A DNA stretch of 43,740 nt from a virus: IMG/VR virus record IMGVR_UViG_3300025809_000035, positions 1 to 43,740 of that record, one strand, 5' to 3'. Of the stretch, positions 1 through 43,740 are shown in pieces. Made by a program: the position numbers and the translations under genes. The notes under the pieces are model-generated. The model made no database searches. It was given only the letters and a program-made list of their open reading frames with translations, and was not told the DNA's origin. Each line of letters opens with the position of its first letter. The first letter of the stretch is position 1.

Positions 1-153
1 AACCTATGGCACGTCAGAGACGTTATGCTGAACCATCCTAACATCAACGAAGAAGATGCTTACGCAATCTTAGATGAGGTCTTAGAGAGCGAAGAAGTAC
101 AGTCACACGTATTTGAAATGATTGGACTAGTAATACCTTACACAGAGATATGA
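1..153 (+). CDS. Partial hypothetical protein (5' end outside window)
   Basis: Frame 1 is open from the first base and ends with TGA at 151-153, giving a C-terminal fragment of 50 residues (NLWHVRDVMLNHPN... to ...VIPYTEI). The fragment is acidic and probably helical. Its stop overlaps the ATG of the next gene in an ATGA junction at 150-153, the same coupling used by the genes that follow. I do not recognise the family. Confidence 0.6.
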   Translation, partial: NLWHVRDVMLNHPNINEEDAYAILDEVLESEEVQSHVFEMIGLVIPYTEI

Positions 154-425
154 GAGAGTTAATAGAATGCATCGAAATGGCAGAGCAGTTAGACAACGCG
201 TACTTTAAAAACAAACTGACGCGCGTTCTAATGCGCTTAGGTTTGAGCAGTGTAGTGCCTAGCCAAATGAACACAATAGAACTAAGAGAAGTTATCTATG
301 AACTAAGCACGGCAATGAATCACGACCTTAAGTATAAGGTTGTATCACTATCAACAGGCTTGCAGTACAAGTTACCTACAGATAGGTTAATAGACTACAC
401 TAACGAGTTAAATTCAAGACTATGA
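150..425 (+). CDS. Hypothetical protein, 91 aa
   Basis: This is a small, mostly helical protein with no recognisable domain. It starts in an ATGA overlap with the preceding partial gene and ends in an ATGA overlap with the next (stop TGA 423-425, next ATG 422), so it is very probably translated by coupling within an early operon. A long ORF also runs on the opposite strand here, but the coupled spacing supports the plus-strand frame. Function unknown. Confidence 0.7.
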   Translation: MRELIECIEMAEQLDNAYFKNKLTRVLMRLGLSSVVPSQMNTIELREVIYELSTAMNHDLKYKVVSLSTGLQYKLPTDRLIDYTNELNSRL

Positions 426-544
426 AAGCAATAGTATGGGAAGATAAAACCGTGACGTACGAGACAATCACGGGTCAGCACACAACAAAACCATTTCCAA
501 CAATGGAGATGGCACAACAATTCGCAAAATCATTAAAATCATGA
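422..544 (+). CDS. Small hypothetical protein, 40 aa
   Basis: Reading from ATG 422 gives MKAIVWEDKTVTYETITGQH followed by a helical segment ending AKSLKS. It overlaps its upstream neighbour by 4 nt and its downstream neighbour by 4 nt (ATGA at 541-544). The predicted fold is a short beta hairpin plus a helix. The overlap pattern shared with all neighbours is the main support. No family recognised. Confidence 0.6.
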   Translation: MKAIVWEDKTVTYETITGQHTTKPFPTMEMAQQFAKSLKS

Positions 545-717
545 ATTCAATAACAATAGAACTTATGTCTGACTTAGCCACTGAGTTTGTGGAGAAAAAG
601 TACGGAGAGAACACCTACGAGATTAACTTTAACGGAGACGTCTACTTCAGTGAAGACGCTCAAGATTATTTTAACGAAGTCTACGGACAAATAGAAACAC
701 TATGCGAGAATTTTTAG
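541..717 (+). CDS. Small hypothetical acidic protein, 58 aa
   Basis: Reading from ATG 541 gives MNSITIELMSDLATEFVEKK and then an acidic region (YFSEDAQDYFNEVYGQ), ending at TAG 715-717. It starts in an ATGA overlap with the 40-residue gene and overlaps the next gene by 16 nt. Small acidic early phage proteins often bind host proteins, but nothing in this sequence shows a target. Confidence 0.55.
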   Translation: MNSITIELMSDLATEFVEKKYGENTYEINFNGDVYFSEDAQDYFNEVYGQIETLCENF

Positions 718-839
718 AAATAGCACAGACACTTAACATGAACCCCGTTGACCTAGACCACTTCATCAGCGACTACTACGACCAACACTTATCCGTAGAC
801 GACAACATAAAAAACTTAATACTATTCAACACGATATGA
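702..839 (+). CDS. Small hypothetical protein, 45 aa
   Basis: ATG 702 opens a 45-residue acidic helical reading frame (MREFLEIAQTLNMNPVDLDH...) ending in TGA at 837-839. It overlaps the upstream gene by 16 nt and the downstream one by an ATGA junction. No recognised domain. Support comes from its place in an unbroken overlapping series. Confidence 0.55.
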   Translation: MREFLEIAQTLNMNPVDLDHFISDYYDQHLSVDDNIKNLILFNTI

Positions 840-895
840 TTGGTATGTTAATCGTGGTAGTTTGCTACCACTTAATTAAAAGCACTTTTAAATGA
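836..895 (+). CDS. Possible 19-residue hydrophobic micropeptide
   Basis: ATG 836 starts in an ATGA overlap with the 45-residue gene and reads MIGMLIVVVCYHLIKSTFK. It ends in an ATGA overlap (892-895) with the HNH gene. The first 13 residues are hydrophobic, so it could be a membrane micropeptide. It could equally be a short leader that only carries ribosomes across to the HNH gene. Coding status is uncertain because of its length. Confidence 0.35.
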   Translation: MIGMLIVVVCYHLIKSTFK

Positions 896-1410
896 AATAC
901 AGTAGACTAGAAAAGTTAGCCCACGAGAGAGGCTACAGAGTATCTGACGAAGGCATAGTAAGCAGTACTAAGAAAGAAAACATTGGATGTATGCGAAACG
1001 GTTACCACTTCTTAACTATTAAGGTAGATGGTAAGTGCAGAAACGTACGCTCACATAGATTGATTGCTTACCAAAAGTATGGGGACAAAATTTACGAACC
1101 AGGGACTGTCGTTAGGCACCTGGACGGTGACTCCACCAACAACCACGTAAGCAACATAGGTATTGGAACGCATAGCGACAATATGATGGACATATCAAAG
1201 GAAGTAAGGCTAGCTAAGGCTAAGCACGCTACTTCTTTTGTAAAGAAACATGACCACTCTGAGGTTTTGGATTTCTACCACAAGACAAGGTCTTACAAGA
1301 TGACAATGGAGAAGTTTGGAATCAGCAGTAAGGGTACACTTTACTTCATAATTAAACAGTCAACAGATGGACGTAACAAAATCACTGATACTATCACAAC
1401 TCTTGCTTGA
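892..1410 (+). CDS. HNH homing endonuclease-like protein
   Basis: This 172-residue protein has the layout of free-standing phage HNH endonucleases. An N-terminal NUMOD4-like beta region (Y-x-V-S-D-E-G-x-V-x-S) is followed by the nuclease core, with RSHRLIAYQKYG, then VRHLDGDSTNNHVSNI (residues about 79-94) and THSDNMMD. The His, second His and Asn of the HNH fold are all in place. A C-terminal helical region may bind DNA. In this family the enzyme makes a double-strand break that spreads its own gene. It starts in an ATGA overlap with the micropeptide, so it is embedded in an early operon with no sign of a surrounding intron. The product may also serve as an ordinary phage nuclease. Confidence 0.85.
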   Translation: MKYSRLEKLAHERGYRVSDEGIVSSTKKENIGCMRNGYHFLTIKVDGKCRNVRSHRLIAYQKYGDKIYEPGTVVRHLDGDSTNNHVSNIGIGTHSDNMMDISKEVRLAKAKHATSFVKKHDHSEVLDFYHKTRSYKMTMEKFGISSKGTLYFIIKQSTDGRNKITDTITTLA

Positions 1411-1705
1411 GGTCAACGACTCGCTCGTTGGCACTAGGTTTTATAAGCAAGAGTTTAAGAGAGACCTGAACAAGTGTATCGGCTCGCTAGAGAGATTCAC
1501 TGAGCAGTACTACAAGACTATGTATGACAACGACCCGGAGATGGTCACCAACATACTAAACAAGATAGAAAGTCTCGTAGACACGCTTAAAACTGCATCT
1601 ATTGAAGACTTAATCATCATAGAGAGCATAGTAGATAAGTACAACAACAACAAAGACCAATTCAGAGAGACTGAGGAGGTATCATTTAATAAGATTATAT
1701 CATGA
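1367..1705 (+). CDS. Hypothetical helical protein, 112 aa
   Basis: The frame overlaps the 3' end of the HNH gene by 44 nt and ends in an ATGA overlap with the next gene (1702-1705). The protein is almost wholly helical and acidic. Its segment YYKTMYDNDPEMVTNILNKI and what follows aligns without gaps with the C-terminal part of the small gene at 10279-10458 (YESLVDGDYDQVRELLTEIK), suggesting the two are distant paralogues. The start is uncertain, since a later Met would remove the overlap but lose conserved-looking sequence. Function unknown. Confidence 0.65.
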   Translation: MDVTKSLILSQLLLEVNDSLVGTRFYKQEFKRDLNKCIGSLERFTEQYYKTMYDNDPEMVTNILNKIESLVDTLKTASIEDLIIIESIVDKYNNNKDQFRETEEVSFNKIIS

Positions 1706-2040
1706 AAACAATAGCACTATGGGTTAGTGTGGTGGCAACAATCTACCACGCAGTACCGGGACAAACAGATGACACCCCTAACATAACCGCTACGGGTTTC
1801 ACTATCAACATGGAAAAACCTATGTCACACAGAATAATCGCAGTGTCTAGGGATCTAGAAAAAAAAGGCTTCACAATGGGCCAAAAAGTATGTGTCGAAA
1901 ACGCCGGACACTTGTCTGGAGTATGGACAATTCGTGACAGAATGAACAAGAGGTGGAAAAATCGTATTGATTTTCTAGTTAACACCAACCTAAAATACGG
2001 CAAGTGGGACGATGTAAGGATAAAACTCGACACAAAATAG
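1702..2040 (+). CDS. Secreted 3D/RlpA-like double-psi beta-barrel protein
   Basis: This 112-residue protein begins with a probable signal sequence (one Lys followed by a hydrophobic stretch, ending near AVPG, residue 20). The rest looks like a 3D-type double-psi beta barrel. TPNITATGFTI and HRIIAVSRDLEKKGFTMGQK lead to a core with GVWTIRDRMNKRW, and a following IDFLV segment carries the second conserved Asp. Related domains occur in MltA and RlpA, which act on peptidoglycan glycan strands, and in spore and phage cell-wall proteins. The likely site of action is the periplasm, perhaps in wall degradation or in modifying the host envelope. The final catalytic Asp typical of lytic transglycosylases cannot be confirmed by eye. 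It is the last gene of the first coupled operon. Confidence 0.65.
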   Translation: MKTIALWVSVVATIYHAVPGQTDDTPNITATGFTINMEKPMSHRIIAVSRDLEKKGFTMGQKVCVENAGHLSGVWTIRDRMNKRWKNRIDFLVNTNLKYGKWDDVRIKLDTK

Positions 2041-2041
2041 C

Positions 2042-2110
2042 AAAGTCGACATATTGTCAACACAAGTTCAGCCCTTATAAACGTTGAGTTTATGTTGATA
2101 TGTTGACTTT
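2042..2110. repeat. Imperfect inverted repeat in intergenic region
   Basis: AAAGTCGACATATTGTCAACA at 2042-2062 faces TGTTGATATGTTGACTTT at 2093-2110, whose reverse complement is AAAGTCAACATATCAACA. The right half also repeats GTTGA three times. It lies between the end of the 3D-like gene and the AP2 genes, so it may be a terminator, or an operator for a protein encoded here. There is no U-tract of the usual kind after it. Confidence 0.4.
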
Positions 2111-2174
2111 ATACCCTACTCTAGAATTTAAAAAAATAATAAATACATATAAATATATATATATAAATAAGGGC

Positions 2175-2390
2175 ATGAGAAAAACAACATCTAAATACAA
2201 AGGAGTTTCGAAACGTAATGGGAAGTGGTGGGCTAGAGTTCACGTAGATGGTAATATGAAAGGTGTTGGTATGTACGACACTGAGTTAGAGGCTGCGAGA
2301 GCCTACGATATGGAGGTTTTAAGATTAAACTTAAGTAGGCAAACTAATTTTTCTTATAAAAAACTTGCTAATACCACTTTAAACAACTAA
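2175..2390 (+). CDS. AP2 domain DNA-binding protein (first of a tandem pair)
   Basis: From ATG 2175 the product is 71 residues and consists of one AP2/ERF-type domain. SKYKGVSKRNGKWWARVHV forms the three-stranded sheet, and ELEAARAYDMEVLRLNLSRQ the packing helix. An ORF opens upstream at 2100, but that extension lies in AT-rich intergenic sequence and reads like translated spacer (KIINTYKYIYINK), so the later ATG is preferred. AP2 domains bind DNA through the sheet. In phages they usually sit at the C-terminus of HNH endonucleases, whereas here the domain stands alone. A role as a small regulator, or as a remnant of a homing endonuclease, is inference. Confidence 0.8.
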   Translation: MRKTTSKYKGVSKRNGKWWARVHVDGNMKGVGMYDTELEAARAYDMEVLRLNLSRQTNFSYKKLANTTLNN

Positions 2391-2400
2391 TTTTACAGGT

Positions 2401-2607
2401 ATGATAAAAACTACATCAAAATATAGAGGGGTTCACATTAAGAATATTTGGGGTAAGAAGAAGTTTACTGCCCAAGCAACGGTAAAGGGTGTTACTCACT
2501 ACCTAGGAACTTACGACGATGAGAGACAAGCGGCTAGAAGCTTTGATTTGTTTGTTATCAAGATGAACCTAAACAGAAAAACAAACATCCTAAAAAAGAA
2601 AGTGTAA
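2401..2607 (+). CDS. AP2 domain DNA-binding protein (second of a tandem pair)
   Basis: This 68-residue product is again a single AP2 domain. SKYRGVHIKNIWGKKKFTAQ, a following strand ending HYLGTYDD, and the helix ERQAARSFDLFVIKMNLNR match the first copy in order and spacing, though identity is moderate. It follows the first AP2 gene after 10 nt and its stop overlaps the next start (TAATG at 2605-2609), so the pair and the genes after it are probably co-transcribed. The linker between helix and C-terminus (NRKTNILKKK) is strongly basic. Confidence 0.8.
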   Translation: MIKTTSKYRGVHIKNIWGKKKFTAQATVKGVTHYLGTYDDERQAARSFDLFVIKMNLNRKTNILKKKV

Positions 2608-2927
2608 TGGAAGTAAAAGAAATATTCTATCACCTCAGAAACAAAAATAGGGCGGTAACAATCGACGAGGACGATTCACAGTCCGTTATATACAAGGGCC
2701 TAAAATTTGTATTAGAGGACGGTAGGGTATTTGTTTTATCGACCGAAACAGATATATACCAAGAAGTAGATTCAGACGTGTACCACGCGCTTGAGTACGA
2801 CATTGAGTACGGAGTTAACTACTTCAGGGTTGGAAGGTACGAGAGGGCTCTTAAAAGTGCCCCAAAAGGATCTAAACCATACAACGAACTAAAAGAAACT
2901 ATTAATGAACTAAAGGCTAAACTATGA
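2607..2927 (+). CDS. Hypothetical protein, 106 aa
   Basis: The start overlaps the AP2 stop by one base and the end forms an ATGA overlap with the exonuclease gene (2924-2927), so it is tightly coupled to both. The N-terminal half looks beta-rich (SVIYKGLKFVLEDGRVFVLS) and the C-terminal half helical and charged. No domain recognised. Sitting directly before a RecE-like exonuclease, it could be an accessory factor, but nothing in the sequence shows that. Confidence 0.65.
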   Translation: MEVKEIFYHLRNKNRAVTIDEDDSQSVIYKGLKFVLEDGRVFVLSTETDIYQEVDSDVYHALEYDIEYGVNYFRVGRYERALKSAPKGSKPYNELKETINELKAKL

Positions 2928-3688
2928 AAACTAAAATCGAATCTAATGACGCGTACCATGGCAACAAAAGGTACGTGAGCTCATCAGCTCTAAAGACTAT
3001 ACACAAGAAGTCTGTGATGCACTACTTAAATCAAAAACCATTCAACACCTCATCGCTTAGCTTAGGCACGCTGATCCACACAGCCATATTGGAGCCACAC
3101 AACTTCGAGAGTGATTACTTTGTAATGCCAAAGGTAGACAAGAGAACAAAGGCCGGTAAGGATGAGTACGCTAGGTACTTAGAACTTGCTAAGGGTAAGG
3201 AGTTGGTTGACCAGGAGACTATAGCTATAAAAGACGCTATAATGGAGAACTTCACTATCAACAAAGAAGCGATGTACTTTAACGAAGGCATCAAAGAAGC
3301 TTCGTTCTACTCAGAGATTAATGGAGTTCTTGTTAAGGTTAGACCTGACTGCTACAACGAAGAGGAGGGGTTTATAAGCGACCCTAAAACTTGTCAGGAC
3401 AACTCACCTAAAGGATTTATGAGGGACGTTTACAAGTACGGTTACCACCTTCAGTGCGCTTTTTATAGCGACGTGCTAGGTGTTGACCCAAAAAACTTTG
3501 TCTTTACCGCAATAGAGACCAATAACCCTTACTCGGTTCAGTGTTATACATTAGGAGATGAGCACATAGATAGAGGCAGAGAGGCTTACACAAGCGCCCT
3601 TGCTAAATGGAAAAGATACTTAGACACCGGTGATGTTGTTGGGTACGAAGACTACCCTAAAAACGAGAAGGGTGTTATAATACTTTAG
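2924..3688 (+). CDS. RecE/exonuclease VIII-like PD-(D/E)XK nuclease
   Basis: This 254-residue protein matches the phage exodeoxyribonuclease VIII-like family. It begins with RYVSSSALKTIHKKSVMHYL, then SLSLGTLIHTAILEPHNFES with the conserved GT-x-x-H and ILEP. KVDKRTKAGKDEY follows, then the catalytic core VKVRPDCYNEEEGFISDPKT, with Asp of RPD and D-x-K of DPKT, and the helix YGYHLQCAFYSDVL with the conserved Gln. Such enzymes resect double-stranded DNA 5' to 3' and work with a strand-annealing protein in recombination and replication. The probable single-strand-binding gene lies just downstream (4283). I see no Erf/RecT annealase in the window. The C-terminus is short and looks complete. Confidence 0.85.
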   Translation: MKTKIESNDAYHGNKRYVSSSALKTIHKKSVMHYLNQKPFNTSSLSLGTLIHTAILEPHNFESDYFVMPKVDKRTKAGKDEYARYLELAKGKELVDQETIAIKDAIMENFTINKEAMYFNEGIKEASFYSEINGVLVKVRPDCYNEEEGFISDPKTCQDNSPKGFMRDVYKYGYHLQCAFYSDVLGVDPKNFVFTAIETNNPYSVQCYTLGDEHIDRGREAYTSALAKWKRYLDTGDVVGYEDYPKNEKGVIIL

Positions 3689-3692
3689 TGAC

Positions 3693-4187
3693 ATGAAAAA
3701 GGTAACAAACCTTATGACGCAGTGGTTTACCGACGGCGTACTAGATAGAGAAGATGGGCCAGCCATTGAGTGGACTGACGGAAACAAAACATGGTACAAG
3801 AGTGGACTTATCCATAGAGAAGATGGCCCGGCTGTTTTGAATAAACACGGAGATGTATTATACCTAATTGACGGAAGATTTAGTAGAGAGGATGGCCCAG
3901 CTAAAATTTTTAAATCTGGAAGAAAAGAATGGTACAAGAGAGGGATTCTTCACAGGAAAAGGGGAGACGGCCCGGCTATTGAGTCAGAAGATGGAGACAA
4001 ATATTGGTATGTGTATAACTGTCTTCACAGAGACGGAGACCTTCCTGCTGTTGAGTACTCTGATGGAGAAAAGCATTGGTACCGTAAAGGTTTAAGACAC
4101 AGAGAAAATGGCCCTGCTGTTGAGTCAAAATATATAAAAGAGTACTGGATCAACGGGGAAAAAATTGAACGGGGAAAAAATAAATAA
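3693..4187 (+). CDS. Repeat protein with six MORN-like REDGPA motifs
   Basis: The 164-residue product is built of six repeats of about 24 residues, each with a core like HREDGPA followed by acidic residues, WY and a turn before the next HR (cores at REDGPA, HREDGPA, SREDGPA, KRGDGPA, HRDGDLPA, HRENGPA). This is the repeat seen in many phage and bacterial MORN-variant proteins, some annotated as YwqK-like antitoxins. It forms beta-hairpin stacks and probably binds a protein or membrane partner. Function in this phage is unknown. It ends the transcription unit before the promoter at 4192-4226. Confidence 0.75.
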   Translation: MKKVTNLMTQWFTDGVLDREDGPAIEWTDGNKTWYKSGLIHREDGPAVLNKHGDVLYLIDGRFSREDGPAKIFKSGRKEWYKRGILHRKRGDGPAIESEDGDKYWYVYNCLHRDGDLPAVEYSDGEKHWYRKGLRHRENGPAVESKYIKEYWINGEKIERGKNK

Positions 4188-4191
4188 CATT

Positions 4192-4226
4192 TTTGTTGTT
4201 TTTTATTAACAATATATATATATTTG
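4192..4226 (+). promoter_or_regulatory. Bacteroidota-type promoter for the SSB-like gene
   Basis: TATATTTG at 4219-4226 matches the -7 consensus TAnnTTTG. GTTG at 4195-4198 (within TTTTGTTG) is a -33 candidate with a 20 bp spacer, the usual spacing. Transcription would start near 4232, leaving a leader of about 50 nt with a GC-rich segment (4236-4251) unlike its surroundings. Confidence 0.65.
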
Positions 4227-4282
4227 CATCGTACGCCGAAGCGGGGGCGGCATTATCCCTCGTAATTTAAACATTTTTTATT

Positions 4283-4948
4283 ATGGCACGAATTAATCAT
4301 GCACAAGAAACACAAGCAAACAACAACCCAACTTCTAAGTACTTAGAGTGGAAGTCGAACGACAAGTCGTTCAGCTACTACGATAAGGCTTTAGGCGAAA
4401 AGGTAGAGCTTAAGCTACCGGTGAAGTTTGCATTCCTTCAGCACTACCACACGGTAAAAGGATTTAGTGATGCTAGTAACAGCGGTATTTACGCTAACGA
4501 GGTTTTCTGGATTGGATCAGAAGAGATGACAGTACGTTCTTTTAAGGGCGGTGTTATTGCTGAAGGTCTTTACAAGGACATCAAGCCTAAGATTGTAAAC
4601 GCTGGAGGTAAGTACAACAGATCCGTTTACGTTATGATGGAGGATGGAACCATTGCAAACTTTGCATTCAAGGGTGCAGTTGTAAAGGAGTGGTCGGACT
4701 TCTACGGAGAAAAAGAAAATCTTTTAGACAATCAGTGGGTTGAAATCACTGAGTCTAAAGACGAGAAGAAAGGTAGCGTTAAGTATAGCGTACCTGTCTT
4801 TACAGTTGGAAAACCAATTGGAAATGAAGTATCTAAGATGGCTCAAGAAAGAGCTGACGAATTAGGTGACTACTTAAAAGAGAAGTCTTCTGCTAAGAAG
4901 ATTGAAGTTGTAGTTGCTGAAGATCTTTCTGATGACCTAGGATTCTAG
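4283..4948 (+). CDS. Probable single-stranded DNA-binding protein
   Basis: The 221-residue protein has a central beta-rich region (residues about 45-175) that could form an OB fold. It ends in an acidic tail, VVAEDLSDDLGF, with a terminal aromatic residue, the pattern by which SSB proteins recruit partners. It has its own promoter, no upstream coupling, and a strong hairpin after the stop, all consistent with high expression. It lies between the RecE-like nuclease and the DnaA-like/primase genes. The family call rests on tail, length and context rather than on a diagnostic motif. It could be another abundant early DNA-binding protein. Confidence 0.55.
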   Translation: MARINHAQETQANNNPTSKYLEWKSNDKSFSYYDKALGEKVELKLPVKFAFLQHYHTVKGFSDASNSGIYANEVFWIGSEEMTVRSFKGGVIAEGLYKDIKPKIVNAGGKYNRSVYVMMEDGTIANFAFKGAVVKEWSDFYGEKENLLDNQWVEITESKDEKKGSVKYSVPVFTVGKPIGNEVSKMAQERADELGDYLKEKSSAKKIEVVVAEDLSDDLGF

Positions 4949-4976
4949 GATTACAATTCTAACCTAAGGATAGTAC

Positions 4977-4994
4977 AGGGAGCTTCGGCTCCCT
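4977..4994 (+). terminator. Hairpin terminator after the SSB-like gene
   Basis: AGGGAGC (4977-4983) and GCTCCCT (4988-4994) form a perfect 7 bp stem with a TTCG tetraloop. The tract that follows (TACTTAT) is only partly T-rich, so read-through into the DnaA-like gene or a role in mRNA stability is possible. Confidence 0.6.
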
Positions 4995-5019
4995 TACTTA
5001 TCTACTAAAACTAACTACC

Positions 5020-5544
5020 ATGAAACTACAAGACATAAAGAACTTTGTCGACTCTGAGTTCGACATTGAGATAAGTAAGAACACAAGGAAGAGAGAGTAT
5101 GTAGAGGCAAGAGCTTTGTACTACAAACTAGCAAAGGAGTACACCAAGCTTAGTCTAGAAAGGATAGGTGGTAAACTTAACAGAGACCACGCTACTGTTA
5201 TTCACGCTTTAAATAATGTTTGGGAACACGCAATAACCACTAACGAAGACGTGTATGATTCCTACTACAAGTTTAAAGATATGATGTTTGAATTGAATTC
5301 AGAAGACAAAAACGAAGAAACATTAAATCAGCGTCTAACTAATGCTAAACAAGAGATAGCATCCATGAAGGCTATAGGTCTAGGAAACTATCAGGCTTTA
5401 AAGGATGAGCTAGAGGCATTTAAGAAAGAAAACAAAAGGTTCAACGACCTTATATCGCAACTTGACGATGACAGAAAAAAGGAGGAATTATTCTTTCGTT
5501 TAGAGTCAGCAGTTAAGATGCTTAAGAGTGCAGTGTACAGATAA
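5020..5544 (+). CDS. DnaA domain IV-like DNA-binding protein
   Basis: Residues about 20-70 resemble the C-terminal DNA-binding domain of DnaA. RKREYVEARALYYKLAKEYT is a helix like the one before the DnaA signature, SLERIGGKL is the first recognition helix, and NRDHATVIHALNN corresponds to the DnaA signature (R-D-H-x-T-V-x-H-A). Residues 85-174 form a charged coiled coil. The AAA+ ATPase part of DnaA is absent. The protein may therefore mark the phage origin, or compete for host DnaA boxes. The primase-helicase gene follows 18 nt downstream, and both starts share the same 15-nt leader, which supports a role in replication initiation. Confidence 0.75.
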   Translation: MKLQDIKNFVDSEFDIEISKNTRKREYVEARALYYKLAKEYTKLSLERIGGKLNRDHATVIHALNNVWEHAITTNEDVYDSYYKFKDMMFELNSEDKNEETLNQRLTNAKQEIASMKAIGLGNYQALKDELEAFKKENKRFNDLISQLDDDRKKEELFFRLESAVKMLKSAVYR

Positions 5545-5562
5545 TAAAACAAACTAACTACC

Positions 5563-7974
5563 ATGATAACTATTTTTAGAAACATTAAAGAGACATCTAC
5601 TCCTTTCTTTAAGGACATAGAGTTCGTTTTAGAACGAATTAAGAACGGGAAGTATATTGACTTAATCAATCAGATTAGGGAAGAGGAAGACAAAAGCGCT
5701 CGTAATGAGTTAAAGAAAAACTTACCTGCTATTTGTTTTTCTGGTACGTTTAAAAAGAGGTCTGACGATGCTATTGTTGAGCACAGTGGTTTAATCTGCT
5801 TAGACTTCGATGGGTACGATGATGTATCTGATATGTTAAAAGAAAAAAAGAAGATGTCATCTGATAAGTATGTAATGGCTGTTTTTGTAAGCCCTAGCGG
5901 TAATGGACTTAAGGCTATTATTAAGATACCCAAGGAACCTAACAACCACAAGAGATACTTTGATGCTCTTAAGGAATACTTCGACTCTCCATACTTTGAT
6001 GTTACATCTAAAAACATTAGTAGAGTTTGCTACGAGTCTTATGATCCTAAGATTCACGTTAACCTAGACTCAGAGTTATGGGATACGTTATCTGACTTAA
6101 ATTCTAAGCCTATTGAAAGGAGCGCTGCTCTTAATACTATACCTGTAACTGACGAAAAGAAAATAATAGACAGGATTACTAGGTGGTGGGAAAGAAAATA
6201 CGGTCTAGTTGAAGGTAAGAGAAATGAGAATGTATATATACTTGCGTCCACGTTTAATGATTTTGGTATTAGCAAATCAATAGCTGAGTACGCTATAAGC
6301 CCTATGCAATCCTCATCATTTACAATGAGTGAGATACAAACCACTATCAACAGTGCGTACAAGAAAACATCTGCTCATGGGACAAAGTTCTACGAGGACG
6401 AAGAGGAGATACACAGAATGAGAGATCGAATCAATAAGGGCGCGTCCTCAAAGGAAATAAAGAAAGACCTTAGAGAAAGAAATATAAACGAAGAGGCGGC
6501 AGATGATATCATCATTAGCCTTGAGAACAGCTCTAGTTCTATAAAGTTTTGGACTAAGTCAGAGAAGGGTACTATAAACCTTGTTCATTATCTGTTCAAA
6601 GAGTTCTTAGAGCTTAACGGTTTCTATAAGTTCGCTCCACACGATAGTAAAAAATACATGTTCGTGAAAGTAAACAACAACCTAATAAACAAGGCCAGTG
6701 AGGAAGAGGTTAAGGACTTTGTCTTGGAGTATCTTAAGGGAATTGAGGACCTATCTATTTATAATTACTTTGCAGATAAGACTAGGTACTTTAAAGAAGA
6801 TTTTTTGTCACTACTTGATACGGTTAACATATACTTTGTGGAGGACACTAAAGAGCACTCGCATATTTACTTTAATAACTGCGCTGTAAAAGTTAATAAA
6901 GAAAAAATTGAGCCTATAGAGTACGTTGACCTTGGCGGTTACGTTTGGAAGGATCAGGTTATAGATAGAGACTTTGAATTCTGTGACACTACAGATTGTG
7001 ACTTTAAGCGTTTTATATCTAACTTATCTGGCGGCGATGAGGAAAGGGTTAGATCACTTGAGTCTACTGTAGGATTTTTGCTTAGTGGTTATAAAGACCC
7101 TGGGTACTGTCCTTCTGTAATTCTTAATGACGAGGTGATAAGCGACAATCCTGAAGGAGGAACCGGTAAGGGTTTGTTTGTTCAAGGATTAGCAGCAATG
7201 AAGAAGATTTCCTACATAAATGGAAAGTCTTTCTCATTTGACTCTCCTTTTGCTTATCAGACAATTAATACAGACACTCAAGTTGTTTGCTTTGATGATG
7301 TATCTAGTAATTTTAATTTTGAGAGATTATTTTCTGTTATTACTGAAGGTATTACTATTGAAAAGAAAAACAAGGATGCTATTACAATTCCATTTAGGTA
7401 CGCCCCTAAGATAATAATAACCACTAACTATGCTATCAGGGGTAAGGGTAATTCTTTTGAGAGACGTAAGTGGGAGTTGGAATTTAGACAGCACTACAAA
7501 AGAGATTTCACTCCTTTTGATGACTTTGGAAAGAGGTTGTTTGACGAGTGGTCTAAAGAGGAGTGGTGCATATTTGATAATTACATGCTTAAGAACTTAC
7601 AAGGATACTTGAACACTGGTTTTGTTAAGTCTGATTTTAGAAACTTAGCTATACGTAAGCTTTCTGCCGCAACCAGACATGAGTTTATTGAGTGGTTAGG
7701 TCTTGTTGAAGGATCTACGGTAACACCAATTCTTAAGTACGACAAGAGGATAACTAAGGACACGTTGTTTGGTGATTTTGTATCAGACAACCCTGACTTC
7801 GATACTCGTGGTAAAAACTCTATATCAAGAGTTCAGTTCTATAAGTGGCTAAAGGATTTCGCTGACTTCAAAGGTGTTGAGCACTTGGACGGTAGAGATG
7901 GTGTTGGTAAGTGGGTAATATTTAAAACAAAAGAAAATGACTCAAAAGACTTGGACGCGAGACTCGAATTTTAA
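5563..7974 (+). CDS. Primase-helicase fusion (BT4734/VirE-N type primase and SF3-like helicase)
   Basis: The 803-residue protein begins with a BT4734/VirE-N-type primase domain. ICFSGTF, then the metal-binding pair in LICLDFDGYDD (residues 81-83), SPSGNGLKAIIKIP (110-123) and SKNISRVCYESYDP follow the archaeo-eukaryotic primase layout. A helical PriCT-like region follows (about 200-300). The C-terminal half carries a D5/SF3-type helicase with Walker A NPEGGTGKG (about 529-537), Walker B VVCFDDV (about 573-579) and the sensor-like segment APKIIITTNY. Such fusions prime and unwind DNA at phage forks. No DNA polymerase gene is seen in the window. The next gene begins 38 nt before its stop. Confidence 0.85.
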   Translation: MITIFRNIKETSTPFFKDIEFVLERIKNGKYIDLINQIREEEDKSARNELKKNLPAICFSGTFKKRSDDAIVEHSGLICLDFDGYDDVSDMLKEKKKMSSDKYVMAVFVSPSGNGLKAIIKIPKEPNNHKRYFDALKEYFDSPYFDVTSKNISRVCYESYDPKIHVNLDSELWDTLSDLNSKPIERSAALNTIPVTDEKKIIDRITRWWERKYGLVEGKRNENVYILASTFNDFGISKSIAEYAISPMQSSSFTMSEIQTTINSAYKKTSAHGTKFYEDEEEIHRMRDRINKGASSKEIKKDLRERNINEEAADDIIISLENSSSSIKFWTKSEKGTINLVHYLFKEFLELNGFYKFAPHDSKKYMFVKVNNNLINKASEEEVKDFVLEYLKGIEDLSIYNYFADKTRYFKEDFLSLLDTVNIYFVEDTKEHSHIYFNNCAVKVNKEKIEPIEYVDLGGYVWKDQVIDRDFEFCDTTDCDFKRFISNLSGGDEERVRSLESTVGFLLSGYKDPGYCPSVILNDEVISDNPEGGTGKGLFVQGLAAMKKISYINGKSFSFDSPFAYQTINTDTQVVCFDDVSSNFNFERLFSVITEGITIEKKNKDAITIPFRYAPKIIITTNYAIRGKGNSFERRKWELEFRQHYKRDFTPFDDFGKRLFDEWSKEEWCIFDNYMLKNLQGYLNTGFVKSDFRNLAIRKLSAATRHEFIEWLGLVEGSTVTPILKYDKRITKDTLFGDFVSDNPDFDTRGKNSISRVQFYKWLKDFADFKGVEHLDGRDGVGKWVIFKTKENDSKDLDARLEF

Positions 7975-8230
7975 GTGGTGCAGAGACAATGACTTTCAGG
8001 TGTATGTTTGCCCTAAAGGTTTTCTTGAAGAGGAAAAAAAAGTAACCAAAGAGTTTAAGGTTTGCGTACGTAGAGGCGGTATAACTACTGGGGGGCTTGA
8101 TAGTATTGAGATTGATTCTGTTTACTACAAAAGCAAAGAGTCTCCAGGCAAGGATACTTATAAAACACAGAAAGATGCTGAAGATGCACTACCTGCTTTG
8201 TACGAAGACATAAGAAAAATATACGGATGA
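7937..8230 (+). CDS. Hypothetical protein, 97 aa
   Basis: The frame starts inside the 3' end of the primase-helicase gene (38 nt overlap) and ends in an ATGA overlap with the SF2 helicase (8227-8230). The product is charged and beta-rich with two Cys near the N-terminus (KWCRDNDF, VYVCPKG), but lacks a zinc-binding pattern. It lies between two helicase genes and was probably co-translated with them. No family recognised. Confidence 0.65.
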   Translation: MTQKTWTRDSNFKWCRDNDFQVYVCPKGFLEEEKKVTKEFKVCVRRGGITTGGLDSIEIDSVYYKSKESPGKDTYKTQKDAEDALPALYEDIRKIYG

Positions 8231-9459
8231 TACAACTTAGAGACTACCAAAAAGTAAACGTAAAGGTTGCATTAGATGTGCTAAAAGTAAACGAATTCGT
8301 TTACTTAGCGATGGAGGTTAGAACAGGCAAAACGCTCACATCTCTTAGTATAGCTGACAAGATAGGAAAAAATGTTTTGTTTGTAACTAAGAAAAAAGCG
8401 ATCTCATCAATACAGAAAGACTATGAGCTTCTAAAACCAGGGTTTAGTTTACTCGTTATTAATTACGAGAGCTTGCATAAGCTACCTAAGGATTCTTGGG
8501 ACGTAGTTATTCTTGATGAGGCGCATAGTATGGGTGCGTTCCCAAAGCCAAGCAAGAGAGCAAAGCAAGTAAAGGAACTTATAAGGAAGCAGAAGTGTAA
8601 GGTGATACTGTTATCTGGAACTCCAAGCCCTGAGTCTTATAGTCAGATGTACCACCAGGTGTACGGAATCCCTGGCAATCCATTTAGCGAGTACAAGAAC
8701 TTCTACAGGTTCTGTGACGACCACGTTAACGTGACTAGTAGGAAGATCAATGGGTTTGATATAAAGGATTACTCTGGAGGTAAGAAGGAAATACTAGACA
8801 TCATGAAACCGTACACTATTGCGTACACTCAGGCAGAAGCTGGGTTTGAGTCTAAGATAGAGGAAGAGATACTAACCGTTAGGATGAGACCTATAACTTA
8901 CTCTCTATGCTCTAGACTTAAGAAGGATCAAGTTATCGAGGGCGTTGATGAGGTTATACTAGCTGACACCGGAGTTAAGATGATGACTAAGCTACACCAA
9001 ATGTATAGTGGCACGGTTAAGTTTGAGAGTGGTAACAGTAAGATAATTGACACCACTAAGGCTGAGTTTATCAGGGATAAATTCTCTAACAATAAGATAG
9101 GCGTTTTCTATAAGTTCAAGGAAGAACTTAATGCGCTTATGGAAGTATTTGGTGACGATCTATGCACTCAGTTAGATCACTTCGATGTTGGAGACTATAA
9201 AGTTATTGCTTTACAGATTGTTAGTGGGCGTGAGGGTATATCTTTACGTAACGCAGACTTTATTGTCTTCTACAATATAGACTTCAGTGCAACAAGTTAC
9301 TGGCAAGCTAGAGACAGGATGACTACTAAGGATAGGAAAATTAACAAAGTTTACTGGATTTTCTCCGAGAAAGGTATAGAGCGTGACATATATAAGGCTG
9401 TGTCTCAGAAAAAGAATTACACTCTGTCTCATTTCAAGAGAGATTTGCTATCTTTGTGA
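8227..9459 (+). CDS. SF2 DNA helicase/translocase (SNF2-like)
   Basis: The 410-residue protein shows the SF2 motifs in order. These are a Q-like motif LRDYQ (4-8), Walker A EVRTGKT (30-36), motif Ib region INYESL, Walker B ILDEAH (95-100), motif III LLSGTPSP (128-135), motif V GREGISLRNAD and motif VI SYWQARDRMTT. The layout is that of short SNF2/DEAH-type phage helicases without extra domains. In phages such proteins remodel forks or recombination intermediates. It starts in an ATGA overlap, and the VRR-NUC nuclease follows after 1 nt, so the two probably act together. In many phages this helicase and VRR-NUC pair is conserved. Confidence 0.85.
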   Translation: MIQLRDYQKVNVKVALDVLKVNEFVYLAMEVRTGKTLTSLSIADKIGKNVLFVTKKKAISSIQKDYELLKPGFSLLVINYESLHKLPKDSWDVVILDEAHSMGAFPKPSKRAKQVKELIRKQKCKVILLSGTPSPESYSQMYHQVYGIPGNPFSEYKNFYRFCDDHVNVTSRKINGFDIKDYSGGKKEILDIMKPYTIAYTQAEAGFESKIEEEILTVRMRPITYSLCSRLKKDQVIEGVDEVILADTGVKMMTKLHQMYSGTVKFESGNSKIIDTTKAEFIRDKFSNNKIGVFYKFKEELNALMEVFGDDLCTQLDHFDVGDYKVIALQIVSGREGISLRNADFIVFYNIDFSATSYWQARDRMTTKDRKINKVYWIFSEKGIERDIYKAVSQKKNYTLSHFKRDLLSL

Positions 9460-9460
9460 T

Positions 9461-9703
9461 ATGACCGAACAGCAGATACAAAAGAAGCGTATAGACCAGC
9501 TTGAGAAAGAGGGTTACTACGTACTTAAGCTTATTAAGACCAATAAGAATGGAATCCCAGATGTTGTAGCGATGCACCCTGAGAAGGGTGTGTTGTTTTC
9601 TGAGATAAAAAAACCAGATGGTAGGCTTAGTAAAATTCAAGAGTATCGCTTAAAAGAACTAGACAAGCATGGTTTCAGAACAGAAGTATACAGAGGATCT
9701 TAG
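9461..9703 (+). CDS. VRR-NUC domain nuclease
   Basis: From ATG 9461 (1 nt after the helicase stop) the 80-residue product is a minimal VRR-NUC domain of the PD-(D/E)XK superfamily. NGIPDVVAM carries the catalytic Asp, and LFSEIKKPDGRLSKIQEYRL carries the E-x-K pair and conserved Gln. A longer frame opens upstream at 9383 but runs through the helicase gene. Stand-alone phage VRR-NUC proteins are thought to act on branched DNA, such as Holliday junctions. The motif set is complete, so activity is expected. Confidence 0.85.
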   Translation: MTEQQIQKKRIDQLEKEGYYVLKLIKTNKNGIPDVVAMHPEKGVLFSEIKKPDGRLSKIQEYRLKELDKHGFRTEVYRGS

Positions 9704-9989
9704 ATCTATCTATTTCGACTACGAGATGGAGAGAGAACTCACCAGGAGTTATGAAGATATAAAGTATAGTATCGTTACTACGCTTTCTAAGATGTCTGTA
9801 ATGAAAGATAACAACGCCTACACAGAAGTGGCTTACGTTATTAAACAAGACGATGGCGATATGTTCTTTAAGTCTGCTATAATATACGAGACCCCTGAAG
9901 ACGTTCTTGTCTTGGACTTAAAACAAATAAAGATTGACGAATTTTTAGATTACATTAATAAAAATAAATACATTAAATATGGAATATAA
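9669..9989 (+). CDS. Hypothetical protein, 106 aa
   Basis: The frame overlaps the VRR-NUC gene by 35 nt. A second in-frame ATG at 9726 would remove the overlap and give an 87-residue product starting MERELTRSYED, and it is a credible alternative. The protein has a helical N-terminus and a beta-rich centre (YTEVAYVIKQDDGDMFFKSA), and ends 11 nt inside the next gene. No known domain. Confidence 0.6.
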   Translation: MVSEQKYTEDLRSIYFDYEMERELTRSYEDIKYSIVTTLSKMSVMKDNNAYTEVAYVIKQDDGDMFFKSAIIYETPEDVLVLDLKQIKIDEFLDYINKNKYIKYGI

Positions 9990-10209
9990 TTACGAAGACA
10001 TCGAAAAAGTATTAGGCTTTACTACGTGGAGTGAAAGAAAAAAAATAGATGAGTTGTTTAGGATTGACGCTATTCTTTACACTAACCTTGGACTAGACTC
10101 TACGGACAAAGAAAGATCTGCTGTAGAAAGAAAATCAAAGAGAATCTATAAGGAGATATCTAAGATAGATCCTGTAATTGGATCGGAGCTTTTGAGAAGC
10201 ATTATGTAG
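9979..10209 (+). CDS. Hypothetical helical protein, 76 aa
   Basis: A short, highly charged helical protein (MEYNYEDIEKVLGFTTWSERKKIDELFRI...) that starts within the end of the previous gene and stops at TAG 10207-10209. It is the last gene before the palindromic promoter-like region. No family recognised. Confidence 0.6.
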   Translation: MEYNYEDIEKVLGFTTWSERKKIDELFRIDAILYTNLGLDSTDKERSAVERKSKRIYKEISKIDPVIGSELLRSIM

Positions 10210-10237
10210 TTGATAATTACTTATAACTTTTTATTAA

Positions 10238-10283
10238 CTCACTATCAACAATGTGTAACTTTGTATAAAGTTCTCATAGTGAG
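10238..10283 (+). promoter_or_regulatory. Palindromic promoter/operator region
   Basis: Two nested inverted repeats are present: CTCACTAT (10238-10245) with ATAGTGAG (10276-10283), and AACTTT (10257-10262) with AAAGTT (10267-10272) around GTAT. The inner repeat overlaps TAACTTTG (10256-10263), which matches the Bacteroidota -7 element TAnnTTTG. No good -33 TTG is seen about 20 bp upstream. A promoter embedded in a palindrome suggests control by a dimeric regulator. Confidence 0.55.
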
Positions 10284-10458
10284 GTATCAAGAAAGAAAAT
10301 TAAACTACATCAATTCCACAATTAGACAAGTTAATGATATGTGGACTGGTGTTTACGAGTCCCTAGTAGACGGAGATTACGATCAAGTTAGGGAGTTACT
10401 TACCGAAATCAAAACGGTCATAGACGACCTAACTAAATCCATATCAAATGAAATCTAA
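10279..10458 (+). CDS. Small helical protein, start uncertain (59 aa from GTG 10279)
   Basis: The frame is open from 10210, but the first 70 nt hold the palindromic promoter, so a later start is likely. GTG 10279 gives 59 residues and ATG 10339 gives 39 (MWTGVYESLVDGDYDQ...). The protein is helical and acidic, and it resembles the C-terminal half of the 112-residue protein at 1367-1705 over about 30 residues. It ends 11 nt inside the metallophosphoesterase gene, so they are probably coupled. Function unknown. Confidence 0.5.
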   Translation: MRYQERKLNYINSTIRQVNDMWTGVYESLVDGDYDQVRELLTEIKTVIDDLTKSISNEI

Positions 10459-11587
10459 GAAGCAACTAAAAGAGTTGACAGCGGAGCTGTATAACTCAGG
10501 CCTGACTAACCCCATCGATGTGTCTAAAGAAGTTTTCAACACCTACGGCTACGAGCCTGGTGAGAATGCTTTGTATCAGGCAGTACGTAGATGGTTAAAT
10601 AAGATTAAAGACCAGGAACAACACCCAGCTCTTTTTAATGAGTGTGATGCCGTAGGTATACCATTTGAGTCTGTAAAGCACGGGTGGTACAAAGGTAAAC
10701 ACTGGTCACTTGCTTTTAAAAAAGAAGACGAGACTGTTGACTTCGAGAAGATGCTTAAGGACCACATTGAGCAAGTAGAAGATCACTCGTTTAAATACCA
10801 ACCAATACAAAGAGAGATTAACCCGACAGGTAATTTGCTTGTTATTGATCCAGCTGATATACACATAGGAAAGTTAGCGTCTTCCTTCGAAACCGGAGAA
10901 GAGTATAACAATCAAATCGCAGTGCAAAGAGTGCTCGAGGGCGTTGACGGAATCCTATCAAAGTCAGCTGGGTTCAATATCGATCAGATTATTTTTGTTG
11001 CTGGTAATGACGTGCTACACGTTGACTCTCCTAAAAGACAAACAACAGCGGGTACACCACAAGACACTGACGGGATGTGGTACGACAACTTCTTAATTGC
11101 TAAGAAACTTTACGTTGATGTTATTGATAGGCTTATGCAGATAGCGGACGTACACTTTATGTACAACCCATCTAACCACGATTACACTCACGGATTCTTT
11201 TTAGCTGATTCTATTAAGTCTTGGTACAGAGACTGTGAGAACATCACGTTTGATTCTAGTATTAACCACAGGAAGTACTACACGTATGGTAACAGTTTAA
11301 TTGGAACCACACACGGAGACGGCGCTAAGTGGCAAGACTTAGGTAAGTTGGCTGCTGTTGAGTCTCCTGACTGGAGCAAGACTAAACATAGGTACGTATA
11401 CACGCACCACGTACACCACAAGATTGTTAAGGATGACATAGGAGTTACAATAGAAAGTTTACGTAGCCCTAGTGGAACAGATGGATGGCACCACAGGAAT
11501 GGATACCAACACGCCCCTAAGGCTGTAGAAGGATTTATCCATAGCAAGGAGCACGGTCAAGTAGCTAGATTCACACACTTGTTTTAG
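10448..11587 (+). CDS. Calcineurin-like metallophosphoesterase
   Basis: The 379-residue protein has an N-terminal helical part (1-60), perhaps winged-helix-like, followed by a two-metal phosphoesterase core. The core motifs are D-I-H (137-139), G-N-D (186-188), N-H-D (243-245), T-T-H-G-D (287-291) and the closing H-H-V-H-H (320-324). These are the five signature blocks of the calcineurin-like superfamily, as in MRE11/SbcD and other phage phosphoesterases. Its natural substrate is not evident. DNA ends or nucleotides fit the replication context. It starts inside the preceding small gene and is followed by unknown small genes. Confidence 0.8.
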   Translation: MKSKKQLKELTAELYNSGLTNPIDVSKEVFNTYGYEPGENALYQAVRRWLNKIKDQEQHPALFNECDAVGIPFESVKHGWYKGKHWSLAFKKEDETVDFEKMLKDHIEQVEDHSFKYQPIQREINPTGNLLVIDPADIHIGKLASSFETGEEYNNQIAVQRVLEGVDGILSKSAGFNIDQIIFVAGNDVLHVDSPKRQTTAGTPQDTDGMWYDNFLIAKKLYVDVIDRLMQIADVHFMYNPSNHDYTHGFFLADSIKSWYRDCENITFDSSINHRKYYTYGNSLIGTTHGDGAKWQDLGKLAAVESPDWSKTKHRYVYTHHVHHKIVKDDIGVTIESLRSPSGTDGWHHRNGYQHAPKAVEGFIHSKEHGQVARFTHLF

Positions 11588-11591
11588 AGGT

Positions 11592-11843
11592 ATGATGACT
11601 ACTGACGATTTAATCAGGTTAGGATTTGAAAGAATGGATGTCTCCGCTGAAGATAGCGGGGATATGCCTTTCTACTACTTCGCTAGAAGGTTTACTTACG
11701 GGTTGGATTTATTATCCATCTCTGATAACGAGAGAGTTTCTGATGAGTGGATTATAAATGTAATGGGCGACCATGATGTTTGGATAGACAACGTGGACGA
11801 TCTTGGTAACTTAATAAATATCTTAAACAAGATACAGGCATGA
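11592..11843 (+). CDS. Hypothetical acidic protein, 83 aa
   Basis: Two adjacent ATGs (11592 and 11595) could serve as start. The product is strongly acidic, with YYFARRFTYGLDLLSISDNE and VWIDNVDDLGNLINILNKIQ, and ends in an ATGA overlap with the next small gene (11840-11843). It may be a small alpha/beta protein. No family recognised. Confidence 0.6.
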   Translation: MMTTDDLIRLGFERMDVSAEDSGDMPFYYFARRFTYGLDLLSISDNERVSDEWIINVMGDHDVWIDNVDDLGNLINILNKIQA

Positions 11844-11980
11844 GATTGATCAAGATGACAAACGAAAACACGTTCTACTTTCTTCCAACTATTAGTTACT
11901 TTTGGGACTTGGGTTACAAGGCAATAGATTTTGTGTGGCTTAAGTGGACAATTGAATTAGTTATTTTTGACTACGAGTAA
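11840..11980 (+). CDS. Small aromatic-rich hypothetical protein, 46 aa
   Basis: ATG 11840 overlaps the previous stop (ATGA), and TAA 11978-11980 overlaps the next ATG (TAATG). The 46-residue product is rich in Trp, Tyr and Phe, with the segment GYKAIDFVWLKWTIELVIF that could be an amphipathic or membrane helix. Perfect coupling on both sides is the main evidence that it is translated. Confidence 0.55.
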   Translation: MRLIKMTNENTFYFLPTISYFWDLGYKAIDFVWLKWTIELVIFDYE

Positions 11981-12171
11981 TGGACTTATTCACAGAACAG
12001 ATACAGATTGGTGATAAGTTTGCAACCAAACCTTGCTGGTCGCACACTAAAAAACCCGAAATTTACAGTGTAACTAAATTGTATAATGATAGTTACTTGT
12101 TTAGAGGTTTTTCTTCACAGCATGTTATAGTAATGAAGGACCACTTAGATGATTTATTTGACGCGATATGA
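11980..12171 (+). CDS. Hypothetical protein, 63 aa
   Basis: The product is a small beta-rich protein (MDLFTEQIQIGDKFATKPCW... to ...DHLDDLFDAI). It resembles small SH3-like phage proteins in its pattern (IGDKF followed by alternating strands), but no family can be assigned. It is coupled by TAATG upstream and ATGA downstream (12168-12171). Confidence 0.6.
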   Translation: MDLFTEQIQIGDKFATKPCWSHTKKPEIYSVTKLYNDSYLFRGFSSQHVIVMKDHLDDLFDAI

Positions 12172-12557
12172 CAGCAGAAGAAAGAAAACAACGACCAGTT
12201 TTTAGTGGAGTACTACAGTACTTCCCTGATGCAATACTAGAAGTTGCCAACACAAGCTGGCAAGGAAACGAACAACACCACCCAGGCACTCCATTGCACT
12301 GGGATAGAAGCAAATCTACGGACGAATTAGACGCCCTTACAAGGCACTTAATCCAAGCCGGTACAATTGACACCGATGGAGTAAGACACTCCGCTAAAGT
12401 AGCTTGGAGAGCCTTAGCTAACCTACAAAAAGAAATAGAAAATGAAAGAGCAGAACTTAATAAGAATACAAAAGATAGCAGAGAACAATCAAGGACAGAT
12501 TCGCGCAGTGGCCTCGGCGATTACGCAGCTGAACAGCTTAACAGCCGCACTGTTTGA
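12168..12557 (+). CDS. dATP/dGTP diphosphohydrolase-type domain protein
   Basis: The 129-residue protein matches a phage family annotated as dATP/dGTP diphosphohydrolase N-terminal domain (also DUF5664). YFPDAILEVANTSWQGNEQH, then the block NPG-like HHPGTPLHWDRSKSTDELDA, LTRHLIQAG and DTDGVRHSAKVAWRALANLQ are its conserved segments. The helical E/D/H/R-rich pattern suits an all-alpha NTP pyrophosphatase (MazG-like). The likely role is shaping the nucleotide pool during replication. After residue 95 the sequence is low-complexity (NKNTKDSREQSRTDSRSG), and this part overlaps the next gene. Whether this short form is catalytic cannot be told. Confidence 0.7.
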   Translation: MTAEERKQRPVFSGVLQYFPDAILEVANTSWQGNEQHHPGTPLHWDRSKSTDELDALTRHLIQAGTIDTDGVRHSAKVAWRALANLQKEIENERAELNKNTKDSREQSRTDSRSGLGDYAAEQLNSRTV

Positions 12558-12636
12558 ATTAGTTAAAAAGATGCCAGGCTATGACGAAGCTCTTGCCTCC
12601 ATAAAGGAGGAAGAGACTCTCATCAAAGATAGTTAG
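12442..12636 (+). CDS. Small helical protein, 64 aa
   Basis: The frame overlaps the 3' end of the previous gene by 116 nt in another frame. The product is a well-formed amphipathic helix protein (MKEQNLIRIQKIAENNQGQI... AALFELVKKMPGYDEALASI), whereas the overlapped tail of the upstream protein is low-complexity. That argues that this frame is the selected one here. It is the last plus-strand gene before the terminator. Function unknown. Confidence 0.6.
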   Translation: MKEQNLIRIQKIAENNQGQIRAVASAITQLNSLTAALFELVKKMPGYDEALASIKEEETLIKDS

Positions 12637-12650
12637 TTAGTTAGTTAGTT
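12631..12650. repeat. Tetranucleotide repeat (AGTT)5
   Basis: Five perfect AGTT units run from the last codon of the 64-residue gene through its TAG stop into the spacer, giving stops in several frames. It is a simple repeat that could slip, and its function is unknown. Confidence 0.7.
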
Positions 12651-12661
12651 TCTTTTAGATG

Positions 12662-12684
12662 GCCTCCTTAATCGGGGGCTTTTC
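12662..12684 (+). terminator. Terminator between the convergent early and late blocks
   Basis: GCCTCC (12662-12667) pairs with GGGGGC (12674-12679), with one G-U, around the loop TTAATC, and is followed by TTTTC. It terminates plus-strand transcription one base before the last minus-strand stop codon (12685-12687). The hairpin also forms on the minus strand, but without a U-tract. Confidence 0.75.
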
Positions 12685-15600
12685 TTATATATTCATGTCG
12701 GGTATCTTGCCTTGAGCAATACCTTTTATCATGTACATAGGTATACCAGCAGCTTTCATACTTTTAAGTATTTCTATTTTTGGTGTTCCTAAGTATATTG
12801 CTCCTTTGTACATATTTATAAGCTCTCCGTATATTTCTTTTTGAGATGCATTTACTTTCATGTACTCAGATTTAACATCTTCGCGAGTAACTCCTTCTTT
12901 TTTCTGAACAAAATTCCTTTTAACTTTTGTGTATGCTTTTTTATTTTCAGCAGCCTGATCTTTTATCTTGTAAGATATAAACATAGCTTGCTTTGGAATA
13001 TCTATTTTCCTTGGCTTGAATCCAGTCATCTGACCAATGGCTTCTTTTACAGCTGACTCATCTTTCTTAAAGTATGCATCGTCTATTCTCATTGCAGATG
13101 TATAGGTCCCTGGAGCTATAAGCTTACCAAACTCTTCCATGAACCTAAGGGTACTATCACCTAAACTAAACTTCTTGTTAGAGTAATCATTAATAACTCC
13201 ACCCATTTTACCAATAGACGCTAATATCATGTCTTGCTCGAAGAATGGAGACGCTATTTCGCTTAACGCTTTAATAGACGAATCTAACATGTTTTCTCCA
13301 GACATTGCAGCATTTACTGCTTGAGATAAAGCACCGTATGGATCAGAAGCACTCATGCTTATGTACGAAAACTTACCATCCTTAGGTTGATCATATATAA
13401 GTACACTAGAGTTTTTATCCCACTCAGGCATAAACATTCTAGCATACTTCATTGAATCTTCTTCTTGATCTTCTTCTGAGTTTCCTATGCTTGATAATCC
13501 AAAAAGAGCAGGTAATAAAGTAGCTGTAGCAGATACTGCTAATATTCCTTTCATTCTTTCCACTCCTATATCTCTAGTCGCTGGATCTTGCATTTCCCTA
13601 ATTGCTTGATCAACTGTGTTATAAGCAGTTCTTATTGCTTCAGCGTGGAATGAGATAAAAGTACCAGCAATAGGCAGAGCCTTTAATCCTTTAACTAACC
13701 CACCAACTCTACCGTAGTTAGGAATGTTGTTCTTTATTATCTCAGCAGCTATGTCATTTATCTCTTGTTGTTGACTACTGTCTAGCTTGCTGTATTCTTT
13801 ACCAAATTTAGACTTAGCGTATCTCTTCTTCTCTACTTCATATCCTAATATTTTAGAAAAGTCGTCAGTAGTTTGATACGCTGTTATTAAAGCTTTATCT
13901 ATCTTCTTAGCGTTCCCCCAGGCGTGTTCAGCATAATATCTTAGCTTGTTCTCATCTGTTTCTGCTAGTCTTTTTATCATAGCATCTTCAAATGTCTCGC
14001 CCTTGTTCATCATGCTTTTTATTTCGCTAACAACAACACTGCTTCCGATTATTCCAGACTTCAAGTACTCATCCATCTTTGCGTTTAAGTCTGCATCATT
14101 GTTTCCTTTGATGTCGTTATTTAAAGTCTTAAAAGCAGTTTTAAAAGATTGGAAATCAGTTACATATCCATTTGCTATAAGCACTGGTACAATACCTATA
14201 ACGTTTTTGGCTTGTGTTCCAATAGAATATATTGTCTTCATTTTCTTAACAAAACCAATTCCTTTTAAGTATCCTTCGTAAGGTTTTTGCAGAAACTCTA
14301 ATGGTCCAGTGAACTTAAATCCTGTTTGCCCTTCTAATGCTTTCTTTATTTCTGGAGTTGTATAGTATCCATTAAGTGGATTGTATTGCTCTGAACCTTC
14401 TGGAGCTATTAGTTCAGTTGCATTCCCTGTTTTTTCTTTAAAGAAAAATATGCCTTCACCTTTATCCCTCATTTTATTTAGGAACATTTGGTTGGCAACC
14501 ATACTTTCTATTTTATTTACAGATTGTATGTAGTTGAATGCTGGATCACCATACTCACCCATAAGAGCTCTTATCTCTGCTGGTATATCTTTCTTTCTTT
14601 TTAGTGACTTTAAATTCTTAGATCCTGTTTTAGCTGCTGAAATAAAAGCATTAGACTCATCCTTTTTAAGAATGTTTTGTATTGCTGCATCTACTTTTTT
14701 GTTAAGTATTGTGTTAACGTCTACTCCTGTTTTTATAGACTCTTCCTCAGCAATTTTTTTGTAGTCTTTTTTCAACCTCATCTTAGCTTTATCTATCACA
14801 GACTGAGGTATTGATTCGGCATAGTTTTCTTTATCAAACAACTTGTAAGATCTATTCAGATACGATCCGATATTTTTTCTTATGTTCTCAATACTCTCTT
14901 TACTATCTATTGCTCCAGACTCTATCAACTTAGAAGATAAGTCATCTACATGATTCCTCATGTCAGAAGCTATTTCCATTAAGTCACTAGGAAGTTCTAC
15001 ATTTAAATCACCTCTAATATAAGCATCAATCTTTCCTACAACTTCTTTTAATTCTTTGTCGTTATACTTATTTAATTTTCTTTCTAGAAGTCTTATGTTG
15101 TTTCTTGCAACTTTAACTTCAGAGTCTATCATTCCTTGAAGAACTTCCTTAGCTATCATCATAGACTTAGGTAGAAAACCTCTTGGCGATAACGCCATTC
15201 TATAAGCTTTATTTATTGTATTTGCTAAAGGGTTTTTACCTTCTACATATACGCCATCTTTAGCTTCACCTTCTCTTCTATATTCTTCTTTATAGTTTTG
15301 TAGTAAATCGTAAGAAGTATCAGGATTGTAACCTTGCTCTTTAAGAGTTTCTAATATTGTAGTATCAGATACGCCAAGCTTTAACAAAGACTTAATAGTT
15401 TTAATAGCATCAAAGTCAACTCCTGATTTCTGAAGCTTACTTTTTATGTTAGAAGCATTTAGTTTAAGCCCTTGTGCAGACACTCCAGATGAAGATGGGT
15501 ATATGTTTTGTTCTCTATTTTTATCTACTATCTGATTTGTTTCAGGGTCCTCAAACATCTCATTCCAGTTGAATCTATCTCTTAATATGTGAAGTTTTAC

Positions 15601-18600
15601 GTCTCCGTCTACAGCTTTAATAGCTTTTGGATAAGACTCATGTTCTGTTGCTTCTACTGCTTCTACTTTAGAATTCAATTCAAGTATAGCATACACTTGG
15701 CCTCCTCTGTTTCTGTCTACTCCATCTTTTAATATTGGTTCTGTAAACATTTCAGACATTGCCTGAATTATATTTGCCTTAGATATACTTTTCTTACCAG
15801 TTTTACTTACTCCTTTAAAGTATTGGTTTTGTATACCCACACTAAACAAGTCTGCAAACTGATCTGTAGCTTTAGCATCTTGTTTAATTACATCTGCTAT
15901 GTTGGATATTAATGATTGAGCAAATAGTTTTCTGTCAGCGAAAGAGCTATTCTCAGCTCCTAGTTTCGTTTTTATATCAGATAAAGTTTCTTTTATATCT
16001 TTACTAACTCTCGTCTTTAGACCTAGGCCAACTATTTTAGTTCCTCCATTAGCTTTCTTAACAGTCATGGTTTGATTGGCTGCTTTAACAATTGATTTGT
16101 TGAAGTCAGCTTTATTAAGCTTAAACTTTCTGTCTATTGCTTTTGAAGTAAAGAAATCTAATACCGCATTTGACATTGTAGTACTAGACAATAATTTATC
16201 AGAAGGCGCAGATGTAAGCGCCATAAGTATCTTTCCATTATTCTGATCGTACACTTTGTTTAAGTCGGCTGCCATTTTCTCGGCAGCACTAGCAGTACTT
16301 GCCCAGAAGTATCCTTTATCATGGAACTTTATAGGGTAGTACATACCACCTTTACCTTCCACAATTGTCTCACCATCTTTAGTTATCTCTCCAGAGAAAG
16401 CTGCATCTGGTTGGTGTAAAAATATATATGAACCGTCAAATTCTGTTGCGCTTCTATCTTTAGTTATAAATCCATTATCTACTAACGCTTGAAATGCTTC
16501 GCTGTTTTTGTCATATACGAACTCTAGTCCACTAGCTACGTCTTTAAAGTTTGCTTGGAATCTATTAGACATCTTTCCTCCTATCGTAGCTCTCCTTTCT
16601 AGTATAGCTACATCCTCAGATGATATTGTCTTCCCAGTTCTTACCTTATTAGATAAGGTGTTCATAAATTCAACAGCTTCTCTGTCTGTGAACTCCTTAA
16701 GACCAAGTTTGGTTTGGATGTATTGTAATAAGTTTCTAACTGTAAGTTTAGATGGAGCATCAAGCTTAGGGAATCCACTAGCTAGTACACCAAACATCTC
16801 AGCAAGTTTTTCCTCACTTTGAATGTTTGCGTCATAGTTTGCGGAGAATGTTTTTAAGTAAGCCTTAAGTTCGGCTGGAGCCTTACTCTCAACTGCCTTA
16901 AGCAGTGACTCAACTCTCTTAGCAACCTCACTGTCGCTTTTAAGTTTATTAAGCATTAAAGCATGGAATGCTTCGTGAGCTATTGTCTGCTCATTAGCTG
17001 TGCTAGAATTTATATGTATTGTATTGGTCTCTGGTAAAAAAGCACCTCTAGAATCTTTGTTTCCTATTACTTGTAAATAGGATTCTTCTGTGTCGTGTAT
17101 TATTACTTGAACATCAGGTATTATAGATGATAACGCTTGTAAAGCTTTATTTTTAACTGTAGTAAAATCTATTTTTCTTGTTGGCTCGACTGTTGGCTCT
17201 GCTTCTGGTTCAGCTGTTGGATCCTGCTGAGGTACTTCAGTTGCTTCTGCTTCGGTAGGCTCTGTAGTTTCTGTAAATTCGTTTTGGAATTCTGCATCGT
17301 TCTCTAATTGTTCGTTTATAAATTGTGCCTGCTCAGGGCTTGTTGCCTTGTCAAGTAGTATTTGGTACCCAACATCTACAGCTGTCTGTCCCTTAAACAT
17401 AACAGGCTTCCCTGTTTCATCTTTTATGCTAACCTCTGTTATGTTGTTGTCTGCGTCGTAAACAATACCATCTGTAGGTAAATCACTTTGTATTGTATAA
17501 GCTTTGTCTCCTACAACAATTTTTCCTTCTGGATTAACTGATACGTCACTAACAGCAGAATCTATTCCTAGTTCACTTGTTGTCTTAGAAGACACCTCTT
17601 CAACGTTACCTAGTTCAGTTATATTTCCATTTGCTTCTTCAACTACTAATTGCTGTCCTTCAACGTATAAGTCCCCAATTATTGGGGTCTCTAATTTTGC
17701 TCCTGCTAATTCAAATAATGTAACGGGTCTATTAATAACATCAGCAACTGTTTGAGTAGGACCTGATGATTTTTCTTCTGATACAGGAGATTCTTCTTTT
17801 GTCATTTTACCGTCAACGATAGACATGGTGGCATTATCGTTATCAACGGTTATAGACATTCCAGATAAATCTTCTTTTGAAGTTTCTTCTATTGTTTTTG
17901 TAAATTCTTCCTTTGTTAATTCTTTTCCGTCTATTACGTACTTAGGTTTAGGAGGGCTTGCTATGTTTCCGAGTTTCTCGTTTATAGCATTTATAGCTTC
18001 CATTTGAGTCTTAACTAAAGCTGGATCTTTTCCAGCGACAAGTTTTTCTAGATCTCTTTTCTCCCTAAGTAAATTAACTACTTCTTTCCTTGTTTCTCCT
18101 TCGTAGTTTAATCCATCTAATTCTTTGTTAAACGAAGCAACCTCATCGAAGTTATTTAATGTCTCCTCTGCCTTTTCTTTTGTTATCTTTCCTTTAGCTA
18201 CTTTTTGTTGCAATTGAAAGTCTAAGAAAGCTCTACCGGTTTTATCTGCTAAAGCAAATTGGGTGTCATCAATCTCACCCATATTATCTTTATCGTAAGC
18301 TTCTGTTAGGTCGTTGTATTCACTATCAACAAGCTTAGCTTCTATCCTTTTCTTTAATGCATTTTGCTTTAACACTTTTACTCCTTGTGTTGCTCCACTT
18401 AATGGTCCTGTAGCAGCCATACCAATAAGGAATGTATCTATAAACTCAGTTAACGACCCCTCAAAAGCTTTGTTGTCTCCAAGTATAAGTGCATCAGCTG
18501 CTTTTTGAGCTAACAATGTAGCGTCTTCAGATAGACCCTCTGCACCAAGATCTTTGGCAAATGCCTTAAAGAAATCCTTAGTGCCTTCTACTACTCCACC

Positions 18601-19491
18601 ATCAGGAACTCCCCTGAATGATTTTATTAGCTTACTACCTATCTTTTTCGTAACAGCCTCCATTAATCCTTCTGCAACACCATACACAGCTGCATCTCCA
18701 ATTACTTTTCCGCTCAAGTCAGCTCCTTGTCTTTGTAGTTCACCGCTTCTTCCAGCGGCTGATCCAACAGCTATTGAGGCTAACCCAACATAAGGTATCA
18801 TTGCCTGAATGATTGATGGTATAGATCCAACAGCCTCAGACGCTAGTCTACCAGCTCCTCTAAGAATATTTGATGGGTCAGAAACATCTATTAAGTCTTC
18901 ACCAATAGATTGGTCAAACTTCTTCATCGTCTCTGTTATGAGCTCAGATCTCTGGCTGTACTCGTTAGATATTTTACTACCCTCAGCGGCTATTGCTAGA
19001 CCTGGAGAAAGAAAAGCAGCTGACTGCATCCTTAATTGAAACGCTTGGTCTCGTTGAGTAGCGGTAAGTGTGTTATACTGTTCCAGCTCCTCATCAGACA
19101 TTACAGCTGTTATAATCGCTTCGTCTATATATTGAGGTATTCTTGAAAAATTACCTAAGGCAGTGAGACCACTAGCCTTAAACTTTTTAGTCATCTCCCA
19201 ATCATCCTCTTCAGGAGTAAAATCAGTTGTCCCTTGAGAGACCAAAGAACCATCCACGGAAGGTAATTCCGAATCGTCTTTTTTTTTTAAACCTATTTTT
19301 TCTGAAAACGAATTGTAAGGCACCTCTTCCGTGAAAGTGGTGTCTTTAGATCCAATCCAATCGTACATGCTTTTTGCATAGTCTTCATTAAGCATTTTTT
19401 GCTTAAATGATTCTACATCTACGTCTTCTTTGAATGTCGAGTCTTGGCTGTCAATCCATGAATATAGGTCTGCTAAGTATTCTTCGTTCAT
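12685..19491 (-). CDS. Giant polyvalent virion protein with a zincin motif, 2268 aa
   Basis: The N-terminus holds two copies of a roughly 35-residue motif (LYSWIDSQDSTFKEDV and MYDWIGSKDTTFTEEV, both followed by a Phe-containing helix). Residues about 210-290 are hydrophobic and Gly/Ala-rich. Residues 690-780 are acidic and Thr/Glu/Pro-rich. A metalloprotease-like HEAFH motif lies at about 838-842, preceded by TIHINSSTANEQTIA. Long helical regions follow. The C-terminal part contains YISMSASDPYGALSQAVNAA, which resembles LPD38-type polyvalent-protein domains. Such very large multi-domain proteins in podoviruses are packaged and ejected into the host with the DNA. Its place at the end of the virion operon, after the gp14-like gene, fits that role. 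Stop TAA 12685-12687; start ATG overlaps the upstream stop (ATGA). Confidence 0.8.
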   Translation of the reverse strand: MNEEYLADLYSWIDSQDSTFKEDVDVESFKQKMLNEDYAKSMYDWIGSKDTTFTEEVPYNSFSEKIGLKKKDDSELPSVDGSLVSQGTTDFTPEEDDWEMTKKFKASGLTALGNFSRIPQYIDEAIITAVMSDEELEQYNTLTATQRDQAFQLRMQSAAFLSPGLAIAAEGSKISNEYSQRSELITETMKKFDQSIGEDLIDVSDPSNILRGAGRLASEAVGSIPSIIQAMIPYVGLASIAVGSAAGRSGELQRQGADLSGKVIGDAAVYGVAEGLMEAVTKKIGSKLIKSFRGVPDGGVVEGTKDFFKAFAKDLGAEGLSEDATLLAQKAADALILGDNKAFEGSLTEFIDTFLIGMAATGPLSGATQGVKVLKQNALKKRIEAKLVDSEYNDLTEAYDKDNMGEIDDTQFALADKTGRAFLDFQLQQKVAKGKITKEKAEETLNNFDEVASFNKELDGLNYEGETRKEVVNLLREKRDLEKLVAGKDPALVKTQMEAINAINEKLGNIASPPKPKYVIDGKELTKEEFTKTIEETSKEDLSGMSITVDNDNATMSIVDGKMTKEESPVSEEKSSGPTQTVADVINRPVTLFELAGAKLETPIIGDLYVEGQQLVVEEANGNITELGNVEEVSSKTTSELGIDSAVSDVSVNPEGKIVVGDKAYTIQSDLPTDGIVYDADNNITEVSIKDETGKPVMFKGQTAVDVGYQILLDKATSPEQAQFINEQLENDAEFQNEFTETTEPTEAEATEVPQQDPTAEPEAEPTVEPTRKIDFTTVKNKALQALSSIIPDVQVIIHDTEESYLQVIGNKDSRGAFLPETNTIHINSSTANEQTIAHEAFHALMLNKLKSDSEVAKRVESLLKAVESKAPAELKAYLKTFSANYDANIQSEEKLAEMFGVLASGFPKLDAPSKLTVRNLLQYIQTKLGLKEFTDREAVEFMNTLSNKVRTGKTISSEDVAILERRATIGGKMSNRFQANFKDVASGLEFVYDKNSEAFQALVDNGFITKDRSATEFDGSYIFLHQPDAAFSGEITKDGETIVEGKGGMYYPIKFHDKGYFWASTASAAEKMAADLNKVYDQNNGKILMALTSAPSDKLLSSTTMSNAVLDFFTSKAIDRKFKLNKADFNKSIVKAANQTMTVKKANGGTKIVGLGLKTRVSKDIKETLSDIKTKLGAENSSFADRKLFAQSLISNIADVIKQDAKATDQFADLFSVGIQNQYFKGVSKTGKKSISKANIIQAMSEMFTEPILKDGVDRNRGGQVYAILELNSKVEAVEATEHESYPKAIKAVDGDVKLHILRDRFNWNEMFEDPETNQIVDKNREQNIYPSSSGVSAQGLKLNASNIKSKLQKSGVDFDAIKTIKSLLKLGVSDTTILETLKEQGYNPDTSYDLLQNYKEEYRREGEAKDGVYVEGKNPLANTINKAYRMALSPRGFLPKSMMIAKEVLQGMIDSEVKVARNNIRLLERKLNKYNDKELKEVVGKIDAYIRGDLNVELPSDLMEIASDMRNHVDDLSSKLIESGAIDSKESIENIRKNIGSYLNRSYKLFDKENYAESIPQSVIDKAKMRLKKDYKKIAEEESIKTGVDVNTILNKKVDAAIQNILKKDESNAFISAAKTGSKNLKSLKRKKDIPAEIRALMGEYGDPAFNYIQSVNKIESMVANQMFLNKMRDKGEGIFFFKEKTGNATELIAPEGSEQYNPLNGYYTTPEIKKALEGQTGFKFTGPLEFLQKPYEGYLKGIGFVKKMKTIYSIGTQAKNVIGIVPVLIANGYVTDFQSFKTAFKTLNNDIKGNNDADLNAKMDEYLKSGIIGSSVVVSEIKSMMNKGETFEDAMIKRLAETDENKLRYYAEHAWGNAKKIDKALITAYQTTDDFSKILGYEVEKKRYAKSKFGKEYSKLDSSQQQEINDIAAEIIKNNIPNYGRVGGLVKGLKALPIAGTFISFHAEAIRTAYNTVDQAIREMQDPATRDIGVERMKGILAVSATATLLPALFGLSSIGNSEEDQEEDSMKYARMFMPEWDKNSSVLIYDQPKDGKFSYISMSASDPYGALSQAVNAAMSGENMLDSSIKALSEIASPFFEQDMILASIGKMGGVINDYSNKKFSLGDSTLRFMEEFGKLIAPGTYTSAMRIDDAYFKKDESAVKEAIGQMTGFKPRKIDIPKQAMFISYKIKDQAAENKKAYTKVKRNFVQKKEGVTREDVKSEYMKVNASQKEIYGELINMYKGAIYLGTPKIEILKSMKAAGIPMYMIKGIAQGKIPDMNI

Positions 19492-20816
19492 CCTCTTGGA
19501 GCTTTATTATTTGTAGTCTTTTTTAAGTTTTCAGCATTAGTCCCTAAGTTTACAGCCTCTCTTACTAGAACTAAATCCTCTGGCTTAGATATTTTTATGG
19601 TAACTGTTTTTACTCCATCTTCCTCATCTAATTGTCCTAGTGGACCTTTTGGTGAGTTGTTGTAAGATATAGTTACCGTGTCAGGGCCTCCATCTTTAGA
19701 CTCTGCGTATCCAGTTATTATAACATCGTTATATTGACTCCCTCCTAGCATTACGGATGGAATCGCTTTTTGTTTTGAAACATCTACTGGATATATTTTT
19801 TGAGTCTCAGTCTCAGTAAATTTTGGAGGTTTATCTTCTTTAGGAGTTGCTGCTTGTCTTTGAATAGCTAACCTCTCGTCAGCTCTCCTAGCCTCATCGC
19901 CCTTCATCTCATCTTTTATTTGATTACCGTATTTAGAAATTGCTGTTTCTTTGAGCTTCTCAATAAGTTGCTTCTTAACGTCCTGCTCATTCTTTATCTT
20001 AAGATCTCCGTCTAGTACGTAATCAATGTTTTCTATACCAGCATTTACAGCTGCATTATATAAAACCTCACCGTCTAAATTATCTACTGTATCCTTAAAT
20101 GCTTTTGCTTGATTTTCTGTTATCTTGTTGTCTTTGGTGAATGGAGATTGAATCTGAACTCCACCTACGTTGTAAGTGTTAAGAGCACTATTCTTCATCA
20201 CGTCGTCAACAAATTTCTCAGGCTGTATATTTTGTGAGAAAGTCATATAAGAAGGAAACTTAGAGAATGGAGACGATACCATCTTGCCGTTTTCTTTAGA
20301 TAAAAACATATAGTTTCCTCTAGAATCTTTAGCAACAGAAACACCGTTACCTATCATGTTGTCTATCCTATTCAACTTTAACTCATCGGCAGGACTAATA
20401 TCTTCTTTGCTTCTAATTTGATTAGCATACTCAGCTAATCCACTCATGCTTTCTGATACTTTTTTAGATTGATTCCTGGCCATCATCATTTCTCTAGTGG
20501 CCTCTGACTGAGTAATCTCTCCGTTAGTTAGTCTTCTCTGTATGTTCTCAGCAGTATCTATGATAAGGTTCTTAGTTTCTAAACCAAGTTGATCTGCGTT
20601 CTCAAGCCCTGTTAGCTCAAACGTAGAATATATTTCGTCTCCGTATTCTTTTATTAGTTCTGCTTTTTGAGCTTCAAGCTCTTTAGCTTTGGCTTCGTCT
20701 TCTAATCTTTTCTTTTCAACTACTGTGTTTACACCTCTAGTTATGCTTCCGTAATCAAATACGGGAGCCTGAGAGCTGTACTGTAAACCTTCGTATTGAG
20801 CTGTATTCTGTGCCAT
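19488..20816 (-). CDS. Virion-associated protein, coiled-coil rich, 442 aa
   Basis: From ATG 20816 the protein begins MAQNTAQYEGLQYSSQAP. A longer frame from 20843 would add nine residues and overlap the upstream stop, so the later ATG, 4 nt after that stop, is preferred. Residues 35-160 are a long charged helix region (KRLEDEAKAKELEAQKAELI), and the rest is mixed with a Pro/Lys linker (TPKEDKPPKF). It lies between a gp14-like internal protein and the giant protein, the position of an internal core or ejection protein (compare T7 gp15), which is inference. Its stop overlaps the start of the giant gene. Confidence 0.65.
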   Translation of the reverse strand: MAQNTAQYEGLQYSSQAPVFDYGSITRGVNTVVEKKRLEDEAKAKELEAQKAELIKEYGDEIYSTFELTGLENADQLGLETKNLIIDTAENIQRRLTNGEITQSEATREMMMARNQSKKVSESMSGLAEYANQIRSKEDISPADELKLNRIDNMIGNGVSVAKDSRGNYMFLSKENGKMVSSPFSKFPSYMTFSQNIQPEKFVDDVMKNSALNTYNVGGVQIQSPFTKDNKITENQAKAFKDTVDNLDGEVLYNAAVNAGIENIDYVLDGDLKIKNEQDVKKQLIEKLKETAISKYGNQIKDEMKGDEARRADERLAIQRQAATPKEDKPPKFTETETQKIYPVDVSKQKAIPSVMLGGSQYNDVIITGYAESKDGGPDTVTISYNNSPKGPLGQLDEEDGVKTVTIKISKPEDLVLVREAVNLGTNAENLKKTTNNKAPRG

Positions 20817-20820
20817 ATTA

Positions 20821-21579
20821 TTAATTGAAAGGGTTATCGCCAAATAAATTAGGTTGCTCGAATTTATTAGGGTTCTTTACAGCGTAAGGATTTACGGCAG
20901 TAAAACTACTTGGCATTTGAAAAGAGCTAGCCTTAGATTGCATGTTGGCAGATATTGGAGCAGATAAACTTGCTATAGCTGCATTACCAGTATTCATAGC
21001 TGAGCTACCCGCACTAGTTATTGCGGCAGCTCCTGGAGCAGCTGCTGCTCCTCCTAGCTGTCCTCCTAAACCAGCAGATAGAACAGACATACCAGCCTCA
21101 GCTATACCTGCAATCCCTTGTTGTTGTTGAGCTTTACCGGCAGCTATCTCCTGACCTAAACCAGCTATTGCTCCAGATTCTCTTTGCTCTTGAATTTGTC
21201 TTATTCTTTGTTCGTCTTGAGCGCCCATTTGATCTATAGAAACTTGTTGTTGGTCCAGTCCAGCTCCTATTTGAGCTTGCATAGCTTGATCCTGTGCTGC
21301 CACATTGCCTAAGCCACCAACTAAGCCTCTTACACCACCTGATCTAAGGGCGTCAACGCTTGACTCAAATCTAGATTGAGCTTGCTTTGTCTGAAGTTCA
21401 GCGCCTAGTGTAGACACTCTCATTCCTTCAGTTACGTTCTTAAGTTCTTGTCTTTTGAAGTTGTTTAAAGCTTTCTGAGCGTCTTTAGCTCTCTTAGCTC
21501 CTTTAATCATGTTACCCGCACTACCAGCAGCTGTTAGTGCAGCTCCGGCTAGTATTGCAGTTCCAGTTGCTATTGCCAT
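20821..21579 (-). CDS. Internal virion protein, T7 gp14-like
   Basis: The 252-residue protein has a Gly/Ala-rich hydrophobic N-terminus (ATGTAILAGAALTAAGSAGN), a charged helix, a Gln-rich helical centre (QDQAMQAQIGAGLDQQQVSI) and a second Gly/Ala hydrophobic segment (residues about 155-190). Podovirus internal core proteins of the gp14 class, which insert in the outer membrane during ejection, have this composition and size. It starts 10 nt within the GNAT-like gene and precedes the two other candidate ejection proteins. The call is by composition and position, not by sequence motif. Confidence 0.65.
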   Translation of the reverse strand: MAIATGTAILAGAALTAAGSAGNMIKGAKRAKDAQKALNNFKRQELKNVTEGMRVSTLGAELQTKQAQSRFESSVDALRSGGVRGLVGGLGNVAAQDQAMQAQIGAGLDQQQVSIDQMGAQDEQRIRQIQEQRESGAIAGLGQEIAAGKAQQQQGIAGIAEAGMSVLSAGLGGQLGGAAAAPGAAAITSAGSSAMNTGNAAIASLSAPISANMQSKASSFQMPSSFTAVNPYAVKNPNKFEQPNLFGDNPFN

Positions 21580-21971
21580 ACCTTTACCATTTCAGTTACG
21601 TTATCATCAGATACAATGTACCCTGTTTCTTTATATTTATCAACAAGACTCTTGTTCTTTAAGATCACGTGAGCGTACTTACACCCATTGTCTTCAGCCA
21701 GAACAACTATGCAGTCCAATAAAAATTGTATTGCATCAGACCTATCTTTTTCTTTATAGTCTTTGTTAGAGACTACAAATTCCGTTAGAGCTACCTTAGA
21801 GTTTGTTAAGTAAAGAAATCCAGCGCATATATCAACGCTATCCTTGCTAACAATTAACCCTGTACTTGGTAAAAAATCTTTTGGAGGTGGTGTCCATCCC
21901 CAGTCTTTCCACCATTTTACTAGTATGTTGTCGTAGTCACTATCAACTACTGCTCTAACCTCAAAATTCAT
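21570..21971 (-). CDS. GNAT-like acetyltransferase, 133 aa
   Basis: The protein has the size and order of a small GNAT domain. An N-terminal strand and helix (VRAVVDSDYDNILVKWWKDW) are followed by strand ICAGFLYLTNSKVALTEFVV, then DYKEKDRSDAIQFLLDCIVV as the likely acetyl-CoA loop and helix, although the usual Q/R-x-x-G-x-G/A loop is not clear. AHVILKNKSLVDKYKETGYI is the typical late strand and helix. Similar genes occur next to internal virion protein genes in phages. Its target is unknown. A TATATTTG promoter-like site ends 5 nt before the ATG, which would make the transcript leaderless. Confidence 0.6.
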   Translation of the reverse strand: MNFEVRAVVDSDYDNILVKWWKDWGWTPPPKDFLPSTGLIVSKDSVDICAGFLYLTNSKVALTEFVVSNKDYKEKDRSDAIQFLLDCIVVLAEDNGCKYAHVILKNKSLVDKYKETGYIVSDDNVTEMVKVWQ

Positions 21972-21975
21972 TACG

Positions 21976-21983
21976 CAAATATA
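21976..21983 (-). promoter_or_regulatory. TATATTTG promoter-like site before the GNAT-like gene
   Basis: Minus-strand TATATTTG matches TAnnTTTG and is the same octamer as in the promoter at 4219-4226. The ATG (21971) follows after CGTA, so transcription would begin at or very near the start codon. Confidence 0.45.
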
Positions 21984-21989
21984 CGAAAT

Positions 21990-22718
21990 TTAAGGAAAGC
22001 TTTTGCTTACATCGCTATTTACGGCAAATAATTCAACAGGTCTTTCCTCTGTGTTGCTTAGTTTTATCTTAGCGTAATACCCTTTTAATCCGTAGCTTTC
22101 AGCGACGCTGTTCTTTGCTATAAACATAAAGACTTTTTCAGGGACAGTAACAATGGGAGCTTCTATAAAAGTTGCACCCTTATCTGTTATAACACCAATC
22201 TTCTCGTAGCTTCCATTCTTCTCGTAGTACAGTACATCTCCAATAGATATGTTATGAGGCACATCTGTAAACGCGTACTTTGTACCAACTATATTTACTA
22301 GATTACCTACGCCTTGCACCGATAGTAGTGTTGGGTCTATTTCGTCAGAAGCATTTCTTTTTATAAAATCGTAGAATAAACCTTCCTTGTTCTTAAAAGA
22401 CTCTTTAGGTATATTTCCAGACTCAAGGTTTGTGTCTATAGTGGCATCCCATTTTCCGGTACTACCTTCTATCTCTATAGTTTTAAATATCTTAACATCA
22501 GAAGGGCTATCGTTTAATATAAGCTCTATCTCAGTAGCAGCAGATGGTTGCTCGTAGTACTGGTTCCTAATGTTTGTATCTCTTTCGTGGATGTATACCT
22601 GACCATCCTTAAATGAAAAGAAATCATTATTAAGGTTGACCATCATCTCTGGCTCGTAAGAATGGAAAGATGTCCATCCATTTATCTTCTCATCGAAAGT
22701 TAAAGTGTAATTAGCCAT
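21990..22718 (-). CDS. Virion structural protein, 242 aa
   Basis: The N-terminus MANYTLTFDEKINGWTSFHS, with the following YEPEMMVNLNNDFFSFKDGQ and VYIHERD, resembles a segment I know from crAss-like and flavobacterial podovirus tail/stabilisation proteins, where it makes up part of a much larger protein. The rest is beta-rich. It probably belongs to the tail hub or stabilisation ring. It stands alone behind a TATCTTTG promoter-like site (22738-22745), with a 19-nt AT-rich leader. Confidence 0.55.
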   Translation of the reverse strand: MANYTLTFDEKINGWTSFHSYEPEMMVNLNNDFFSFKDGQVYIHERDTNIRNQYYEQPSAATEIELILNDSPSDVKIFKTIEIEGSTGKWDATIDTNLESGNIPKESFKNKEGLFYDFIKRNASDEIDPTLLSVQGVGNLVNIVGTKYAFTDVPHNISIGDVLYYEKNGSYEKIGVITDKGATFIEAPIVTVPEKVFMFIAKNSVAESYGLKGYYAKIKLSNTEERPVELFAVNSDVSKSFP

Positions 22719-22737
22719 TTATCTGTATTGTTATTTG

Positions 22738-22745
22738 CAAAGATA
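22738..22745 (-). promoter_or_regulatory. TATCTTTG late promoter-like site
   Basis: The minus strand reads AACTATCTTTGCAAA here. The core TATCTTTG recurs at 25897-25904 and 36180-36187, each time just before a virion gene. ATG 22718 lies 20 nt downstream. No clear -33 element is seen. Confidence 0.5.
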
Positions 22746-22766
22746 GTTATTTTTGAGGTGAGCTAT

Positions 22767-23672
22767 TTAGTACAGTGTTTCCTTGATTAATTGGTAGTAA
22801 TTATAGCAGCACCTAGTGTTTTTAATGTCTAAATCATTGGGTGGAAACTTAGAGGCGTACTTCCCTTTGTAAAACATACCATCTGAATCACTAGTAGCTC
22901 CAGCGTTATGGTAGATTGCATACTTATCCCAATCTATTATAGTGTTGGTTGCCCACGAAAAATCAAGCTTACTGCTAACACGAGTTGCTATCCCCTGTTT
23001 CCAAGCCACCCACAGCATAGCCCACATCTCAGCGGTCCATATTTGTATCTCATGGTGTGATGGGTTTTTTTGTTTTTTCTTTTTACTTATCTCAGATATT
23101 TTTATATACAATTCGTGAGACATATCTACCACGTCTTTCCAGAAAGAAGCCTTTACTTTTTTATACAAGTACTGGGCGCCTCCGGAGTTTTCTTGGTTTG
23201 ACTTAATTAAATCTTCAGATACACCTCCAATCTCTAGCATAGGCTCTAGTATATCTCTACCTTTTGATAGTATGTAATTATATCCTATATAACTAACCGT
23301 GTCGCTTACGTACCACACATCGTCATTAAGAAGTTCTGTTAGATCTAATGGTCTTGTTAAGCATATATCAGCATCTACAAGAAATATGTCCTCATCCTCC
23401 ATATATGGATTATTAAGGTAGTGCTTGTAAAGCATGTGTTGTTTTATTGATGGGATGTATCCCTTATAATCTCTACTATCTTCATAAAAGAAAAAGCTAA
23501 CACTATAGTGTTTCTTTATTAAATCCTGAAACTCTTTACTTATTTTGCCTTGTCTAGAACACAAAACGTGTATGTCTTTAGGGCTTACATTGTTTTTTAT
23601 TAAGCTACTAACTAAGACATCTATTTGCCATGCAAAGTAAATCACAGCTGGTTGGGCACATATATACTTCAT
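22767..23672 (-). CDS. Glycosyltransferase-like protein (GT-A fold), 301 aa
   Basis: From ATG 23672 the protein starts MKYICAQPAVIYFAWQIDVL. A TTG start at 23681 would add three residues. The Asp-x-Asp-containing block EDIFLVDADICLTRPLDLTE (about residues 90-110) is the metal and nucleotide-sugar site of GT-A enzymes. HHEIQIWTAEMWAMLW and YAIYHNAGATSD are conserved-looking C-terminal blocks. Whether it modifies a virion protein, the host surface or DNA is not shown. It lies in the virion operon close to two Thr-rich fibre genes, which are possible acceptors. A terminator hairpin overlaps the end of the preceding gene. Confidence 0.65.
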   Translation of the reverse strand: MKYICAQPAVIYFAWQIDVLVSSLIKNNVSPKDIHVLCSRQGKISKEFQDLIKKHYSVSFFFYEDSRDYKGYIPSIKQHMLYKHYLNNPYMEDEDIFLVDADICLTRPLDLTELLNDDVWYVSDTVSYIGYNYILSKGRDILEPMLEIGGVSEDLIKSNQENSGGAQYLYKKVKASFWKDVVDMSHELYIKISEISKKKKQKNPSHHEIQIWTAEMWAMLWVAWKQGIATRVSSKLDFSWATNTIIDWDKYAIYHNAGATSDSDGMFYKGKYASKFPPNDLDIKNTRCCYNYYQLIKETLY

Positions 23673-23682
23673 AGTAAACAAA

Positions 23683-23700
23683 AAGCCTCTATTGAGGCTT
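23683..23700 (-). terminator. Intrinsic terminator within the late block
   Basis: On the minus strand AAGCCTC, loop AATA and GAGGCTT form a perfect 7 bp stem followed by TTTTG. The stem begins inside the last codons of the nucleotidyltransferase-like gene (stop 23689-23691) and ends before the glycosyltransferase start. Confidence 0.75.
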
Positions 23701-24045
23701 TAGTATTTTTAATTTATTAGTTGCAAATTCTTTAATATATCCATCCGATCTATCTATAACTTCCCGGTAGTACTTTGCCATAGACTCTATTGTAGCTATC
23801 TTAAATCCATTTATAACTTCATATTCTGGGAGCTCATCCTCTATAAATACATCCACATTGTCTACGTAAGCTCTTTTACCGCTTTTAGTTAATGTAGAAT
23901 TAGATTCAAAGTAATTAAGACCTTCTATGTCGTTTATATCTGTTACTACAACATCTATGTCATTGTAAGAATCAACTAAACCGTGGTGGAACATTGCTGC
24001 TCCACCGACGATTACAGTTTTTTCTTTGTCAAATATCAAGTCCAT
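23689..24045 (-). CDS. Nucleotidyltransferase-fold protein, 118 aa
   Basis: The N-terminal block TVIVGGAAMFHHGLVDSYND followed by IDVVVTD gives the GG-x(n)-D-x-D pattern of the pol-beta-like nucleotidyltransferase superfamily. A third acidic position may lie in VDVFIED. It is at the minimal length for the fold and lacks a clear second domain. Minimal NTases act as antitoxins or modify proteins or RNA; here the target is unknown. The start directly abuts the 608-residue fibre stop (24045/24046), and a terminator overlaps its end, so it belongs to the fibre unit. Confidence 0.6.
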   Translation of the reverse strand: MDLIFDKEKTVIVGGAAMFHHGLVDSYNDIDVVVTDINDIEGLNYFESNSTLTKSGKRAYVDNVDVFIEDELPEYEVINGFKIATIESMAKYYREVIDRSDGYIKEFATNKLKILKPQ

Positions 24046-25872
24046 TTACAGACCTCCGCCTCCAGGAGGCTCACAGAATCCATCACAAGCAGTTCCGGAG
24101 TCATTACTAACTAACGATGAGTTGTACTGAGGTACGGCAACCGGTGGGTTACTTGTCACGTCCCATACATCATTACTAACAGTGTTAGCACATACATAGT
24201 ATGTAAGCTCTGATCCGTTAGGAGAGGATAGCATTCCATTAAAGGTTGCTGTTGTAAAGACCCCTAGATAGTCAACGTAAGCTATACCATATCTATCCTG
24301 ATCTAAGCTAAATACAGATGAGTCGTATGTTACTTCATGACATGTTGGATTTAATGTGGTAGTTGTTGTCGTTGTTGTAGTTGTTGTCGTTGGTAATGGT
24401 ACATTACCTCCACACTGCACACCTGGCCCTGTTACTGGGTAGTTAGCACCAACTATAGATCTAGCGCAGAATTGAACGGTATCTACTCCACTGTTCCAGT
24501 AGTAAAGAATATCTTGCTCTACCCCATCACAGTCAATGTAAGTTATCTCTAAGCTTTCTCCAGACTGAGTTGGTACAGCTGCTTCATACTCATAACAAGG
24601 AGTCTCCGTTGTAGGAGTTTCCGTTGTAGGAGTTTCTGTAGTGCTGTTAGCTGCGTTACAAGCTGCACAATCGTTATATCTTGTCCAAGATGTAATGTCG
24701 GTATCTAAACCACTAGTAGTAGTCTCTGTTCCTACTTGGTAACATGTTCCGTTGTTTTCTACAGATGAACCAGGTGCTAAGTTTTCGCTAGAGTTATTTA
24801 CACCAACAAATGTTACCCCTGGATCACTACATAAAGACATATTATAGTACCTTACATCAGTAGGGCATCCTTGTTGTCCTGTATATGTTACAGCGCCAAC
24901 TGAAGGTATATTTGTGTCGCTTGTAGATCTAAATACTGTGTAAGTATTACCATTAGCAGTAACTCTGTCTTCAGTTCCTAATGCAATATCTTCTATTGTA
25001 TCACCAGACCTAAAGTTTGTAGAACCAGTAGCGCAATCCCGTAATTGATAATATCCAACTCCATTAGTAATAGTTGTTGCATCAGCTCCCTCAAAATAAA
25101 CTCCTTCTTGTATAACAAAAGCTCTGTAAGTGTATTGCGTTTCAGGGGTTAAATTAATAATTCGTTCTGTATATTGACCAATTCCAGTACCATCTACTGT
25201 TACTACATTGTCTGATAGCGTTGGAGAATCAGTTCCCTCTGCCCATATGAATCCTTTATCTGTAAAGTTAGGATCTCCAGCTACAGTAACATTACCTGTA
25301 AATACAATGAAATCCGTCCCCCAATCAGAAGGTGATTGAGTTACAACTAAAGGATCTGTTCCTTGAGCAGCCTCACAAATGGCTCTAGTAGTAATAGTTC
25401 CTCCAGATGTAACCTGGAATGAGTAACCTACACCATCTGTAAAGTACTTGCCTTGCCCATTAAATATAGTTGTAGCTTCAGAATCTGAGTATAAAACGGT
25501 AGCTGAAATCCAAGCGCCTGATGCTGAGGTTTCGTCCTGATCATTGTATACTGTTATTCCTGTATCCGCACCAGTACAAGCTTCATCAGCGGTATTAAAA
25601 CCTTGAGAAGAAGAGTTACCGTATATTACAAAAGATGTAATAGGGTTAGGCTGTGCTTCTGTAGTAGTCGTCGTAGTCGTACTAGTTGTACTAGTTGTAC
25701 TAGTCGTGCTAGTGCTTGTAGTAGTAGTCTCTCCCGTAGGACAGTCAACCAAATCCTCGTAAGGAGCTATGTAATCCGGATCACCTGGGTCATTGACTTT
25801 CGTCTCACCGGTGGCAACTCCGTCAACATACTTCCTAAGAGTAAGTACTGTTTTTATTCCTGTGTTTGCCAT
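24046..25872 (-). CDS. Tail fibre-type protein with Thr-rich linkers, 608 aa
   Basis: After an N-terminal adaptor-like part (MANTGIKTVLTLRKYVDGVA...) comes a Thr/Ser linker (residues about 47-70), then beta domains. One of these resembles a fibronectin III/Ig-like module typical of Bacteroidota (TDKGFIWAEGTDSPTLSDNV ... LTPETQYTYRAFVIQEG). A TTETP triplet, a run of Thr (about 497-508), and a roughly 100-residue C-terminal domain from LNPTCHEVTYDSSVFSLDQD to the glycine-rich end PPGGGG follow. That domain is about 75% identical by eye to the C-terminus of the 1768-residue protein. Probable role: receptor binding. It has its own TATCTTTG-like site upstream. Confidence 0.75.
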   Translation of the reverse strand: MANTGIKTVLTLRKYVDGVATGETKVNDPGDPDYIAPYEDLVDCPTGETTTTSTSTTSTTSTTSTTTTTTTEAQPNPITSFVIYGNSSSQGFNTADEACTGADTGITVYNDQDETSASGAWISATVLYSDSEATTIFNGQGKYFTDGVGYSFQVTSGGTITTRAICEAAQGTDPLVVTQSPSDWGTDFIVFTGNVTVAGDPNFTDKGFIWAEGTDSPTLSDNVVTVDGTGIGQYTERIINLTPETQYTYRAFVIQEGVYFEGADATTITNGVGYYQLRDCATGSTNFRSGDTIEDIALGTEDRVTANGNTYTVFRSTSDTNIPSVGAVTYTGQQGCPTDVRYYNMSLCSDPGVTFVGVNNSSENLAPGSSVENNGTCYQVGTETTTSGLDTDITSWTRYNDCAACNAANSTTETPTTETPTTETPCYEYEAAVPTQSGESLEITYIDCDGVEQDILYYWNSGVDTVQFCARSIVGANYPVTGPGVQCGGNVPLPTTTTTTTTTTTTLNPTCHEVTYDSSVFSLDQDRYGIAYVDYLGVFTTATFNGMLSSPNGSELTYYVCANTVSNDVWDVTSNPPVAVPQYNSSLVSNDSGTACDGFCEPPGGGGL

Positions 25873-25896
25873 TTTTATTGTTTTGTTTTTATGTTA

Positions 25897-25904
25897 CAAA
25901 GATA
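25897..25904 (-). promoter_or_regulatory. TATCTTTG late promoter-like site before the fibre gene
   Basis: The minus strand reads AACTATCTTTGTAAC, sharing AACTATCTTTG with the site at 22738. It lies in the only spacer between the two fibre genes, 25 nt before ATG 25872. Confidence 0.5.
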
Positions 25905-25912
25905 GTTAATAT

Positions 25913-28900
25913 TTAAAAACCGCCGCCGCCAGGTGGGGAGCAGAATCCATCGCATGATTCTCCTGAGCTAGACCTACTTAATGATGAGTTGTACTGAGGT
26001 ACAGCAACATTGTTGTTTACATCCCATACATCTTGACTTACTGTATCAGCACATACGTAGTATATAAGTTCTGATCCATTTACAGACGCTAGCATATCAT
26101 TAAATCTTGCTGTCACAAAGTTTCCTTGGTAGTCAACATAAGCTATACCATATCTGTTTTGATCTAAGCCATAGACAGATGAATCGTATGTTACTTCATG
26201 ACATGTTGGATTTAACGCAACTGTTGTTGTAGTTGTAGTAGGCGCCGCTGTCGTAGTTGTAGTCGTAGTAGGAGCTGCTGTAGTAGTTGTAGTTGTAGTA
26301 GGTGCCGCTGTTGTAGTTGTAGTTGTAGTAGGAGCCGCTGTTGTAGTTGTAGTTGTAGTAGGAGCCGCTGTTGTAGTTGTAGTTGTAGTAGGAGCCGCTG
26401 TTGTAGTTGTAGTCGTAGTCGGCGCTTCATATCCACAGCTAGAACTATTTGTCTCAATCAAGTCTGTATAAGTTCCTCCACTTCCATCAGCGTACTCTCC
26501 AAATAAATCATATCCAAAGCAGAATGTACTTAATAGTGTGCCCGCTGGATAAACATACCCACAGTCTGTACTGTTATATTCTATAACTTGGTTATATGAT
26601 CCACCACTACCGTTGGCATATGTCCCCATTTTAGTAGTTCCATCACAGTATGTACTTAATAGTGTACCAGCTGGATCTACATATCCACAATCAACGCTAT
26701 TAAATTCAATAGCATTAGTATATGATCCTCCGCCGCCATCAGCATACGTTCCCATCTTAGTGGTTCCATCACAGTATGTACTTAATAATGTACCCGCTGG
26801 TATCTGAGTGGTAGTCGTCGTAGTAGTCGGAGCTGCCGTAGTAGGTGCTGCTGTAGTCGTCGTTGTAGTAGGTACTACTGGCGAACAATCAAAATCAGAA
26901 TTACAAGTATTAGTATTAGGCACTGTATTCATTCCTTCTAAACCTACAAATGCATTTCCACTAGGTCCATACTTATACATGTTACTTGATGATCCTGTTT
27001 GGCAGAAGGCAAAGTAAGTTGATCCATTTTGCTCAATACCGAAATAAGTGTTTAAATTAACACTTGTCTCTCCGCTTCCACAGCTATTGTATATGTAATA
27101 CAAATCTAAACCACCGCTAGTTAATTGTGTGTTTAACACATCCACTGTAACACAGTTACAAGGTTGCTCTGTAGTTGTAGTTGTAGTAGGTGCTGCTGTA
27201 CTAGTTGTAGTCGTGGTAGGTGCTGCTGTACTAGTTGTAGTCGTGGTAGGTGCTGCTGTACTAGTTGTAGTCGTAGTAGGTGCTGCTGTACTAGTTGTAG
27301 TCGTAGTAGGTGCCGCTGTACTAGTTGTAGTTGTAGTAGGTGCTGCTGTACTAGTTGTAGTCGTGGTAGGTGCCGCTGTACTAGTTGTAGTTGTAGTAGG
27401 AGCTGCTGTACTAGTTGTAGTTGTAGTAGGTGCCGTTGCAGTGGTTGTAGTCGTAGTAGGTGCCGCTGTACTAGTTGTAGTCGTAGTAGGTGCCGCTGTA
27501 CTAGTTGTAGTTGTAGTAGGTGCCGCTGTACTAGTTGTAGTCGTAGTAGGTGCCGCTGTACTAGTTGTAGTTGTTCCTTCTATATTGCACTCATATGTAT
27601 CTTCAATCCATGTTACTGTAGGAGATGCTGTACTAGTTGTAGTTGTAGTAGGAGCCGCTGTACTAGTTGTAGTCGTAGTAGGTGCCGCTGTACTAGTTGT
27701 AGTTGTTCCTTCTATATTGCACTCATATGTATCTTCAATCCATGTTACTGTAGGAGATGCTGTACTAGTTGTAGTTGTTCCTTCTATATTACACTCATAT
27801 GTATCTTCAATCCATGTTACTGTAGGATCTTCTACGTTACACTCGTAAGTATCTTCATTCCATTCAATATATCCGCAAGAATAAGTGTCTTCTAACCATT
27901 CTATAGCGCAAGCGTTTATTGGAAGTTCTACATCAACAAAACATTGAGTTGTAGTTGTAGTTACATTGCTTGTTGTGGTTGTAGTTATATATTCTTCGCA
28001 CTCGTAAGTGTCCTCTACCCACTCTATATTTGGATTAGAGATACTAAGAACAAACTGATCGTTGTTTGGGTCAAAAGAAGAAACAATATTAGACCCTACA
28101 TATAAGTGGTCATTAAACCAGCTTATCATGCCGTATGTTGATATAGGAAATATTCCGTTATCAGTTAACCTAATTACAGATCCTCTTCTTTCATCGGCAA
28201 AGTATATATCTCCATTCCACTTAGTGGCAGCGTATATATTATTACTTATACCAAACTCTCCTTGGTAAGGAACTTCTTGTCCTAGTACGTTGTTGTTCTG
28301 GCTTACGTTCCCTGATCCATCTGCATTATATATGACACTCTTGCTGTAAAGAACTCTAGATACTCTGTTATTTTGTATAACAGTTAAGTCTCCATTCCTT
28401 GATATAATCTTAGCTATCTTTCCAAAACTTGGGTCTAAGTCTTTATAGTTTGCTGTAGATAAATTAAACTCGTTTACTCCGTTAAAAGATGTAGTAGATT
28501 CATATATGCCACTATAAGTTAGTGACGCTACCCTAGTTATTTCCTTATAATTATCTAAAGGCACAAGTGGTTTAGAGTCTAAAATCATTCTAGACTGGTT
28601 AAAACCATCTGCTATCTTTATTGACTCATAACCATTATACCACCCAAAAGCGTTGAAATGGTCTAAGTTTACCAATGCATTGGTTGTTCCGAAAACCTGA
28701 TTTACATCTCCTGAATGGTTTCCGTTAGATACACCATAAGTCTTAGGCAGTTCATAAAAAACTTCAGAGCTTGAGAATTTATAGTCTGTCTCAAATATAA
28801 TTGGGTTGTCAAGCTCTATTATTTTAAAGGTTACATCTACTCTAACCTTCCCTGATCCAGTGTAGTTTGATTCAGAAAGAATAGACATAAAAAGATCTCC

Positions 28901-31219
28901 AGAAGGATTTATAAATAGTCTTTCTCCTAAAACCTTATCTGGAGCTGTATCTAAATTACCTCTTCTAAAAAGAATCTCACTAGGATCTTTAGGATGACTC
29001 ATTTTAGAAAGAACATTATCTTCCCAGAACCATTCTTCTATGTTGTCATAGTTGGAACTAGAAACAAACCTTTGATATACATTTCCAGATATATTATCAA
29101 CATTAGGCTCTGACCTACTATCATTATACTCTATAGTTATTATAGCACCAGCCTTTATAGACTCAGACCCAACAGACTTACACTTAAAATTCATTATAGC
29201 TTTTCGACCAAAGCTATTTACATCTCCTCCTTCATTCCATTCAGTAGGCCTTGAAGCTGACTTTGCGTTAATAACCCATCTGTCACTTTCCGTATGACCG
29301 GTAGTCGAGCTAAAAGAAATAGACAAGCCATTAGAAAGAGTTGTTGATCCACTGATAACTATTCCAGCATCGTTGTTGTCATTCCATGGAGAATAAGAAT
29401 TTTCTTTACAATCCAGTTCTCTCCATCTAAACCTATCAGGGCTGCCTTCGCTTAGTATTTCTATTTCATATCTAGTATCTGTAGTGCTAGAATATGTGCC
29501 CGATACGCTAATATCATTTAATCCATCTCCATAAAAGACAGCGTCCTCTATGTAGGCTGCTGGACTGCCAAAATCATTTTTAGTTACATCAGTTCTAAAT
29601 GCATATCCATCGTAAAGAAATGTATCTACAGAGGTTTCATCTAACGCTATTTCCTCTGTGTCAACTTTTATATAATTACCAGCTTCTTGTATAGTATTTT
29701 TTTCAGAGTCATCTTCTAAAAAGTTTCTTGTTTTGCTTTCAGACTCTAATACTTTTACTTTTGTAGGTGTTTTTCTAATACCTGAAGTGTCAGATTTTAA
29801 AAACAAAAAGTCTCCTTCTTTTACTTTGTTTATGTCTTCGCCTTCTACTTTAATATACGCGTAAACACCCTCCCTATAAAATACAACAGGGGATATTACA
29901 TCATAATCGTTCCTGCTTTGTTTTATAAAAAACCTATAACCTTCAGCCCAGTCTGGGGCTTTTGAAGATATTTCTACGTTTAGAGTGTTCTTCTTGTCGC
30001 TATTAGTAATAGGGACATGTACACTGCTTCCTTCACTTGTAAAAGGAGTGGTCATCCTACCTTTTCCGTCAGTATAAGAAATACCAACCTCATAATCCAT
30101 ATTTGTCTTAATGGTTTTATGAGGTATTCCTTTAGTTCCTGATGTAGAAGTATAAGACAAATCTAGTTTAGGAATTATACTAACACCACTGTTAGACATG
30201 TTGTAGTTCTCGGTATAGTTGCCAAAAACAACCCTGTTTCCTATTATCTCTAAAGTTTTAGCTTTCCTTGGTACGTTATCGTAAACTCTTCTTAGTTGAG
30301 ACTCTGGAAGTGCTTTATAGACTTTACTGTTAGTAAATGTGTATTCGTAAACCGCATTGTCGTTCCATCCTTTATCTTCTTTGTCTAGCTTCTCAACAAT
30401 ATAAGTAATATCATCTCCAGACTGTTTAGCAAGGATTTCTATTTTCTTTACATTTTTAGATCCAGTGTTGAACGATACAACTGCTTTGTTGTACTCATTC
30501 TCCATTGACTTATTAGTACCTGAATTGTAGTCATACCTAAACTCGTTAGGCATAAATGCAAACTCAGAAAACGGAGACACTGCACTAATCTCGTTGTTAT
30601 CATATATGTACCTATATGCAAAAGAGAAAAACTTAGTCTCTAGGTAATTCTCTTCTTTACTGTCTGTTTTTTGTAGTTCTATTAAAGGAGCTGTATATGG
30701 AGCTGGCTTTATTAGTGATACATCCTCAAAAGTAAATGTATTGTTTGCTAGTGCCTTGGCCGTATCAATCTCAAAGTACTTTGGTTCAGTAGCACCATCC
30801 GTTAAGAATAAGAAGTTTTTATTGTTCTCAGCATCGTTAAGGATAGACATGTCAACCATATTACTAGGTGTAAAACCTAGTTGGTTTAAATCTCCAGCCC
30901 TGTTGTCCGATATTATAACAGAAGCTTGCTCAGTATCTTTAGAGAATTCACATACAAAAGAACCGTTGTCAGATACTACACACCAGTAAATCTTGTTGGC
31001 GGCATCGTCCTCTACAGTACCAATGGTTTTTGCATTGCTACCAAAGTTTATTGAAGACATTTTAGCATTAGATAAAGCGTTTTCAACGGCCCCAACATCT
31101 GAACCATTAGAGTTTGCAACCCTAACATTCAATGCATGTCTATACTCTCCTTTTTGAATAAGTCTCTCATCGGAGTCCTTATTCATTTTTCCAGATGTGA
31201 ATACGTTCTTTAACTTCAT
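25913..31219 (-). CDS. Large tail protein with Thr/Ala/Pro minisatellites, 1768 aa
   Basis: Residues 1-1080 are beta-rich. The start MKLKNVFTSGKMNKDSDERL and the IYWCVVSDNGSFVCEFSKDT region resemble tail-stabilisation (muzzle-like) proteins of crAss-like and related podoviruses. A region with six W-x-E-D-T-Y-x-C motifs follows (about 1067-1215), then a Thr/Ser/Ala/Pro linker of 13 ten-residue units (about 1216-1350). After a further beta domain (1355-1440) come three roughly 39-residue repeats that begin PAGTLLST and end NS-x-x-CGY (about 1473-1595), a second Thr/Ala/Pro linker (about 1598-1667), and a C-terminal domain ending PPGGGGF shared with the 608-residue fibre. The gene thus seems to join a tail-hub protein to a fibre. 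It overlaps its upstream neighbour by TAATG. Confidence 0.75.
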   Translation of the reverse strand: MKLKNVFTSGKMNKDSDERLIQKGEYRHALNVRVANSNGSDVGAVENALSNAKMSSINFGSNAKTIGTVEDDAANKIYWCVVSDNGSFVCEFSKDTEQASVIISDNRAGDLNQLGFTPSNMVDMSILNDAENNKNFLFLTDGATEPKYFEIDTAKALANNTFTFEDVSLIKPAPYTAPLIELQKTDSKEENYLETKFFSFAYRYIYDNNEISAVSPFSEFAFMPNEFRYDYNSGTNKSMENEYNKAVVSFNTGSKNVKKIEILAKQSGDDITYIVEKLDKEDKGWNDNAVYEYTFTNSKVYKALPESQLRRVYDNVPRKAKTLEIIGNRVVFGNYTENYNMSNSGVSIIPKLDLSYTSTSGTKGIPHKTIKTNMDYEVGISYTDGKGRMTTPFTSEGSSVHVPITNSDKKNTLNVEISSKAPDWAEGYRFFIKQSRNDYDVISPVVFYREGVYAYIKVEGEDINKVKEGDFLFLKSDTSGIRKTPTKVKVLESESKTRNFLEDDSEKNTIQEAGNYIKVDTEEIALDETSVDTFLYDGYAFRTDVTKNDFGSPAAYIEDAVFYGDGLNDISVSGTYSSTTDTRYEIEILSEGSPDRFRWRELDCKENSYSPWNDNNDAGIVISGSTTLSNGLSISFSSTTGHTESDRWVINAKSASRPTEWNEGGDVNSFGRKAIMNFKCKSVGSESIKAGAIITIEYNDSRSEPNVDNISGNVYQRFVSSSNYDNIEEWFWEDNVLSKMSHPKDPSEILFRRGNLDTAPDKVLGERLFINPSGDLFMSILSESNYTGSGKVRVDVTFKIIELDNPIIFETDYKFSSSEVFYELPKTYGVSNGNHSGDVNQVFGTTNALVNLDHFNAFGWYNGYESIKIADGFNQSRMILDSKPLVPLDNYKEITRVASLTYSGIYESTTSFNGVNEFNLSTANYKDLDPSFGKIAKIISRNGDLTVIQNNRVSRVLYSKSVIYNADGSGNVSQNNNVLGQEVPYQGEFGISNNIYAATKWNGDIYFADERRGSVIRLTDNGIFPISTYGMISWFNDHLYVGSNIVSSFDPNNDQFVLSISNPNIEWVEDTYECEEYITTTTTSNVTTTTTQCFVDVELPINACAIEWLEDTYSCGYIEWNEDTYECNVEDPTVTWIEDTYECNIEGTTTTSTASPTVTWIEDTYECNIEGTTTTSTAAPTTTTTSTAAPTTTTTSTASPTVTWIEDTYECNIEGTTTTSTAAPTTTTTSTAAPTTTTTSTAAPTTTTTSTAAPTTTTTTATAPTTTTTSTAAPTTTTTSTAAPTTTTTSTAAPTTTTTSTAAPTTTTTSTAAPTTTTTSTAAPTTTTTSTAAPTTTTTSTAAPTTTTTTEQPCNCVTVDVLNTQLTSGGLDLYYIYNSCGSGETSVNLNTYFGIEQNGSTYFAFCQTGSSSNMYKYGPSGNAFVGLEGMNTVPNTNTCNSDFDCSPVVPTTTTTTAAPTTAAPTTTTTTTQIPAGTLLSTYCDGTTKMGTYADGGGGSYTNAIEFNSVDCGYVDPAGTLLSTYCDGTTKMGTYANGSGGSYNQVIEYNSTDCGYVYPAGTLLSTFCFGYDLFGEYADGSGGTYTDLIETNSSSCGYEAPTTTTTTTAAPTTTTTTTAAPTTTTTTTAAPTTTTTTTAAPTTTTTTTAAPTTTTTTTAAPTTTTTTVALNPTCHEVTYDSSVYGLDQNRYGIAYVDYQGNFVTARFNDMLASVNGSELIYYVCADTVSQDVWDVNNNVAVPQYNSSLSRSSSGESCDGFCSPPGGGGF
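26218..26424. repeat. Thr/Ala/Pro minisatellite, 30-bp period
   Basis: About seven 30-bp units encode TTTTTTTAAP in the minus-strand tail gene. Units differ mostly at third codon positions. Confidence 0.85.
27180..27570. repeat. Thr/Ser/Ala/Pro minisatellite, 13 units of 30 bp
   Basis: Thirteen 30-bp units encode TTTTTSTAAP with one variant unit (TTTTTTATAP). The units contain an ACTAGT core and differ by silent changes, so copy number could change by recombination or slippage without shifting the frame. Three further partial units lie at 27625-27710 between W-x-E-D-T-Y-x-C motifs. Confidence 0.85.
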
Positions 31220-32085
31220 TATCTAATCCACTTGTTTTTACCTTTCATAGCCTGAAGTATATCCAAAGGATGCACATCCATCATTCTGATCTTGGTGTTC
31301 TTTAATGCTGCGAAGTAATCTCTTTTTGCTCTAGTAACTATATACTCTTGTATACCGAACTTATTTCTTACTACCTCGTAAAGAATGTATTTATATAGAA
31401 AATCTTCTGCAAACTTATGTAACTTTAAGTCAGAGTCAGACACATCTGACAGACCATCAGTCAGGTACTCTATAACAATAAGCTTTCCGTACACGTCAGA
31501 ACTAAATCTAACCACACCTAGGCTTTTGTTTACATTGTAAGTACCGTTTATGTTTGCACTAGAAGTATCCATACCAAACCTGCCTCCTTGTATGAAATCA
31601 TTTAGTGGATCATTACTTGTATCCTGGCTTTCCGCAACCTGCATGTTACGTATATCCATAAGTGGAGTACCCTCAAGAGCTTCACCTCCAGCCCCAGCTG
31701 AAAACAATATATTCCCTTGATCGTCCTGAAGAAATGCTTTGTCTACGTTGGTAGTGTTTTTACCGGTAGTCATAGGATGAAGTCTACCTCTGTCATCTAC
31801 CCATGAAATTCTAACCAACCCCACATAGTCCCTAGGAAGCGTTATCTGAAGCGTTTCAGGCATTTCCATCTCTACAGACCTTACTTCCTTTAAAGCGTCG
31901 TAGTGAAGCTCCTGTAAAGCTCTTTTTGCATGAAATATTACATCAAACCTAGATATGTCGTTGATTAACTTTCCGTCACCAACGTTTATGATCATGAAGT
32001 TATTAATAACATCAGATAGCTTTACGTATTGACTGCCTCCCCAGTTTGAGGAGTCACTATAGTATTGTTGATCAGTTGTAGCCAT
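31219..32085 (-). CDS. Head-tail connector/ring protein candidate, 288 aa
   Basis: The protein is mixed alpha/beta with RFDVIFHAKRALQELHYDAL, ITLPRDYVGLVRISWVDDRG and a C-terminal helix AEDFLYKYILYEVVRNKFGI followed by VTRAKRDYFAALKNTKIRMM. This order (helix, then LP-x-D-Y-V-G-x-V-R-I strand, then helices) is that of gp11/adaptor-like tail-tube proteins of podoviruses. It follows the 228-residue gene after 3 nt and overlaps the 1768-residue tail gene by one base, so the three probably form one assembly. The specific ring assignment is inference. Confidence 0.6.
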   Translation of the reverse strand: MATTDQQYYSDSSNWGGSQYVKLSDVINNFMIINVGDGKLINDISRFDVIFHAKRALQELHYDALKEVRSVEMEMPETLQITLPRDYVGLVRISWVDDRGRLHPMTTGKNTTNVDKAFLQDDQGNILFSAGAGGEALEGTPLMDIRNMQVAESQDTSNDPLNDFIQGGRFGMDTSSANINGTYNVNKSLGVVRFSSDVYGKLIVIEYLTDGLSDVSDSDLKLHKFAEDFLYKYILYEVVRNKFGIQEYIVTRAKRDYFAALKNTKIRMMDVHPLDILQAMKGKNKWIR

Positions 32086-32088
32086 TTC

Positions 32089-32775
32089 TTAAATAGTTTC
32101 TTTTTGTGCTCCCTGAGTTTCTAACCCCATAGCAATATTTGTTACGTCAGCTTCTCTTATTGAAACACCAGCTAGCTTGCAGATCTCAATGACAAGAGCA
32201 ACTTCTTCTTCCTCACCCAACTCAAAGTCCATATAGTCATTTGCGCTGTTATTAAATATTGGTTCACCACCAATCATAACGTACGTCCACTTAGGGTCTT
32301 TTGGGTGTCTGCTGTAGACAAGATCCAAACAGTTTATTGTATCTGGTTTAACAGTGTAAGAATTGTTTTTATCTATGTATACAGGGTACATTTCAGTTGG
32401 ACCACAAAGATTTGCGTTGTCTAAGAATGTTTCCTTGTAAACCGGAACCTCATCAACCTCCACGCCATTACATCTAAGAGACAGTGGCATATACATATCG
32501 CAAGGTTTAAGGTATACTGAATCTTTTTTAGGTAGCTGAACTACTGTAGTAAACTTGTCTATCTTGTTCTTTAAATCCCTAACTCTGTCTCCATAGTCCT
32601 GGCTAAGCCTTCTAGCGTTCTTCATAGTACTCATCCTAGAGTACTCAGAGAAGTAAAGGTTAAATATATTTTGTTGTGCGTGCTGAGCATACAGATTAAA
32701 CTGCTCAGGCGTCAAGTACCCCCTATTTTCCTTGTTAAGTATAGTCAGAACAGTGTTCCTAACGTGATTAATCAT
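32089..32775 (-). CDS. Adaptor/ring-type virion protein candidate, 228 aa
   Basis: N-terminal helices (NHVRNTVLTILNKENRGYLT, QFNLYAQHAQQNIFNLYFSE) precede a beta-rich centre with several Cys, and a C-terminal helix EEEEVALVIEICKLAGVSIR. N-terminal PEQF-type helices like these are typical of small connector proteins in flavobacterial and crAss-like phages, as I recall them. A terminator (32809-32830) and a TATTTTTG site lie just upstream, so it seems to begin a separate transcription unit that continues into the tail genes. Confidence 0.55.
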   Translation of the reverse strand: MINHVRNTVLTILNKENRGYLTPEQFNLYAQHAQQNIFNLYFSEYSRMSTMKNARRLSQDYGDRVRDLKNKIDKFTTVVQLPKKDSVYLKPCDMYMPLSLRCNGVEVDEVPVYKETFLDNANLCGPTEMYPVYIDKNNSYTVKPDTINCLDLVYSRHPKDPKWTYVMIGGEPIFNNSANDYMDFELGEEEEVALVIEICKLAGVSIREADVTNIAMGLETQGAQKETI

Positions 32776-32791
32776 ACCTTAATATTTGATA

Positions 32792-32799
32792 CAAAAATA
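32792..32799 (-). promoter_or_regulatory. TATTTTTG promoter-like site before the adaptor gene
   Basis: Minus-strand TATTTTTG matches TAnnTTTG and lies 16 nt before ATG 32775, immediately after a terminator U-tract. The T-run of the terminator makes a chance match likelier here. Confidence 0.35.
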
Positions 32800-32808
32800 C
32801 AAAAAAAA

Positions 32809-32830
32809 GGGAGATCATTTCTGACCTCCC
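32809..32830 (-). terminator. Strong intrinsic terminator after the 252-residue head gene
   Basis: Minus strand: GGGAGGTCA, loop GAAA, TGATCTCCC (9 bp stem with one G-T pair), followed by eight T. It lies 22 nt after the stop of the 252-residue gene and before the adaptor gene. Confidence 0.9.
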
Positions 32831-32852
32831 CTTTTCCTAGAGTAATACTATC

Positions 32853-33611
32853 TTAAAGCTTGTTGACTATGGCTTGCATAACATCAAGGCCTTCGTCAGT
32901 CTTAAAGAACTTCGCTAGTGCACTATAGACATTCTCTCCATAAGGAGCTACAAGAACCTTTTCTTTCTTCTTGTCGTTCCAGCAAACAGTCACGTTATCG
33001 TCTTGTACTCTTAGCACACCCATCTCAACGGACCTGATTGCAATGTTTCTTAATTTAATATTCTCATCATTAGCTATGTTAATAAACTCAGTAGGGTTCT
33101 TTCTAGCATAGTTAAGCATATCTCTTCTGATTTCTTTTGAGCTCATATCGGTAACTCTACCTCTTAATACGACTCTGGCTACTGCTTCAAGATCTTCAAT
33201 CTCCATCTCACGACAAAGAACCATCGCGTCCAACTCTAAGTCAATGTTCTTAACCTCGTCGTCAGCAATCTTAGATGCATCAAACTCAACAAAAACCTTG
33301 TCAGCGTCTGGGTGGTATATTGATAAAAACTCTTGTAGTAACACATTTTCTTTTGACACAAATAACTTACCATTCTCAAATACAATAGGAGGTAAAGTTG
33401 CATCACCAATTTGTTCATCCATAAATACAGATGACTGGTTTGTAGCGTAGCGCATAGCTCGCTGCATTTTACCGTCAAAAAATTGAAGTGGTTTATTGTT
33501 ACTGTGCTTGGACCTAAGTATGAAGTTAACCGGTGTAGATCCATTTTTTAAGACATATACTCTGTCTTTAACCTCCCACTCTTGGGTGGCTGTTGCTTTC
33601 TTTGTTGCCAT
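32853..33611 (-). CDS. Conserved head-region protein, 252 aa, function unknown
   Basis: The protein has a beta-rich N-terminal half (EWEVKDRVYVLKNGSTPVNF, ATLPPIVFENGKLFVSKENV) and a helical C-terminal half (MSSKEIRRDMLNYARKNPTE ... KKKEKVLVAPYGENVYSALA). It stands alone between two terminators directly after the major capsid gene. That place is often taken by a decoration, head-completion or ring protein, but the sequence itself does not say which. No signal or membrane segment. Confidence 0.6.
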   Translation of the reverse strand: MATKKATATQEWEVKDRVYVLKNGSTPVNFILRSKHSNNKPLQFFDGKMQRAMRYATNQSSVFMDEQIGDATLPPIVFENGKLFVSKENVLLQEFLSIYHPDADKVFVEFDASKIADDEVKNIDLELDAMVLCREMEIEDLEAVARVVLRGRVTDMSSKEIRRDMLNYARKNPTEFINIANDENIKLRNIAIRSVEMGVLRVQDDNVTVCWNDKKKEKVLVAPYGENVYSALAKFFKTDEGLDVMQAIVNKL

Positions 33612-33648
33612 TATAATTATAATTAAATTAGATTAAAAAAAGTAAGAG

Positions 33649-33675
33649 TTACCCCCGTTGCTATAACGAGGGTAA
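33649..33675 (-). terminator. Hairpin after the major capsid gene
   Basis: Minus strand: TTACCCTCGTT, loop ATAGC, AACGGGGGTAA. The 11-bp stem has one T-G pair, and a T-run (TTTTTTT) follows about 9 nt later rather than at once. It lies 16 nt after the capsid stop, a usual place for a terminator of a highly expressed gene. Confidence 0.75.
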
Positions 33676-33690
33676 TTCCTACAGTAAATT

Positions 33691-35028
33691 TTACTTCAAT
33701 AATACGAAGTTGTTTGCTCCCATTACACATAGAGCTCTTTCAGATAAGAAGTGTACTTGCATTGCGTCAAGATCACTAGTAGATGCACCACCAGCAGATC
33801 CTACAACCCATGATTTGTACTTTCTGTCTTCAGCTTCTGACTTACGATACTTAACGTGTAAGAAAGGAACTGTAGCGTTCTTTCCTAGTACTTGATCGTA
33901 GATAGTCTTAGATCCAACAGGAACAATTAAACCGTCAACACCAGAAGTTAATCCACCAGTTGTTGGGTCGTTTAAGTATTTCCAGTCAGTTTTGTAGAAG
34001 TCATACCCTAAGTTGAATCCTTTGAATCCTAAAGATAAAGCCATAGACTCATCGTTGTCGAATAAACCAAAAGAAGCACCAGCAGATCCGAAGTTGTTTA
34101 ATCCAGCAAGAACGTTGTCAATCTCGAAAGATTTAGCTCTGTTGTTGAAGATTACGTTTTCTTGGATTGCTCCTTCTTTGTCTAACAATTTGATGATGTT
34201 TTCGATGTCACCTTTAGTATCGATAGATCCAGATGCGATGTTACCTCTGTCTTCTACTTCGTAGAATAAACCTTTAGTACCATTGTATCCAGCGTTAGCA
34301 GCAGCTGATCCAGCAGCAGCAGGTCTTCCTTCGATCATAGAAGTCTCTAAATAATCCTCGAAACGTAATCTTGTTTCGTGCTCAGACTTCAAGTACCATA
34401 AGTATCCTGTTGCACCATTCTCAGTTGTTACTTCAATCCATCCGATCTGAGCCATGTCAGAACCGTTTACTTCGTACTTATCCTTTAAGATAATAGGAGT
34501 AGTTGAACGGATATCTTTTGCAGCCTCTAAAGAACCAGCCATTCCAGCAGTTCCTTTTTTGAACTCAGAACCAAAAGCAAAAACTTTTAATCCACTAGTT
34601 GCTAAAGAAGCATCTAAAGTAGCACCAGAGTAAGAAGCAACCTCGAAAGAGTCAGCTCCAACAACTGTTACAAGAGCTTTGTCTTGAACACCAGCAGCAT
34701 CAGTTACAATAACTGTTTGGTTTAATCTGAATGGGTGACCAGCAGAAGTAATTTCATCTCCTGTTCTAGTAGCACCTGTTACAGCTAGGTGTAGACGTCC
34801 TTGCTCTGCCCACTGAATAACATCAGAAGCAAAAGGCATTTCAGCGCCTACCATTCTTAAAAAAGAAGATACAGAACGGTTTCCGTATTTCTCGAATTCT
34901 TTTTCGTAAACTTCTGGTAAGTACTGAGAAGTGAACTCAATGCTTGATCCAATATAGTTTGTTGAAAGTGTTGATTTTGAAGGGGCTGGGGTTAATGCAC
35001 CACCAGAACCTGTTAAAGTTACAGACAT
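33691..35028 (-). CDS. Major capsid protein (HK97-fold candidate), 445 aa
   Basis: The protein has the size and composition of a major capsid protein. A flexible N-terminus (SVTLTGSGGALTPAPSKSTL) leads to SSIEFTSQYLPEVYEKEFEK and a helix RSVSSFLRMVGAEMPFASDV. An Ala/Gly/Thr-rich central insertion follows (TGATRTGDEITSAGHPFRLN), then long strands, and a terminal block ALCVMGANNFVLLK. It lacks Cys clusters and is richer in G/C third positions than its neighbours, as expected of the most expressed gene. It follows the scaffold candidate by 12 nt, and a hairpin follows it. The HK97 fold is inferred from context and from resemblance to crAss-like capsid proteins. Confidence 0.75.
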   Translation of the reverse strand: MSVTLTGSGGALTPAPSKSTLSTNYIGSSIEFTSQYLPEVYEKEFEKYGNRSVSSFLRMVGAEMPFASDVIQWAEQGRLHLAVTGATRTGDEITSAGHPFRLNQTVIVTDAAGVQDKALVTVVGADSFEVASYSGATLDASLATSGLKVFAFGSEFKKGTAGMAGSLEAAKDIRSTTPIILKDKYEVNGSDMAQIGWIEVTTENGATGYLWYLKSEHETRLRFEDYLETSMIEGRPAAAGSAAANAGYNGTKGLFYEVEDRGNIASGSIDTKGDIENIIKLLDKEGAIQENVIFNNRAKSFEIDNVLAGLNNFGSAGASFGLFDNDESMALSLGFKGFNLGYDFYKTDWKYLNDPTTGGLTSGVDGLIVPVGSKTIYDQVLGKNATVPFLHVKYRKSEAEDRKYKSWVVGSAGGASTSDLDAMQVHFLSERALCVMGANNFVLLK

Positions 35029-35040
35029 TTGTTTTTTGTT

Positions 35041-36156
35041 TTAGCGTTTTTTAATTTTCATCGTGAAATCGCTACCAGAGTCTACTATCCTGAACTTAGG
35101 TCCTTTTGAATCTACGCTGGCGTTACTTCTAACGTCCATATCTATATTTTTAGTTTCTTTAACAAGGTCTTTAGTTGCGTCGGCTAAGCCTTGCTCGTAA
35201 AAATGTCTTGCTATTTGGTCAGCATTTGTAGCTGCGTACATCTCTTTATGGTATGACTTTGGATCCTTTATAAAGCCATTATCATCAAGATGCCTACTAA
35301 AAAAATTCGATATATCAGACTGTGTCTGTTTTACCGTAGATGCGTCTTTTACTTCGAACACGGCTTTCTTATCTCCGAGGTTAAATTCAAAACCTTTGAA
35401 CTCCTCATTGAATAAAGCATTTGTTTTCTCAGCAAAAACTTTAGACCTCTGCTCTAGAACTTCTTCTTCTGTCGCTGATTTCTGTTTATAGTCATTATAA
35501 AAGCTGTAAGCCTCTTGATAGTCTTCCGGAAGAGAAGCAGCACTTGACTCAAGCGGAGCTTTGAACTTTTCCTTTAGGCCCTCAAAATGGTTTCTAGCCT
35601 TGTATAATTCTTCTTTAATTGCTATCTGCTTTTTCTTTACTTCTCTCTCATCATCCAATTCTTCATCGTAAGAGAAATTATCTTCTAGCAGATAGTTTAT
35701 TTCACTATCATCCAAGTGCGGCTTTGATTCCTTATAGTACTCTTTAAGAACGTCTGTGTCTCCAACTTCGTTCCAATCCTTCTGTAAGTTCAGAAAGTCA
35801 TTGAAGCTACGACCAGTTTCTTTTTTGTACTCTAAGTACTTAGCCACGTCCTCAGGGACAGTGGTTTCTTCAGGTTGTCTAAGAACGTCTTCGATAGAAG
35901 CATACTCTCTACCGAGTTTGTTTTTAAAGTAAGATAAGATACTGTTCTCATCTAACTCTAGCACCGTATCCTCTGTAGTTTCACCTACAGGCTCTATAAT
36001 TTTTTCTTCTTCCTGAGGCTCATCGACTTGTTCATCTACAGTTTCTAACTGTTCATCTACAATTTCTGTCGTTTCGTCTACAGTAGTCTCTTCTACTTGT
36101 TGTGGCTCAATAGGATTTCCATCTCCATCAAGCTCTCTAAAGGTTACTCCTTCCAT
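35041..36156 (-). CDS. Scaffold protein candidate, 371 aa
   Basis: The protein is very acidic, with an N-terminal Glu/Val/Thr repeat region (VEETTVDETTEIVDEQLETV), long charged helices in the middle (residues 100-240), and a basic C-terminus (DFTMKIKKR). A disordered acidic start, helical middle and basic capsid-binding tail are typical of scaffolding proteins, and it lies between portal and capsid genes, the canonical place. A TATCTTTG site precedes it. Protease is not evident. Confidence 0.7.
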   Translation of the reverse strand: MEGVTFRELDGDGNPIEPQQVEETTVDETTEIVDEQLETVDEQVDEPQEEEKIIEPVGETTEDTVLELDENSILSYFKNKLGREYASIEDVLRQPEETTVPEDVAKYLEYKKETGRSFNDFLNLQKDWNEVGDTDVLKEYYKESKPHLDDSEINYLLEDNFSYDEELDDEREVKKKQIAIKEELYKARNHFEGLKEKFKAPLESSAASLPEDYQEAYSFYNDYKQKSATEEEVLEQRSKVFAEKTNALFNEEFKGFEFNLGDKKAVFEVKDASTVKQTQSDISNFFSRHLDDNGFIKDPKSYHKEMYAATNADQIARHFYEQGLADATKDLVKETKNIDMDVRSNASVDSKGPKFRIVDSGSDFTMKIKKR

Positions 36157-36179
36157 TTTGATTTGATTTAATTTTACGC

Positions 36180-36187
36180 AAAGATAA
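36180..36187 (-). promoter_or_regulatory. TATCTTTG late promoter-like site before the scaffold/capsid genes
   Basis: Minus-strand TATCTTTGCGT lies in the spacer between portal and scaffold genes, 23 nt before ATG 36156. It shares TATCTTTG with the sites at 22738 and 25897 and TTTGCGTAA with 21976. Confidence 0.5.
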
Positions 36188-36199
36188 TACTTATATATT

Positions 36200-38596
36200 T
36201 TATAGGTCTAAGCCTATAGAATCAGCACCATCAAAGTCTATCGGGTTTAAGTCTTGTTGTCTTTGTTGGATGAGTTTAGATTGTTGACTAGCTTGTTTCT
36301 CTGTCCTCTTATCTTTCCTATCCTCCTTGTACTTTTCCTTCTGAATCTGACTCTGAACCTCTCCTCCTTTGATTTGAGCATCCATTCCTTTTTGAAGCTG
36401 TATTAGCTGTGACTTAAACTGGAACTCTTGCTGCATCTTCTGCATATCGAACTCCGCCTTCATCTGTGCCAGCTTAGCATCAATCTCACCCTGAGCCATA
36501 ATAGTTTGCTGCTTACCTTGTTCAGCTGTCAAAGAAGCTTGTTGGTTTGCCTCAGACTGTAGTGCAATGTTTTCTTGCTGTCTCTTCTGATCCATCTTCT
36601 CCTTACGTCTCTTACGTACCTTAAGAAGTTGCGAAGCCATCTTAGAGTTTCTTACCATTCTAATGTCAATAGCATCGTCGATGTCAATCTTCTGAGCAGC
36701 TAGTGAAGCTTGTATGTTTTGTTCTAGTACAGCTTTCTCTTCCTCATCTGGATGAATCTCTATAAAGATACCAAAGTCATGCAAGTGAAGATCTTTAATT
36801 TCCCTAAGAATACTCATACTCTCTCTTCCTATGTTCTTCACAAAGTCGTCAGACATGTCAGAGTACTCTAACACATCGGATATTCTGTAAGCAACACACT
36901 CTGCTAATTTCTGAGTGATGTATATACCAGAATGAAGAATATGTCTAGTTGCAGTGTTTGAGTTAAGAGCTGCTAGTTTTTGTACACCAACAAGAGCGTT
37001 AGAGTCTGGAGTACTTCCATCTCTAGCCTCGTTAAGACCAGTTACAGACCTAATCATATTTAGGTTGTAGTTGTACATATTAATCAATGAACTAATCTTA
37101 GCGTTAGATCCAGAAGAAGCAAGCTCCTGAACTGGCATCTTACCATGATTGAATTCACCTATCTCATTGGTTGATCTACCTAACACAGAACCAGTCTGGA
37201 AGTAAAGGTTAAGAACCTCTCCAGCGTCGTATGTCATTCCATTACCTAGATTAATAGAAGATATACCATCTAAATCCACGTACACACCATCTGGTGTCAT
37301 TCTAGAAGCAATCTGTTGTAGTTTTAAGTGAGTAAGTTGAATCTGATCAGCAAAAGGAATCATCCTCTTAACTAATGAATCAATCCTACCCTTATACATT
37401 TTAGGAGCTGATACAATATAAGGCGGGTATACTTTTTGCATAGAAGACTTAGGCCTAACCATATTCTTCATTACATCCCACTTAAGTATGAACTCAGTTC
37501 CTAGAACCATAACTCCCTCGTACCAAACGTCAATGCGTTTAGACAATCTCTCGAACATCTCGTTCTCCTCAGGATTAAATGAGTCATCTCTTTTGATTAC
37601 TCTTTCTCCACCTGAGTTAGTTACTTTCTTTTTGTATACAATGTTTTTGTCTGTCTTATAAGCAAAGTACAAGACAGTAGCTGTGTTTTTATCAAAGGTT
37701 TCGTTTCTAGCGCCACCTCTAGTTCCTTGATACTGATCCCACTTCTGAGAAGACTGAGCGATTTTCTCCATGTCATCCTTAGTAAGGTCTGGATTAATCT
37801 TCTTAAGCTCTGTCATGTTTATGTTCTTAACCTCACCAAAGTAGTAACAGTCCTTAAAATTAGGATCGTCTGTAGGGCTATAAACAAAATTCTCTGGGTC
37901 TACATAGTCAAGTACGATACCATCGTGTGTGTTGAATGAATGCTTCGCAACACCTATTCCCAACTCAGTAATATCCTTGTCAAGTCTTTTCTTTAACTCT
38001 AAGTACTCGTTCATCTTGAACACAGACTCAATAGCTTTCTCTTGAGCAATCTCAATAGAATCCTTGTAGTCTATCATCATGTGAAGATCTAACTCGTCGT
38101 CATTCTCAGGTAACAAGTCTGGGTCGTCTGAGAACATATTCTGACCAAGCATAGCTCCAATCTCTTCAAAGATGTCTTTGTTAGCCATCTGAGTCTGGAT
38201 CTTATTCTTATAGTCAGCTCTTTTATCTGTAGATATAGGATCTACTGCTGTTGCTTTAACATCAAAAAGTCTGTTAGCCATACCGTTAACAACGATGTCA
38301 ACAAACTTAGGTATAATAGGTAATGGCGTCCAGTCTAAGTTAAGGTAAGAAATATCACCGTTAACAGACATCTCGTCCTTATACTTCTGTATAGGCTGCT
38401 CGCCCATAGCGTAAAGTCTTAGGTTATGGTAAACTCCTTTATTGTCGTAAAACCTGGAGTCGCTACCTTGACCTCTAAACCACTCGGACTCAATAGCCCT
38501 ACCTACTCTTACTCCGTACTGCTTAGATTGCTTTTCGCTGTCTGGAGCTAGTTGATCTGGAAAAGATGTTGTACTCTTTAGTGATGGATTATTCAT
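36200..38596 (-). CDS. Portal protein, 798 aa
   Basis: The protein starts in an 8-nt overlap with the large terminase gene and has the length of portals in crAss-like phages (about 800). Early blocks (IESEWFRGQGSDSRFYDNKG, LYAMGEQPIQKYKDEM, LDWTPLPIIPKFVDIVVNGM) form the wing. The segment around LTHLKLQQIASRMTPDGVYV and VTGLNEARDGSTPDSNALVG is the conserved portal stem/crown region. The last 140 residues are Gln/Lys-rich coiled coil (QQEFQFKSQLIQLQKGMDAQ). It forms the dodecameric DNA entrance of the head. The call follows from size, position after TerL and the blocks noted. Confidence 0.85.
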   Translation of the reverse strand: MNNPSLKSTTSFPDQLAPDSEKQSKQYGVRVGRAIESEWFRGQGSDSRFYDNKGVYHNLRLYAMGEQPIQKYKDEMSVNGDISYLNLDWTPLPIIPKFVDIVVNGMANRLFDVKATAVDPISTDKRADYKNKIQTQMANKDIFEEIGAMLGQNMFSDDPDLLPENDDELDLHMMIDYKDSIEIAQEKAIESVFKMNEYLELKKRLDKDITELGIGVAKHSFNTHDGIVLDYVDPENFVYSPTDDPNFKDCYYFGEVKNINMTELKKINPDLTKDDMEKIAQSSQKWDQYQGTRGGARNETFDKNTATVLYFAYKTDKNIVYKKKVTNSGGERVIKRDDSFNPEENEMFERLSKRIDVWYEGVMVLGTEFILKWDVMKNMVRPKSSMQKVYPPYIVSAPKMYKGRIDSLVKRMIPFADQIQLTHLKLQQIASRMTPDGVYVDLDGISSINLGNGMTYDAGEVLNLYFQTGSVLGRSTNEIGEFNHGKMPVQELASSGSNAKISSLINMYNYNLNMIRSVTGLNEARDGSTPDSNALVGVQKLAALNSNTATRHILHSGIYITQKLAECVAYRISDVLEYSDMSDDFVKNIGRESMSILREIKDLHLHDFGIFIEIHPDEEEKAVLEQNIQASLAAQKIDIDDAIDIRMVRNSKMASQLLKVRKRRKEKMDQKRQQENIALQSEANQQASLTAEQGKQQTIMAQGEIDAKLAQMKAEFDMQKMQQEFQFKSQLIQLQKGMDAQIKGGEVQSQIQKEKYKEDRKDKRTEKQASQQSKLIQQRQQDLNPIDFDGADSIGLDL

Positions 38597-40820
38597 AGAT
38601 TTTGCTTACCAATCCTTTATTATTATACTTTGCAAAGTTAACATTTATTTCGTTACTTATTTTTCTGTTGTTTACAACATACTTTTGATTAGCCATAATA
38701 GCTAAACCTGAAGAAACAGTGGCGTCAAACTTGGTTCTCTTCTGTATATCGTAGTTAGCCCAATCCTGTAAAGTCCTGGAAAAGTACACGTTACCACTTC
38801 CGTTATCACCAAAGCCAACGTGCTCTTCTATGTATGCCTCTAAAGCCTCGGCGTGTATAGATATTACTGAAGTAGAAGATGGTATACCACCAAGCTCTCG
38901 CTCTGCTTTAGATAACCCGTTTCTGTGTTTATCTGGCCTATCAACACTAAACCCTCTGTAGCCTCTATTCTTTAAGTGGTAAAGAAGCCTTGGCTTGTTG
39001 TTCTCAGCAAGCACCGGCATCCCGTAAAACACTAGAGCCATAAGAACGTCTTCATAGAACAGTTCAGCAGTTTGTGGTCTAGCAATATATTCTAGAAAGA
39101 ATTGATTACTAGGTGCGTCATCCATATTAAATTTAGTTAAGCCATGTAGGGCTCCATTAGAGCCACCACCACCAACAGTTCCAGATATGTCATAGCTGTC
39201 ACATCCGAATGCTCCAATATGATCATTCCCAGGATACTTGAGTCCATTCTTTATTATTATGTTGTTTCTTAACTTATCGTTAGGTATCCAGGTCACTCTA
39301 AAAGGCCCTTTTCTATCAGGGCTCCAAATAACTTCTGTATCTCTTTGGCCGTTCTTCCAAGAAAACCTCCCTGTCTGTAGAACTCTTTGAGCTTCTAAAC
39401 CCTCGTTAAAGTCTATCTGCTCGTATATCTTCTGTAGATTAAACAAGCTATTGTTTGACTCATCCCTGAATGCGTGAGACTCTGTTCTAGGAAACTGTCT
39501 ATAGAATTCGTTTAAAGCATCTGCGTCATTCTTAAGGGAATCAACTTCGTTCTCCCAGTAGTCAAGCACTCCGTTGTCAATAATATCTCCAACAGCGTCA
39601 AACGATTCTTTCTCTGTTGTTCTAAAGACAGGCATCCCGTACTGATCTATAAAACCCTCAAAGTTCCACTCCATTGGAACGAAAAGTGAATACATTCCGC
39701 TTTTAGTTTGACCATTTGAGTTTCTCTCTGTTACGTCAGAGTCTTCGTACATCTTCTTAAAGTTGGACCCTCCCTTATCAAGTGCGTTGGACGTAGATCC
39801 CATCATGCACTTTCCTACAATACGCCTACCTAGACGAAGAGTCGTCTTTACTACACGCCAGTTATTTAAAATATTATCTGGAGGCAACCACTTACCTGAT
39901 TCGTCATGCACGAGGAACCTAAGTTTCTCTCCATCGTAAGAGTTGTCTCCTGTGTTTTTCCAGTCAATAGTTGTATCAAGACCTTCAAGCTCAGCAGCTC
40001 CATCCGTTATCTCTATAGACTTACGCGTAAGCTTTGAGGCTGGAACACGGTATGCAAGCTCTGTCTTTGGCCTGTCCATACCGTCTTGTATAGGTTTAAA
40101 AAAGAACGGGTAGTTAGTAGATATTGGTACAACCTTGTCTGTAAACATTTTCTTAGCATCACTACCCGTCTTTGATAGTATTCCAAATCTTGAATCTGGT
40201 GTTATTGTGGCCAAGTTCACAGTCTCTGCCGATGACATAAACGAGAACCCAGAACGTCTGTTCTTTAGGTAGCACATACCAAAGCACCTATCGTCTGCCT
40301 TACATGCCTCCCAAAATAAAAAGAATACTCTGTTAGATTCCCTGTAGTCAGGGTGCCCAACATCAATCTTAGTCCACTGTAAGTACATATAATGTGTACC
40401 CGTCATATAAGTTGGCACGCCGTTATTGTAGAACCAAAAACCATTCTCACGCCTATCAAACTCGGTCTCTATGAAGTCAACCCACTTAGACTTAAACGTG
40501 TTAGGCATCTCGTTCCACTGAAATATAGTCTTGATCTTCTTCAGGTCTTTATCGTACTCTGTAGCTTCCCAGAACTGATCTTTCTTTTCGTTAGACCTTT
40601 TATGTACGTTACTAGGTACAGCCGGCAAGCCAATGCGTAGGTTCTGTATCTCTATTACCTCACCCAGTGTGCCGTCATTAGATATAATAACAATATCGTG
40701 GTCTTTATTATATCCACGATCCCAAGACTTGTTCTTGTTCCTTGTGGTCATAACAGACTTAGGTACACCGCTATCTACTACCTTAAGTAGTCTAAGATTT
40801 TCTTCCTCTTCTTTCAGCAA
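38589..40820 (-). CDS. Terminase large subunit, 743 aa
   Basis: The ATPase part shows an unusual Walker A, YLKNRRSGFS (residues 184-193), and a Walker B LRFLVHDESGK (about 300-310), with TWIPND and AFGCDSYDISGTVGGGGSNG (about 540-560) beginning the RNase H-like nuclease domain. RGFSVDRPDKHR and the later SIHAEALEAYIEE region complete it. The long form without a GKS/T P-loop is what I recall from crAss-like and related terminases. The enzyme cuts and packages concatemeric DNA into the head through the portal encoded next. It begins 29 nt inside the upstream small gene. Confidence 0.85.
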   Translation of the reverse strand: MLKEEEENLRLLKVVDSGVPKSVMTTRNKNKSWDRGYNKDHDIVIISNDGTLGEVIEIQNLRIGLPAVPSNVHKRSNEKKDQFWEATEYDKDLKKIKTIFQWNEMPNTFKSKWVDFIETEFDRRENGFWFYNNGVPTYMTGTHYMYLQWTKIDVGHPDYRESNRVFFLFWEACKADDRCFGMCYLKNRRSGFSFMSSAETVNLATITPDSRFGILSKTGSDAKKMFTDKVVPISTNYPFFFKPIQDGMDRPKTELAYRVPASKLTRKSIEITDGAAELEGLDTTIDWKNTGDNSYDGEKLRFLVHDESGKWLPPDNILNNWRVVKTTLRLGRRIVGKCMMGSTSNALDKGGSNFKKMYEDSDVTERNSNGQTKSGMYSLFVPMEWNFEGFIDQYGMPVFRTTEKESFDAVGDIIDNGVLDYWENEVDSLKNDADALNEFYRQFPRTESHAFRDESNNSLFNLQKIYEQIDFNEGLEAQRVLQTGRFSWKNGQRDTEVIWSPDRKGPFRVTWIPNDKLRNNIIIKNGLKYPGNDHIGAFGCDSYDISGTVGGGGSNGALHGLTKFNMDDAPSNQFFLEYIARPQTAELFYEDVLMALVFYGMPVLAENNKPRLLYHLKNRGYRGFSVDRPDKHRNGLSKAERELGGIPSSTSVISIHAEALEAYIEEHVGFGDNGSGNVYFSRTLQDWANYDIQKRTKFDATVSSGLAIMANQKYVVNNRKISNEINVNFAKYNNKGLVSKIYE

Positions 40821-41079
40821 AACTCTGGAATTGTTTTTCTTCTGGTTCTTCAGTACCCTCTAACTTATTTCTCTCTTGCTCAATCCTATTAAGCATATCG
40901 AAGGCATCGTTAAGAGCCATCTTTTTTGTAGCAGCAGCGTTTTTTAACCTATCAGCAGCCACATCCTTATCAGGATCGTCAGTAATGATCTCTGAGTGAA
41001 GAACCTTAATAAGCTCCTCTACGGCACGTTCTCCTGCCTTAATGATCCTTTCTATTCTATCGTTGTAATTGTTAAGCAT
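40792..41079 (-). CDS. Small terminase subunit candidate, 95 aa
   Basis: A fully helical charged protein (YNDRIERIIKAGERAVEELI, DVAADRLKNAAATKKMALND, AFDMLNRIEQERNKL), ending in a disordered acidic-basic tail. It is immediately upstream of, and overlapping, the large terminase gene, the usual place for the small subunit. No clear HTH motif is seen, so the assignment is positional; it may instead be another packaging cofactor. Confidence 0.5.
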   Translation of the reverse strand: MLNNYNDRIERIIKAGERAVEELIKVLHSEIITDDPDKDVAADRLKNAAATKKMALNDAFDMLNRIEQERNKLEGTEEPEEKQFQSFAERRGRKS

Positions 41080-41621
41080 ACGTCTTGATTTTGCATCCTA
41101 TAGAGCTTGTGTCCGTCTATTTCGAACTCGTACTCACTGTTCTTTGTAAATCCAACCTTATCCCCTTCCGAGATACCCATAGACTCTAAGTCCTTGTTTC
41201 CGAAGTGAACAATGCCTGTGTGCTCTTGTAACTTTTCCACCTGGAAGTAAGACTTGTCTTGCTCTTTGTCTACTGGCTTTATAAAGCAGTAGTTCTCTAT
41301 AGTGCTCCACTTACCGTCTCTAGAGTACAAGAATATCCTATCAGGGTTAACCAAGTAAAGGTCATCCCTAAAGAACTCATTGCTCTTTGTCTTGTTACCT
41401 CTCATGTTGAGATACGTCCTAAATACGTTGTGGTGTACGACAACTATGTCGCCTACTTTTATCTCTGAATTGTCAGGGGTTGCTACAACCACACCGAGCC
41501 TATTTACAAATGCAGCATCCTCTATAGTTGTGTTAACTACGAGGTCTACTCCTGCTATGTTTTTTGTGTTGTTGTATTCGCTTCCTAGTGGTTCAATTAA
41601 GTATCCATGTCTTGGATTCAT
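41052..41621 (-). CDS. GroES-like (co-chaperonin fold) protein, 189 aa
   Basis: Two segments look like GroES-type barrels in tandem. The first is LGVVVATPDNSEIKVGDIVV followed by VHHNVFR (residues 42-69). The second is TGIVHFGNKDLESMGISEGD, KVGFTKNSEYEFEIDGHKLY and RMQNQDVCL (about 137-185), which has the G-D-x-V-x-F ... EYEF-x-I-D-G-x-x-L-Y-R-M pattern of the Cpn10 C-terminus. A phage co-chaperonin would help fold the capsid protein, as gp31 does in T4. It overlaps its downstream neighbour by 28 nt and lies ahead of the terminase genes. The sequence is diverged, and a virion role is possible. Confidence 0.6.
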   Translation of the reverse strand: MNPRHGYLIEPLGSEYNNTKNIAGVDLVVNTTIEDAAFVNRLGVVVATPDNSEIKVGDIVVVHHNVFRTYLNMRGNKTKSNEFFRDDLYLVNPDRIFLYSRDGKWSTIENYCFIKPVDKEQDKSYFQVEKLQEHTGIVHFGNKDLESMGISEGDKVGFTKNSEYEFEIDGHKLYRMQNQDVCLTITTIE

Positions 41622-41839
41622 AGTAGATTATATTCGATTACTACGGGAATGTCGATGAAATGCTTCCATCTAACTATTTCCCCATTTGATTTGATCCACA
41701 CGCTGTAGCCTTTTTTTTCTTCTGCTATCTCGTGTATTGTGTAATTACCTCCTAGGACGTTCTGCCCCACTATGTAATGCATAGCGTTTTTGTAGTCTCC
41801 TCCTACAGAGATCTTACGAATGTACAAAATATTTTCCAT
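41618..41839 (-). CDS. Hypothetical protein, 73 aa
   Basis: A small beta-rich protein (YKNAMHYIVGQNVLGGNYTI, YSVWIKSNGEIVRWKHFIDI) that ends in an ATGA overlap with the GroES-like gene (41618-41621). No family recognised. Coupling supports joint translation. Confidence 0.6.
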   Translation of the reverse strand: MENILYIRKISVGGDYKNAMHYIVGQNVLGGNYTIHEIAEEKKGYSVWIKSNGEIVRWKHFIDIPVVIEYNLL

Positions 41840-41844
41840 TTTAT

Positions 41845-43740
41845 TTAAAATTGATTAGCAAATGCCATGTATATATAAGAATATCCAGAAACGTTCAAAT
41901 TACTTCCGTTAAAATCAAATCCATCATTATAAAAATCCAATCCTGTTGAAGTGCCTTCTGCATCACTAGTATTTGTTCTAATAAATTTAGTTCTAGGATT
42001 AGTAGTATTTCTTTTGTTATCAAATATAACCCAACTACCACCAACATTATATGGTTTTATTAAAACAAAAGCAGGCTCAAAATCCATCGTTTGTTTGTTA
42101 CCGACCGAATTTGTACCATCATAACTACCAATTTTACTGAACCCTGCAACCGAGTGAAAGCAATATGTTATAAAAGGAACATTTGCTGTAAAATACCATT
42201 GAGGATTTCCAACGCCTACAACTGAATCTGTTGATGACCATTTATCCGCCCCGTAAGCGGTAATAGCTGCATCACTACCATTTAACTTTAAAGCAACATC
42301 AAATCCATTTGCAATAGCACTTGTATAAGTGTACCATTCTCCTGCTTGACTTGTGAATTTTGTAATTACTAATTCGGGAGCAGAATCTAATCCGTGTCCA
42401 AAATTTAAGTAGCCACTTCCATTTGATTTTGTAGAAACAATACTAAACCCAGCAGCAGGATTTGCACTAACAACAGAAGGAATACTACCGTTACTGTTTA
42501 TAGCAGGCAGTTCTGCTCCTTTCCAAGCCCAGGCTACATAATTACTGCCTATTGTTTCAGTATAATTAACTGTAAAACCATCTGTATCCAAACTTGATGT
42601 ATAAGATACTGGAGTTGATTCAGCTTGTGTGCTATTTGAATATATAGTATTTGGAGCTAATCTAACACTATCTACTATTTGATGAAACCAAGTAGAAGTT
42701 CTGTTTTTTGTCCAAAGTAAATCTGGTTGAAAACCTAATCCTGTTATGCTTTGACTACCACCTGTTGATGTATACAAAACAGTATTAAAACTGTCCTCTA
42801 AAGAAGGTTCAATTGTAGTAGGGTCAGCAGCAAATGCCATATAGATAAACGTTGCTCCGCTTTGGTTAAATTGACTATAAGGGGCTTTAACTTGAAAACC
42901 ATTTGCATTAAAATCAATTACATCGTATGACGTAACATCTTCTCCTTGCGTTAAGTTTGAATATAAAACGTTGTTTTTATCTTTTAATGGACTTCTTTTG
43001 TTATCTACTATATTCCAATGTGACGAAGCGTCTACAGAAGTTTTTTTCCACATAACAAATGCAGGCTCAAATCCTGTTACAACAAGCTGGCCTTCTGTAG
43101 TTCCTGTACCTAAAAACGAACCAAAGTTTGAGAACCCTTCTACTTCTGCAAAGCAGTAGGCTATATGGGTATCCCCACCACTTCCATACGCCGTAAAAAC
43201 ATCACTTGTAGGGCTTGTGTTATTCCAAAAAAATGTACTTGTAACGGCAGCAGATGTTAAATTAAGATATACACCTCTTGTGTTTCCAAGACTTTGGTGG
43301 TAAGTAGACCAATTTCCTGTTGTGCTTCTTGTTTTATAAATTATTACACTTGGAGCAACTCCTAATCCGTGTCCAATAGTATCAACACCACCTGTTGCAG
43401 TACAACTAACAACACTAAAACCTGCTTCTGTATTAGCAGATACTTGACTTGTTATTGTTCCATCTGTGTTTGTTACTGCTGCACCTCCTGCTTTAAAGTT
43501 CCAAGAAACTATATCATTCCCATTACCATTTGCTGAAGTTGCAGTACCTAAACTAAAACCATCAGAATCAAAAGATGTTATATGATTTGTTGTTGTAGCC
43601 TCTGCGTTAGTAAGAGTTGAGTATAATAATTTTGTATTACCCCTTACTGAATCAATTAAATTGTGATGTTGAGCAGCATCTCTATTTTTTATCCAAGTAA
43701 AGTCTGGTTGAAAACCAACTCCTGTTATAGAACGAGCAGT
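41845..43740 (-). CDS. Tail-fibre/appendage protein, partial (N-terminus outside window)
   Basis: The minus-strand frame is open through the window edge, so 631 C-terminal residues are visible; an internal Met at 43053 is not the true start. The sequence is two tandem modules of the kind found in marine phage fibres (family annotated as DUF7483, from memory). Module 1 runs from VGFQPDFTWIKNRDAAQHHN through LIDSVRG, GHGLGVAPSVIIYKTRSTTG to IAYCFAEVEGFSNFG. Module 2 has LGFQPDLLWTKNRTSTWFHQ, IVDSVR, FGHGLDSAPELVITKFTSQA and ITYCFHSVAGFSKIGSYDGT. Each ends with FEPAFV-x-x-K and a W-x-I-x-D-N-K-R block, the last closing with SGYSYIYMAFA. Probable role: receptor binding or surface display. Confidence 0.8.
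   Translation of the reverse strand, partial: TARSITGVGFQPDFTWIKNRDAAQHHNLIDSVRGNTKLLYSTLTNAEATTTNHITSFDSDGFSLGTATSANGNGNDIVSWNFKAGGAAVTNTDGTITSQVSANTEAGFSVVSCTATGGVDTIGHGLGVAPSVIIYKTRSTTGNWSTYHQSLGNTRGVYLNLTSAAVTSTFFWNNTSPTSDVFTAYGSGGDTHIAYCFAEVEGFSNFGSFLGTGTTEGQLVVTGFEPAFVMWKKTSVDASSHWNIVDNKRSPLKDKNNVLYSNLTQGEDVTSYDVIDFNANGFQVKAPYSQFNQSGATFIYMAFAADPTTIEPSLEDSFNTVLYTSTGGSQSITGLGFQPDLLWTKNRTSTWFHQIVDSVRLAPNTIYSNSTQAESTPVSYTSSLDTDGFTVNYTETIGSNYVAWAWKGAELPAINSNGSIPSVVSANPAAGFSIVSTKSNGSGYLNFGHGLDSAPELVITKFTSQAGEWYTYTSAIANGFDVALKLNGSDAAITAYGADKWSSTDSVVGVGNPQWYFTANVPFITYCFHSVAGFSKIGSYDGTNSVGNKQTMDFEPAFVLIKPYNVGGSWVIFDNKRNTTNPRTKFIRTNTSDAEGTSTGLDFYNDGFDFNGSNLNVSGYSYIYMAFANQF

Follow-up and report, generated by a model that had tools for sequence, protein, structure and literature searches.

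The giant protein encoded by the DNA analysed here (the window, 43,740 nucleotides long) is best explained as a polyvalent ejection protein. It would be packaged in the virion, expelled, and cut by its own zincin-like domain, thereby releasing a fragment that carries a highly conserved domain, domain X. We favour this explanation as a whole, though with considerable reserve. The protein is 2268 residues long and its gene (positions 12685–19491, minus strand) lies in the genome of what is probably a podovirus-type, Bacteroidetes-type virus related to phages of Flavobacteriia. The open reading frame, its gene position, the predicted zinc ligands, the recombination of the modules and the homology of the C-terminal module (C-module) to a virion protein annotated from MS/MS are read from the sequence; packaging and ejection of the window protein, catalysis, self-cleavage and the role of domain X are what we infer. 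The polyvalent proteins of Iyer et al. 2017 (PMC5512222) form the known class that covers this giant: it is large, and relatives carry its zincin, domain X and C-module in separate combinations.

The 2268-residue reading frame, which the earlier note gave with its strand unmentioned, is real and intact on the minus strand, and a plus-strand reading of 12685–19491 is ruled out by many stops. Orthologues of the giant are found in L027 (2440 residues), L029 (2480 residues) and L025 (2391 residues). Nucleotide identity between the window gene and its L027 orthologue is 0.60/0.69/0.36 at the three codon positions, which argues for selection on this reading frame. Searches of the whole protein gave no Pfam family above cut-off and no NCBIfam family, and phrog_22602 (‘virion structural protein’) matches residues 1531–2106 (2.1e-26).

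The giant is the third gene of a cassette of three adjoining genes (252, 451 and 2268 residues) in a late-gene module, with terminase, portal and other virion proteins encoded on the same strand. The small Ala/Gly/Gln-rich partner (252 residues, 20821–21579, minus strand) belongs to a virion protein family (phrog_13764, 1.5e-28) and is homologous to gp120 of Cellulophaga phage phi18:3, annotated from MS/MS, and to gp20 of Flavobacterium phage elemo. The medium partner (451 residues, 19488–20843, minus strand) is matched in L027, L029 and L025 by orthologues that lie immediately 5′ of the giant and suggest that its true start is the ATG at codon 10 (about 20816). L029 and L025 share the gene order w242-w133-w252-w451-giant, L027 largely does so, and the small-medium-giant order is also present in phi18:3, elemo and JC1. 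The T7 gp14-gp15-gp16 cassette has the same succession of small, medium and large genes, a likeness that concerns layout and implies no sequence homology.

With homologues as its support, the window protein is probably packed in the head and injected with the DNA. For JC1 gp69, a giant with an LPD38 domain, purified virions yielded 51 unique peptides (PMC9144972), and phi18:3 gp123 is annotated as a virion protein from MS/MS and follows small and medium virion proteins. Together with the virion gene setting, these two cases support the earlier reading, in which the giant is polyvalent, of the ejection type, and equipped with a zincin and an LPD38-like part. The ‘structural protein’ annotation of the elemo and phi18:3 giants would also suit a purely structural protein of the internal core or tail that is not injected, but we consider this very unlikely for a protein that has enzyme-type domains, exchanges modules with other giants, stands third in an internal-protein cassette and shares its C-module with a protein of phage Y3 in which that module is fused to an ADP-ribosyltransferase-type domain.

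The C-module (residues 1436–2268, 12685–15186, minus strand) is a helical region with an LPD38-like core (residues about 1862–2109, 13165–13908, minus strand). The LPD38-like C-terminus proposed earlier fails with the Pfam model and stands by profile–profile comparison. The Pfam LPD38 model (PF18857) matches neither the window giant nor 15 C-module members, and it recognises its positive control, JC1, at 2.2e-34. Alignment of the C-module with the LPD38 alignment in hhalign gives 88% (E 3e-6) over 204 collinear columns, compared to E 0.41 for the best of 30 column shuffles and 0.4 or worse for shuffled or reversed controls. The DarB-like giants of the JC1/Bcep22 type resemble the window giant in their C-terminal LPD38 (PF18857) region and in being third in a small-medium-giant set, but their N-terminal enzymes differ. 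The structure model of the C-module is poor (pLDDT 58.6), and the fold search with it is therefore uninformative. Nothing usable came from searching viral contigs with the C-module as a single protein, nor from an alignment search with A3.

Zincin, domain X and C-module are, judged by sequence comparison, modules that recombine independently among related phage giants. A close known counterpart of the zincin–X part is elemo gp18 (YP_010109083, a ‘structural protein’ of 3694 residues), which is 52% identical over window residues 783–1351 and occupies the same late-gene slot. Its C-terminal half is unrelated by blast and HMM comparison, the C-module is absent, and a DUF3293 precedes its zincin. 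The phi18:3 gp123 (phrog_22602) shows the reverse: its C-module resembles that of the window giant (24% identity, about 860 columns), but there is neither a zincin nor a domain X, as is also the case in HTVC027P, 023Pt_psg01 and C75C1. In ORF31 of Pseudoalteromonas phage Y3, annotated ‘ADP-ribosyltransferase’, the common C-module (30% identity, 891 columns) is preceded by an ART-PolyVal-type domain (under the Pfam cut-off) in place of zincin and X. MW202828 carries the leader and zincin only, and L074 carries X and C-module without zincin.

The N-terminal leader (residues 1–81, 19249–19491, minus strand) consists of a tandem motif of ~32 residues (residues 1–66) followed by KKKDDSELPSVDG. The duplication noticed before is real (YLADLYSWIDSQDSTFKEDVDVESF / YAKSMYDWIGSKDTTFTEEVPYNSF), and relatives have comparable tandem motifs. 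Among non-redundant full-length giants with domain X, 23/45 have a KKK..S/T motif within the first 140 residues, compared to a mean of 1.6 and a maximum of 5 in shuffles and to 5/880 in other windows; the window giant’s own KKK copy falls just outside this strict pattern. This recurrent repeat-plus-KKK leader is a new element. The region that follows (residues 76–400, 18292–19266, minus strand) contains hydrophobic or amphipathic stretches and is 41–45% identical in L027 and L029. Hydrophobic segments are thus present, as had been claimed; the best two (residues 224–242, in this region, and 1982–2000) have Kyte-Doolittle values of ~1.7 and are borderline as membrane helices. Two linkers flank the middle of the chain. 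The acidic linker, also reported before, is an E/P/T-rich stretch at residues ~738–776 (17164–17280, minus strand; residues 701–800 contain 21 acidic and 5 basic residues), and the second linker (residues 1346–1435, 15187–15456, minus strand; 20–38% identity in orthologues) is among the least conserved stretches of the giant.

The zincin-like metallopeptidase domain (residues 781–930, 16702–17151, minus strand) carries its HEAFH motif at residues 839–843 (16963–16977, minus strand), one residue away from the 838–842 given earlier. An HExxH motif is expected by chance ~0.004 times in a protein of this composition, and H839, E840 and H843 are kept in 46/46 aligned zincin matches among relatives. 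Glu894 (16810–16812, minus strand), the predicted third zinc ligand, is a Glu in all 45/45 aligned matches that have a residue there and falls on a downstream helix (helix 121–139 of the model), so that H839, H843 and E894 form the gluzincin combination of HExxH and a Glu on a downstream helix. The AlphaFold model of residues 768–1371 contains a helix, a three-stranded sheet, the HExxH helix and the Glu helix in the expected order. Its pLDDT is about 75–82 as far as the HExxH helix and falls to about 60–70 at the Glu helix. Polyvalent peptidases have been described with this layout of strands and of the two motif-bearing helices (PMC5512222). The Foldseek match of the model to jannalysin (4jix; probability 0.57, TMt 0.44, E 1.2) is not significant, and a PDB profile search places IrrE chains on top, in register, at E 0.29–0.35. 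Membership in Peptidase_M78 (PF06114, IrrE/ImmA) was rejected, as the score of 15.8–16.4 bits is below the curated threshold, 22 bits; the E-value is 0.012 when the library is searched and 1.9e-4 when a single genome is. The putative gluzincin-type zinc peptidase site of the giant looks intact.

The N4-like virion RNA polymerases (Vibrio phage D505, coliphage N4 gp50) are giant virion-associated proteins with a homologous zincin (28.6–30% identity between window and D505 over about 97 residues, plus profile matches). Pfam finds no vRNAP polymerase domain in the window giant, and the control, D505, matches vRNAP_dom_2 at 2.4e-8. The N4 polymerase also has a helical domain, C2, after its zincin, and this order is suggestive; the C-module aligns with C2 over 177 columns at hhalign P 0.035, the best of 20 shuffles giving 0.18, a similarity that falls short of significance. 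The zincin-bearing N4 polymerase is reported to be packaged without processing (PMC5512222), and a 2025 preprint on its structure saw no evidence of degradation in the preparation (PMC12633501), for which reason the zincin could be structural. Its fold would then be retained for packaging, folding or regulation, and proteolysis would be slight or absent, as perhaps holds for N4 vRNAP C1, a region with HExxH that is needed for encapsidation of the unprocessed polymerase (PMC5512222), whose C-terminal domain also autoinhibits transcription (PMC12633501). In spite of the homology between the zincins, we rate this role as rather unlikely, because the ligands and catalytic Glu in all aligned matches are more than a scaffold needs, and P1 DdrB does undergo processing (PMC5512222). 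The zincin more probably processes the giant itself than attacks host proteins. Self-processing, with P1 DdrB as precedent, has been proposed for such zincins and is their favoured role in the literature on polyvalent proteins (PMC5512222). The view of the earlier note, an injected effector that cuts host proteins soon after entry, is compatible with the conserved ligands, and host-protein cleavage is retained as a possible role in the same paper (PMC5512222). It appears unlikely to us, as the domain sits mid-chain between variable linkers and its pairing with domain X, in 40/44 giants that have a complete N-terminus, would be expected if it served processing or worked as a partner to X.

Domain X (residues 978–1345, 15457–16560, minus strand) is the most conserved and the least explained part of the giant, and was overlooked in the earlier note. 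Neither Pfam nor NCBIfam nor PHROGs has a family that its ~370 residues match. The domain occurs in 56 non-redundant viral ORFs, and a single pattern scan of GTDB species genomes, a limited test, gave no hit. The most conserved residues form the motifs HxPDxAFSG, EGxGGMYYPIKFH, FWAST, KxxSSTT, DRK, YAxLE, HxSYP and LHILxDR. Tentatively, X may represent a new family of injected effectors or enzymes that is limited to phages around the Flavobacteriia phages and is released by the zincin after entry, in which case these residues would point to an active site or a ligand site. Two giants of full length that resemble each other, L074 and L088, have X and C-module but no zincin, so X is not always in need of it. 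A YTH-like fold of X was rejected: several YTH domains are among its PDB Foldseek matches, but with E about 1–3 and probability of at most 0.15, and the score of the X profile with one YTH sequence (that of YTHDF2 in the PDB), 22.3 against 20.0 for the best of 40 shuffles, was discarded as evidence. That part of X is YTH-like and binds modified nucleobases would be a more speculative proposal, drawn from weak Foldseek matches without sequence support.

In the proposed mechanism, the giant would be packaged in the head, probably helped by its N-terminal leader and C-module, and would leave through the short tail, before the DNA or together with it. Once ejected, the giant is most likely cut by its own zincin (H839, E840, H843, E894), presumably at the weakly conserved linkers on either side of the zincin–X unit (about 738–776 and 1346–1435). 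Cleavage would separate the envelope-spanning and LPD38-like parts from the domain X fragment, which may then act early in the cytoplasm.

Giants that a phage delivers together with its genome are active ahead of all phage gene expression, and many domains in them await characterisation. The window giant is of a known kind, Iyer’s polyvalent proteins; new here are the N-terminal leader and the uncatalogued domain X, a compact, extremely conserved domain which in dozens of phages almost always comes together with a zincin. The case bears on whether the zincins of such giants serve self-processing, attack on the host or assembly only, and the group of the cultured Flavobacterium phage elemo is one in which domain X is testable.

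The 2268-residue protein that an earlier note had proposed is encoded by a single intact ORF of 2268 codons (12685–19491) on the minus strand. Its identity to the orthologue in the related viral locus L027 (0.60, 0.69 and 0.36 by codon position) shows coding constraint on this frame. The features listed in that note were also found: a motif present in two copies within residues 1–66, hydrophobic segments (best at 224–242 and 1982–2000), a linker, here E/P/T-rich (residues ~738–776), and the zincin motif HEAFH (residues 839–843). By chance alone, ~0.004 HExxH motifs would be expected in a protein like this.

In the zincin (residues 781–930), H839, E840 and H843 are kept in 46/46 aligned matches and Glu894 in 45/45. 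The AlphaFold model of residues 768–1371 (mean pLDDT 73) consists of a helix, strands, the HExxH helix and the Glu helix, the same order as described for polyvalent-protein zincins (PMC5512222). The best PDB matches of the zincin profile are IrrE proteins, in register, with E-values of 0.29–0.35 that fall short of significance. Peptidase_M78 is matched only below the family cut-off, and minigluzincins (4jix) are among the non-significant Foldseek matches of the zincin–X model. A homologous zincin is present in a Vibrio N4-like virion RNA polymerase.

Domain X (residues 978–1345) is the most conserved part of the protein, with 57–64% identity to relatives versus mostly 20–48% elsewhere. It has no covering family in Pfam, NCBIfam or PHROG, and occurs at 65 loci in viral contigs and, by one scan, at none in GTDB genomes. 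Its model has an α+β fold (pLDDT mostly 80–90) with no significant match to solved folds and significant matches to uncharacterised phage proteins in BFVD. A YTH-like fold, tested as a lead by Foldseek and profile, was unsupported. In the giant of L025 (5829–13001), domain X is only 29% identical, though this protein is otherwise a close orthologue with a normally conserved zincin and C-module, which suggests replacement or rapid change of the domain there.

The C-terminal module (C-module, residues 1436–2268), whose AlphaFold model is poor, had been called LPD38-like. The Pfam LPD38 model matches JC1 gp69, a positive control, but neither this module nor that of 14 relatives. When it is aligned profile to profile with LPD38 sequences, the match has a probability of 88% and an E-value of 3e-6 over 204 columns (shuffled or reversed controls, 0.4 or worse). 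The label 'LPD38-like' is therefore right in the sense of a distant relationship, but it does not extend to membership of the Pfam family.

Judging by sequence, the zincin, domain X and C-module are three parts that recombine independently of one another. The zincin and domain X together are 52% identical to elemo gp18, but the C-terminal half of the latter is unrelated. The C-module is common to phi18:3 gp123, Y3 ORF31, HTVC027P, 023Pt_psg01 and C75C1, which carry neither zincin nor domain X; because these five sequences trained the C-module profile, blast values are the independent evidence of this kinship. The phage with the closest terminase, MW202828, carries the leader and a zincin and lacks domain X and the C-module. 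Among non-redundant domain-X giants with a complete N-terminus, 40/44 have an HExxH zincin and 13/44 the C-module. Full-length domain-X giants of L074, L086 and L088 are devoid of any HExxH zincin. In Pseudoalteromonas phage Y3 (L005), 319 identical residues both end ORF30 and begin ORF31; the stretch was either duplicated in tandem or arose as an artefact of assembly that may split one longer protein.

In many relatives, the duplicated motif is followed by KKK and then by acidic and Ser/Thr residues, and a strict pattern occurs in the first 140 residues of 23/45 full-length proteins (shuffled mean 1.6). One plausible guess is that this leader acts as a signal for packaging. The repeat leader with KKK and Ser/Thr is seen in the window (19249–19491) and in L012, L013, L025, L029, L033, L035 and L072, and its position is conserved in many giant proteins.

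The window is an IMG/VR virus record in which the genes for terminase, portal and further head or virion proteins share the strand of the giant. Its terminase is closest to that of an uncultured Manatee Spring podovirus (64%), with those of the Flavobacterium elemo phages next (43%); every cultured relative found in this comparison has a host in Flavobacteriia. The giant is preceded by genes for 451-aa and 252-aa proteins (w451 and w252), the latter a member of a virion protein family and homologous to phi18:3 gp120, which, like gp123, is annotated from MS/MS. The order w242–w133–w252–w451–giant is conserved in L029 and L025, L027 retains w242, w252, w451 and the giant, and elemo, phi18:3 and JC1 likewise have small–medium–giant gene sets. 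The 451-aa gene (19488–20843) has a listed TTG start, but its true start is probably ~20816, as alignments with orthologues set in only at codon 10 (ATG). A 304-aa protein (22767–23681) belongs to PHROG 4417 (6e-72), a family of undescribed function, and is retained close to the cassette by several relatives. Two further minus-strand proteins (24046–25872 and 25913–31219) contain low-complexity repeats rich in Thr, those of the second being very long, and have similar C-terminal segments (NPTCHEVTYDSSV...CDGFC.PPGGGG), suggestive of a common or duplicated C-terminal domain.

That the giant would be packaged in the head and ejected is supported by its gene position, the MS/MS-based annotation of gp123 and gp120 in phi18:3 and the detection of gp69, an LPD38 giant, in JC1 virions (PMC9144972). 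For the zincin, published proposals (PMC5512222) and the description of N4 (PMC12633501) lead us to rank self-processing first: the zincin would cut the giant's own polypeptide, as the autoprocessing proposed for such zincins by Iyer et al., citing P1 DdrB (PMC5512222). Its retention as a structural or regulatory domain ranks second; Iyer et al. note that N4 packages its virion RNA polymerase without prior processing (PMC5512222), and a preprint on the N4 structure describes an HExxH C1 domain, an autoinhibitory C-terminal domain and a beads-on-a-string chain (PMC12633501). Cleavage of host proteins, raised in the earlier note and kept as a possible role by Iyer et al. (PMC5512222), ranks third. 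The giant, real and well described, belongs to a known class, and its uncatalogued, highly conserved domain X and recurrent leader are worth following up.
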